Source: Pomacea canaliculata (taxonomy: Eukaryota > Mollusca > Gastropoda > Architaenioglossa > Ampullariidae). From it: a DNA stretch of 64,000 nt. The stretch covers positions 27,127,319 to 27,191,318 of the forward strand of contig NC_037591.1 of assembly GCF_003073045.1 (NCBI RefSeq), given 5' to 3'. This document shows positions 1 through 64,000 of the stretch, piece after piece; the first letter of the stretch is position 1, and each line of letters begins with the position of its first letter. The translations under genes were made by a program, and so were the position numbers. The notes beneath the pieces are model-generated. The model saw only the letters and a list, made by a program, of their open reading frames with translations, was not told the origin of the DNA and did no database searches.

Positions 1-110
1 GCATGAACAAATATAAAAGGCTGCATTATATATAAACACAGTTAAACACAAGTGAATATATATTTTTCATATAGGTAGAGAGAACGAAAAAGAAGAAAAG
101 AGATATACAG

Positions 111-485
111 TTATATTTTTTTTACATGTCTCCCCTCTTTTGAATCGAAAATCATCGCTATCATTAGTTTTACGCCGATTATCATTGTCCACATCGACAG
201 CCATATTTTTTTTTTAAATCGGCGATGACACAGTGCCTGCCATGAAAATGATCTAAAATCCATATTTCTCACATTGCACCAAACCCCACTCCTCCTACAA
301 CAAGGGGTCGATAGACAGGACCGCGGTGACGTCACAATGGTGTAATTTAGCTTGTTGTCCTCGCCACGCATATCTTTCAAAACGTCTGGGAGATCGAAAA
401 CTATTTCCTCGGCACTTAACTCGCAAACATCGATAGATGGCGTCTTTGTCGTGACCACCTGTGCACACACACTGAGCGCTTGCAC
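111..485 (-). CDS. possible orphan exon, unknown product
   Basis: An open frame of 124 codons with an acceptor-like GTGCACAG near its start. The first half (SIDVCELSAEEIVFDLPDVL) has a coding-like mix of acidic and hydrophobic residues, while the second half degenerates into basic and Phe/Ile/Met-rich sequence typical of noncoding frames. I do not recognise it. It lies on the same strand as the NERD-helicase gene, 3' of it, and could be a distal exon of that gene or part of a neighbour cut by the window edge. Confidence 0.2.
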   Translation of the reverse strand: MQALSVCAQVVTTKTPSIDVCELSAEEIVFDLPDVLKDMRGEDNKLNYTIVTSPRSCLSTPCCRRSGVWCNVRNMDFRSFSWQALCHRRFKKKIWLSMWTMIIGVKLMIAMIFDSKEGRHVKKI

Positions 486-3400
486 CTGTCAACCTTCAAG
501 GTGAGGCAACTCGGGCTAGTATTATAAAACACAAGTTCGATTTAAAAAACAACAACAAAAAGACCAGTAGAAAATGGAAGGAAATAATGGTCTATGCAAG
601 AAGATAAACACGATTTAAAATATCAAGTCCGGTGGGAGCACAGGCAAAATGATGGCAAATACAAAACTGATTATAAGACGGAAATAAAATCCACGCAGAA
701 TCAGTCAATAAGGACATTGAAAGCTTTCTTGTGTAATTCATCCTACAAACACTTGCGAACGACGAATTACAAACATAAAAATTTGACGAGCCCACGCAGA
801 CGACGGTGAAGGAAAGTAACGACGATTGGCCTGTAGTGTTGTCGAGATACACGATGGACACGTTTAGACCTTCAGCCGTAGTCTCAGAAATGTGGGAGTC
901 GAGAAAATACAGTTTCAGGAGATATACGATGACTTCAACAACACAACTCGTCCATCAGATGGTAGAAACCAGAATTTATTCTTTCCTTAGAACCTTCGAC
1001 CGGTCTTCTTTATTACTGCTCCACGCAGACATGTTCAACTGCCTCGCCATGACGTCTAATTTTTTGAAAATGACGTTGTCCAAATGACGCAATGGCGTAC
1101 AGAAAGACGTAGTACGCAGGACACGACACATGCACAATGTGAGACTGATAGATGTCTATAGACGACTGATGTCTGTCTGCCGAGACTCACTCTTGGCCTC
1201 GTGCGAAGTTCTCCGCGGTCAGTCTCGGCGAACCAGTTGACGACCTGACTTCCGGAAGAGCAGCGCGAAGATGGAATTTAACGAGACTTTTGATATCAAA
1301 ATATAATTACCGTAAGTGCATTACTTTGTTGCACTATTTAACTATTTTTGCCTATTTAGAACACGAAAGTATTTGCTTCCCTAGTCTGAAATCTTTCTTA
1401 TGAAATGATAAATAATATGAAACGCACATAAACATCTACAATCATCAAGTGTTCGCATATATGCTTAACCTCGGTATCTCACTTATATAAAATCCGCTTG
1501 TATGAGTAGCGTGGCTTGGCTTGTTTTCTATATTTATTTTTGCTCAGAATTTGGTATTTTATTATGCTTTCAGTATGGTGATTGCTTGTTACAAATTCAA
1601 GATAGTGGTAGTCCGTTAAAAAATCGGTAGTGGCAGCTAAGGTCAAAGACTTAATTTAATTTGTGCTTTTGTAACGCAACATTACGGCAGAGGAAGGTCG
1701 CACTCTGCGCCGACAGTAATGATAAAACGAAGACAATAGCTACACTGACAGATGCGGTGAATGCAGTCTTGCCATTCCACGTAATCTTCGATAAGTCAGT
1801 AAAGTTCTGCAACCAAAAATACCTGAAAGTTATTATAACATTTGTACGGAAGCTGCAATCTTCGCCCAACTCTGGCAGATAGAAATATCGTTCGATCAAC
1901 ACAACTCTTGTCGGTCATTGTAAGTTGAGCTTCCTTATGTCAGTCATGTCAGACTGGCCTGTATTGCACGAAAAAAGCTTGTTGTGAAGTTCGACATCAA
2001 CTATTTGTGAAGCAGCTGCAGGGAGGTAATCAGAGTTTGAAGTCCACTGCCCATGTGTAGATCTAAAAATCTAAATAACGGCTGACATCATCTCTGCGTC
2101 GGCGAAGGGGGAAGGGGCCGGAGGGGTTGTGAACTGAAAGCACTGGTGTTCTTGGTATGTTCATATACAACGACGTTTTTTTAAACAATAAGAATAATAT
2201 TTAATCGATACACTTCTCAAGTAATTTAATGAATGACGCGATTATTAATTACTAAATTTTTATGAGCATATCTTCGGCTATATGAAAATTGTCGAACCTT
2301 ATAGTCGCAGACTAAAAGCATGTACAGGAAAGAGGAGAGTATATATGAATAGATAAATAAGTGAGCCAACAATAAATATTTATCTTTTTTATGCACTCTT
2401 CTTCAAAGTGCCTTGAACAAATCTTGGCTCTCAATGGATTAAAACATTTGTCTGAGCGGCCTGTAGCACGAATGAGAGTCGCTCACAACAAACAACAAAA
2501 AAAAAAATCGTCTGCAAGCAGTCGAGGGATATTAGTTCGTGACTGACTTACAACTCGCTACAATATGTAATTAGTCTTGTCACTCAGACTTAAACATGTG
2601 GCGCGCAGCTAGCCTTATTGAAAGTCGCTAAATGGTGGTGATTAGTGAAAAGGAGGTTCTGGGGAAGGCGATAATCAAGATGATGTACCTGAAGTGTACA
2701 TATAATACACCCACATCCACACACCAAGCTTTGTCAGCTGATGAACCTCATCGTGTTATGCTGACACAGTCGTTACGTAGTCTAGGTCACGTGATGCAGG
2801 TCACAGGGTCGCACTGTTCCTGAACTTGCAGGGGTCACAGGAGTGGTGTCCCTTTCAACGTCTCCACACGGCAGCTGGTAAAGAATGAGGACAGACTGGT
2901 AATACTTTGCTCTAGTTGGTCTAGCCAGCTATACCGAACGAATCTCACACATCTTCCTACCGTTTTAACACTGGATTGATTAGAAATGTTGATCAGCATA
3001 TTTTTTGAAAAGAGCCTTCAAAACATAATGCTACATAAAACACTGGGCACATCAGTAACTTTGTTGGGACTAAAGATGATGATGTTTGTGATCTTTGTAG
3101 AAGTGAAAAGAAAACCTTCGGAATATTTTAGGGAGTGTAATTTCTTTGTGATTTTTTTATTTTTTTTTTTTTGGGGGGGGGGGGAATGCAAAAACATATT
3201 TGGAATAAATATACGAGTTCTTCAACGACGACTTTAAATGAAAATCTCGTTTTGAATCTTGAATGCAGTAATACTTCAAGAGAGGTTCTGTATTCGATTT
3301 AATTTTACTGCCTGAAAAAATATATATCAGTTTAAAAAACCTGCTCCAATTAAACAACTTTCACTAGATTAGTGCAATATGGAAATAAAATTGAAACGCT

Positions 3401-3729
3401 TTAAAGTAAGCATGGAAATGAAAGGGAACATTGATGCCCTTTATGCAACTTCTGGCTTAAATATAAATATTACTTATTTTCATTAATGAATTTATACTAC
3501 TTTCAATGTCTTTTGTTAATTGTGTGTGCTGTGTTTTGGTTTCATACTGCAACTGTAATGTATATTGTGATTTTATACGCGCAAAGTAGTTATAAATACT
3601 GATGTGATGTGTTGTAGAACGAATGCACATAAATGTGAAAAATTGTTATTTGTGGAAACCTGTTTGGTAAAAGCAAAACAAAATCAACAAAGAAACAACC
3701 TTCTTTCCACAGTGTCTAGACAAACCTAC
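486..3729. other. intergenic or intronic, no supported gene
   Basis: AT-rich sequence with no coding frame I can support. A short antisense pair of frames at 1651-1902 carries no recognisable motif. A poly-T/poly-G run sits at about 3157-3184. Confidence 0.6.
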
Positions 3730-4852
3730 TTAATCACTAGAGCGGACACAACACAGTACATAGTCGGATGAGCCAAGGACTGACAGCATTTTTACCGTGA
3801 TGCCAAGCCTGGTCACGACCTCACTGCCCACCATGTCAAACCACTGAGGCGACGCGTTCTTTGTCACGTGACTGATATCCACAACGCAATGAAATGGCCA
3901 CGGCCCCGGATGCAGGGGAGGATTTGGTTGAGGAGACTGGGTCTCCAGGAGCCAAGAGAATGTAAACGGGGATGTTGCGCTTGACCAGTAGGAGCCAGTC
4001 ATGTCAAGGCTTTACCATCAGCTCATCGAGGTTCAGGTTCTAGAAGAGCGACAGGGTAACATGGATGTTTAAGACTATGGAACAAGAAAAATTGTGATCA
4101 TCTCTTTTACAAAAGCAATGCTGGGGAATATGTTCAAGCCAATGCTTTAATACAAGGCGTTGATGTATTTATTAGAGAATCGTTCACGTTATGATGTACG
4201 TAAAGCACCATAACAGCAACGGAAATTTGGTAGAAAAATTATTCAGAATATTTTCTTTTCTCTAAAGTCCTTTAAAATGTTTTTATAAAAATATTCAATA
4301 GGAGTTTTTGTAGAATTTTTTTCCCCATCAACTCTAGAAAGGTTGGTTCTGAAGCGCACCATCGACATAGCATAAAAACTCGTTTTTCTGTACCTTCTAT
4401 GTGCAGACATTTCATTTGTATCTGTGACTACCCTAAATACGCTTTCTTTCTTCCCTTTCTTACACAAATTATATATATATGTATGATGAGAGATTTGCAT
4501 ATTTAAAAGATACATAGGTATACAGGTATTTTGACTAAATTATAAATCCTCAAATACTGATAGAAGGAAGGATAGAAAAAAAATTATAGAAAGACGAATA
4601 GACCTAAAGAGAGTCGGCTTCAGAGAGAGTGCGTGCACACACACACACACACGCACAGAGATTTAATTAGTATGCCTCAAACCTGATGAACAGGAAGTCC
4701 CAGAGTGTCGTCACGACGCCGACAGTGCTGCCATCTCTCGATGCTGCTTCCGACTATCTCCAGTCGGCAATGTAAGCTGGACCCGGTTAATATGTTCATC
4801 AGCCGGAGCCGTGTTTGGTGGACGACGCACTCTCCCGACCACCAAGAATTTC
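3730..4852 (-). other. possible degraded 3' exons of the ZU5 gene (Death-like?)
   Basis: Two patches on the same strand as the NERD-helicase gene look partly coding. At 4852-4680 an acceptor (CGTCGTCCAG) opens onto segments such as RVQLTLPTGDSRK and RRRDDTLGLPVHQ, in different frames. At 4039-3730 a good acceptor (CGCTCTTCTAG) opens onto NLDELMV, DWLLLVKRNIPV and FDMVGSEVVTRLGI, again in different frames; the order L..L...DW.LL...W..........VV..L recalls a Death domain, the usual partner of ZU5-UPA. No frame is open across either patch, so this is a weak, by-eye suggestion only. Confidence 0.2.
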
Positions 4853-5545
4853 CTGGACGACGAAAACACAAAGAAATCCTAACTTTTGAATGTACACAGT
4901 AAAGAAAATTAATGGATTGGCAGGGTGCAGTATAAATCTGAATATATAAATACTCCCCTTCCCTGATTTATTAGTTGCTCTTTCTAAGAACGACAAAGAA
5001 TTTTTATCTATACACCACCTGGATCAGCTTGTTCATATATCCATTTTTTCGCTGTTCATAGCTTCATTAGACTGACCCTAACCCTGACGTCTTAAGTGGT
5101 CATATTTGTACATGGTTTCACAATTCTGTTGTTGTTGTTTTTTTTTTTTTTTGTTTTGTTTTTTTTTTTTTAATCCCGTTGTGTTCAGGCATCATCAACT
5201 CTTCCTTTAGATTCTGATTTCATTATGCTCTGTACCACTAAGCACTTCCACTTTCATGTATTTTCTGAATAGCACTAATGCTTTTGATTGGTTGCTGTTG
5301 TTACTTGTGATTCTCTTATTGTATTTTTTCTTTAAGTTTCTGTTGTTGATAATTGTTTTCACGTGATGACCACGTACTATAAGTTCACGATTTAATGGCA
5401 TCCATCTAATCTATAAAAAAAAAAAATTAAAAGAATTCAGTTTTGTAAAACAAAAAAAAAAAATGGAAATAAATATTCGTATCTGTGTACGAACGTGACT
5501 TCACGATATTGACCTCTTTCTCAGCATGTTTATGTTTGCAGATAT
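4853..5545. other. noncoding spacer with poly-T tracts
   Basis: Noncoding stretch between the ZU5 exon and the weak exon patches, with T-rich tracts at about 5130-5172 and A-rich runs at 5415-5463. No gene seen. Confidence 0.6.
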
Positions 5546-6421
5546 TTATCTTAATGAGTCCATAATGATCAGAAATACAGCTACCGCTTTGAAGTCTTTA
5601 ATGGCGAGTCTCTGGTCCCAGATGTACACAGTGACTTTGGCAGAGGGATGGCCAAGCTGTGTCTGCGGGTAGAAGGCAGTGGCAAGCACCATGAGGGCGG
5701 GGCCGGTGACCCCTACTCCCTGGTACACGCACGCGTAGCCGCCGCGCAGTTGGACCGTGGTGACGTAGATGTGTCCATCAGACCCCACCTCAACCATCTC
5801 GGTCTTCTCTGTGTCCTCCGCTTCTTCTTCCGAGACGCCCTGCTCTTCATCTTCCTGACTCACCAGTCTTTCCGCAGGGCTCAAAATATGGCTGACATGT
5901 TCAGCGGTGGTCAGTCCGGACGAAAGGTGACCTCTGGCCAGGTTGTGACCTCTCGACATGGCGGGCTTCATATGGCGGAAAAGGTGGGCTGTCCTACTTT
6001 CGAGCGTTCCAAACAGATCACGTACACCTTCGTCGGGTCGTGACCAGGTGGAAGGTAGTGCGGCAGTCGGATCCGCACTGGCTGCAGGAACCGGAAGTGT
6101 GCGCCGACCCACAACTCCACCAGCGGACTAGGCGATGTAGACGCTGCCAGTGGCGAGGCCCATCAGGCGCTGCACCTGCGCCAGGTTTGGCGCACGACCC
6201 GGCGTGAACCGCCGCCGTGACGTGACGCCCCACTGCGTCAGAAGGCACATACAGAACGACGTCCGAGTCGCCGTGGTTGAAGGCGCCGCCGTCGCAGGTT
6301 ACCGGGTGTACGGCGTACCAGGTGGGGCAGAACACTGGGGTGGCTGTGAACATATGGCTGGCGTGCCGCTGTTGACTGCAAGCCTCTCTGCTGTCTGCTG
6401 GTGACTCGGTCTCCTTCTGGC
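5546..6421 (-). CDS. ZU5 / UPA-like exon of the NERD-helicase gene
   Basis: The intron 6540-6422 (119 nt, ATG-repeat rich, acceptor TTTATAG) joins exon 5 in phase 1 to GQKETESPADS, which runs open into a ZU5-like core: VTCDGGAFNHGDSDVVLYVP, then GSVYIA, SPLVELWVGAHFRFLQPVRI and RLPHYLPPGHDP. The last string matches the ZU5 signature of F.kPV.l.lPH. The core is spread over three frames, with shifts near 6190-6225, 6129-6132 and 5985-6010. The remainder (about 5546-5985) is a long open stretch with an acidic linker followed by VTVYIWDQRLAIKDF, which resembles the vYiwDd segment of UPA domains; that call is tentative. ZU5-UPA pairs occur in UNC5 receptors, ankyrins and PIDD, often before a Death domain. 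The stop at 5546 may be the true end, or a donor just before it may lead to further exons. Confidence 0.62.
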
Positions 6422-9400
6422 CTATAAACGTGGATCAGGCATCTGATTATTAGGTGAAAAGCGCTCAATTGATAAAATAAAAAAAAATGCGAGTGCTATA
6501 ACGAAAACGACGACGACAATGATGATGATGATGATGATACCTTGCACTTTAAGCTCCCCCCATACTCGTGTATGTCCACTGACAGGGCCAATTCCGGATT
6601 TCGAAGGGTATACCCACACCAGCTGCGCAGTACAGCGGGACAGACAGTGTAGCCTGTCATACATGGTGCCGTTCGACTGTCGGTCCTTGACCCCGACGTA
6701 GACCACGACCTTCCTCTCCAGCCCCAGCACGTTGGTCCAGTGCGCCACCCACACCACGTCCTGCGCTGCCTTTACTAAGTCACGGGCGTCCTCTCTTCCC
6801 ATCGGCCGCACCGGCACCTTCCGCTGTCGCAGACCTCCCAGCAGCCCTGATTGGTCGCCAACGTCACGTGACTCGCACAGCACCAGCACATCACTGAAGC
6901 GCAGTCTCGGAGCTGTGCTGCGCGCATTGACACTGGTGTTCCTGGCTGCCGTCGTCGTTACTGTCGTTACCACGGTGCTGGGCGTCTCCGACTCTGAATT
7001 GGAGGAAGCTGAGGTGACGTTGCTGGTTTCATCGCTAGACGATGTCGTTGTGGGGCTGCTGCCAGGTCCGGAGTCCGCAACTGAAGACGTGAAAACGGCA
7101 TTGCCGATAAAATCTTTTACTGTGGAGGCTTTTAAGGTTTGTAACTGATAACTAGGTTTTTGTTTATGACATTTAGTGACTAATGAAAGAAGAATTCCTG
7201 CCTAGATTTCTGTATCTTTATAAACTCCTGTTGTTTGATATTGGGACATAACTTGTACATTTCTAGATCTTTGAGACATTATTTCCAACTATTGAACACT
7301 TTTGAAAAAAAAAAGGTATGACAGAATCAGTTAATATAAGCTTTAAAAGTAATGTGCCACATCTATATCACTCGCTGCATTAACTTATACTGAGATGAAG
7401 AATACTGATACCAAGTTTTCTGGCTGGAAAGAAAACACTTTCTCGAACAGCACATGTGGAGCATTGTATTAAATAATTATTTTGACAGTTGATAAGGATT
7501 TTATGTTTACTGCTGCCTGTAAGGGACATTAGGCAAGACGTATGTGCAGTCTTCTAGGTGGAAGATTGAAAACGGCGATGCAGCCACACGACTTACCAAC
7601 GACTAGGCCGTTTAGAAAGTCGCCCACCTCTCGCCCACACGTTTCACAGTCGTGAGGGGCAGCACCAGTGTGAGCGTGGCCTTCATGACAGATGAACTTC
7701 ACAGGCGGTCCGTCGGTAGGGGAAGGGAGATTACTCTCGCTGTAACGATAAACATCCCCATCGCTTATCTCCTCCGCCTGCGCCACCTCCCGCACCACCA
7801 CGGGTGGCGATCGAAGGGCGTGGGTCAAGGCAACGCAGCGCCAGTAGGAGGAGCAGTGTCGATGCTGGCAGCTGGCCGCCCAGAGATGAAGGCCTGGAAC
7901 TCTGGCCCACAGCTTCTCACAGAAGTCTGGAAATCGAGGTCGCCTGGTAGAAAGTCACGTGGTTTAAAGAAACATCAGCCAACAGACAAAGTGCTCCACA
8001 TATCGACTTTTTAAATATGTCATCTTCAGGCAGTGCACAGACTGAGGCACAATAAATGGTAAAGAAGGTATTAGAGAGAAAGGAAAAAATGAGAAAGTGA
8101 TGAGAGAGAGAAACTGAAGATAAAGAGATGGCAGAGAGAGAAATAGGTTAAGGAGAAATGGGAGAAAAAGAAATGGGACAGGGAGAAATGGAAGAGAGAA
8201 TTGGAGAGAGAAAAAGGCATACCTATACACGAACCATGGTTTATTAATAAGCCTACCACTTTTCTAAATCTAGTTCCCATATTGTGTCTTCAGAAGGGAG
8301 AAGCCAGAAAATATTTTTACTACTGCAAAAACAAAACTATAACAGAAAAGAAAAACAGAAAGGATCGTAAATGTACACAAAAGTAATCAAAAAGAAAAGA
8401 GAGAAAGATTAGTGTGAGTAAAATGTTTCCCTGAATGGCAGCATCGCTCACCCGTAGTCTGGCCCAGCCTCGTCACACACAACAAACAAGCTTCCAGACT
8501 TTGCCTCTTTCACCAGGGACTGGACCGCCTCTAACATCTTGTGGGCTTTCAAGAAGTCGAACTCGTGCAAGCGCACTTCACCCAGCGTCTGCCCAGGTTT
8601 TGCCAGCGCGCTCAGACTGGCCAGCAGCAGGTGCTCCAGCAGGTAGGAGGCCAGTCGGCTCTCGTTCCACGTGATGACCACTTGGACGTCGTGACCACGC
8701 CGTAGCCACTCCCTCGCCGCCAGCAGCAGCACCACGCTCTTGCCCGTGCCGGGAGGTCCGCACACGAAGAGGCGACGGGAGGAGCTCGCCTCACTTGCAT
8801 CAGCAGCGTTAAGCTTGTACAGGGCGTGCAGACTGTCAAGGTGGCGGGCCATGTCCTGCAGCAGCTCCACCTGGTGGTGGTGGAGGGTGATCTGCGCGAA
8901 TATTTCTCCTGCTGTCGACACAGCTTCTGGCAGCGTCTTGAGCGACATCCGGGGCTTTGTGACGCATGGAACGGTGACAGTGGTGGCGGGTCCGCAAAAC
9001 CTGCAGCAGCAGAAGCAGCAGTCACCGTGCGTCAAAGGCAAGATTTTTATCCAAAATAGCGAAGAAAAATGTACTATAGTACTGATTACTATCACATAAT
9101 CTAGTTTTGTAGTCGATATCCTTGTTTTAAAAATGACATGATAAAATATAGGTAACAATATAAAGAGCTTAGCACAAAATGATTTAGAGGACTGTATAGA
9201 AGACTTAGGCATGAAGATGATTTTAACATATAAGCAAGCCTTTGTGAGTTTTACTGCACCTGCGTGCGGTGGTAATAGGGGTGGGTGGGGGGATATGAAT
9301 GCTTGTTTGTTGCTTTGATCTCAGCGACCTCAAGGTGACCAACCAGCTTTTGAGGGCGAACATAGCCACTAACCTGGCTAGAAGATTATCATAAAGGTCA

Positions 9401-10962
9401 AAGTCCATCAGAGGATCTCTTTTCGAGGAGACCACTAGTTTGTGCCACCACCTGCTCATCTTCTCTAAGACGTCAGGGGTGACGTCCCACGGTGTGGCGT
9501 AATGAGAAAGGTCATCAGAGCAGAGGCACAGGTCAGCAAGGTCAGCTGGTAATGGCCTCGACCCGAGGCATTGACCTAGGGACTAGAAGGGCACATAAGT
9601 GCGAACATGAAGATTATGCGATCGAAAAGCCTATATGGATATAGGATGAGGAATTGTGTCGATGCTTGCAGCAGCTGCCAAAGAAAAATGTTTCTAACAA
9701 AGGTTTTAGCGAAGCTGCTGATGGTGGTGTGTGTGTGTATAAAATCAACTGAGGTTGACTAAGATTTTTCTTTCTGATGTATTCATAATATAATAATATT
9801 ATTACTCTTATATGACAGTGGCTATCGATATTGCTAAAATCAACATTGATAAATAAACGTGCATGCTGCGATAGCAAAAATCACACATAACGAAAATCTA
9901 GGATTATATATTATAATTTGATGAATCGTTTTGAAGTGTTCCCTAGGATTGTTACAGGTCTCATGTACACTTCCACCCGACCCCCCCCCCCCCCCCTCAT
10001 ATAATAAAGACAAATGCGACTGAGTTTCTAGTCAGTATTATGATTAATATGATTTTATTCTAACTTGAAAAAATATAGTCTGCCGATTATACTATCTTTG
10101 TCTGACTTTGTGTGTCCGCAATAGCCGGCCTAAAGTTATTCTTTACGTTTCACTCTATAAAAATAAGGTCAAACATTTGGTACAGGAAGTTGCTGAACAT
10201 TAGCTCACCGTCTTCAGGTCGTTGTCACCACAGAGAGCTTGCATGATGTCCTGCCGTGTCACGTTTGGCAATACCAGCGACACCCTGATGGTCAAGTCGG
10301 GCGCCAAGTCTGACACGAGGTGCCGTAGCATGAGGCGGGCTTTTCTCATCTGCTTCACTGCTTTTTTGATCCTTTTCTTGAAGATGCTCAGGAAGTCACC
10401 GCACCCGCCTTCCTCAGATGATCTGTCTCTGAGCGACTTGATTTCGCAGACGATCAGGCCATGATGGCGGTGTTATGATGAGGATGTCGAAGTCACCCCT
10501 ACTAAGGTCCTTTCGTGACGACTGGTCATCCGCGGCGAACCGCTGGAGGTTTTTAGACTGGGGCAGCAAAGCGGTGGCGGCGGCGTAGGCTTCTTCGCCC
10601 AGGTAGTCACCGAACTGCAGCTGGCTCAGCATCACCATCGCCTGTTTCTCTCGTTCCGCCATCTTGGTCAGACAGAACAGCACGCGCTGCTGCGCCGCGT
10701 CGGTTTTGACTTCACTTTGGTGGACCAGAGAAAGTTGCCCTTCCTTGCGACGAGAGGACCGCTTGGTCTCCGGCTGTACATCGTCGCAAGGAGTTTGCGG
10801 GACATACACCGACTCGTCGGCAAAGGTCAGCACGTCGTAGGGCACGCGATTAATGTGGATGGCGGGGATGGTGTAGACCCCCGTGTGACGTCTGGGAAAC
10901 TGCTGGCGGATGTTGTCCAGCCAAAAGGCCATATTTTTTTCCAGGGCACTTGCTTCATCACT
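5546..10962 (-). CDS. NERD nuclease - SF1 helicase - ZU5/UPA-like gene, partial at 5' end, frameshifted
   Basis: Exons on the minus strand: 10962-10209, 9582-9374, 9000-8452, 7943-7597, 7080-6541, 6421-about 5546; all junctions are GT-AG and phases match (0, 2, 2, 1, 1). Exon 1 is NERD-like (PD-(D/E)XK nuclease fold): GDFDILIITP, then CEIKS with the E-x-K pair, in two frames separated by one extra base near 10465-10475. Exon 3 has Walker A GPPGTGKS (about 8733-8762) and Walker B LFVVCDEAG. Exon 4 is intact, with a CETCGR motif. Exon 5 carries SF1 motifs V (HWTNVLGLERKVVVYVG) and VI (LHCLSRCTAQLVWV). Exon 6 encodes ZU5. Exon 1 opens at a splice acceptor, so a start exon lies upstream, unseen. 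Likely an ATP-driven DNA or RNA helicase with a nuclease domain; an immune role is inference. Exons 2-5 are fully open. The frameshifts mean pseudogene or assembly error. Confidence 0.82.
6519..6540. repeat. (ATG/CAT)n microsatellite at a splice donor
   Basis: Six or so ATG units directly abut the donor of helicase exon 5 on the minus strand, so on the transcript the intron starts GTATCATCATCAT. Repeat length changes here would sit inside the donor region. Confidence 0.8.
8045..8220. repeat. GA-rich purine tract in helicase intron
   Basis: About 170 nt of almost pure purine on the plus strand, with GAGAGA, GGAGAAATGG and AGAAAGG motifs repeated imperfectly. It lies in the 508-nt intron between helicase exons 3 and 4 and gives spurious low-complexity open frames on the minus strand. 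Confidence 0.75.
9721..10020. other. intron sequence with GT and poly-C runs
   Basis: Inside the 626-nt intron between exons 1 and 2 of the NERD-helicase gene: a GTGTGTGTGT run near 9729 and a poly-C run of about 18 nt near 9979-9997. No other feature. Confidence 0.6.
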
Positions 10963-11314
10963 CTAAAAATAGAACATATTTACCAGCTTTGTATGTGACC
11001 ACCCATGACGAGCAGAAAAGGCCCCGAAGAGTTATCTGGATCTTTTATGCAGTGACTTTCTTTAAAAATGGATTCCTTTTTTTATTTATTAAATTAACAG
11101 AAAATACACCGATATGTTAAAATAAAAGTTAGAAATTGTTTTTAAATACATTGTAATCGTGGTAAAGCGGAAGCATGGCGAAAACATATCTGAGTGAAGC
11201 CAGTGAAACATTTTGTGCTTTTTACTGAATAAAGGGGAAAGTGTTTATTCAGTGCTAAGTAAATTAACAGAACAGTACATGTTTATTAACAAACACATGG
11301 CATGAAAGTTGTGC

Positions 11315-11350
<36 letters not shown>

Positions 11351-11540
11351 ATGTGCGTGTGTGTGGGGGACGCCAGTTCTCCAAGTCTTGCGGTATGTCA
11401 AGCATGTACATGTAGCTTTCTTCATTTTCTTTATTACACACTCCCACACATGTGCATTCTCGTCCTCTTACACACACATATATATATATACCTACACATT
11501 CCTTTCTCTCTTTCAGTTATTTATTTCTTTCCCTCTCATG
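10963..11540. other. upstream flank of helicase gene, poly-A run
   Basis: AT-rich DNA upstream of the NERD exon. No start exon with a signal I can defend was found. A poly-A run of about 28 nt lies at 11321-11348 and a TA/CA patch at 11470-11492. Confidence 0.5.
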
Positions 11541-11733
11541 AGCGGTCCGATGGCGCAACGGTTAGCGCCTGTCACTAATACAGTGATGATTGACTGTCGT
11601 GAGTTCATATCTCTCGGGCACACAGTTCTTTCTCTGCATGTGGAATCTGTTTACAGGGCTGGATGATTTGCTGTGAATATAACCTTAGATGCTGGCTTGG
11701 CGTAAAACATCAATTCCTCTCCCCCCCCTCCCT
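11541..11733 (+). mobile_element. tRNA-derived SINE, copy 1
   Basis: Begins AGCGGTCCGATGGCGCAACG, with a Pol III A-box-like TGGCGCAACGGTTAGCGCCT and a B-box-like GTGAGTTCATATCTC about 35 nt downstream, then a body ending GGCGTAAAACATCAATTCCT and a poly-C rich tail. The same unit recurs at 52768. A clear target duplication was not found here. A functional tRNA is excluded: the 3' half does not form an acceptor stem and the similarity to copy 2 extends far past tRNA length. Confidence 0.8.
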
Positions 11734-13639
11734 TAACACACATCTCTTTCTCATACTCTGTCCCTACATATGCACCATTCACGCACTCCTCTCTCTCTCC
11801 CACATATGTATTATTTTATTTTCCACATCCGTCTGTAGTTCTACGAGAGGAAATCCCAGTATCCAAAGAACCTTTATCTTACCTTGTATTAACAACATTG
11901 TTAACAACATTATAAGGTATAAGTGTTTCTAGAAAAAAGACCTTCATCTTTCCCTTTAATTTAACAAATCTCACATTGTACTTTCCACACTAAACTGCAA
12001 AATGCTTAAAGAAAAATATCTTCTCCCAAGGTCGTACGATCCTCACATTATTAACAATAAACGTTTCATTGTACAGCAATATCCCACCCCTTCCACTTTC
12101 CCACTGTTCAGCGAAAAAATAAAACAGCCTATATTAATTTTCCCCTCACTCTCTACAGACAGGTAAGCAACTCACCATTTTGGAAGGAAGAGCCACTCGT
12201 CCTTTCGCAGTTATTGTTTACTGTATCTTGTATCTCGCACCCTTGATAGCATTATCTGTCAAGGACAGCACAGCTGTTTACAAAGCAGTGGTTTAGGTGT
12301 TTACACGGCAGTGGTTTGGCTGTTTTGGTGCGTGAAAGACGAACAGGAAGCTCAAGTCGATGACAACAAAAGGTCTTTGCACACATCGTACAACAGAGTA
12401 GTCGCTGTGGATGTTGTGTACTTCAGACGTCGCAGACGCCTGGTTGACAGCTTGGCATGAATGGAGACAAACACGAAAAAAAATTAGAATGCTGCGATTT
12501 AATTCTGTGCTGAGCACTTGTAACTGTGGTAGAGCACTTGCAGGGCAGACTTCTATGATCTGTGTTACGAAAACAATCATTTACCTAAAACACATGCACG
12601 TAAATTCTAATCCATTTGCTGTTTTTTATTCTGAATGTACTCCAGCAGTTGACACAAACATGTACACTGCATGCTACACGACCACAAATAAGTTCGTCAG
12701 TGATATCTGATACCACGTGATAGGAACTTTTCGCTTCCGGGTTCCTCCGAGCCAATCTTTGTTTATCTGTCCTCCTCACTTGGATGCCCTGTCACTTGTG
12801 TACCGACCTTTTCTGCCCACTTGACCATATTGACTGTGTCTGTCGAATCACTTCAACATTCAACATCTTCAAACATATGCACTTAAGGTATTCAATAAAA
12901 CCACTTTCAACACCACACAAACGCACTACCTATGTGCGCAGTAGACCTGGAGGTTTGTACCTCCAATACTGAGAGCTCTCGTGTCGTCTGCACTTTCGTT
13001 TCTGGTTGAGTGCCTGCTGCTCTTCACTTGTTCCTTGCTATAGTCTGTAATTCTATATGCTGGTGTATATGTGCATGTGTGTGAGAGACAAACTACAAGT
13101 TGGATAGATTTTGGACAATAAGGACACAAATAATAACGTGAGTGTCGTCACCATGATGCAAAGGATTTTTTAAGGTAATGTTGGTGTTTGCAGGCAATCA
13201 GCTGTCTCATACTGATTAAAATCACACACAAAGGAGCACATTTTCAGCCATAGCCTTTACAAATTACATCTCTAGTTAAATGTATGGCTGCTTTATATTT
13301 TGGATGGACGCTCTTGCACAAGTATTTATTTGTTAAACTATCATAGAGCTTATATATATATACGACGTGAGAGCTGATCATGGATGTGAAAAAAAAAAAC
13401 CAAACAACAACGACAACAAAAAACAAGAATGGTTACATGCCCATTCCTATACATCTCTCTCTCACACCCTCATCTACACTATTATCACTAATTAATAAGA
13501 TTTTTGTCATATCTTGATGTTATAATATTGTAGCAATATTCTAAAATGCTTACCCTTTCTCGGAAAGATGTACAACAACAACAACAAAAAGTTATACTTG
13601 TTCTCGGACTTGCACTCATCCCTTGACTCAGTACCAACT
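11734..13639. other. intergenic, nothing supported
   Basis: Pyrimidine-rich flank after the SINE, then AT-rich sequence. Several short frames on both strands, none with a domain, splice context or sustained coding look. Confidence 0.55.
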
Positions 13640-13790
13640 GACGAACGGTTTTGCTTGTCCTCTGAAACTGGCAGTTGGAGAGACAAAGCTCGATAAGCTG
13701 ACAAGACTCGCCATTTATGCCTGTCTTGAGCGGTGAGGAACAGATCCTGCACGGAACGACCAGTCCACTCCTTCCTGTTTTCCAGCAGCT
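13600..13790 (-). mobile_element. LINE 3'-end fragment (C-terminal tail of reverse-transcriptase ORF)
   Basis: Minus-strand frame reads EWTGRSVQDLF, then AQDRHKWRVLSAYRA before decaying. The pattern W..s......A.DR..WR is the usual C-terminal tail of the ORF2 polyprotein in several LINE clades. Only this tail is present; no catalytic YxDD box or endonuclease is in the neighbourhood. It is a short, truncated relic. The clade cannot be set from so little. Confidence 0.4.
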
Positions 13791-13979
13791 TTTCTTCTTT
13801 TATCCATCTGTTCTACTATCATCCCCCAAAAATCTCTCTCTCTCTCTCTGTGTCACTCACTCACATACAGACGGTGAAAACTAAGAACATCATTTTTTTA
13901 ACTTCAAGTCTGCACTACATTTTCTTTTTCTCTCTGTCGCGCAAAATCGTGAAAAAGGCACACACCAAAAATACGAACT

Positions 13980-14435
13980 ACAGTGGAACCTCGGTTAACG
14001 AACTTAATCCGTTCTGGAAGCAGAAATGTTCAAAACAATTTTTTCCATAAGAAATAAAGGAAATAGATTTAATTGAGCCCCTGTTGACTCGCTATTTGAA
14101 AGTTACATGTATATACAGTTAAACATAAAAACATTAATGAAAGCATTATAATCATTGCTTTAGAATCCCTCTCCATGAGCACACGTCCTTTTTTCTGTAG
14201 CTTTTGAGGTTGAAGAAAAAGTAGCGCCATTTCTGAATATTTCCTTTTTCATTCATGTCTTATTTCTTTGGAGCTTAAATAGCACAACAATTAAATAAGA
14301 AGATGCCTTACTGTTATTACATGTACGTACGTTAATTTTGAGATTTTTTAGAAATTTTTCGTTATCCGAAATTTTGTTCGCTATCCGACAAATTTTTTTC
14401 GTTAACCGAAAATTCATCCGAGGCGCGCTAGAGCA
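13980..14435. mobile_element. Tigger/pogo-like MITE
   Basis: The left end reads TA-CAGTGGAACCTCGGTTAACG, followed by AACAATTTTTTCCATAAGAA, a layout typical of Tigger/pogo-type elements. The right end carries the inverse, TTTCGTTATCCGAAATTTTG, TTCGTTAACCGAAAATTCAT and CCGAGG, though its last bases no longer mirror the left terminus. Internal sequence has no transposase frame. A nonautonomous, decayed DNA transposon about 450 bp long. Confidence 0.6.
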
Positions 14436-17400
14436 CTAGTAATGCTGAACTGCAGCGATGAAAACGCAGGTCGCGTGAAAGTAAGTATAGTACCCAATGG
14501 CTAAATAAAAAGGGCAAGTGTTTTGAGGAACTTTATTTATGTATATTAATGTTTGGTGACAGTGTTTAAAATATCTATATTTTTCTTGATTCAGAAAATA
14601 CGTTCCTTTTTATTTATTCTTAGCTGTCGTGAATTCATATTTTATTACTATTATTTTCAGCGGAAGAATATTGTTCGCATTTCGTCGTATACGCTATTCC
14701 AGTTTATCGAGAATAATTGTATTACATATTTGTTCGTGAAATATGAGGTGCTACGTGTGCGCGCAAGCATATCAACTGATTTGCATTAAGTTCCACCTAA
14801 GCTGGGTTTTTGTTGTGACATAAGGTCCCTCCGTTGCAGAGTTCCCTGCCATAATGTTGTGACAACGTAGTGACAACATGCTTTGCTAATTCATGGACAG
14901 GTTTCAGTGTCACTGTCACCAGTTCTTCAGTAAAATTCAGCTGTACATGTCATAATATTGGAAGACTTGCAATAATAATGGGTCAAAAATCAGATAATCA
15001 ATAATTAATGATTGATGAGTGATTACAACTGTGACCATAGAATCTAAACTCAACCTCATTCAGCAGAATGGGAGGTGATTAGAGATGCACAGAAGTGTAG
15101 CCAAATATATGATTAAAACAGTCCTACTCACTGTAGACAATCACAGTGCTGTTTCTGAAACATTGTTCTACTTTTGTGGAAATGTTATTAAAGTAGCAGT
15201 TTCATGCAGGTACCCACATAAGTCATAACAGGCTAGAAGGAAAAAATAATCCACATAAACACCAGCATTTTACTTACAAATAAATCTCATTTTTTCATGT
15301 AGTATAAAAGATGTCATCCTGCACTGTTAACAGTTGGTCTTGAAGAGCCAGTAAGGTAATCACCCTAACCCTTTACAACAAGTTGACTAATCTGTTCAAG
15401 CCATATGAGAGAGTGGAACACCATCCCTCTAACCCTAGTGCATTTTGCCATCCAAAATACTCCATGAGCAAGCATATCATTTCCCTTTAGCTTCCTGAGT
15501 TCTGACCTCATCCACTTCTGGAAGCCCAGGTGTTCTGATTACAGTGTTTGCTAAAGCCAGTACTTTCCCACAATCTCAAGGAAAACTTATTTTAAGTTTC
15601 AGGTGTTTGTACAGTTGAACCTTGGTATTGGAAGCCCTGTATATCAATTCCCACTATTAGAAATCTTTTTAATAATAATCTTTTTAAGTTTTATTAAAAC
15701 AATTGACAGTTTGAAAATCAGATCTGAAATAGTAAACATAAATTATTATGTTCTTGGAGCAGATCTTAAAATCCTATGAAAGCAGAATCTGTGCTGGCAA
15801 ACTGCATTGCTTGGCTAAACAAAAATGATGAAATTTTCCTGAATAATGTACATTTTTGTTTTATCAAGTAGTTAATTATAAAGTGATTGCCATTTACCTT
15901 TTTTAAAATTCTATATATATATCATTCTGTATATATATATACACAGAATTTATGCAGATGTTATAAATGTGTAAGCATTATTTAGGGAAAGTGGGTGTGT
16001 AGGATTCAGATGTGTTGATGTAGGAGTTATTTCCATAAGAATAATAAAAAAATACGGCCTCCATATTCTGTTAGAGAGGTTTTGCTGTACCTTCTTAATC
16101 TAAGGTGTCTATTACCTTAAATCTTTGATTAAACATGGGAGTCTGATGGCAGAACAGTAAAGTGTTCAATATGACAGTAAAAAGTGTATGTTGTGATTTT
16201 AACTCTGACAATTTGTTTCTAGGTAGGACACCTAGTACAGGACTGGGGTACTTATTTATAATTGATATAGCTTCAGTTGCTGGTGGTCTAAAATACCACC
16301 AGAAAGGCATTCATAACTGAAGCCATTTTCAAAAAGTCACATTACTAATGAAAAAAGCTAGAATAGAGAACTGAAGAACATGAGCTACCTGGCAGTACTT
16401 AATTAATTTGAGAGTGTTAGTCATTGATTGTTAGTTGATGGCCATGCTGCTAGAAAAAATAATAATGATCGATGATTTCATGTTAGATTCAATATTGGTG
16501 ATACTTTTCTTTTCAGGATATATGTACATTGGATGATAGGCGAAATGGAGCACTACTGTCACAAGATAGAGTGGAGGCTGTGACCAGCTGACGTATGGAG
16601 GGTTTAGACAATAAAGTGTATGGATCTTGTGTTATATGAGTTTATACCATGCCACAACTTATTACTAGCAACATTTTATATCAGTCGACTTATGTAGACT
16701 ATTTTTCATTTCTTCAGTTTGTCCTCCTCCCCCAACTTTTTCTTTAAATTACTTCTTCCTTACCTACTTTTTCTGTAGTTTTTTCCTGTCAAGAGTCCTT
16801 AATTTTAAACATTCTTTTTATTGAATGGAAAAATATTTTTTAATTTTAGTTCTCCTCATTATTGATTTTGTTTTAAAAGGTTGTATCTGTCAGGTTCACA
16901 GTCTACTTATTGTTAGCTGTTCATTTTCGTTTTCTCTTACTGCTTTAGTCATCACAAACATGCCCATTGAGTTATGACAGTTTTGCCACCTTCCTCCCCT
17001 ATCTACGCATGGGTTTGTTCTCCATGTCATAGTTATATCCCCTTATGCTTCATATATCCCCAGTGCTTCATTTTGCAGTACTTTCACATCAGATTTGTCG
17101 TGGTTATTGGATTGTAGTGCATTCATGAAAAAAAGGGTCATGGTCTTTTATATATTCACTGTAGTTGTAAACAGTGTTTTCAGCCATAAAAGGCAAGTTT
17201 TTAAACCCTCTTTTGAAACTGTTTGGAATATTCAGATCTTCCTTTAAAATCATAGAAAAATTATTGGAGGGTTTCATCCCCTCACAAAAGAAGTGCAGAT
17301 CAATATACATTTGTAAATATTATCAAAATCAAAATAAAACTGCTCACTAACATTTGATAATAGTGGTAAAATATCAAATTTCTCATATCTGGTTTATGCA

Positions 17401-18128
17401 AAATATATGAGACCTTTCACCTTAACTTTTAATTTTTTGGAATCCAGATTCCCACTTTTACTTTAAAATCCCCCTTGGGAAATTTTCTTTATATGATTTG
17501 AATGTTGTATGTGATTTGTGCACATTTATATATGGTGGGAAAGACAAATATGGAATTCAACATATGCAATTAATATACTAGTGCTATAATTTATTCAGTT
17601 TATTTATTTGTGAAGTATATATTTTATAAAATAAACTTGTTTTTTCAGGGACCAATCTTCAAAACAGATACATGGATACTTACAGGCCGTATATAGCAAG
17701 CCTGAGGCAAAGTCATTGTAGGAAAGGACTCAACAGATGCAATGGTTTAACCATAAGATTGAAGTGTTGCAGAATCGGAAACCAAACGTACTGGCAATAG
17801 TCATATATATTTCAAATCTAAATGTGGAAGGTGTCTCAGAATATACTCCATTCTACTATGTTCAGAGCTTCAAGGCCTCAGTACTTTGTATCTTGTCAAC
17901 TTCCCAAGAAAGGATTAGTTTTAACAAAGGGTTAGAGCAAGTATATTTTGTTGTCATAAGCAAGACTTGTGCTTAAAGTGATATGATTTGAAGTATAGCA
18001 TATAGAGCAGAAAATATAGACATAAACCATAGATAATGAGCAATGTCGTTAAGTTTCTTCGAGGATAAACAACAGCTGACAAGCAAGGTTCTACAGGCAC
18101 CATAATTGATGGTGGAACGTGGTGCACA
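14436..18128. other. upstream region and possible 5' UTR exons of zinc-finger gene
   Basis: AT-rich and without coding frames. Splice-like sites suggest noncoding leader exons: a donor AAA-GTAAGT at 14481, an acceptor TTTTCTTTTCAG before 16516, and an acceptor TTTTTTCAG before 17650 that would open the exon holding the zinc-finger coding sequence. No TATA box or initiator is convincing. These are proposals from splice consensus only. Confidence 0.35.
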
Positions 18129-19918
18129 ATGCAGTTTGTGAAAAGTGATTCACGTCCCATGCATCCTGAGTGGCCACTTTCTTCTGATGTCAGGCTCTGC
18201 CAAGAAATAAAACAGGAAGTAGAAGTTGATGAGATGGAAGTTGTTAAAAGTGAAGCAGCAGCAGGACAGCATGGCATGGAAGGTTTGTCATGCTGGATGA
18301 AACCAAAATTAACTTCATTTCAGAGTCAAAAACTCAGACAGTCAGTAGGTCACTCAGCACTAGAAGCAGCTGGACTAGGTCACTCCACTTTCAAGAAAAA
18401 TGGAGATTGTTTCAAACACCGGCAGAGTCCATGGACAGAATCCCAAGCATCACAGTTTTGGAGTTCACATAATATAGAAGTGGAGAATCAGGAAGATAAT
18501 ATTGAAGATGCAGGTTCTAAACAGAGGGATACAGACAGAGAACAGAAGTCATTAACCACTGCAACAAGTGGACTGGAACAAGAAGCAGACAAGTCATTGA
18601 CAGACAGGCACAGCAAGCTGCCTGCTGATATGTCAGAATTAGTTTGGGTGAAGAAAGAGCGGAATGAGTCGGTGACCAAAGATAACTTGGTACATCAGAA
18701 AGAGATGCAGCTTTAGATGACCAGGAACAGGTAGGATGTTATTCAACTGACAGTTGTCACAATGCATTTGGCACTCAGCTAAACACTGATCAAACAGCTA
18801 CTGGGACTCCTTGTGGCAATAATCCATCACAAGTTATGGCCCTTCCATCAGTACCAGTCTCTTCACCCAGTTCACAGGACTCTACCTACAACTGCCGTCA
18901 GTGCTTAGGCACTTTCAAAACCTCTGATGATTTGCTGAGACACATGGCTTTTCATGCAGAAGCAAGACCATTCAAATGCATGCATTGCACAGCTCCTTTC
19001 AAGACATCATCTGATTTATCAAAGCATATGGTGGTGCACAATGATGTTAGACCATATAAATGCAGTAAATGTACAGACGCTTTCAAAAGGGCATCTGATT
19101 TGGCCAAGCACATGGTAGTTCATAGTGAGGTTAAACCTCACAAATGCAGTGAGTGCGCAGCTGCTTTCAGAACACCCTCACAGTTGAAGAATCATGCTCT
19201 GGTTCATGGTGGAGCCAAGCCTCGTCACAAATGTACACTATGTCCAGCATCTTTCAAAACATCTTCGGATTTGTCTAAGCATATGGTGGTTCACAACGAT
19301 GCCAGACCTTTCAGGTGCACTGAGTGTACATCTGCTTTCAAACGAGCCTCTGATTTGGCAAAGCATATGGTGGTTCATAGTGACGAAAGGCCACATAAAT
19401 GTGGCGAGTGTGCCGCTGCTTTTAAATCCATTTGCCAGTTGAACAGACACATGCTGGTTCATGATGACAGGAGACCTCACAAGTGTAGTCAGTGTGAAGC
19501 TGCTTTCAAGCTGGCATCTCATTTGAAGAATCATAAGCTTATTCACAGTGATGCTAGACCTCACAAATGCAGCGAGTGCTCGGCTGCATTTAAGAAAACA
19601 ACAGATTTGCTGAAGCATATGCTGGTTCACAGTAATGTCAGACCTTATAAGTGCAGTCAGTGTGCCGCTGCTTTCAAAACAGTAGAAAAACTGAAACTCC
19701 ATAAATTGGTTCACAGTGACATCAGACCTTATAGTTGTGATCAGTGTTCAGCTTCCTTCAAAATGTCGTCCTACTTAAAACAGCACATGCTAGTTCACAG
19801 TGAGGCGAGGTCACATACGTGCAGCGAGTGCTTAGCACCGTTTAAAACTGCTATTGCACTGAAAAAGCACTGGCTTGTTCATGGCAAAGGAGAAGCCACT
19901 CTTGAGTCTCAGGGATAA
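18129..19918 (+). CDS. C2H2 zinc-finger protein, 12 fingers, one frameshift
   Basis: Two overlapping-gene-sized frames form one coding unit. 18129-18716 (ATG start) is an acidic and Ser-rich N-terminal part with sumoylation-like IKQEVEV and VKSEA motifs. From about 18690 a second frame is open (SERDAALDDQEQVGCY) and runs through MALPSVPVSS (18836) to the stop at 19918. It holds 12 C2H2 fingers of 28 residues (C-x2-C-x12-H-x3-H). Between fingers the linker is VH(N/S)D.RP(Y/H)KC rather than the usual TGEKP. A single missing base near 18690-18700 would separate the frames. Likely nuclear and DNA-binding; target unknown. The coding part lies in one exon. If the shift is real, translation from ATG 18836 would still give all 12 fingers without the acidic N-terminus. 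Confidence 0.85.
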
Positions 19919-21830
19919 ATGGTTTTGTCACAGATATTATTTGAAGGGAATTTTATAGATTTTTCACAGGTGCATCTTGGATTGACTGTTATGACTGTAA
20001 GGTTCTTTACAAAGTGAATAATTGCTGAAAGAACTTTTGATTGGGGTCACAGATTTACTAAACTCCATCTATATAAATATATAACAACTCCCAGTAAATA
20101 TTTGCTGTAGTTTTTCCTTTTGCTTGGGTACTCATTTTTTTAAACACAGATCAGTTCATTTTCGTTTAAAGCATTTTTCATCTGTTGCATTTTCATTTCT
20201 ATTAATATTTGTGACAATGTTGCAAACTTGGGTGCTGAGAGTTCCTACTAAGAGAGAATGCTGCTGGCATGGATTTCTTGCATTAACTACTATGTATCAC
20301 TCTCATTGTTTCCCATTCATAACAGATACCATTCAGTATCAGAAGCCAGTTTCACAGCCACCTGTAAAAATTGTTCTGGATTTTTTTAGACCCTTATGTA
20401 AACACTTGGACAGGTTTAATCAACTAGTAGCAGAAAAAAGTGCATCAATTTACTAACATTAATATTATGCTACTATTATTAATGTTAATATTGATCCCTG
20501 ATGTTAATAAATCATTAGTATTATGCTTTATGCATATGAAACTGTTGTCACTATCATTTAATAGCAGGTAATGATGAAATATCAGCTTTTACATGTATGG
20601 ATCATTATGAAGTGGCTTTATTCCATGAGGCCTCTAATCTTTTTTCAGACTTTGACCCCTACCCACTTTCCAAAAAAAAAAGACCAAATTGTTTTTTTTT
20701 TATCCCCTCCTCCACCCTTGGCAAATTTAGTTTACATGATTTGGACTTTTCTAATGTGAATCACACACACTTCTATTTGAAGGGAAAAATTTGATTTTAA
20801 ATGTGAGGAAGTGATAAAATATTAGAGGATTATGTTTATGGGGTGAGGCAGAACAATGCAAGGGTGGGGCTGAAGATTGAGGCGTGCAGAGTGGAAGCAA
20901 GTGCTGGTGACTGTTATCGAATAACAAATGGTATTATTTATTAAGGATTGTAATTACGAAGACATAATTTTATGAATGACAATTTAAATTTCCAACACAT
21001 TAGCCATATAATGAGTGTTCCTCAGAAGCATGCACCACCTGCAAAACAGTTGTTGATGTATTCATCTGAACCAATCAGTGGTAAGTGTAGCAACCACGTC
21101 ACACTTTCGCCGCCTGGAAACTATCTCCTTTTTCCACCATCAAACGAGTTCATGGGATGTTGGTCACCTATATACTTCTTCGTGAATAGCTGAGGAAATG
21201 AAGAAATAATGTTCCAGTCTATGCTGATAAAATGTATTTTTGCAGATACCTGTAGACAGGGTTGGGCCTGTGCAGCAGCTTTTGGAGACTGGTGTGACTA
21301 ATTGATGAATATTAGCACATAACCCATTCGAAGATTCATAAGCTTATTCTTAAGTAAGATCTGTTGTCTCAATAGGGTTTTTTATTTATTTTTATATTTG
21401 GATGAGTAGTGTATGTCAGAAATGATCACACAACCATTTATTCCTGAATAATTGTTAATATTTTTTTAATCTCCCATCATTTTCACAATGTCTTGAAATT
21501 TCTCTTAGTAACAGAGATTATGACATTACACTGTTCTGGATTTACATTGTGTGTTATTTACAGAGAAAAATACTGTAATAGTTCTGGATTTATATTGTAC
21601 AGAGTATTGAAACAGTCTCAATCCTGTGGAATGAAAAAAAACCACATGCTTTGACACAGTGTGTTTTTTATTTTCTGTGTCAGAGGACTCAACTTTTTTT
21701 GTGAATACGTATATTAGCCATAAAAATCTGTCATACAGACTGACACAGTGAATTGTTTTAAGGTTCTTGGACTAGTAATTGTCAGCTATGCAGAATACAT
21801 CTTGTTGTGTCTGTTTTAAAAAAAAATAAA
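19919..21830 (+). other. zinc-finger gene 3' UTR with poly(A) signal
   Basis: About 1.9 kb of AT-rich sequence without coding evidence runs from the stop to a clear AATAAA at 21825-21830. Earlier AATAAA-like sites (for example near 20507) could give shorter 3' ends. No other gene seen. Confidence 0.5.
21825..21830 (+). terminator. poly(A) signal AATAAA
   Basis: Canonical hexamer preceded by an A run and followed by T/G-rich sequence (TTTACAATTTATGTGTTC), as expected for a cleavage region. Best candidate for the zinc-finger transcript end. Confidence 0.5.
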
Positions 21831-22344
21831 GTTTACAATTTATGTGTTCAAACAACTTTTATTCCACTGTTTACAGTGTTTTAATTTAGTTTATATTTCT
21901 CAAGTTTTGACATTTTTTTTTTTTTAGCAAAAATAAATTTGTTCGTGATCTGCTGTTATTTCAATATTAACATGTCACAAGTGAGAATCTGGCAGTGTTG
22001 GAGAAATGAGTGTTTTTTCTCTCTCTCTCTCCCTTTCACTCACTCACTTGCTTGCGGTCATTTTAACTGAAAGCAGTGCATGTTGTGAACCCCTTGACAT
22101 TCTGTCTGTCCATTATAGGTTACTTGATATTAAAATGTCATGGAACCTCGAAGCAATGTATCGTAAACTACAGACAAAATGCCCAAAAGAACTTATGTGA
22201 CTCTTAGGGTAGGCAAACAACAAAGCTACAAAGTCTGCAAAATTGAATCATTGCTCAATATAGTATTCCTAAATTTTTCAGCTGTTCTTTTGTCAGATAG
22301 CAGGGGTTTTGTCCCCTTGACTTCGTGAAAGTCCATTACCTTCC

Positions 22345-22635
22345 CTATCCGCTGACCTTCTGCCGCTGTCGGCCATGGCACCGGTCACTTGTGGCTACAA
22401 CAACTGTATTTTCGTCTAGTTTTTTTCCCCCAAAATATCCATGAAGTAAGTTCTCCACCTGATCGACCGTCCATTTACTGACGTCATCCAGAACAGGAGA
22501 GATGACGTTAAATGAATTGACGTCAGCGTAATTGACGCACTCGCGTGAAGAGAGTCTCAAGTGTGACACTCCTTGCTTTCCTCGCAACAGCTGTTCACAT
22601 CGGCCTGTAACATGCATTTGTATCCATTTGGTCAT
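22345..22635 (-). CDS. possible first exon or small single-exon gene, unknown
   Basis: A 96-codon ATG frame whose middle (RECVNYADVNSFN, DDVSKWTVDQVENLLHGYFG) looks coding: balanced composition, and W-x-V-x-x-V-x-x-L spacing like the first helix of a SAM domain. The rest does not extend the SAM pattern. It could be a short gene or a first exon using a donor such as CAGAAG-GTCAGC near its end. It faces away from the serine protease homolog (start codons about 590 bp apart), which would allow a shared bidirectional promoter. Product unknown. Confidence 0.28.
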   Translation of the reverse strand: MTKWIQMHVTGRCEQLLRGKQGVSHLRLSSRECVNYADVNSFNVISPVLDDVSKWTVDQVENLLHGYFGGKKLDENTVVVATSDRCHGRQRQKVSG

Positions 22636-23224
22636 CCAACTTCAGTGGACTGTACACACCATCATCATGCTGCACAGAGACAGTAAGTCATTTCGTGATG
22701 AGTTTTTTGTGTTCATTGCGTATGTAGAAAATAACAACAACTCTGTGCAGGTTCGATTGCCTCTGATTCTGATGATGAACGAAAAATCTATGTCTTTAGA
22801 TTTAATTGAATATTTATGTCAGGCGGCATCACAGGCAAAACACGAGGCACTGATATGTAGGTTGGTTGACCAACACATAAAACACAGGAGAATGAAGTAC
22901 TGAAAAAAACCCACTAATAATTACAGGATATCATGCACACAACGTGTTCTACTACTAAAACATGTAATCAATAAGCTTAATAGAAATACTTATGTAAGAA
23001 TAAGTCTGTCGAGCATCACCTGTCGTGTATACTTGTTGCTGAAGAGTTTGTGTGCGAGTGTTCGCGCATGTGACTGTCATGCATGCGTTTACTGGCGTGA
23101 ATGTGAAGTATCTGTGAACAGAGAGAGAAAGAAAGAGCGTGTTCACATGTTGACATCTGTCTAACGGCACATTTCAGTTGTCCAACCGCTTGACTTTCTG
23201 CTGCCGTCCGCCAAATCGTTCAGA

Positions 23225-25291
23225 ATGAGAGTACACATGGCCACAGTCCTTTTGTATGTCTGCCTTGCCTCTCTTGATGCTAGACCACGAAGACCGGTGA
23301 GCAGTCCTTCACCCCAATGAAACAAAAATTTGGTTAAAGTTCGGTTGTTAACACGACACATGAGATTTTATTTTTGTTCGCTGTCTGGACAAGCTGTTTA
23401 TGGCAAGCTTGAAAAATGTTATGAGAAAACATTGTAATGGATGAGGTTTGCTCAGATCTGTTTTCTTTGCCAGTTCCAGCGAAGACACCTGCGAGCAAGA
23501 CGTCACAAAGCAGCCGAGATTGTTAACAGTCACCGATTTGGCAGTAAGAATATATTACTTACTATCTGTGTAGACAAACTGTCAGTATCCACCAACTGTA
23601 ACAATCGTGTTTGCTAAACACTATGCACAGAGGTGATAAACCATTTATGTTCACCGCCTCTCTGGCTCTGGACTTGTATTTCCATACGTCTGGTTTCATG
23701 TTTATATTTAATATTTAAATCTTGTTTAAATCTTAATCACACTGTCTATGCTAGATGGTTAGATGTTTCCAGCATTCAGTGGACACAGTTCGTATATGCA
23801 TTTATGGAAAGGATGTAAATAATCTTCTATAATGATTACAAAAATATTTTTCTATTTACTTTGGGTACTGTTGTGCTCTTCATTATATTGACTCGTCCCT
23901 CCACCCGCCAAAAATAAACCAAACAATGAGCCAGTAATAAAGCAATAACCATCAAACACATGTTTTAAACAAACTGATTTATAGCAACCATGCTTTGGAT
24001 ATTTTCTCTCGCATAACACAACAAAATTAACTCACAAACTTAGCAATTGAGAAAGTGTGTCTTATATATAGTATTAAATGTTCACATACTCTTGTCTTCC
24101 GAGGATAGTTGAATACTGTACGAGGGAGAAGGGTGGGGGGATGACATGGTGTAGGAGGTATAAAAACAGTCGCGTTCACATGCAGGAGATATCCATTGCG
24201 GAAGACGACCTCTTGATACTTCTCCCTTGGATGCCACGGTGAACGGATGGGACGTAGTGGCCCTAGAACTGCGGCAGTCTCAAGAGGTGGGCTATATACC
24301 CACTTTCGGCTTGTTCCCCTGGACGGTTGGAATTGCAGACATCAGCGGACAGCACTTGTGTGGCGGTGTCATCATCAGCGAACGCTGGGTGATCTCGTCT
24401 GCGAACTGCTTCGAGTGAGTCCTTCAGTTAGCTCTATCCCAGTCATCCTACCACACAGACCAACCCATCACTCACTTGTGACAAACCTCACACGCTTTAG
24501 AGCAGTTTGCAGTCTTTCTTAGCACAATATTTTTAAAACGAGATTTTGCATACACTCGAAACTTTTTTGTTGTTGAAGGAACCTAGCAGTGTATTGAGGT
24601 ATTGACTAAATGAATCTAAAATGTGCTTTTTGTATGCTTTAAATGGAGCATGCTGCTGTACACATAACATGGGTCACATCATTTCCATTATTAAAACTCA
24701 TAACCATGGAGATGTATGCACTCGTCATATCTGTATAGTAGTATACGACACTATAATATACTCATTGTGTGAGTATAGTATATACACATAGTAGTATAGT
24801 GTACACACCATATCTATAGAGTAGTATGAATAATTAACAATAATGCTAGTGTAAAATATTATTTATGTAGCGCATTATACCATATAGCAGTGAGCGCATT
24901 ACACTTTAAACGAAACAGTTGAATGAGTAATAAATACAATAACACAGATCTGGGTGAGTGAAGGGAGGGGGGAGGGAAAGATGGCGAGTGAAGGATGTTT
25001 GCGTCGCTGTGTGCATCTGCCCTTGCTGCGCAGGGAACGGAAGGAAACTGATGTGATGCTGAAGGTCGGCGACGACAATCTCGATATCCGAGATGAAGGA
25101 GAGCAGATGTTCGAAGTGCAAGGCATATATATGCATGCAGCCTACGATCGTAAGCATCAGAATTTTTCTTATAATTTCACAGGGAATAGGGAAAGGCAGA
25201 CCTAAAAAGTAAGCTACATTTTCTTGGAGAGATTCTAAGAAACCTAATTCTTGTCTCAATGGGGTTCATCAAAGTCACTAGCTGTGGAAAA

Positions 25292-25324
<33 letters not shown>

Positions 25325-26839
25325 CGCTAATCATGATGTGCATGACACCATTTTCGATTCTGTTTACTTCCAGCCGAAACTTGGGATTACGACCTGGCGC
25401 TTGTGAAAGTGAAGCCTCACGGACAGAGGGGCATTCGGTTTGACGACTTCGTGCAGCCTGCCTGTCTGCCTTCTCCTCACACTTTCTACTCGGCCAGAAC
25501 CAAGTGCTACATCTCCGGCTGGGAAACAAAGAGAACAAAGGGAAACAAAGGTCCTCTTTCGTGTCTCAGTTGCTTGTTTTGAACTGGCAGCCAGTATGCT
25601 TTTACCTAAAAGGAGCATTATATAATGTTGGATCTGTGTGTGTGTGTTTCCGATGTGTGAGTATATTTGTTTATGTGTCCACACGGGTGTTGGAGGTGTA
25701 AGAGGTTGAGGCCATTGAGTGTAATTAACTGGTGTAGTTTAGAGTGACGTTACGGTAAGGTCAGGGACAAGTCAGATCAACGACGACACATAGTGTCAGG
25801 GGCTACAATACCGTAAGGTCAGGGAGGATACCGTCAGATCAAAGATAAGTCCAGAATTAATTTCAGCAACGTTCACGTAATATCCGTAAACGCAGCGAGT
25901 TATTATCCACTCGGGTAAACGTGCTTTACAAATCCAATATTTTTGCTATTTTCATCAGCACTATTCTCGAGAAGGTTTCATCAACCCTATGGTTGTCATC
26001 TGCTGATGTCATCCGCGATATGCCATGACACGGAATTGGTGCGTAGAATAAGCAAAGTTTCACGTATTTTATTCTTTTGTTTGGTAAATCAGGCGGAAAG
26101 AGAACTCTTCTGGCTGCGCAAATACCGATTTTACCCAGCTGGGAGTGTGGCGCCATCTACAATGGGTTGATAACCCCTCGCATGCTGTGCGCCGGCTTGC
26201 TGACGAAAGGCATGAACGCGTGTTCCAGCGAGAGTGGTAGTCCCTTAATCTGTAACATTGACGGTAAGACGACAGTTAAGGACACCGTTAGTCGTCAGCT
26301 GGATGACCATTAACGGGAAGCAGACAATTAAAGTAGATATAAATTATCAGCATTTTAATCTTTTATCCACTGGACATACAGCAGGTGTTTAGTCCACATG
26401 GAGCATCTGGCTACAAAATGTCTTTTCAGAAATCGTTTCTCGAATATTTCGCGATTTTTGTCTTACACTAACATCCTTTTCATTGGATCTTTAAACGAAG
26501 TGAAAAATCATACACTTTTCTGTTGCTGCAGAATATTAGTACTGTGTTCCCTGAGGCAGGTTGTGTCACTAAGAATGTGACGTGCGCTGTCGTCAAGGTG
26601 TTTCTGTCATAGTGAATGTTACCTGCACTATCTTCTGCCTGCATGAATGCACACGTTCGACAACCATGATTTTCACTTTTTTTTTTCTGATACAAACTGT
26701 TGCAGGTGTGTTCACTGTACTGGGTGTGACGTCGTGGGGAGCTTCCTGCGACCAGACCCGAGGTTCAGTCGGTGTTTACTCGAGCATCAGAGATTTCTTG
26801 CCGTGGATCATTTCAACCATGGAGCACCACTATATCTGA
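23225..26839 (+). CDS. S1A serine protease homolog, catalytic His lost, 7 exons
   Basis: Exons 23225-23296, 23474-23543, 24186-24414, 25034-25149, 25374-25550, 26093-26263, 26706-26839 sum to 969 nt (322 codons plus stop) with matching phases throughout. Exon 1 is a signal peptide (MRVHMATVLLYVCLASLDA) and exon 2 is Arg-rich (RRHLRARRHK). The protease fold follows: HCGRRP pro-region Cys, FPWTVGI, LCGGVIISERWVISSANC, WDYDLALVKVKP, QPACLP, CYISGWE, MLCAG, CSSESGSPLICN, VTSWGASC, GVYSSIRDFLPWI. Against the triad, Asp and Ser are present but the His of AAHC is Asn, D194 is Glu, and no IVGG activation site is seen. This marks a non-catalytic homolog, a class known in arthropod and mollusc immunity as cofactors or lectin-like binders; the role here is inference. 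Exon 5's donor (AAAG-GTCCTC) is weak. Confidence 0.88.
25293..25324. repeat. (TGTC)n microsatellite
   Basis: About eight TGTC units in the intron between protease homolog exons 4 and 5, ending 49 nt before the exon 5 acceptor. Confidence 0.85.
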
Positions 26840-27756
26840 AACAAATTCACGCGTGTAAACATTCGTGTAGACGTGAAACAATATGCACATTTGTACAAAA
26901 TGATGTTAGTACATTACATGTCAAGAAGTTCCAGTTCCTAGTTTTACACGAGGAGCTGGTAAAAATGTATAAACGTCAGCTGTTTTGTGTATCAGATATT
27001 AGACCCAGAGTTCCAGACATCTACAGGACTTTTTATAGGAATGACCTACGTATTACAGAAAACAATGGGGCCAACACAGCGGAGTTCACCGTATCGTGTG
27101 CAAAGTATGAAGGAGCTGAGCTGGCTTTAAGACCTTGTAACAACATACCCCATGTCTTAGTGTTTAGTATGATACAACCATCTTTCAAATGTGCCACTTG
27201 GCGTTGAACTAGAGGTCACATGGAAAATACCCCAGTTCCCTCCTAAGTCACTCTTTAAAAAATCCTCAGACGCATGGTCTTATTACATAGTATTAATCAC
27301 CAATGTCGACTTCAACGGCAAAATTTTGCAATTGAGATGCATGCCTGTGAACATTGGAATTATCATCTTTTATCTCAAATGGTTCATCTCCGTTAACGTC
27401 TGACTCACTGCCGTTGCACCTCTTTAAACAACGTGGCACTGGCCATGGGCGTGAGTGAACTCCTAGGTTGACAATAAGCTGAAACGTAGTCATTCTCGAT
27501 TATTCTTTGAAGTCTACGTTGTTAAATAATTAAAAACATAAAAATAATGTGTGTATCTCACTAATGACGGGGTATTTCCTCTTAAATTGGAGGTAAGTGT
27601 CATGCTTATGTAACATGATTTATGAACGACAGGACATAACCTTTTTTGTGATCAAGCACTTATTTAATTTAAAAAATAAATTTATTATTCAAAGGGTTAT
27701 TAGAGCATGTGTCTTACTGATTTTAATAACAAAATATTAATCGATCAAAATAGTAT
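26840..27756. other. 3' flank of protease homolog
   Basis: Probably 3' UTR, then intergenic. A long open frame continues past the stop in another phase to about 27207 but shows no domain or splice support. AATAAA-like sites occur near 27675. Confidence 0.5.
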
Positions 27757-30700
27757 ACATTTATAAATTTTGCTCCACATAAAATTGTGTTCATTACACA
27801 GACGCTTTTAGTTCTGTTCATTATCTACTTTACAGTCTTTATAATGTTAATGTCAATTTAACTTTTATCACAATTCTCATCTAGTGTTATGCCTAGCACC
27901 GTGCGACTGCAAACACACACAAATGCATCACACTTCATGACTTTGCGAAAGGGATGTTTCAAGAAACAAAGAGTTCAGACACACTAATTAGTACAGATTA
28001 CAGACTGCATGATTAATTGATCTACCCTTTGATTACAACACATTACAGCTGAACTCTGGTACGCACGTAAACGAAACAAACTATCCATGAAGAGTGCGTG
28101 CGAGCGCGCGCGCACACGCACAGACTCGCACTCTCTTTTTAACACGATCAGGCACGCACATACATGTTCTATACACAAGTATAAGTTTCTTGTTTTGGGA
28201 AAATTCCACACGGTGTCGCAAGGCACTTACCTAGTCATAAGTACTTCGTAATTACAGCCTAAGGTTCTCCACCCCTTCACTCATTTCTCAGTAATCCCAA
28301 ACTAGCTCGGACACGTAGACTTCTTGACATAGTTTATTTTTCAGAAACAACATGCTGTCATTTTCTCGGCGAGAGGAGCAGACACCGCACTGTCACCACC
28401 TTCTCTCCACACATTTTCTTATTGGTCTCAAAGGTATGCCCGTAAGTTAGTTGAAGAATGACTGTTCTTTGAAGGCAGATTTTGAAAACAAGGTAAGTTC
28501 GCATTTAGCCTGTATTTTATTAATATTGTAGCATGACTCGACAGGTAACTCCTTCACCTGACAATGTCGAAATCCGCTTCGGGAAACAGCACCAAGGAGA
28601 TCGAGGAGCACAACAGAATGATAATGAGCAAGGCACGTGAAGGAGATTTAATCGAATTTCCACGACCGATTTATTCTCACTGGGCTGTTTATATCGGTGA
28701 GATTTTAACTTTTGTTTACTGATTTAATATTATTTCTATATTATGACCAGACTTTTTTTTGTTGTTTTGATTAAATTATTGTGGCATTAGCTTTCGTGAC
28801 AGGAAAAGAAGAGAAGTTGTAGTCAACCTCAAAAGTTAAAGAATTTTCCAGAAAATTGCAACAAAATAATAGGTAAACATAGAAGGCTGCCATTTGTTGA
28901 ACAGGGATGTGCTAGAAATAGTACAAACGATGACGAGAAACGGGTTTATCAGCAGGAGGGAATTATGAATAATAGGTCAATATTCAGGCGAAAGTCGAAA
29001 TGGAATTGTAGATAAAATTTATGTAATATCTGTAAGAAAGTAATGCCATTGGTGAATTAAAGGTGCAATTAGAACATCATTTTAAAATATCATTTTGAAA
29101 CGAATAATCAGTTGTTTATAGATGATAACAACTTAAGACAATTGTCTTTGAAGTGTTACATCTGGGATATTGAGGAAAATGTATTTTGAGGGGAGTAAAA
29201 TAGTGGAAAGGTCAGTCTGTAAGGATACATGAACCTCTTGATACAATGAGGATTTTCAACACCACCAAAGTCAATGTGCATCCTTGTCATCTCAAATTAC
29301 TACCCTGCTTTGTCGCAGGTAATGGAAAGGTCATAGAGCTGACAACAATCGTCCATCCTGGATCCTCCACTGGGACGCCAGAAGGCATAGTGCAGGAGGC
29401 AGACTTCATGAAGGTGGCGGGCAGCAGCAAGGCCAAGATTAATAATGAAAAGGATAAAGACTGGGAGTAAGTAGCTAGCAGACCTTGCAGGCTATAGAGC
29501 ATAATAAGCAAGTTTAAAGGTTCGAGAACGACTTTCACAATATAAAACAGTTTATCTGTGTAAGTCATCAGATATATTAAAGGATATATTGAGTGATGTT
29601 TACTTAAATTCACTATTTTTATCTGGTAACAGTTTTATTGGTTTGTTTAAATCTGCAGACCAAGCCCACCATGGCAAATCGTTGCAACCGCAAACAGTTT
29701 AATTGGCTACAGATTCTACCATCTTCTAGATTCAAACTGCGAACACTTTGCCAAGCTCTGCCGATACTCAAAAGAAGACAGCGACCAAGCTAAAGAACTT
29801 TTGAAGAAGCTTGAATCTCTGGGAAGCAACCTTCCTGCCATCCCCAAGCTCCTCGCCTCAGTCGTCACGCGGACCAAATCCGGGGCCCAGTATCAGTGAC
29901 GTCACACTGCCACGTGAAGCTGGGCGATGGATGGGTCCCGAGGGCTCCTGACTGAGCCTCGGCTCTGGTCACAGGAAGCTCCCCACGACATCACACCTGC
30001 ACAGTGTATACACCTGCAACCGTTTGTGTCAGAAAGAAGTGAAAATCATCTTGATGGGTCAATACGACTAATGCCTTATCCTGTCTTTGTACTTTCTTGT
30101 TATCGTAATATTACTATTACAATGAGATGACACTGCTAATCGTTTTCTAAACTATTCCTTCTTCATTGTTTTATTTTGTGTATTTTACTCGATTTTTAAT
30201 CCTCTCTATGCAATCATTCGGCAGCCGTGGAGACTGAGCAGTCATTGCAGTAATGCCATCATACGCTCGTCGAGATAAATGAGTAATGAATTAGTTTATA
30301 TACATTTATAACATTACATACATCGTGTGCATCTACACGGCTACATCAGGCTCATAATCTCTATTTAAAAATATATATGTATATAACATGTGTTATTGAC
30401 ATTTCGGGCCTTTGCCAGTTCCCAATCAATCTTGTTACACGTGACCACAGTGTAAACATGACATGCACCATTCCTTGTGCTACCTAGAGTTATCTTTTAT
30501 ATAGCTTATAGATAGTGAGCGCACTTTTGTTTTAAAAATTTCATTAATTATGATATATTTGATAATCACTTGCATACGATAAGTGTTTCTAGAAGCTTGC
30601 TTTTGCAAATAGATTGCTCTGTTCTCATGTAGTTCTTACGACTGTTCAACCTCCGGCCTTTAATTAATGCTGGATCCTAACTGCTTAATTGTACATTTAT

Positions 30701-31507
30701 TATTGTAGCAAGTCAGTTAACTCATCTGATGCTGCCATGTCACATTTTATTGAAGATTTTGTCCAAGGTTTCTCCACGTTTTGTATTTAATGCACCTATT
30801 TGGATTAAAATAGTTTGTCTTACAAAGTGGACGCTTGAAATTTATAGTCTGTGTTATTAAAACGTTTAATTCACAACAAAGTACATAAAATGCTCTTTTT
30901 TCATTAAGAAGTAAATCTCTGTCATGTTTAATTTGTTTGAGGAGTTGTTTGTGAGTATGAATGTAGGAAACATTATCAAGAGAAATTAATTTACATGACT
31001 AATAAAAAAAAAAAGTAGAAATTATCTCCCTTTGAACGAGGTGCCGCAATGTGATCTAGATTATTTTGTCTGAGCAGTTGTTTCATTTTACACAGCTGTA
31101 CCTCCTCATAACAGTGAAGCTAATACATGTAAGTCTTGCTGCCTGCTGAAGATGATTGTGTTCTTTTCCAGTGTATTAAAAAAATACAAAGTTAATACAA
31201 AGGCGATCAAACACACAAAGACCTGCAAGAACGTGAAACTTCATTGCACGTGGGCACGAAAGCATGAACATGCATGTATAATTATTACTAATTGAGAAAA
31301 AAATGTCGATGAAACAGAAGAGATATATATTAATGAAAGACAACACTACTTTTGGGGAATGGTAGATTATCAGTGAATGGGCAGTCCGTGGAAAGGAAAA
31401 ATTCCGAATTATTCCAAATAATTCTAATCCTACAAAATTAATTAGTTTAATAATAAAAAGATACAAACAGAAGGCGTGTTCATTCACAAACACACACAAT
31501 TCTGTAG
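27757..31507. repeat. tandem duplication, unit 1
   Basis: The segment from ATACATTTATAAA to CACACACAATTCTG recurs in direct orientation as unit 2 starting at 31508, with the whole PLAAT-like gene, its introns and its 3' flank matching. Sampled intron blocks are near identical: 120 nt at 29161-29280 equals 33247-33366 with no difference seen. The flanks differ mostly by small indels. Confidence 0.9.
28564..29899 (+). CDS. PLAAT/HRASLS-like LRAT-domain acyltransferase, copy 1
   Basis: Exons 28564-28696, 29319-29466, 29659-29899 (522 nt, 173 residues, phases 1 and 2, all GT-AG). The LRAT (NlpC/P60-like) domain is clear: GDLIEFPRPIYSHWAVYIG with catalytic His39, and SNCEHFAKLCRYS with nucleophile Cys121. 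Family members move acyl groups between phospholipids or hydrolyse them at membranes. The second His of mammalian PLAATs (H35, 12 residues after the first) is Glu51 here (KVIELTT). The C-terminal segment, normally a membrane helix, is LPAIPKLLASVVTRTK: short and interrupted by Pro and Lys. An upstream ATG (about 28533) opens an overlapping out-of-frame frame, a possible translational brake. Close copy at 32642. Confidence 0.9.
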
Positions 31508-31764
31508 TATACATTTATAAACCACGTGCCACATAGAACTGTGTTCAATATACAAACGCTTTCAATCCCGTTCATTATCTACTTTATAATATTTATAATG
31601 CTAATTAATGTCAATTTAACTTTTATCACAATTCTCATCTAGTGCTATGCATAGCACCGTACGACTGCAAACACACACACACATGACATCACACTTCATG
31701 ACTTTGCGAAAAGGATATTTCAAGAAACAAAGAGTTCAGACACACTAATTTGGATTGTTTCCAT

Positions 31765-31832
31765 GGCAACCGATAGCGCGACGAGTGCACTAAAACCATT
31801 TTTTAAAACTTCATTCAAGGGCTAAATAGCTG

Positions 31833-31866
<34 letters not shown>

Positions 31867-31925
31867 AAAGAAAAAAAAATCTGCGCTATCCTGTGAAACG
31901 ATTTTTATTTTTTCGGCCGGAGCTG
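31765..31925. other. unit-2-specific block with long poly-A
   Basis: About 160 nt, absent from unit 1 at the matching place, with a short unique left part (GTTTCCATGGCAACCGATAG), a poly-A run of roughly 30 nt and an A/G-rich extension. It may be a small retroposed insert or local repeat expansion; no target duplication is clear. Confidence 0.45.
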
Positions 31926-32641
31926 GGCCTTAACTGACCTACCCTTTGATTGCAGCACATTACAGCTGAGCTCTTATACAGACGATGAGCACACGTAAAC
32001 AAAAAAAAAAAAAAAAACAAAAAACACAAAAGAAAAACCAAACTCTCCATGAAGAGTGCATCCTCTCGTGCGAGCGTGCACACACACACACTGTCTCCCT
32101 CACTCTCTTTTTAACAGGCGCACGCACGCACATACAGATTCTATACACAAGTATAAACCTTGTTTTGGGAAAATCCCACACGGTGTCGCAAAACATCTAT
32201 TCATCGGTGCACTCCCCATCCCAACCCCACCCCTTCACGGGAGATCGGGTGTGTGCTGTGGAAGGGGACGAGCACAGCTTTTATTTTTTATTTTATTTTT
32301 TTTTACAGCGGTTGTGAGAGAAGAAATTTACCAAGCAAACAACTCCCTAAAAAACTACTCATTTCTCAGTAACCCCAAAATAGCCCGGACACGTAGACTT
32401 CTTGAAATAGTTTATTTTTCAGAAACGATGTTGTCCTTTTTGCGCGGCCAGAGGAGCAGACACCGCACTGCCACCACCTTCTCTCCACACATTTTCTTAT
32501 TGGTCTCAAAGGTATGCCCGTAAGTTAGTTGAAGAATGACTGTTCTTTGAAGGCAGATTTTGAAAACAAGGTAAATTCGCATTTCGCTTGTGTTTTATTA
32601 ATATTGTAGCATGACTCGACAGGTAACTCCTTCACCTGACA

Positions 32642-33999
32642 ATGGCGAAATCCGCTCCGGGAAACAGCACTAAGGAGATCGAGGAGCACAACAGAATGAT
32701 AATGAGCAAGGCACGTGAAGGAGATTTAATCGAATTTCCACGACCGATTTATTCTCACTGGGCTGTTTATATCGGTGAGATTTTAACTTTTGTTTACTGA
32801 TTTGATGTTATGTTCTATATTATGACCAGATTTTTTTGTTTTTGTTGTTTTGATTAAATTATTGTGGCATTAGCTTGCGTGACATGAAAAGAAGCAAAGT
32901 TGTATTCAACCTCAAAAGTTAAAGAATTTTTTTTAGAAAATTGCAACAAAATTATAAGTAAATAGGTAGAAGGCTGCCATTTGTTGAACAGGGATGTGCT
33001 AGAAATAGTACAAAAGATGACGAGAAACGGGTTTATCAGCAGGAGTGAATTATGAATAGTAGGTCAATATTCAGGCGAAAGTCGAAATGGAATTGTAGAT
33101 AAAGTTTTTTTAATATCTGTAAGAAAAAAATTTTATTGGTGAATTAAAGGTGTAATTAGAATACCATTTTAAAATATCATTTTGAAACGAATAATCAGTT
33201 GTTTATAGATGTTAACAACTTAAGACAATTGTCTTTGAAGTGTTACATCTGGGATATTGAGGAAAATGTATTTTGAGGGGAGTAAAATAGTGGAAAGGTC
33301 AGTCTGTAAGGATACATGAACCTCTTGATACAATGAGGATTTTCAACACCACCAAAGTCAATGTGCATCCTTGTCATCTCAAATTACTACCCTGCTTTGT
33401 CTCAGGTAAGGGAAAGGTCATAGAGCTGACAACAAACGTCCATCCTGGATCCTCCAATCAGCAACCACTGGGACGACAGAAGGGATAGTGCAGGAGGCAG
33501 ACTTCATGGAGGTGGCGGGCAGCAGCAAGGCCAAGATTAATAATGAAAAGGATAAAGACTGGGAGTAAGTAGCTAGCAGACCTTGCAGGACAAAGCATAA
33601 TAAGCAAGTTTAAAGGTTCGAGTACGACTTTTACAATACAAAACAGTTTATCTGTGTAAGCCATCGGATATATTAAAGTGATATATTGAGTGAAGTTTGC
33701 TTAAGTTCACTATTTTTATCTGGTAACATTTGTGTTGGTTTGTTTAAATCTGTAGACCACGCTTACCATGGCAAATCGTTGCAACCGCACGCGATTTAAT
33801 TGGCTCCAGACTCTACCATTTCCTGAATTCAAACTGCGAACACTTTGCCAAGTTCTGCCGATACGGCAAAACAGACAGCGACCAAGCTAAACAATTTTTG
33901 AAGAAGCTTGAATCTCTGGGAAGCAACGTTACTGCCATCCTCGGGCTCCTGGCCTCCTTCGTCGTCATGCGGACCAAATCCGGGGCCCAGTATCAGTGA
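32642..33999 (+). pseudogene. PLAAT/HRASLS-like gene, copy 2, exon 2 disrupted
   Basis: Exons 32642-32774, 33406-33564, 33756-33999 match copy 1 exon for exon. Exon 1 keeps SHWAVYIG and exon 3 keeps NSNCEHFAKFCRYG, closer to the canonical NCEHF..LRYG than copy 1. Its C-terminal part (VTAILGLLASFVVM) is a plausible membrane helix, which copy 1 has lost. Exon 2 carries an 11-nt insertion (AATCAGCAACC, 33456-33466) giving a stop at 33486. Otherwise all frames are open. The insertion itself contains an AG that could act as a 3' splice site (exon from 33462, phase correct), producing a shorter in-frame exon 2 without the KVIELTT strand. Either a recent pseudogene or an altered-splice variant; sequence error is also possible. 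Confidence 0.75.
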
Positions 34000-36900
34000 C
34001 GTCACACTGCCACGTGAAGGGCGATGGATGGGTCCCAAGTGCCCCTGACTGAACCCCGGCTCTGGTCACAGGAAACTCCCCACGACATCATCTTTAATAC
34101 AGTGTATACACCTGCAACTGCTTGTATCAGAAAGAAGTGAAAATCATCTTGATGGGTCAATACGAGTAATGCCTTATCCTGTCTTTGTACTTTCTTGTTA
34201 TCGTAATATTACTATTACAATGAGATGAAACTGATTGTCGTTTTCTTAACTATTTGTTCTTCATTGTTTTATTTTGTGTACTTTACTCGATTTTTAATCC
34301 TCTCTATGTGTGCATTCGGCAGCCGCGGAGACTGAGCAATCATTGCAGTAATGTCATCATACACTCGTCGAGATAACTGAGTAATGAATTAGTTTATATA
34401 CATTTATAACATTACATACATCGTGTGCCTCTACACAGCTACACCAGGCACATAATCTCTATAAGAATTATATATTTACATTACTTATGTATTATTGACA
34501 TTTCAGACCTTTGCCAGTTCCCAATCAATGTTGTTACACGTGACCACAGTGTAAACATGACATGCACCATTCCTTGTACTACCTAAAGTTATCTTTTATA
34601 TAGCTTATAGATAGTGAGCGTACTTTTGTTTACAAAATTTCATTAATAATGATATATTTGATTATCTCTTGCACACGATAAGTGTTTCTAGAAGCTTGCT
34701 TTTGCAAACAGACTGTTCTGTTCTCACACAGTTCTTACGACTGTTCAACCTCGGCCTTTAATTAATGCTGGATCCTCGCTGCTTAATTGTACATTTATTA
34801 TTGTAGCAAGTCATTTAACTCATCTGATGCTGCCATGTCACGTTTTATTGACGATTTTGTCCAAGGTTTCTCCACATTTTGTATTGAATGCACCTATTTG
34901 CATTAAAATAGTTTGTCTTACCAAGTGTACGCTTGAAATTTATACTATTTTTTTTTAATTAAAATGTTTAATTCACAACAATGCACATAAAATGCTCCTT
35001 TTCATGAAGAAATAAATCTCTATGATGTTTAATTTGTTTGAGGAGCTGTTTGTGAGTATGAATGTAGCAACCATTATCAAGAGAAATTAATTTACATGAC
35101 TAATGAAAAAGACGTAGAAATTATCTCCCTTTAAACGAGGTGCAGCAATGTGATTTAGATTATTTTGTCTGAGCAGTTGGATCATTTTACATAGCTATAC
35201 CTCCTCATAAGTGAAGCTAATAAGTCTTGCTGCCTGCTGAAAATGATTGTTCTTTTCCAGTGTATTAAAAAATACAAAGTTAATACAAAGGCGATCAAAC
35301 AACAAAGACCTGCAAGAACGTGAAACTTCATTGCACGTGGGCACAAATACATGAACATGCATGTATAATTATTAGTAATTGAGAAAAAAATGTCGATGAA
35401 ACAGAAGAGATATATATTAATGAAAGACAACAGTACTTTCGGGGAATGGCAGACTATCAGTGAGAGGGCAGTCCGTGGAAAGGAAAAATTCCGAATTATT
35501 CCAAATAATTCTAATCCTACAAAATTAATTAGTTAAATGATAAAAAAATTCAAACAGAAGGCGTGTTTATTCACAAACACACACAATTCTGAATTATTGC
35601 ATTTCAGTGGGATTAAAAGTTGTCTTTTACCATTAAAAAGTAACTAAAAGCTGACGAGGAGTGTTTCAACAGTTGAGTTCCCCGATTCACGTGACCCTCC
35701 TCCTGTCAGTCCGACGCCCGCTGGTTAATATGTGTGTGTCAATGATTTAAATGCGAGCACGCCGGTACTATTTAAAAAGACAGACTTGTGGGCGAGTAGG
35801 AGATGATGACAGCGCATGGAAGTGGGACGAACGAGCGCGAGTCGGAAATGAACACAGGGAGCGAGGTCAGCCGGGGTCACGCACAAGTGGAAGTCAAAGA
35901 CGGATCCTCTACTCCACTCTCAGCGCCTCTGAACGAGAGAAGAATGGTTTGACTGTTGTCAGGCGCTACGGATACTCTACCACCGGCGCTGTCAGTCACA
36001 GGACCCTGTGGGTTCGGACAGGGAAGACCTCATTCTCCTCACAGCAACTGACGGTGAGTGGATGAAACTGACAGCTCACTTTGACGTCATCAACAACAAC
36101 GACCCTCCCACACTCCAGCCAGTGGGTGTAAATGTTTACGATGTATTATGCGAACACTTTAAACAATGTTGCCAAGTAAAGGATATTTTCTCCTGAAAGG
36201 ATGAAATACTTACAGCGTGTCAGTATCATCGTACACCTTGAGCGACACGGAGCGCGTTGACGGTAAGACAGCTTCTCACCTGTGAAATACTTCACCTTTC
36301 TCTCTCTCTCTGTCTTCTGTGACTAAAATGCTTATTGATTAAATAAGGTTTATGTCAGTTGGAAGATTTTCTGAGTTTAAAAAAAAAAGCGAAATAAGAT
36401 GTGAAGGTTGCTGCCAGCAGTGACAGGAGTAATGACAGGTGTGATTGCGGGCTGAGGTAATTATTCAGGTGAGGTGGATGTTGCGGCTGTCACTCCGATA
36501 CACCGTACAGGCCTGTGCAAACTGAAACACGTGTTTACTTTGGTCTGTTCCGGCGATAACCCGGCTGTGGGTGGTTACATTCCTGTCTAAGTATGTAATG
36601 AAAGGCGTGACGCCAGCCTGTTACACGGTCATGATGACGTAGTCATTCACGTTGTGTCGTGTAACGATGATGGTGCAGTTAGGTTCACTGGATGACACGT
36701 GGTTTGTATGAATAGCATTACAGTCTTACAGTCTTACAGCTGAGAATGCTCTCTGTTAACATTGTGTGTCTCCATAGTTTGTTTTGTTTTTGTTGTTGTT
36801 TGTTTTTTTTTTTTTTTTTTTTTTTGGTTTTTTTGTTGTTGTTGTTTTTTTTCTGTCGGGGTCTTCCAATTCCCGACATTTTATTTCTGATAGAAAATGT

Positions 36901-37574
36901 GTTGTCAAAGGTGCACTGTCTGTTTGACACACATACACACACGCGCGTGTATTAACGACATATGAGGATATAAATAAGCTTTCCATAAGACACCAGACGA
37001 CCTCCCTAACCCCGGCAACAGGCTGCATGTAACTAATCATGTAATTAAGCAGCTCGGAGTACCATCACACGACACATGAGCAAGTGCTGCTGTGCAACCT
37101 GAAGGACAAGATCTGCATACCTTTAGACGATTGGCTGTGCGATGAACACACCTGAGGTTGTGCAGGTAAACTGGGAGCACAGACACTTATAGTGATGTCA
37201 CTTAACACCGAGCAGTGCCTGCTGACACTGGAGTGAAAAGGATAAATACAAGTGTCTGCAGCCTCTTGTAATTCTCCTGTTCTCTAGCACGTGCACCTGA
37301 GAGACGCAACAGGTGGGGACAGTTTCTGTTGGCCGGTTTGTCTTTTATCACTCAGCACAGTATTATTCCTCGCTCCTGTCTTATTCCTTTCTGTTACATA
37401 TTTAAAAGGACAAAAGTCAAGGTGATAGTTGCTGTATACACCGACACGTATATTTGGTTCTTACTCTGATAACCTGAAAGCTTTGTCTGACTTATTTAAC
37501 ATGGAATATGTATTTCACATATTATCATCCTTCCCTCCAGTTTTCTTTTTCAAGCTTTCCTTTATTCCTCATTG

Positions 37575-37742
37575 TCCGTGTGGGTTTTTGTTGTTGTTTT
37601 GCTTTTTGATTGTTTTTCATTTTTGTTTTTTGTCCGGTTTTGTTTTTTTTTTTATTTTTTTGTTGGCATTGTTGTTTTGTTTTGTTTTTTGTTTTGATTT
37701 GTTTTTTGTTTTGATTTGTTTTTGTTTTGTTTTTGTTTTTGT
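37575..37742. repeat. TTTTG-rich low-complexity tract
   Basis: Imperfect TTTTG/TTTTTTG units over about 170 nt, giving a spurious Phe/Leu/Val open frame. Confidence 0.8.
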
Positions 37743-38311
37743 ACTTTATACGGGTAGATATAGAGGTCTGGAGTCGGGAATGATCCTGAAGAAATCGACT
37801 AATGTGTTGTTTTCCTGTAATTGGGTGTCTCCCTCACTAACGATGACTATTAGATGCTGTGTGCACCTATACACATTACCTGGCTACACCCAGTGTGTGC
37901 TTAGTCATGCGTAACGAAATAATGATCTCCCCAATCCCCAGACTGAAAAGATAACCTGACCGTTGGAGTGGAAGGGTGTGAGCAGAGGGGAAGTGCTGTC
38001 GTTAGGCATCTGCACACAAGCTAGTGATTCATACTGGAAGCTTTAAGACCTCCTGTTGTTACAATTTTTACAGGGCTGAGATGCTAGAGATTGAGGGATG
38101 TCCACGAACTGAAAGTTGCGGCCTGTAAATGTGTACAGTCCTGCTACACGTGTGCTTAAACTTGAATTTTAGTCCTTAAAATAAGTGAACCCCGCATGAA
38201 ACTGAAACTGCCAGATCCTCACGCAATTAATTTGCGATTTTCCAAACGTTTAAAAAAAGACCCTTGAGGAACTTATATAGGCATGGTTCCGAAAAATAAA
38301 TAAATAATAAA

Positions 38312-38372
38312 GCACACACACACACACACGAGCAAAAAAAAAAAAAAAAAAAACAAAAACAAAAAAAAAAAA
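38312..38372. repeat. (CA)n followed by poly-A
   Basis: About nine CA units, then two A runs separated by short interruptions. Confidence 0.85.
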
Positions 38373-38904
38373 CAGGAGACTGAAAAGGAGAATGCTAACA
38401 TAACAACCATTATTTATAACTTCCGCAAACGTTCGAGAAAATTCTAGCTGCATCTGATAAATAGGTCAATGAAGTCCCCGTTATGTGACGGGTAACATTA
38501 CATGAGTAATAAACATGGAACCACTGACGTGTCACGGGGTCACGCATTCATTTGCTGTACGTGAGCACAGAATGTGTAGACCACCGGAAAGTGTGAAGGT
38601 TAACAGTCTCACCGACGCTAAATTGAGAGAGGAAACCCGGAGTCGGCAGTTCCTTTTCTTGCTCCCCATTCCCCCCTCCCCTTCAACACACACACACGTC
38701 ACACACACGCACACACACACCCACCCTCTGAGTGTGTCTCCCAATGTGACAGCGACATGACTGGCTCTAATGACAGCTCTCAATGCCGTGAGTACACAGC
38801 TGTGTCCTGACATGTCTGCAGGTAGTGCCAGCCAGTGATCACACACCTGGAACACACGTTTCTGCGATATCATCGTCATTGACGGTTAAGTCATCGCTGG
38901 AGCC

Positions 38905-38917
38905 ATGACGTCAAAGG
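38905..38917 (+). CDS. candidate alternative first coding exon (MTSK)
   Basis: An ATG followed by ACGTCAAAG and a strong donor (G-GTGAGTAC) gives MTSK ending in phase 1. The phase fits the common exon at 58782 and equals that of the two other candidate first exons. The exon is very short and rests on start plus donor only. Confidence 0.3.
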
Positions 38918-41900
38918 GTGAGTACTCACTGGCTTTGTCAGTGCACGTGAAAAATGTAGACGAACACCAAATTCCATCTCTCTCTCTCTCAAACAGTCAT
39001 GTATTCTTTTTTTTTTTTACCATCCTTCTCTCTGTCTCTTTCTTTCTTCTCTTTCCATGTTGCCATGAGAGTTTACTGTATGTCTTCTATTCAAGGTGGA
39101 TTTGTTTTCTTTGTTTTAAAACCTTCTGATGTGAAGAGACTCTGTATGCATGAGTGAATGTGTATAATAATGTGTGTCTGTAAGTAGTGTATATGTATGT
39201 GTGTATGAGGAAAGCATCTGTGTATGGGTGATGTGTATCAGGGGTTGAGGAATGGCTAGAGTTTAAAACCCCGGAATTTGATGATCTGTACAGCAAAAAC
39301 AGGTTATGTTTAGAAATACACGGAGAACACTTAGTCGTCCGTCAGTCTTAATTTTAGCTCTGAACATATTTAAGCAGGTCTAGTCTCCTCAGGTAGGTAC
39401 AAATAAAAACTGCGCACAAAACTGATCAAAACATTCTTAACCTGTTCTTCACACTTCTGCCCTGCTGTCTGCCCCAGCAGTGAGCGAACGTTAACTTACC
39501 TGAACTTACCTTGTTATTGATGTGTTGTATCGTATATATTGTGACAGTCGTGTCCTTTCCTGTTTGTCTGTCTGAGCTATGGTAGTGTGGTTCACTGTGA
39601 CCTCAAGTTCTGTCAAACAGGTATACTAGTGTACTAGTATACTAGTAAGTCAAACGCTTCAGGCGAGACGAGAGAAAGATCGTGGCGCTGAATGACGGAC
39701 TACGAGAAGGACGAGTTTTGTGTTGGTTGTTGTGGGTAGTACACAGGGTAGGTGGCTTGTGGAGCAGTTTATGAGGGTAATAAATTGTCAAATCTCAAAC
39801 AACGGCTCAGATTAACTACACGCTGTTTTATACTTATTATTATATTCTACATATATATATATACACACCCACTTTTATTATATATTATATTACATGCACA
39901 ATCTAAGCGGCTGTGCTTAGTACGCTGGAGTGTGATTATTCATTTTTGAAAGTTATTGCTAGTATTAAAGTGACTAGAGTTCATGTTCCTCTAAACAATT
40001 GAAGGAAACACTTATTTCCCAGTCTGAGAAAACAAAACAAACCAAAAAAACAACAACAAGAACAACAAAAGAAAAAGGAAAAACAAAACACAAAGAAAAA
40101 AAACAAACAAACAAAACACAAGAAAACAACACCACCACCCCTAAAAACAATCCAAACTAAAACAAAAAACAATCCAAGTTTTTTTTCAGAGCTAGAAGTT
40201 TCCAAAGGTCACTTTGCACAGAGGAGTTAGACCCTTGAACCCACAACTGTAGCTGGCTCCACTAACATCCTGATAACATTCAGTGATAGAGTTGGGAGCA
40301 TCCCAGGGCTCTTGTGATGTCGTGGTGGTGACCTTCTGTGCCCGATGATGTTTGTCGGTTGCTTTTCGAGGCTGGCAGAGGGCTTGCTACTCAGATTTTC
40401 TAAATCCTTTCCTTGGGGCGAATTCAGCCCAGTGATTTGAAATAAAAAACATCAAAGAGGAAACGAAATCCACCACAAACAACTCAAATAGAACACCGGT
40501 AGACCTTCAAGATCAACGATGTGTTTTGAGTACACCTGAACTCATAGCTGTTTTGTCTTTGATGAACCACTCACCCCACTATACCTCCTTCCCTACTTCC
40601 CTCCTTCCCTCCTTCCTCCTTCCCTGCCATCATGAAGGTCAAGGGCTAAACTGACTTCCAAGATTAAGGTAGGAATTGAGATTGGCGGTTTGTACAGTCA
40701 TCCGGGTAAGCTCCCTGCGAGTTAACGGTAAAACCACAAGGATATTTCCTCCGAGGAAGTTCATCGTCGCACGCAGAGTCCCCTTGGGACGGTCGCGCTC
40801 TCGGAAGTGACCTTTCCCCGATCCTGCACGTGTCATGAAGCCATCACGAGACCCTCGCAAACTCTCTTCCGCCCCGACATTTCCCTCCCCACGTCCTCCA
40901 CCCGCTGGTACCGTCAGGATCGCTGGTCGGTCGGTCGAGAAATCGGGAGGGCTTTTTCCAGAAAACAAGAATGACAGTAGTCGATTGTCTCCCTCGCTGA
41001 CGCATGCCGTGACGTCATTATCACGGCGCGTGATCACGCGAAAAACCTCATACCTGACGAGACTCGCATGACTGGACAGAAAACTGACCAATGACAGGTA
41101 GGCGATTGTGGTATCGGGGGTGGGTTGGGGAGACGAGTGCTAGGAGTTGTCAATAACAATAACAATAGCAATAATAATAATAAATAGACACGTCACGCTC
41201 TCTTGGGCTTAGAGGTCGCTGTCAAAGCCAGCTTGTGGACAGATAACCATTTTTATATCAAAGGAATGTGTAAGTGTCCGTAAAATTGTTCTTTTGTAAT
41301 CTTAGAGATTACACAGCCCTACATTATTTTTCTCCTACGCACGAAGTGTACGAGGATCCGCAAAGCTGAGCATGTGATCCGCCCTACCCTGGAATGTCGC
41401 ACACCTCCGCGTGTTCTCGTCTCACCTGTTGGGAGGTGAAGAGGTGCTTCTGTCGTAGACGCAGTCGCTCGTGTGTCTTGCTTTGTTCACGGCATCGAAG
41501 AACGTCTTTTAGAGATGCAGTTGTATGGATAGGGACGAATATATCCGGCAACCAGATAGGACTCCAGGTTTGAGGACGGATGTTATATATACTTCTATTG
41601 TTGTCATTGTTGTTATTTTTGTTGTTCATCGACCATCATCATTATCATTTCATACAAACGCATTTCACGTCCACATGATGCATTGACAGCTCTCACAATT
41701 CTACCAGCAGTTCATTGCGACCTGATTGCCGGGAAGCTAACAGAATCGACTCGAACTCGTTGCCCCAGCCGGATGTTGCTAATGTGTTTCAGTGGCTAGA
41801 ACAATGGCTTCTTTGACCATCCCCACAGAGATGTTTGCATCAGTCTACGTACATGTGACCTTTTGAAGTGTCCGGCTTGCCTCTGTAAGATCGGGGAGCA

Positions 41901-43148
41901 TACTTGGTTTTTATAACTCTTATCATGGGTGCTCGTCAGTTTATTACACACGTAAAGTCTCCATCCCTCCCTCGTACGTACGTACGAACGCATGTGTATT
42001 GGTGCCTGCATACCGCGTGTTCACTTCACCCAGAACTCGGTCCATTTGGATGATACCAAAAATATCTCCTTTATAATCAAAATAAAAGCCCAAATAAATA
42101 AATCTTTATAAAAAGAATATGGCGACGGCTTCAACCACAGTGCACTTCTGTAGAATGTAAGCAGAAACAACCATCGCGGTGCATTCCATGTTGTCAAGAA
42201 CTCGAGGTATGATACCAGGAAACACCAGAATAAAAACAGGTTATGTAGATGTTCACATTATATCCTTGTAGCAGATGTAGAGCATTATTTATATAAATTC
42301 TATTTACGATAGTCTTTGCAGGCCACACTCAACCCTCGTCTGCCAACCATTGTGACCTGTCTGGTCCGAGGCCGCTGCCCACCTCCTACCCGAACACGTG
42401 AATGGGGTGTCTCATCCCACCACAAAAAAGTCTCAGGGAGAAACCATTGACACACCTACACAATGGCGCAGTGAACAAGTTTGGGGACAAGGAAAACTCC
42501 TTTATTGTAGAATTGAAAAGCTGTGGTAGGAGGGAGGGAGAGAAGTAGACAGTTGACTTCGCCAGGCGGAAAGACTTGGGGAGGATTTCTGTCACGGTCT
42601 TGCTTACAAGTACGGAGGAGAGGAAGAGGACAACCCGTCGAACTTGTCCACAGCTGAGTGCGTCGGGTTATAGCATTCTTCAGTGTCTTGGGGAGGGTGC
42701 AGGGAGGAAGACTGGGTGTCGGTGTTTACTACGCTACAGGTCAGGTGAAATATGCCTCTGGTGGCAACCCTACCCGGACCCGGTATGCATCAAGTGTACC
42801 CCGGGTAGAGAGTGAGACGACTGAGCGGCAAAGTTTCGGCTGAGATCAAACAGAGTGTGAGTACGATTGTCATTACTGCGGAAAGTCGGCACCGCAGACA
42901 TAAACGAAGAAATTGTATGACACTCATGACGACCTTGAACCCGCCACGGGTCAGAGGCCGAGATAAAGGGAAGCAAAAGGCAAGACACTAGATAGGTAAA
43001 GACCGGCGCGCGGAGTTCCGTGGGTAGCTATCGTCATACACACCTGGACCGTAGATAATGGGAGTGTACCCGGGATGTGCTGTCGTCGTCTGCACGAGCT
43101 AATCACTCGCTGTACAAGAGCGTGACATTAGCAGACACCACCACCACC
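38918..43148. other. intronic, repeats, no supported gene
   Basis: Holds a palindromic TATACTAGTGTACTAGTATA at about 39620-39645, a C/A-rich low-complexity tract at 40028-40172, a CCTT-rich run at 40583-40625 and a CpG-richer patch at 40700-41060 with open frames on both strands but no domain. Confidence 0.5.
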
Positions 43149-43194
43149 ATGCTGTACACGGAGTTGACTTCCTCTGGCATCGGGGACTGGAATG
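43149..43194 (+). CDS. candidate alternative first coding exon (MLYTEL...)
   Basis: ATG in an excellent context (ACCACCATG) opens MLYTELTSSGIGDWN, ending in phase 1 at a consensus donor (AATG-GTGAGC). Same phase as the candidate starts at 38905 and 46681 and as the acceptor at 58782. The N-terminus is unique to this exon. Product of the gene not recognised. Confidence 0.45.
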
Positions 43195-46100
43195 GTGAGC
43201 CTAGAGAGACTGGGAATGTCGCCATGTGTTCGATAGTGATAACGTCGTTTGAAGGTAAACACTACTTCTTGTTGTTGTTGTTGTCGTCGTCGTTGTCGTT
43301 GTTGCTGTTGTTGTGGTGTTGATGTCAGTTAAGGGTGCGGGAAAGGGGTCGTAACCTTAAATGCGCTTTATGTCAGTGTTTTGATGATCGGCGTTTAAGA
43401 ATTGTTTGCGGGTGACCACCTCCAGACATCAAAGACACCGACAGACGCAAACCGTCCGTAGAGGATACTCGCGCGCACACACATATACAAGCACGTACAC
43501 ACGCAGACATCCACTAGAAACCATCCTCTGCTGTCACCTCAGCAATACTGTAAAGTTGAGATATTCTTTAGTCTCGATGCTGATACAAGATACAGCACGA
43601 ATGTTTGATTTTTAACTTTTGAAGTCTCCGCCTACCTGGAGACCATATTTTATTTTTCTGGGAAAAGGGACTTAGTACATCACGTGTTCGGTGAAACTGT
43701 TCGCGCGTACCCTGGTGTGTGTGTGGTGGTTGTGGGGAGGGAGTGGATGAGAATGAGTCCGCAAAAACGGAGATAGCGCAGGCGACTGCCATGGGGTGTG
43801 TGACAGATAAGACGAGCAGGTGTGCTTTCCTTCCGTCTACATGTACAGCAGCTGTAGTCATGACGACTGTGTGCCAGCGTTGTACCTGTGTATAATTTTT
43901 TCCACATTTTTGTTAACTTTTTCCTATTTTCTTAAGTCATTCTGTTTATTGTCAGCCTCCACGCATTCTTAAACGTGTATATTGTATTCAATGAAGAGCA
44001 ACGGAATCACGACATGTACGAGCTCGTCTAATGTGCAATCATCTGTAGTCATGTGCTCTGTTTATGTGCAATCATTTATAGACATGCCTATATACAAAGA
44101 AGGAAAGGTTGGTTGTACACTGGAAAGGTCGACAATGACTAGGCATCCACGCTAGTCGTGCTCCGTGGTCAGCTCGACCTACCGATCAGAAAACATTCTC
44201 AACTTATTTCTCTCCCTTTCGTTCGTATTATTCGATCCTGATTGTGCTAAAGTTGGCAGAATTTCTTTCGAGCAGCGAATTATGTTATCAGTCAGCTAAA
44301 CTTCCTAGTAGGTGAGATTAGATAATAGGTCAAACTCCGCCAGGAGATATAAGTATGTCACAGTTTTTGCCAAGTATCCCGCGGAGATGTCAGATCCTGT
44401 AAGGACGATGGGATGTTAGACATACAGTGTCTAGCGACACAGCAACTTCAGCAGTTTGAAACTGGTTTTTTTTTTTTTTTTGAACTGCCGGAGAACATCG
44501 ACATTTTGATCACACAACGATGGCGATGTATTTCACTTGACAAAATAATCATGTACTGAGAAATGTTAAAACAGGATGTAGTACATGTCTTCTACTTTCT
44601 ATAACTATGTTCAGTTTCGAAAACAAAAACAAAAACAAAAAAAAATCAAAACAGGATATGTTAAGATAGACTTGTACTTTTGACTGTCTGTCTATCCTGA
44701 GGTAAGTCTGACCTGATGTAACCTCACCTGGATGGTGTGTTGAGGCAGATAAAACCCTCGACTCATTCTGCGCTGCTCTTAATGTCAACAACGTGCACTG
44801 TCAGATATAACATCCCCCTTCCAGCATATTTGTTGACAAACAAGAAGGCCCGGCCATCGCAGGGTTCAAGGTTGCACATCGAGGTCACGATTTTTCTTCT
44901 CCTTCACCTAAGTGGCGGGAGAGAACGAAGTGCTTGTTACTTTTTTTCCCTCTTTTCTGAATTATTTTTGTGTTTGGCTTTAACTGCGAGGTCTAGTAAA
45001 GCAAAGTATGCCAACAACTGTCATTTTTTTCGCAATTTTTTTTAAAAATTGCTGTAATCGTTGACAGTCTTTTTTGTTATGTCTGTGCCTTCGAGGCAGT
45101 GTGAGTGGCTCACCGCGTCTAGAGCACGAAATTTCTCTTTCCTCCGCTTTTTAACAACGATGGTACCTATGGATCAGCATCAGTCTTACTCACAAAGGTC
45201 GTGCTTTACGTGGGCTTTTATCATTCCGGCTGAAGTAGTAAAAAAATTTAATAATTTGTAATGAACTTTTGTTGTTTTTTTAATATTCGTGACAAATTCT
45301 GTTCTTTAATTTAACCTAACGGCTAGTAGATGGTGTGTCGTGCCCGTGAACTTTTGACCGGCCATCTGTCCCTTTAAAACAAAATGCTTAATAATGTTGT
45401 AGATAAGAACTGTTTCAGTCTATTTTCCAATCTAGTGGCCAGTTACTTCTCCAGGACAGTTTCCAGTAGTCAGACGTGTACATGAAGTACACTGGTTATT
45501 CTCGATACAAGTGTTCAATACATTATTCAAGTTTGCGTGACCTTTGACCACAAGGAGGGTCACCCACACGAGGGCGATCTCGTCCCATCAGGCGGACCTA
45601 CTGCTAAGACTTTCCCTTCTCAGCAGGAGGAATGAGATTGAAGAGAGTGTGATTGGCCACCCCACCGTGGATAGAGAAGCACTTAGTCCGACTCAGACGA
45701 AGGTTTAACTACAAAATCTCGGTTGCGGACCGAGAGGGTCTCAACACTCCAGTCGACCCTCGTGTCTGTGTCGTAAGAGCTGGATGGTCGCCACAGAGAT
45801 TTATTGCACGAAATCCTCAAACCTTGCATCGCTTGAGAGAGCAGATAGGGTAACCCCCGCCAGCAAGATTTACAAAAGCACTCGACAGATAGAAGGTGTG
45901 TGTATGGGGTGGGGACTGAGGGTGTATGACATTGCCATCCCCCGAGCTGCATTCCTTTGTTGGTCGGCAGACGCATTGTAGTGACAACTGCCTTCCACCC
46001 TCAACCACAGACAGACTGCCATTTGTTGTTGTACCCGCCATTGCCAGCTCGCCTGTGGTGGTCAGAAGCGTTAGGGGTGGGACTCGTTGAGACACTGGAG

Positions 46101-46680
46101 GAAAAACTGGGGATAAACATTAATTAAGGGTGGATCCAAGGTCGAACAACAGGTTGTCAGATTTTCGTCTTGACTTGGAGAGGGTCTACAAACAAAGTGC
46201 AGAGAGCCGGGTGTAAGGTTTTGCATGAAGTTGCTGTAAGTACCATTTTTAAAACTGAAGTACCCTGAAGTAAGAACTATCGTGTTGTAGAAGTGTGGAC
46301 AGGACGACAAAGTACCACCAGAGGACTGACTTGCTCCTGTCATGCGGAAAGTCATCGTGCGTGACACACTTCTGTGAGTTGGAAGTCGACGGGTGGTGAG
46401 ATAAGGTGAAGTTATGTGTGACACACCAATGTGACCCGAGACGCCGTGACACACCTGAGGGAAGTGAAACGCTGTGAACACCTGAGTGAACTGAGGCCTC
46501 TGGACACGAGGTGAAACGAGAGATTGGTTTCGCTCGGGCAGAAGCGCGTTTGTATGGCTTACCTGTGTGACACTAGAGGTCGTGCAGTGACCCAAGTTTG
46601 TCAGCAGAAATTCAGGTGTGGATGAGCAGGTGTGTGACTGCCAGTCTCAGCAGCGTGTGGAGGAATCGCCTGCAAGAACA
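43195..46680. other. intronic, TTG/TCG repeat, no supported gene
   Basis: A GTT/TCG repeat at 43268-43320 follows the candidate exon closely. Remaining sequence shows only short random frames. Confidence 0.5.
43268..43320. repeat. (GTT/GTC)n repeat
   Basis: Imperfect trinucleotide run 74 nt downstream of the candidate first exon at 43149. Confidence 0.8.
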
Positions 46681-46783
46681 ATGTCTACAGACCGGAATTC
46701 AGTGAGGAGCACGGCGAGGCCTGCGGTCCGCAAGCGGAACAGTCTGTACGAACGAGGCCGCAAGATGCTGGGCTGGCTGCGAG
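46681..46783 (+). CDS. candidate alternative first coding exon (MSTDRN...), basic N-terminus
   Basis: The ATG opens 34 residues, beginning MSTDRNSVRSTARP and continuing VRKRNSLYERGRKMLGWLR, strongly basic, ending in phase 1 at a consensus donor (CGAG-GTGAGC). The frame stays open upstream to about 46618, so the exon could also be internal. Joined to the exon at 58782 it reads GWLR-EEEAVRLCQNP. The basic cluster and RKRNSL suggest a cytoplasmic, phosphorylatable N-terminus; I do not recognise the family. Confidence 0.5.
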
Positions 46784-49700
46784 GTGAGCTCCATCCATTG
46801 GAACATTCTTATCTGCTCATGTTTTGTTTGTTTGTTTCCGTCCTTTCACTCACTCACTTGCGTGCTTCACGAGTTACGATAGAAGGTATCAGAAGTTACA
46901 TATACTGCTTATTTCACTCCCCATCATTCCAATCATCATCTGTGCATAATTTTTACCGGTTTGGAAACATGGTTCATATCCCAGTCGAAAAAAAAAGGCT
47001 AAACTTCTGGGTAGGAAAGGGGGTTACTCATTCACAGCGCTGTCGTTGTGTTTTTTTTTTGGTCCATAAATCTCCCGAGGCGACCTGTCCTGTTTTCTAC
47101 CCATTTCGACCTTCCACCCCACGATGCTCTTTGCTTTTCGCGCGATCAGCCACAACGCCGTTAAGTTGAAATCTGTTACTAAAACATTCAAAAGTCCACT
47201 AAACTAACTAAGCAAGCAGAGAAACAAAATGAAAAAAAAAAAAACGAAGTAAATTACTAGAATGAGGAAATCGGCTTTCTACTCCTATCAGAACACCCTT
47301 CTACCATTCTATCTGAGTCACATCATTACGTACATTTTTCTCGTCGCATTTTAGAGACATAACTAAACTTTAAAGTGTGTGTATTGTGAGTGTGTGCTTG
47401 TGATAGACAGCAGGGACAAGTTTGCGTGCGTTAAGGAAGAATCCAGACGCTGTACAGACGATGATGTGTTTGAAGTCAGGGTTGTAGAATAAAAGAAGAC
47501 CCTCGCAGCAGCCATGATTCCCCAAGTCCTACTTGCACGAAGACGAGATTTTCTGATGGCGGGAAAGGAATACAATTTTTCAAGGCGGTTACAGTTTAAG
47601 ACAGGTACTCTGTTAGCCGCTGTTTGGTTCACAGAAAGAAATTTATCACAGCAGGCGCTTACACAAGGAGAGAGCCACATGACACTCGCATTCCAGCGGT
47701 ATTTTGCTACCTGGGCCGGTGAAACGAGGTCAATGTGAGCAGAAAGACTAGGTCAAGGTGATGATCTTTCATGACGTGACGAAGGCAAACGAGGCGCCAC
47801 CTACAGTAGCCGCGCCATCACGTGCCACCTCGCGCCACCCAGTCCCTAGCTACCCGTCCTACAAACATGATCGATTCGCCAAGCGCCCAGAAGACGGATG
47901 GTGGGAGCGAAAGAATCCGGGTCAAAAGTCGCAAGAAAAATAAAACAAAATATACTCAGGTGTAATTCGACACGCAACTCAACCTACAAATCATCGAGGA
48001 AGTAAAGAGACCCTCCTCAGCCCCCTCCTCAGCCCTCTCCTCAGCCACCTCCTCCCATTCTACATCGCCAGTAGTCTTGGCTGTTCCCGGAATACTCAGA
48101 CCTTGCCCTCCTCGCTAAGAGCATTTGTTTAGCAGATTAGCATATTTATGCCGAGGTAAACCTGCTCCACTCAGGTAGAAGGTATATAATGGGGTGCACA
48201 TAGTCTACTGTAGTATTTTATAATGAGGTGTGAGGCAGATCTGCCGATGAAGTTTTCCCAGCTAATGTATAAATATTGCGAGCGCCTTGATTCGTCTATT
48301 TACACAAAGGCAAACCTTTCAATAATAATTAAATGAATAAACTGGTCAAGTATGACAGTACACATCTATTTAGTATATAACGTTTTCATTTACAGAATTA
48401 TCTAAGACTAACAGGTACCATAAACTGAAAAGAACATTGCAGTCGACAAGCTACCCTTGTGGTCGGTTTGAAGCAGGGAAAAAGAAAAATAATATTTCCC
48501 ATTCCTTAATATTTTTCGTTCAAAGCACTAAAGTGTTCGGGAGGATAAAGTTTTCTTACTTTTTTCAACCTTCTTTCACTACCATTCCTTACCTTCCTCG
48601 CTGATGTTTCTTTTTTTAATATCATACCTCGTTTTCCCCTTTTCCGAGAATTTCCGCTGTCATCTCATTTCCCCCATAAGAACTTTACCTTCCTATAAAC
48701 TCACAGTATTTTCTCATGTCGAGCAAACTTTACCTACTGGTTCCCTGTCAAGGCAGGAGGGACCTACCCAATGACGAAGCTGAACCAGTTAATGAGATGC
48801 TAAACTAAAAGACAGCCGCTAAGTGCTTGTAATGTCACTGCAATTAATTTGACAAACAGGAAGGTTTCCCCGAAGACCGACGAAGCATTCCCCGAAGGAG
48901 AACAATCACCCGGGTCTTGCTCGTCCTCACATTCAGGATGTGTGTAAGGAGAGATATACCGAGACCTAGTTCTGGTGCTGAAGGTTCACCCAACGGTGTC
49001 AAATCGCAAACAACGGGGCCGCCAGTTGACAATGCAGGTCTTTTGTTGACAACAGGAATGGTGGTGTCTGTTGGTGTGTATTACCTGAGGTCAACTTCAG
49101 GGAGGGGCGAAGGGGTTGAAACAGATCGTATCATACTTATCGAGTTCCTAGAATATGTATACTCAGTAGAACCAGCACATAATTGGCAGACAGCGAGAAT
49201 TTGATAGATGGCAGATAACTGATCCAACGTGCAATCGTCAGACAGCCTATAGTCACGGCTTCAACCAATAAAATGGTTAAAGGACTAGTGGGGCACATTT
49301 TTATAATGTTTGTGAACTAGACTGAACTATTCAAATATCTCCAGAAATACCCGTGTAAGCATCAGTATTCAGAAGCAGAGGTCAGTAACACAGGGGTCAC
49401 GATAGTGCATGGGGTCTGCGTGTGAAGATGTCAGCCAATAAAAAAGATGAGGACACAGCGTGACGTCACGATTTTGACCTCTTTATAAGTATGTTGACGA
49501 ATGTAGATAACTGGAGAAAGGAAGTCGGGTATTCACCCGATGTGGGCAAACAGTATATTGCACAGTTTGAAATGGGAAAAAATGACAATAAAAAAATGCC
49601 TTGTGGAGGTATACGAGGACTAGCGAGGACTCTAGAGTGCCTAGACCGTGTGCACCTGTAGTCAAAGTCTGTCCCCGCCCAACACCTGTCCTGCTGAGAT

Positions 49701-51863
49701 TGAAATTCTGATAACGCGCACATTACTGGCCTGTCCCCCCAAACCCTAACACACCCTTCCTCTCTCCCTCCCATGTAGTGCTCTCAGTTCATGCATAACA
49801 GTGCGGTATGTAGAACTGTGTCATCACCATGTCTCCCTTATCGCCCCTATACACAAGAGGATGACGATTGTTGTAATGGGTTACAAAAGCTGTCGTCTGC
49901 AAATAATGACGGTTTACATTTGATAGAAAGTGGTAAGTTAATGTGGTTTGTTACAATGGTTCTGCTGATTAGAAATGAGAAATTCCGTGGGTTCCTCTTA
50001 GAAGACAATGGCGGTGGAAAAGAGAAATGTAGAGGGAAGAACAGAATGAGAGAGAGAGATGAAGTAGACAGTGGATGCTAGTCCCCTCAAACAGTCCTGT
50101 CGACATCTTTCTATCAGCTGGCGAACATATCATCAATCGTTATCTCTTGTACAACTGCGAGAAGACTGCTCCTTGCCCTCCAGACACCAGCTCCCTAAGT
50201 CTCTCATTAACATGTGTTTTGTAGGGGATCGCATTGTTCTGGTGACCCGGGCATGAACTATGTAAAGGTCGCTAAGGTTACAACTGATACGGGATATCCC
50301 AAGGACTTTTAGTAATGTTAGAATTGATATGCATCTTCCATAGAAAATTATTTGAAAAATGTTGTAAATGGTGTTAGACTGCATTGAGTATAATATATCA
50401 TTTGTGCTGCTTCCGGAAATATAATTTGTTTTTAACGCCAGTATCCTTGGTATTATATAAATTGTTCTAACTGCACCGAGTGTAATATAATGTAAGTTTA
50501 TGTGGAGTATGATGTGTGTTATGTATGTTTAAAGTTCAGTGAACATACCGTCGCATGCACACACACACTCACACTAACACACTCACACACTACACACTAA
50601 CAAACACACAGACTGCCATTCAGTGACTGTGAGAATGAGAAGCCCATCGTTTCCTGGAGGCAGTCGGCAGTCAATGTCACGAAACAGCCCTCCAGGGACT
50701 GTGATTCCCTCCCTCCCTCCCATCATTTCATCCCCGTCTGCCCAAACCTTGAGGGACGGAAAGTTACCGACCGCTCTGCCTCCTTCACATCTTTGAAGGG
50801 CCGCTACTGCCTCCCCTCCTAACCCACTCTGTCACCCTCCCACCCTGGGACTTTTATTTCTTTTCACGACTTTGGTCTGAAATAGTCGCTATTTTTAGAG
50901 TTGAGCCTCCACACCCCAGGGTAACAGAAAGGAAGGAGGGATGCGAAGGGTTGGGAATGATGGTTAGGTGTCGATGAAGAACATCGATTGTCCATTCGCT
51001 TATCGCTCCATCCTCGTAAATCACGCCGCTTGTGTTCTCTTTATGACAGGTGTAACTGTTATTCATTTAAATGTTTTTGCATAGTATTAAATGCCGGATT
51101 TGAAAGACTTGAAGAAACAGGTCAGATGATTTGGTCTAGTTTCATTTGGTTGCTCCTGCTGGAGAAAAGATGGAAATATTTGTGAGATTTCGCTTCGGAA
51201 ATTGAAAAACTATTCTTTTTAAAGGAAGCTAAATAGTAGAGTCCTCACGATGTACGGCCACAGACAGGTAATAGTAATATCTCTGGGTGACATCGGAGGG
51301 TGTTGAGATGGTCTTGTGCATCCTTCGTTGGGACCAGGAAGATCTCATTATTTTGTGTGCACCGACCAACACTTGGACCAGTGAACCTCCGTGTGAAACA
51401 TGCTGAAAGGATAAAAATTCTTCAAAAGATTTTCTTCTGAAACATTCGCAGTTCTTGATTAAGACATCGACTGGCTGAAGCACAGGTGATGTGGTCAGTG
51501 CTGGTGGCAGTCTGTCATCAGATTGTAAGGATGATGGTGCCTTTAGACCGGACACAGGTGCCAAGAGACTGAGAGTTTGTTAGGATGAGACTGAGAAGGA
51601 ATGTAGACTGCACTGCAAATGCTTCATCACGGAAGACCTTCCTTTATTAAAAGTGAAGTGTGTGCTGGAGAGGTTTGTTTTACCACATTCTCCTGGTCAC
51701 ACCCGGCTTTTGTCAAGCGTGGACACTTGTGGAACCATCTGCTAATTCTTAAGTAAGCATGGATCTTTATTTTTTGTATGCGCACTCGCACGCATGTATA
51801 TATGTATGTGTGTGTGCTCGCGCGCGCTTGTGAGAGGGTGAAAATATGCCAGGGTGTGTGTAC
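46784..51863. other. intronic, minisatellite, no supported gene
   Basis: Noncoding. A short CCTCCTCAGCC minisatellite (about four imperfect units) lies at 48011-48055. CA-rich run near 50560-50610. Confidence 0.5.
48011..48055. repeat. CCTCCTCAGCC minisatellite
   Basis: About four imperfect units of an 11-12-nt motif. Confidence 0.75.
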
Positions 51864-51954
51864 GTCCCTGATAGCTTTTAAACATTTTATAAATGTTTAC
51901 AGAGGGCTCTCGATCATTTGTAAACGTTTATAAAATGGTTAAATGCTATCCGGG
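51864..51954. other. long imperfect hairpin, possible small-RNA precursor or MITE core
   Basis: The arms are GATAGCTTTTAAACATTTTA... at 51869-51900 and its near reverse complement ...TTTATAAAATGGTTAAATGCTATC at 51917-51950, separated by a loop of about 16 nt (GAGGGCTCTCGATCAT). Pairing runs about 32 bp with a few mismatches, about 85 nt in all, the size of an animal pre-miRNA. No mature miRNA seed that I recognise. A tiny MITE is the alternative. Located in the putative long intron. Confidence 0.5.
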
Positions 51955-52767
51955 GTGTTGTTTGTGAGTGTGTATATATATATATTGTGTACAGGTGCAT
52001 GAAGTGCATGTGTGAGGGAGAAAGAAAAAAATATACTTTGCCTGGCAGCCCGACATGAGATACTGTTAGTACATTTGTTAGTATGAGCTTTTGGTATATT
52101 ACAACCTGATAAACAATTATTTGCAAGACCAAGACACTTGAATGCTATATAAATATTTGTCGTCATCTGCTTTGTAGAAGATTAAGGTGTAACTTTTTGT
52201 TTTTAATACTGACTAGCGAATGATGCTGTAAACATCACTGGCAACAGTTCATGGTGTAGTCTTGTTACCTAGGTGACGAAAAGTGAAAACCTGAACAACT
52301 GCCCACACCTTTGTGAACAGAAAAAGAGATTCGTTTGGAAGTTCCGAGTTTTTTCCCGAGTTTGCTGAGCTGTAATTTTGACTTCTGTGCCAGGTGTGTG
52401 AGGTCGTTGGCAGAAAGGTTCGGAATGTGTTTAAAAGCCGCACCACATAAAGACTGACACCACAGTTCGGTGCAACCAGGCCGTATTTATCTGTCTACAC
52501 CTTACCTATAGTTGCACGGCATGACCCGAGTTCTTGTGTATTGATTGCACCGCCACCTGCATTACCTTGTGATCAGGGAATTCTGGGGCTGTCTCGGAGG
52601 GAAGTCAGCCAGTAGGACAGGTAGGCTACAATAATGGCCAGGTAATTTAGGGAACACTAACAGGCACGGCAACAGACTGAAGAATTGAATGACATTAACT
52701 GTTTGATCAACAGGCCATGGGGACCACTAAGTAATCTTGTGCCAGTCACATTTCCACCTTTCAAGTC

Positions 52768-52950
52768 AGCGGTCCGGTGGCGCAACGGTCAGCGCCTGTC
52801 ACCAATACAGTGAAGGCTGGCTGCCCAGAGTTCATTTCTCGTCTCGGACACGCTGATCTTTCTCTGCACGTGACATCTGTTTAGAGGGCTGGCTGCTTGC
52901 CGTAATATAGCCTTAGTTGCTGACACGGCGTAAAACCGATTCCCCCCCCC
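52768..52950 (+). mobile_element. tRNA-derived SINE, copy 2, with target duplications
   Basis: Same family as 11541: AGCGGTCCGGTGGCGCAACG start, A box TGGCGCAACGGTCAGCGCCT, B-box-like CAGAGTTCATTTC, body ending GACACGGCGTAAAACCGATT and a poly-C tail. It is flanked by a perfect 14-nt target duplication, CCACCTTTCAAGTC, at 52754-52767 and 52951-52964, which proves retroposition and sets the borders. Confidence 0.9.
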
Positions 52951-52964
52951 CCACCTTTCAAGTC

Positions 52965-55900
52965 CAGGCTGTTTCCTGGCTCACTTGTGTTACTGTACAA
53001 AGTCAAGAAAAGCTACAATAAATAAATAAAAGTGCACGAGTGAAGGTTGAACGAATTATCAGGGCGGAGCATTTAGTCTTTTAAGGTAATGGCACAGTTT
53101 TGGGGCATGAGACTATTTTGCTGTCTTTATACCCATATATCTAGAAACTGCCAACTCGGCGAGTGGTGTCCCTTGAGGCGACCTATTTTTTTTTTCTCTG
53201 CGAGTGAAGTCCCTTGGCGGCTCTCATCTCACTTTGTCCTTCCTAGTGTTTGCTAGTCCTGTGAAAAGAAAGCTGTTCGTAACTTACTGTTAATTAGAGT
53301 GTGACAGCGTCACCATCGTAACAGGACTACAGGGTTACGTGACGTAGTGCATCCGGGCTTTTATGCCTAAACTACTGCTGTGGTCGAGAACGTATTTCGG
53401 ACGTACTGCGGAAATAGTGCGACAGTCTACAGATGTTTCTAGATCATCCGCTGACAGTTGTCTTCTGACCAAGCACACACAGTAAGCATAGAAAGAAAAT
53501 ACTTTTAGTCAACATGACATTGAAACATTTATCTTGATGATCACGCCTACAAAAACCTCAAAATATCTCGAGCCGTTAAGATTTACTCTGAACTCTTGGA
53601 ATTAAGACAGCAACGTTGTATGTAACTGATAAGGGTGGTAATGAAATGGAGTCTGAATTAGTGACTATCAATTATTTTACTCTAAAATGTGGTTCATGTG
53701 GAATTAGAAGCGATGTCTGTCTAACGAGGGTTGTCTTTCTTTCTACAAATCACTCTTCGGCAGGTTAATGGCTGCGAGCTCTTGCCCCTATCAATCCCTC
53801 CTCCCAAATAAGAAAAATTTTTCTCAATTTTATGTATGATTAAAACCAAAAATTATGAGAGTAAAAGGCACTTTCATGTTTGCTTTGATCACTCAGTGAC
53901 AGGCGAGACCTCTATTCTGCAAACACACCGCTTCAAACATTTATCCATGTTCATTATCACATCCCCAAGTTTAATGCATGTATTGTTTCTTGTAGAAGCT
54001 TGTTTCCAACTTATCTAGCCTGTAGCTGGGGTCAGTAAACCCCTGTGATACCCGTATCGCATTTGGTTACACATATACGGGTATTTGTCCCTCGTATCAC
54101 GAGGCATGCCACCAACAGGAGAGTTTTAAAGGGACGTGACCTCGGGGTCATGGCAGCCATCAGTCGTCCTGCAGTTTTACAACATCGTCCTACACTTACC
54201 TGCCAATGGTAAGCACATTCTCGAGTTCGTAATTACATCCCTCAGACCTTTCTTTTCTTATGTGTACTTACACCTCACCTACAATATATGTCCAGTGAGG
54301 TTCGTCTTGTAGCCAAAGGCTTATTTCAAACAAAGGAGGCTTTTACTTAGCAGACCTCGATGTGGCTGTCTATGTATATATAATGAGACTAGGAAGACAT
54401 ATATTGACCTGCTAGAACCGTTTTAACAGTGTGGAGGACAAGAGTGACATTAGAAGGGGATAATGAGATACAGAATGTACAAGCCTTTCCGGTGTAGGGG
54501 GGAAGCGTCTACCCCGCATGGTCCTTTTTTTTTTTTTTTTTTTCTTTTTTTTTTCACCTTCCGTCGTTAAAATGCAAAAGTGTCGGCTACCTGAGATCGT
54601 CAAATGAAATCCGTGTATAAGGTGTTAAAACAGGTATACAAGGCTGACGACCTCAGGTCAATAGGTTTTATTCAATCGTCCTCGGGTGACCCTTTCCCTC
54701 TCAAAAAAAAGTGTTTCGTAGTACACGTGATGTTTAATTCCGCTGACCTCGCCCCCTGAACACGCGCCAGACAACCACAGTCTTGCGGACATTCGCGGCG
54801 ACGCTTCAACTGTCACACATCTGATGCGAGTCACAACCTGGAGTGAGAGAGAAGTAGTTGTATTTACGGATACAATAGTTTCAATAGTTGTTTCCTTTGC
54901 TGCCCCATAACAGTGACTAGTCATACTGACCCGCGCGCGCGTGGTGATGTTTCAACTCAAACTTGAACAACTCCGGGGACAGTCAGACACCGATGAACAT
55001 TGTTCAGACACTTGACTAAAGCACGAGAGTTGAGTAAGATGTAATGACAGGCAGAAAGAATGAGCACAGGCAGGAGAGGCACGGTAGGTAGTTAGGAGAT
55101 ATCGTTCTAAAATCACTGTATACTGAAATATTTGTCGTGAGGAACATAAGCACGCGCTCCTCTCTGCTTCACACAATTTTCCAAGCGATGAGGGAAAGGG
55201 TGTGTGTGGGTGGGAGAGGGAGGTGAGGGTCTGAGGTGGTTGGTTAACGTGGGGTTGTTATCTGTATTGTCTTTATATTGTCAGCAGCTTACCCGACTAA
55301 AACCTAACAACTCGCTGTGGAGTTGGGTCCAAAAAGAATCCATCGACTTTGGAATAAGCATCGAAAACCTGTCTAAGAACCGAAGCAAATTATAATAATT
55401 TTTTTTCTCAAACTGTCACAAATTTTTCTGCAAAACACACAAACACAGAGAGTAACTCAAGCTTGAAACAATGAATTGTCGCGCCAGACAACACACATTT
55501 TTGCGAACATTTCTCCTGGTGTGCACCCCGTGCACTGTGCGACTCGCAGCCTCACTTGAAGCTCACCCTCACCATGGCTCGCTTGAGAGGGTTTCGTGGG
55601 CTATTAGGCAAGCTAGGGAGGGATGCAAGCTATTAGGCAAGCCAGGGGAGGATGTAGGCTATTACCTGAGGAAGGATGAAGAGAAGACTCGACGGGACGC
55701 GCAAATGTCAGCGCTCTCGTCCTTACGATGAAGTCTGTCACCTGGCCACACCTGGCAAAGACATTTTGTCGAGAAGATTCTGGCAACAGCTTGTTAGAAG
55801 ATGTTAAAGTGCTTTGCTGTTAAAACTGTGAGGAAGGTGACCTAGTTTTCCCTTTCTTAGCCGAAACCTTAACTAGTTGTTCTTGGGCCACGAAAAGCAC

Positions 55901-58781
55901 CGCCTGTGAGCATGACATGGAACCTGAGTATGAACTGTCGGATGGAAGTTTTCTGAAATTCAGTTAAGATCATGAACAGAAAACGAGATTAGTTTTGAAA
56001 GATTCGGTCTCCCCTTATCCTCCCGTGCCTCCCCACAGCCCCACATCAAATCCCTTCACGCTTTTTTTTTTTTTAATACTGTCCGCAGGGTCAGGGGTCA
56101 GTGACTTTTGAGGGGGCGACTGCCACTAAAGAAAACCCTTGGTGACTATTTTTATGATCGCAGGTTTCCTTATGGCGATTTGAGCACGTGTCTGACATGC
56201 TTCTAGGGACATCCCTTGCCCCACTATACCCTTGACACAAAGACTAGGGCAAGTTATCACTCACGGGACAGATCTTGTGTCAAACTTGTCAAACATCTAC
56301 CAACGCTGACGGAGAAGTCATGCGAGACGTGGCGGACATTTTGAGACTTGAGACTAGGAGACGTGCGATGATGAGGAAAAGATGCTGAGGCTGCAGTAAC
56401 AGGACAGAAGACAGACAGACCATGTATTTTGCGGAGCCAGTCGCTTTGTGGTTTCACCCCTTCAGTCTGAGCGGTTTATCGGAGGCTAGAAGTAGTTTCA
56501 TCAAAGCGGGTGAGTGTTAAGATTTGTTTTAAAAGGCGTTGAACTGCTTTAATTAATTTATTAATTTGTTGTTTATTTCCGAATTAGTGGAACCGAGACT
56601 GCAGTGCACAGGTTTTTGTAACTTCAGTTACATCAACTGGTTGTTGGTGCACGGAATTTCAAAGCTGGTAGGACTGGTCATGTTTGGATGATGGAATGGT
56701 AAGGTCGTCAGGACAAGATGATGTGGACCGCGTAGTTTGGTTGGGGAAGTAGAGGCAACAAGGGGATAGGCACCGCCACACAAAAATCGAGAAAAGTGCA
56801 GTCTCGAACTCCTCACTCCACAACGACCGAAATGTTGTGACGACTTTTGTTTATTTCTGCGCTGTGTTCTCCTTTAAAATTGTGTGAGAGAGAGAGATGG
56901 AAGGATTGTATGCGATACCGTATGTAGATATGCCGATATACTTTAGTATACCGCAGAACGTGAATACTTCTGACACCCGACATTGCGAAACTCACCCATG
57001 AAGTGCGGTGCCGCCGTCCTACATACAAATTTATGGCTTGCGACAGTCGCATGTGGACAACACACGATGTCACATCATCGTCGACAATCTGTTCAAAACA
57101 TTGTAGGTCACATCAACTACCTGAAGGCAGGAGTCGGTAAAAACAAATTCTTTCGGCACAGCCATAAACACCCAGGTGCACAGAGTGAACGAAGTTTCCA
57201 TAACACTCTGTTTAGCGAGGTCAGCAGATAAAAAGCGTGTATATATTACACCCGAATATTAAACCCGACTTCCGCTCAAATTGCCATTAAAGAGAAATAA
57301 AGTTGTGTCGTATTCAGCCTCGAGCTCAAGAGGTATGAAGATGCGCAATAAGTCTGATATTTCTACATTAAATAAATTAAAAAAAAATATTGTGCATTTG
57401 CATATACTAAATGTATTTCTAAAGTGTTGTTCAGCACGTGTAAATGTTTGAATATCATCGAATAACGGGAAGTTAGTAACTTTAGACGAAGAAAATATGA
57501 CAGCGAGTGTTTGAATGTACGCAATAGCGAACACATACGCACTCATGCACGCCACGCACACAGACACAATTAATCTTCAGATGAGATTCCGACTGACAGG
57601 TGTGTATGTGAGGAATGATGGAGCGACTTTGATTTATCTACCAACTTGCCCTGCGAGGTCGCCAAGGCTCAAGCACCATGTTTACACTGCGCCCTACCTA
57701 AGTCCTCCGAGCGGAGCTTACCTGGTCCACCTGATTGATCACACGGCTGTCGCCCGCCTTTGATGGCTTTTAACGGTTTCGACTATTCACTCTGGCGAGC
57801 GTGGGGCGAGATGGAGGTGGGGCTAAGTTGGGGCTAAGTGGGGCTTCAACTCTTTTCTACAGCTTCGTCTCGCTCGGCCATGATACTGATATAAGGGTGG
57901 ATACCGTGGTGCTTGGGAGTCGGGGAAATCCTTTCAAATCCGATATCTTTCCTTCAACACTTCTTTTCCTCACATGAACAGACTTGTCATTACGATTACA
58001 TCTGCATAGAATTTCTTCTTTCTTTCCGTCCCAAGGTGTCGCCGATTGTTTAAACTCTCAGACGCGGGTATCGATGGCAGCCCCTGAACATCAATCGTCC
58101 TGGGAGTAGGGGCGGTTTGTAAGTCGTAGCGAGGCAGGGACACGTGCGAGCTAGAGTTTATAATCATTAGTTTGTTTACATTACAGTATGTAGTCATTTT
58201 GTCTAACAGGCTGAAGGGTGAACAGTTTTCCGTACCTTGCATGTTTGAGTCCGACATCTGTTGTGATTTGATTGTCACCTGTAAGATCCACCTTTGTCTT
58301 CATTAACCTCCATTACGCGTCAGTGAACTCATTTACGAAACACTTGTAACGAGGATGTAACGGACGTTTGATTACCATTTGCTGAAACCTTTGGCTACGG
58401 TCGGTACATGAGATACACACGCACACACGCACACACGCACACAGGGAAAAAAACCTGATCTGAGGCTAACTCTAGTCAGAGATTGGTCTCCCCTTTACTA
58501 CTCGCTGTGGATGACTTTTCTCCCCTTTTTTTCTTGTGCGTTCCAGTCCTTACATCAGTCTCCATCTTTGATTCTACTAAATTTCTTTTTTACCTTTATG
58601 AGAAGAATTGGATATTTATTCAGTACATTTGTGCAGACTGTACAGCACATTACTGCATACTGCACGGCTGCTCCCCGTCTTCGCGTTCAAATTATTTTTG
58701 TTTTCTATTGTGTTTCAGACTTTCTGCAAATCATCATCATTGTAATTATATTCGTTTCATCATTTTCTTTTTAATTTTCAG
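52965..58781. other. intronic, no supported gene
   Basis: Noncoding. Contains a short inverted repeat (ATACCCGTAT / ATACGGGTAT) near 54046-54084, a poly-T run at 54523-54554 and an ACGCACAC run at 58415-58443. An ATG-plus-donor at 54150-54209 ends in phase 2, so it does not fit the common exon. Confidence 0.5.
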
Positions 58782-58843
58782 AAGAGGAGGCGGTGCGGTT
58801 GTGTCAGAACCCCAACTGCAAGTTTAAAGAGGCTGCGGCAAGA
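58782..58843 (+). CDS. common internal exon of long plus-strand gene
   Basis: A strong polypyrimidine acceptor (TTTTTAATTTTCAG) opens a 62-nt exon read in phase 1: EEAVRLCQNPNCKFKEAAAR, closing at a consensus donor (AGA-GTGAGT), phase 0. Two Cys five residues apart (LCQNPNC) might bind metal or be structural. It accepts all three candidate first exons. The remainder of the gene lies beyond, probably past the window end. Family not recognised. Confidence 0.55.
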
Positions 58844-61488
58844 GTGAGTACAGCTGTCTTATTATTTATTTATTACAGTCCCTTGGTAAACAGACAGTGA
58901 AGACCAGAACGAGGCTGTCGGTACGCGGGATAAACATCAGGTCTACACTGTAGTTAGGGCTTGATGAATATTTTAGTTTTAATATTTATAGCTTTGCTTT
59001 ACAGGGTGGCTCACGTGTAAAATCAAGCTTTATTATTCAGAATTGTATTCTGGTTAGATTGCGGTTAGGCACACGAACGTACACACACACACACACGCAT
59101 GCATACACACCACGCACACCACGGATGCGTACTCACCCAAGCAGGAATGAGCTCAACTCATTGAATGGTAACAGATTACGTCACAGGTCGGTCGAGACTA
59201 TTCGAACAGAGGGGAGCCAGGGTGGACTCGAGTACAATCGATTTTTCAGAGGGGAGTCCTGAGTGGAGGAGTTAATGAACGGCTTTTAATGAACCACGTG
59301 ATAGGGATGATTTAGGTTTTTTGTTTATATTAGTGTCTGGTACAGAGTTGTATGCCGTTAATGACCACGTGGTAGGGATATTTAGTTTTTTTTTTTAAAC
59401 ACCGGTTTATATTAATTCGGGTATGAAGCAGACGATGGAGGTCAAGTGATAGCTCCACCTACAGGTACCCCATGTTTATGGTCGTCGTGCGTTTCCCTAT
59501 AAGAAAGCTGAACCAGAAAAAGCACACACATACAAACACACCAACATATGCGTGTGCGCATCAATAAGCGCATCAGACTGACGAAAAATGCGCGCATCCG
59601 TGCATAACTCAAGATAACCTCTCCAAGCTGGATATTGATGCCGGCCGTTAACGCCACCTGTTGCCACGCAAGTGAGTTGTTGACCGGACTGAGAGCACGT
59701 GCGAGTCGTGCGTGTGGTGTTTTGATAGGACAATGCGCGTGCACGGCTGTCGACACACAGGTGAACACTGAGACGTGTAGTGACATCACCTCCTTCACCT
59801 GACATGCTGTAGGTAGCTGGCACAATGTCTCCCCAGACACACGGAGGATGCTAATCTGCATGCTAATATTTCCAGGTATGTAAGTAGAAGAGTCAAGCAT
59901 TCGTTGTACCCTGTAGTTTGTAAGATCGGGTATCTGACCCTTGACCCTACTACCTGTAAAAGCTCGTCTCGCACCACGTACCTCAGTTATGTGTGCGTAC
60001 GTGCGTGCATTGTGTCTATGCATGATTTCAGCAGACTGGAGACCACGTAGTAATTATTCCGTTAGGGTACACAGGATAACAAAGCTGCTGTGCAGCATCC
60101 TTATCAGCCGCCCGTCTGTCTGTGTTGGCAGCCATTATCAGCTGCTGCGTGTATCTCTTCCAACACTCATTTGCTTTTTGTCATTTACTCCGGCAGACAG
60201 ATTGTCACGTCCGTTGCATTATCGTTCTGAATCTGAAAGCGGAAATTTCTTGTAACACGTGAAAGAAATCCATCCTGTCATATAATCTGGCAGAAATTCT
60301 AAATTTTTTGCTTGTTTCACCTCCTGGCGATTTCCGACTCTGCTCGCAAGTCCGTCCGGGGATCGGACAGAGAATGAAGCACCGTGTTCCCTTACTGAAG
60401 CAACCGTTGACTTGATGGAAGAAGATGTGGACTGTGGTGTGGTGCTCAGGGAGTCTGCACAGAGAAGCCAGTTTCTGTGGCGCCCTTCACGGAACTACTT
60501 TTTCCACCCTCGCCAGGAAAGTATACGAACTCGAACAGAAACTTCTGGTATGATCGAAACTGTCTGGACAATTACTGCACCTTCCTCGCTTCCATCAAAT
60601 TATTTTCTATATTTAGAACGCTGAACTCTTCAGGTTTCTTCGTTTTTTTCGACAAAGACTTACACAAAATATTTCCGCCCTGTGTAGAGATCGTTAAACA
60701 AATTGAGGGCGAGGTCACGGCATGCCTGACAAGATCATCGTGACCCGTTGTGACCTATCAGTAAAGAGGCTGAACTCGAAATCTCAAGACTTATATATAT
60801 ATTTTTTGCACTGACATATTTACAATCGCCCACCCAGCCCTCTTTAGGGTATTTTTGGCCGACAAACCTGGTCTCCTGATTGTGAACAACCCAGGTATGT
60901 AACCCGACATCTGTCATTATCTTGTCCTCTGACGGCTGCGCCATCCGCCGCTGTGAGGATCTCACGGACTGTTGAAGCTGTGGCATGAGATCACGATGCA
61001 GGTGAAATGGATAATCGCAGTGAACTATTTTTTTTTTAAAGGAAAGTTATTTGAATATTTTATTTTTGTAACAGTGGAGGCATTGTTCAACGAAGTTAAC
61101 TTCAGAAACGTGCGTTTGATGTCCTTCTGACGCAAGTCTCGTGCTTTGAGGTCGTTGGCAAACTGTCAACGAACTTTGCAAACTAACAACAGGTACCCGT
61201 GTCAGGTGTGCTTGACTAAGATGCCGAACGGACCTAGTGCTTCACCTGTGCGATTGCAGTAACACGTGATCATTACGGCTTCAGTGAACTGTTCACAGTC
61301 GTGCTTTTATGGAGAAAGAGCAGACGTGCCTATGATGACTTGCGGAATAAAGATGAAAGTAGAAAAGAAAAACAAATAAAGCTGTCAATGACGACCATAA
61401 AGAGATAGCAACATATTTAGAAATGTTTTTCATATGTGATGATTTGTAGTGTGTAAAATTGTGTAGTTACGTTACTTATGACAACCGC

Positions 61489-61528
61489 GATGACGATGAT
61501 GATGATCATGATGATAATGATGATGATT
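61489..61528. repeat. (GAT)n microsatellite
   Basis: Imperfect GAT/GATGAC/GATAAT units. Confidence 0.8.
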
Positions 61529-63298
61529 GTTCTTTTAAGGGTTTATACATGGTGAGAAATTATTTTTTGTTAATTCTTACATGTATGCTTAATGAGCATT
61601 TTGTTTTTACGGAATTTTGTGTTTCTGAGAAGCAGAACTATGTAACGGCAGGTGTGTTGTCATGAAGCACGTGCCGATCGCATGGCGTTCTGAGTTGATA
61701 ATCATTCATCTAACATGGCATGTAAACTGACTTACATATGTTATATGCTGCTTAGGAATGTTTACATACTCAATTTGTTAATAATGAAGCAAAGTGCCGC
61801 ATGTGCTGCATGGTCAAAGTAGTTTCTGGAACAAGAAAAGCTTGCTTCTGTCACAGTATGGCGTTTGCTACTTTCAGTCGCGCATGAAGCAATATTTGTT
61901 CCATAACAGTAATTAATTTTATTTTGACAAATCTCCATCTGAACCTTGCCTTTTCAGAGCATGAATACTTATTTTGATGAACACATAAACACATAACTTT
62001 GTTTGAATGCATGTAGACATTAAATGTTGGTAAACCTACTGTAGTATGTGCAGACCTTGTGGAATATTAGCGGGTGTTTATCTCAGTTTATCGGGGTATC
62101 TCTGAGCACTCTGCTTAGCATTAATGAAATAAAAAAGTTTTCTATAAGTATTGTCCTGTGCTCAAAAGTTTTAATTCAAGAAAGAGTGGAGAACTTAACG
62201 TATAGCTTTAATTCATAGCCGTAATTAAATTATATTAAATTGTTAATGCCTATGCGTTATGTGCATAATAAAAGATTATTTCAAGTTTTGAATAACCAGA
62301 GATTGTATTGTTCGAAGATTGAACGTCTTGCAAAACGTGAGAATTAATTTGTAATACGCTTTTAATTTTACATAAGGGGTTAGTTTTTATTCCCCTCAAA
62401 TTTTGTATCCCTGCTCAAGAACACGATGTAAAAACTGTGATGGGGATCGTTTCCACACCGTGAAATTTATATATTAGATAAACAAATTAATGAATTGTTA
62501 ACATTCATAACTTACAAAGATGGCATATAAATATTTTACTGTTCGTATGTCTTACTTGTCTTTGTCATCAGAAATGTCTTTCTAGTGTCATGAGAGTAAG
62601 CGAAAAAAAAAAAAAATTATGAGAGAAGAAAGGGAGGAAAACACGGTGTTCTCGCAGTCACGTGACTACATTTGTTATCTCTCAAAACGCGCGAGACAAC
62701 GTGGCGAGGAGACGACTAGTCGCGGTGCTAGACAACCGATCGCGACGGTCAGGTGACAATTTATTAAAAACATGGCCGCGAATTAACCGCAAAACTTTCC
62801 GCCGGAAATTACTCTCGCTTGCCGAACAAGGAGAGCTCTCAGCTCGTGATAAGCGATGCCGAATAAACACAGACCCGCCACCATGTTCTGCATACCTGCA
62901 GCATTCCTCCAGCCCGCTCTTAACAGCATCTTATCATAAATAATAAAGGGAGGAAAAGGTCATGTTCGTCTTCCAATAGCACAGTGGTTGGAAAAGCTGG
63001 TGTTCGGTGCATCGGAGGGACGCAGCTGGTCTGCAGCTGTGAAAGAGGGAGGGATACCTGGCTGTAGAGGCTTGGGGAAGGTAAAGCAGCAGGGGAAAGG
63101 AGATGAACAACATCTTCGTCACATCTGGCACCGAGATAAGTGAGGGGTCGAACATCTCAATGCCCAACGACCGTTAAGTCAGGGGCACTATTTTTTTTAT
63201 AATGATAACCACCTTTATTATCGTATTAGTCGCTAGCTCTTTCCAGAGCACCGACCTGGAAGTTTGCTGTTCATGGGCCCTTTCATTTCCCCTCCCCT

Positions 63299-63330
<32 letters not shown>

Positions 63331-63331
63331 A
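63299..63331. repeat. (AAC)n microsatellite
   Basis: About eleven AAC units. Confidence 0.9.
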
Positions 63332-63700
63332 AGAGTGCCTCGTAGTCAACAGGTCCAGCATAAGTGTGCAGCGTATGCAAGAATGATGCAGAAGTCAGAA
63401 ACATGGAGTTTCGGGTACAAAATCTTGGCGATTCAGCGTTTTACTCCTTTTTTCAGTGGAGGTTGGGGTGCAGGGGAAATGAACACCAGCTACGCTGGCA
63501 TATTGTCATGTTCTTGACCGAACCTAATATTCCAGGCAGGTCTTGTGTCCTCAATACACTCGTGTCCCTAGGGGCTTGGCAGGCGAGGCGGACACAGAAG
63601 CGGCCATTGTGTGATGTTGGTCCGGAGACAAACCGAGTATCAGGCCAGTGTATTTCGGGAAGGCGATGCTATGAATGGAATGTCACACGACTGGCTGTCA

Positions 63701-63806
63701 GCAGTGCCCGACGATTGGCGAAGCAGCCGATGACAGGGATAAAGACAATTACGAAGACTTCAGTTCAACCAGAAAATATCTACAGCATCCCCACCCACCC
63801 CGCACA
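63701..63806 (+). CDS. possible further exon of the long plus-strand gene
   Basis: After a CAG acceptor (GGCTGTCAGCAG) a phase-0 frame reads CPTIGEAADDRDKDNYEDFS and continues STRKYLQHPHPPRTPTSAC, an acidic then Pro/His-rich mix that looks coding. Phase 0 fits the donor of the 58782 exon. The donor (CA-GTAACA) is weak and another frame is open over the same bases, so this is uncertain. Confidence 0.25.
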
Positions 63807-64000
63807 CCTACCTCTGCCTGCAGTAACAAGAAATTTCAAATCGTATTTGCAGGTCTCCAGGATCAGATCTCATTTCTTCTTTTTCTTCTTCGAGAATTTT
63901 CTTAGCTTTAACGAAGATAGTGCTCCCTTATACAGACAAGAATAATTCCGTCTTTCGCTTGAGCGCCCGGGCAAGGATGGAGTGATGGTGTTGATGGTCG

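Follow-up and report, generated by a model that had tools for sequence, protein, structure and literature searches.

Nucleic-acid sensing in molluscs is poorly known. A stretch of chromosome C2 of the snail Pomacea canaliculata (C2:27127319-27191318, 64,000 nucleotides, hereafter the window) raises the question of whether a single animal gene joins a NERD nuclease domain, an SF1 helicase and a ZU5 domain, as a first-pass annotation of this DNA had proposed, and what the product of such a gene might do. Here we consider the copy in the window together with its relatives in the genome that was searched, which comprises 440 Mb in 24 contigs.

The copy in the window

The proposed gene consists of six minus-strand exons, all of which were confirmed, at about these positions:

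10209..10962, minus strand: exon 1, NERD domain (GDFD ... ExK), with one frame change near 10466-10471 and a putative start
9374..9582, minus strand: exon 2, a linker common to the family, matched in 20 locus/strand combinations, window included
8452..9000, minus strand: exon 3, helicase Walker A (GPPGTGKS) and motif II (VVCDEAG), AAA_22 27.4 bits
7597..7943, minus strand: exon 4, middle part of the helicase, with a His/Cys stretch (HxGxxH...CxxCG) that is conserved in the comparison of paralogues
6541..7080, minus strand: exon 5, motif V/VI-like end of the helicase (GLERKVVVYV, SRCTAQLVWV)
5585..6421, minus strand: exon 6, ZU5 domain in which HFS is replaced by VQLRGG, with two or three frame changes

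These exons had been described as one uninterrupted phase series. The splice phases, as read from the sequence, are indeed compatible (0, 2, 2, 1, 1), but the frame is not continuous. GDFD, ExK, Walker A, the DE of motif II and motif-VI-like residues are present, but GDFD and ExK do not share a frame: the two halves of the NERD motif, GDFDILIIT and HHGLIVCEIK, are separated by a break near 10470. The ZU5 exon opens in one frame (HASHMFTATP...), carries FRFLQPVRI and RLPHYLP in a second and ends in a third (MKPAMSRG...DFKA), with the changes placed between about 6190 and 6138 and near 5971. Since a short stretch between the first two of these frames looks coding in the third, we count two or three frame changes in this exon rather than a fixed number, and thus three or four over the whole gene. 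Because of these frame changes and the loss of HFS, in place of which the window copy reads VQLRGGY, the copy as assembled is unable to make the whole protein, and it represents either a damaged copy or the outcome of assembly errors.

That the gene is in fact intact, all of its frame changes being errors of assembly, is a real possibility to which we give a little less than an even chance. Its nine in-frame pieces together hold 1043 stop-free codons, and in each of them GC3 exceeds GC2, which is a base composition of the coding type; yet HFS is substituted where there is no nearby frame change, and breaks or stops occur in five of 20 sampled relatives too (an exon split between frames in L023 and L039, a stop inside a match in L022, L033 and L036), so damaged copies are not rare.

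The profile searches bear out the first-pass annotation only in part. With the frame breaks bridged by X, Pfam AAA_22 is above its cut-off (27.4 bits vs 27), whereas NERD (PF08378; 20.1 bits vs 22.1) and ZU5 (PF00791; 20.6 bits vs 21) are below theirs, and UvrD_C, UPA and Death were not found in the window. Exon 4 has no Pfam match above chance, and its His/Cys stretch, which reads HxGxxH...DCxTCG in the window and the paralogues, looks zinc-binding. Exon 5 has no Pfam match, and the segments GLERKVVVYV and SRCTAQLVWV, named by eye, are presumably motifs V and VI. Judged on the window alone, the claim of a NERD-helicase-ZU5 gene would be borderline.

Elsewhere in the window, positions 18686-19915 of the plus strand hold a C2H2 zinc-finger gene with some ten fingers, and two of the 86 ORFs in 11000-64000 match Pfam Trypsin (best E 9.7e-8). 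A Pfam scan of positions 1-5700 gave no UPA, Death or CARD; its best match was THAP, a weak one (E 0.0058) in one of 41 minus-strand ORFs.

The NERD-helicase family and its ZU5-bearing array

What the first reading missed is that the window copy belongs to a family of hundreds of copies. Matches to the helicase exon number at least 299 across the genome, and those listed include clusters on C11, C14 and C7. A further helicase query, and one built on NERD, yielded at least 150 matches each, counts that are lower bounds from the best 150 candidates scored. In 20 sampled 10-kb loci, a non-random sample drawn from the top matches, exons 1 to 5 recur in the same order, with some exons missed. GPPGTGK[ST] is found at 23 places in loci L020-L041, and the written NERD motif pattern (GDxD ... 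ExK) is matched by 15 exons in L020-L044, that of the intact L043 included. Pfam NERD is above its cut-off in four other copies (27.8-28 bits), and among the matches listed stops occur in 5 of 148 non-window NERD rows. The tentative assignment to SF1 draws on Walker A, on AAA_22 in the window or AAA_19 in L040, each above cut-off, and on putative motifs V and VI recognised by eye; UvrD_C has no Pfam match in the window or in the composite of L043 and L040 described below. In 11 of 18 genes the automatic models broke down, most often where exon 4 joins exon 5, so that the spliced proteins are approximate.

Most ordinary members for which motif VI is in view (11 of 14) end 5-13 residues past it, and the other three (L021, L023 and L036) read on. 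Not one of the 39 loci L001-L039 matched the ZU5 query from L040 (E up to 0.1), nor was there a match in L020-L039 with the window pieces as query. Behind exon 5 of L039 there is an ORF of 236 aa. We did not favour a transposon as the source of the many copies, since these retain several introns and are clustered. A bacterial or viral source was considered as well, and of the 95 and 61 pattern matches in two scans none was confirmed. PADLOC and NCBIfam gave weak matches, mostly P-loop, and the helicase core has no PDB match at E 0.1.

The genome contains 20 Pfam ZU5 matches, all above cut-off. Nine of them form an array at C2 26.56-26.94 Mb, on the same chromosome and minus strand as the window copy and about 190-570 kb from it, with open frames of 325-383 aa. 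The helicase query finds at least 16 helicase exons in this stretch, and every array ZU5 exon (9/9) is preceded on its own strand, at a distance of 3.9-15.0 kb, by a helicase exon of the family. One relative, L043+L040, reads through all six exons with NERD, helicase and ZU5 unbroken: a NERD domain that shows GDFDLLIIHQTYGLVVCEVK is followed by the linker exon, by GPPGTGKS and exons 4 and 5, and finally by a ZU5 frame of 342 aa that is intact. In Pfam this composite scores 38.8 bits for ZU5 (cut-off 21) and 27.2 bits for AAA_19, both above cut-off, and 18.2 bits for NERD, below the cut-off of 22.1. A second array gene, L041, was read from the helicase exon through to ZU5, and the remaining seven are known from their coordinates and from 271-base reads of the ZU5 end. 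Given the ZU5 score of this relative and the nine ZU5 exons that each follow a family helicase exon, the layout is more than chance. Thus the proposal of NERD, SF1 helicase and ZU5 in one gene holds, and it is the recurrence in the array, rather than the window copy, that carries the architecture.

It could be argued that two neighbours have been read as one: a NERD-helicase gene of the ordinary kind, complete with exon 5, followed by an independent ZU5 gene. We consider this improbable. Although seven of the 16 array helicase exons among the matches listed have no ZU5 match, and ZU5 exons occur away from the NERD-helicase family as well, each of the nine ZU5 exons of the array stands behind a helicase exon on its own strand. 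The early stop past motif VI in most ordinary members would suit two genes, and the unspliced exon 5 of L040 also runs into a stop, but exon 5 of the window has an open frame as far as its donor, from which the junction to exon 6 is in phase 1; L041 and L040 likewise allow a phase-1 junction, the donor of L040 being weak. Behind the ZU5 exon, a phase-0 donor occurs at the same position in the window, L041 and L040; in L050, a further array copy, a stop closes the ZU5 frame shortly before this conserved donor.

Several ZU5-type helicase exons (87-90% alike) at C2:26.57-26.94 Mb alternate with a second type (58-65%) that has no ZU5 match, a pattern that would fit duplication of a unit of two genes.

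In a tree of exons 1-5 (20 rows) the window copy stands beside L024 (98/95), in which no ZU5 was found, and L040 groups with L041 (100/100). Holding the window and the array together was weakly disfavoured (p-AU 0.038), and a tree of the helicase exon alone has little support. A single origin of the ZU5 tail is thus weakly disfavoured, and the tail may have been gained twice or lost many times. Among 28 pairs of ZU5 tails, 25 have a dN/dS ratio below 1, as do most pairs of helicases; a few close pairs exceed 1.

The HFS motif and a possible role in defence

A second feature that the first reading missed is the HFS motif of the relatives, which the window copy has lost. Of 17 ZU5 loci outside the window, 12 were read beyond the ZU5 core, and all 12 of these modules have HFS: the nine array genes, C4:18.49, C4:25.20 and an ankyrin-repeat gene at C2:20.78. 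Since the array genes are near copies, these 12 modules count as four paralogous groups, and the ZU5 modules outside the array are 34-38% identical to the array query. According to the accessible part of PMC3210808, CARD8 is cut at F296/S297 within an SFS motif, and UNC5b has Leu in place of the Phe. The best solved-structure match of the ZU5 exon is ZO-1 (2kxr; 5.9e-9 with a profile).

Further ZU5 exons were seen outside the array. A cluster of four lies at C4:25197327-25221979 and another exon, in a 589-aa frame, at C4:18485531, all with 36-38% identity to the array ZU5; both C4 copies that were read (L044 and L052) have HFS. Giant ankyrin-repeat genes occupy L053/L054 (C2:20776800-20777030 and C2:20778000-20781999, minus strand), in one of which 1333 aa of open ankyrin-like repeats were read, with a ZU5 carrying HFS further down. 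A second ankyrin-type ZU5 gene with a long ORF lies 20 kb away.

The first-pass annotation had placed a UPA module beside ZU5 and had drawn a link to death signalling, and neither was borne out. Pfam UPA has four matches in the genome, on C1 and C4 and none in the array or the window, and none of the 38 Death matches falls on C2 between 18.02 and 32.15 Mb. The tail behind ZU5 is conserved and is not recognised by Pfam as UPA, nor did Pfam recognise a death-fold or UPA domain in ORFs of at least 25 aa in the 3.8 kb behind one intact copy (L042). Neighbouring ZU5 and Death matches do occur on C1 (31.60/31.62 Mb and 28.459/28.472 Mb), and a ZU5 beside a sub-threshold Death on C4 (21.046/21.048 Mb); the searches were therefore able to detect such pairs.

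Our leading interpretation, which we put forward tentatively and at a little less than even confidence, is that the window copy is a diverged member of the NERD + SF1-helicase family, of its minority ZU5 type, that this family serves in intracellular nucleic-acid defence, and that the ZU5 of the array genes is self-cleaving. In such a system the helicase would use ATP to engage DNA or RNA that is foreign or out of place, and NERD would cut the engaged nucleic acid. The ZU5 of the array genes would cut itself between the F and the S of HFS. Much as in NLRP1, CARD8 and PIDD, the C-terminal piece would then be retained up to the engagement, degradation or rearrangement of the N-terminal part. Several lines of evidence are consistent with defence and self-cleavage, namely HFS in every module read, the size and clustering of the family and the prevalence of dN/dS below 1; against them stand ZO-1 as the best structure match of ZU5, the lack of a recognised UPA, Death or other death-fold domain, the missing HFS of the window copy, and the stops or frame breaks in L050 and in five of the 20 sampled loci. 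By analogy with the animal switches named above, we infer that the NERD-helicase-ZU5 family may have an immune role.

Alternatively, the protein could be an enzyme of nucleic-acid repair or of genome defence, with transposons as one conceivable target, and its ZU5 a scaffold that stays uncleaved. The non-cleaving ZO-1 domain as the best PDB match of ZU5 and the lack of a recognised signalling domain would fit such a scaffold, whereas the retention of HFS in 12 of 12 modules from four paralogous groups argues against it, and a housekeeping enzyme would not usually exist in hundreds of diverging copies. On balance we regard the scaffold as unlikely. Returning to defence with a self-cleaving ZU5, one may go further and envisage an inflammasome-like system: among hundreds of NERD-SF1 genes, those of one tandem subfamily would bear a self-cleaving ZU5 switch, and engagement of nucleic acid by the N-terminal part would free a C-terminal signalling piece with an unrecognised output domain; this more specific proposal we consider doubtful. 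A nuclease-helicase family this large in a single animal, some of its members carrying a ZU5 with the cleavage motif seen in PIDD and in inflammasome proteins, would link the NERD + helicase layout known from prokaryotes with the death and inflammation switches of animals. The ZU5-bearing copies hint at an innate immune sensor of a type not yet described.

Comparison with known systems

In the open-access literature, with subscription papers and preprints outside the search, we found no account of a NERD + ZU5 + helicase layout, and the open-access literature likewise yielded no NERD or nuclease-related domain in molluscs. With regard to the ZU5 end, the snail gene resembles NLRP1 and CARD8, with their FIIND (ZU5-UPA), and PIDD1 in that ZU5 lies on the C-terminal side of a nucleotide-binding sensor part. 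The array ZU5 carries HFS as do PIDD and Nup98, and CARD8 and NLRP1 carry SFS, according to the accessible part of PMC3210808. Unlike in NLRP1, CARD8 and PIDD1, the front consists of NERD and an SF1 helicase rather than NACHT-LRR or LRR, no UPA, CARD or Death is recognised, and cleavage of the ZU5 is predicted. ZO-1, the best solved-structure relative of the ZU5 exon, is a non-cleaving tight-junction scaffold of another layout.

With regard to the front, a nuclease-like domain also precedes an SF1-type helicase in prokaryotic NERD + UvrD-type proteins (PADLOC C3a187; E 0.016, near chance) and in the phage-defence enzyme Nhi (E 0.015, near chance), but the snail family, unlike these, consists of multi-exon animal genes, some with ZU5. 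The helicase exon also has a sub-threshold match to the Schlafen group III helicases (19.0 bits vs a cut-off of 24); in contrast to that group, no Schlafen core was found and the N-terminal nuclease of the snail family is NERD. The invertebrate TRADD-N + ZU5/FIIND proteins are similar in their lineage-specific expansions with ZU5 and predicted autoproteolysis, but carry a TRADD-N adaptor rather than a NERD-helicase, and the term NERD is absent from the accessible part of their description (PMC8195603). The nearest precedents are thus NLRP1, CARD8 and PIDD for the ZU5, prokaryotic NERD + UvrD proteins, through weak matches, for the front and, judging from the accessible part of PMC8195603, the invertebrate TRADD-N + ZU5/FIIND proteins for an expanded set of ZU5-bearing defence genes.
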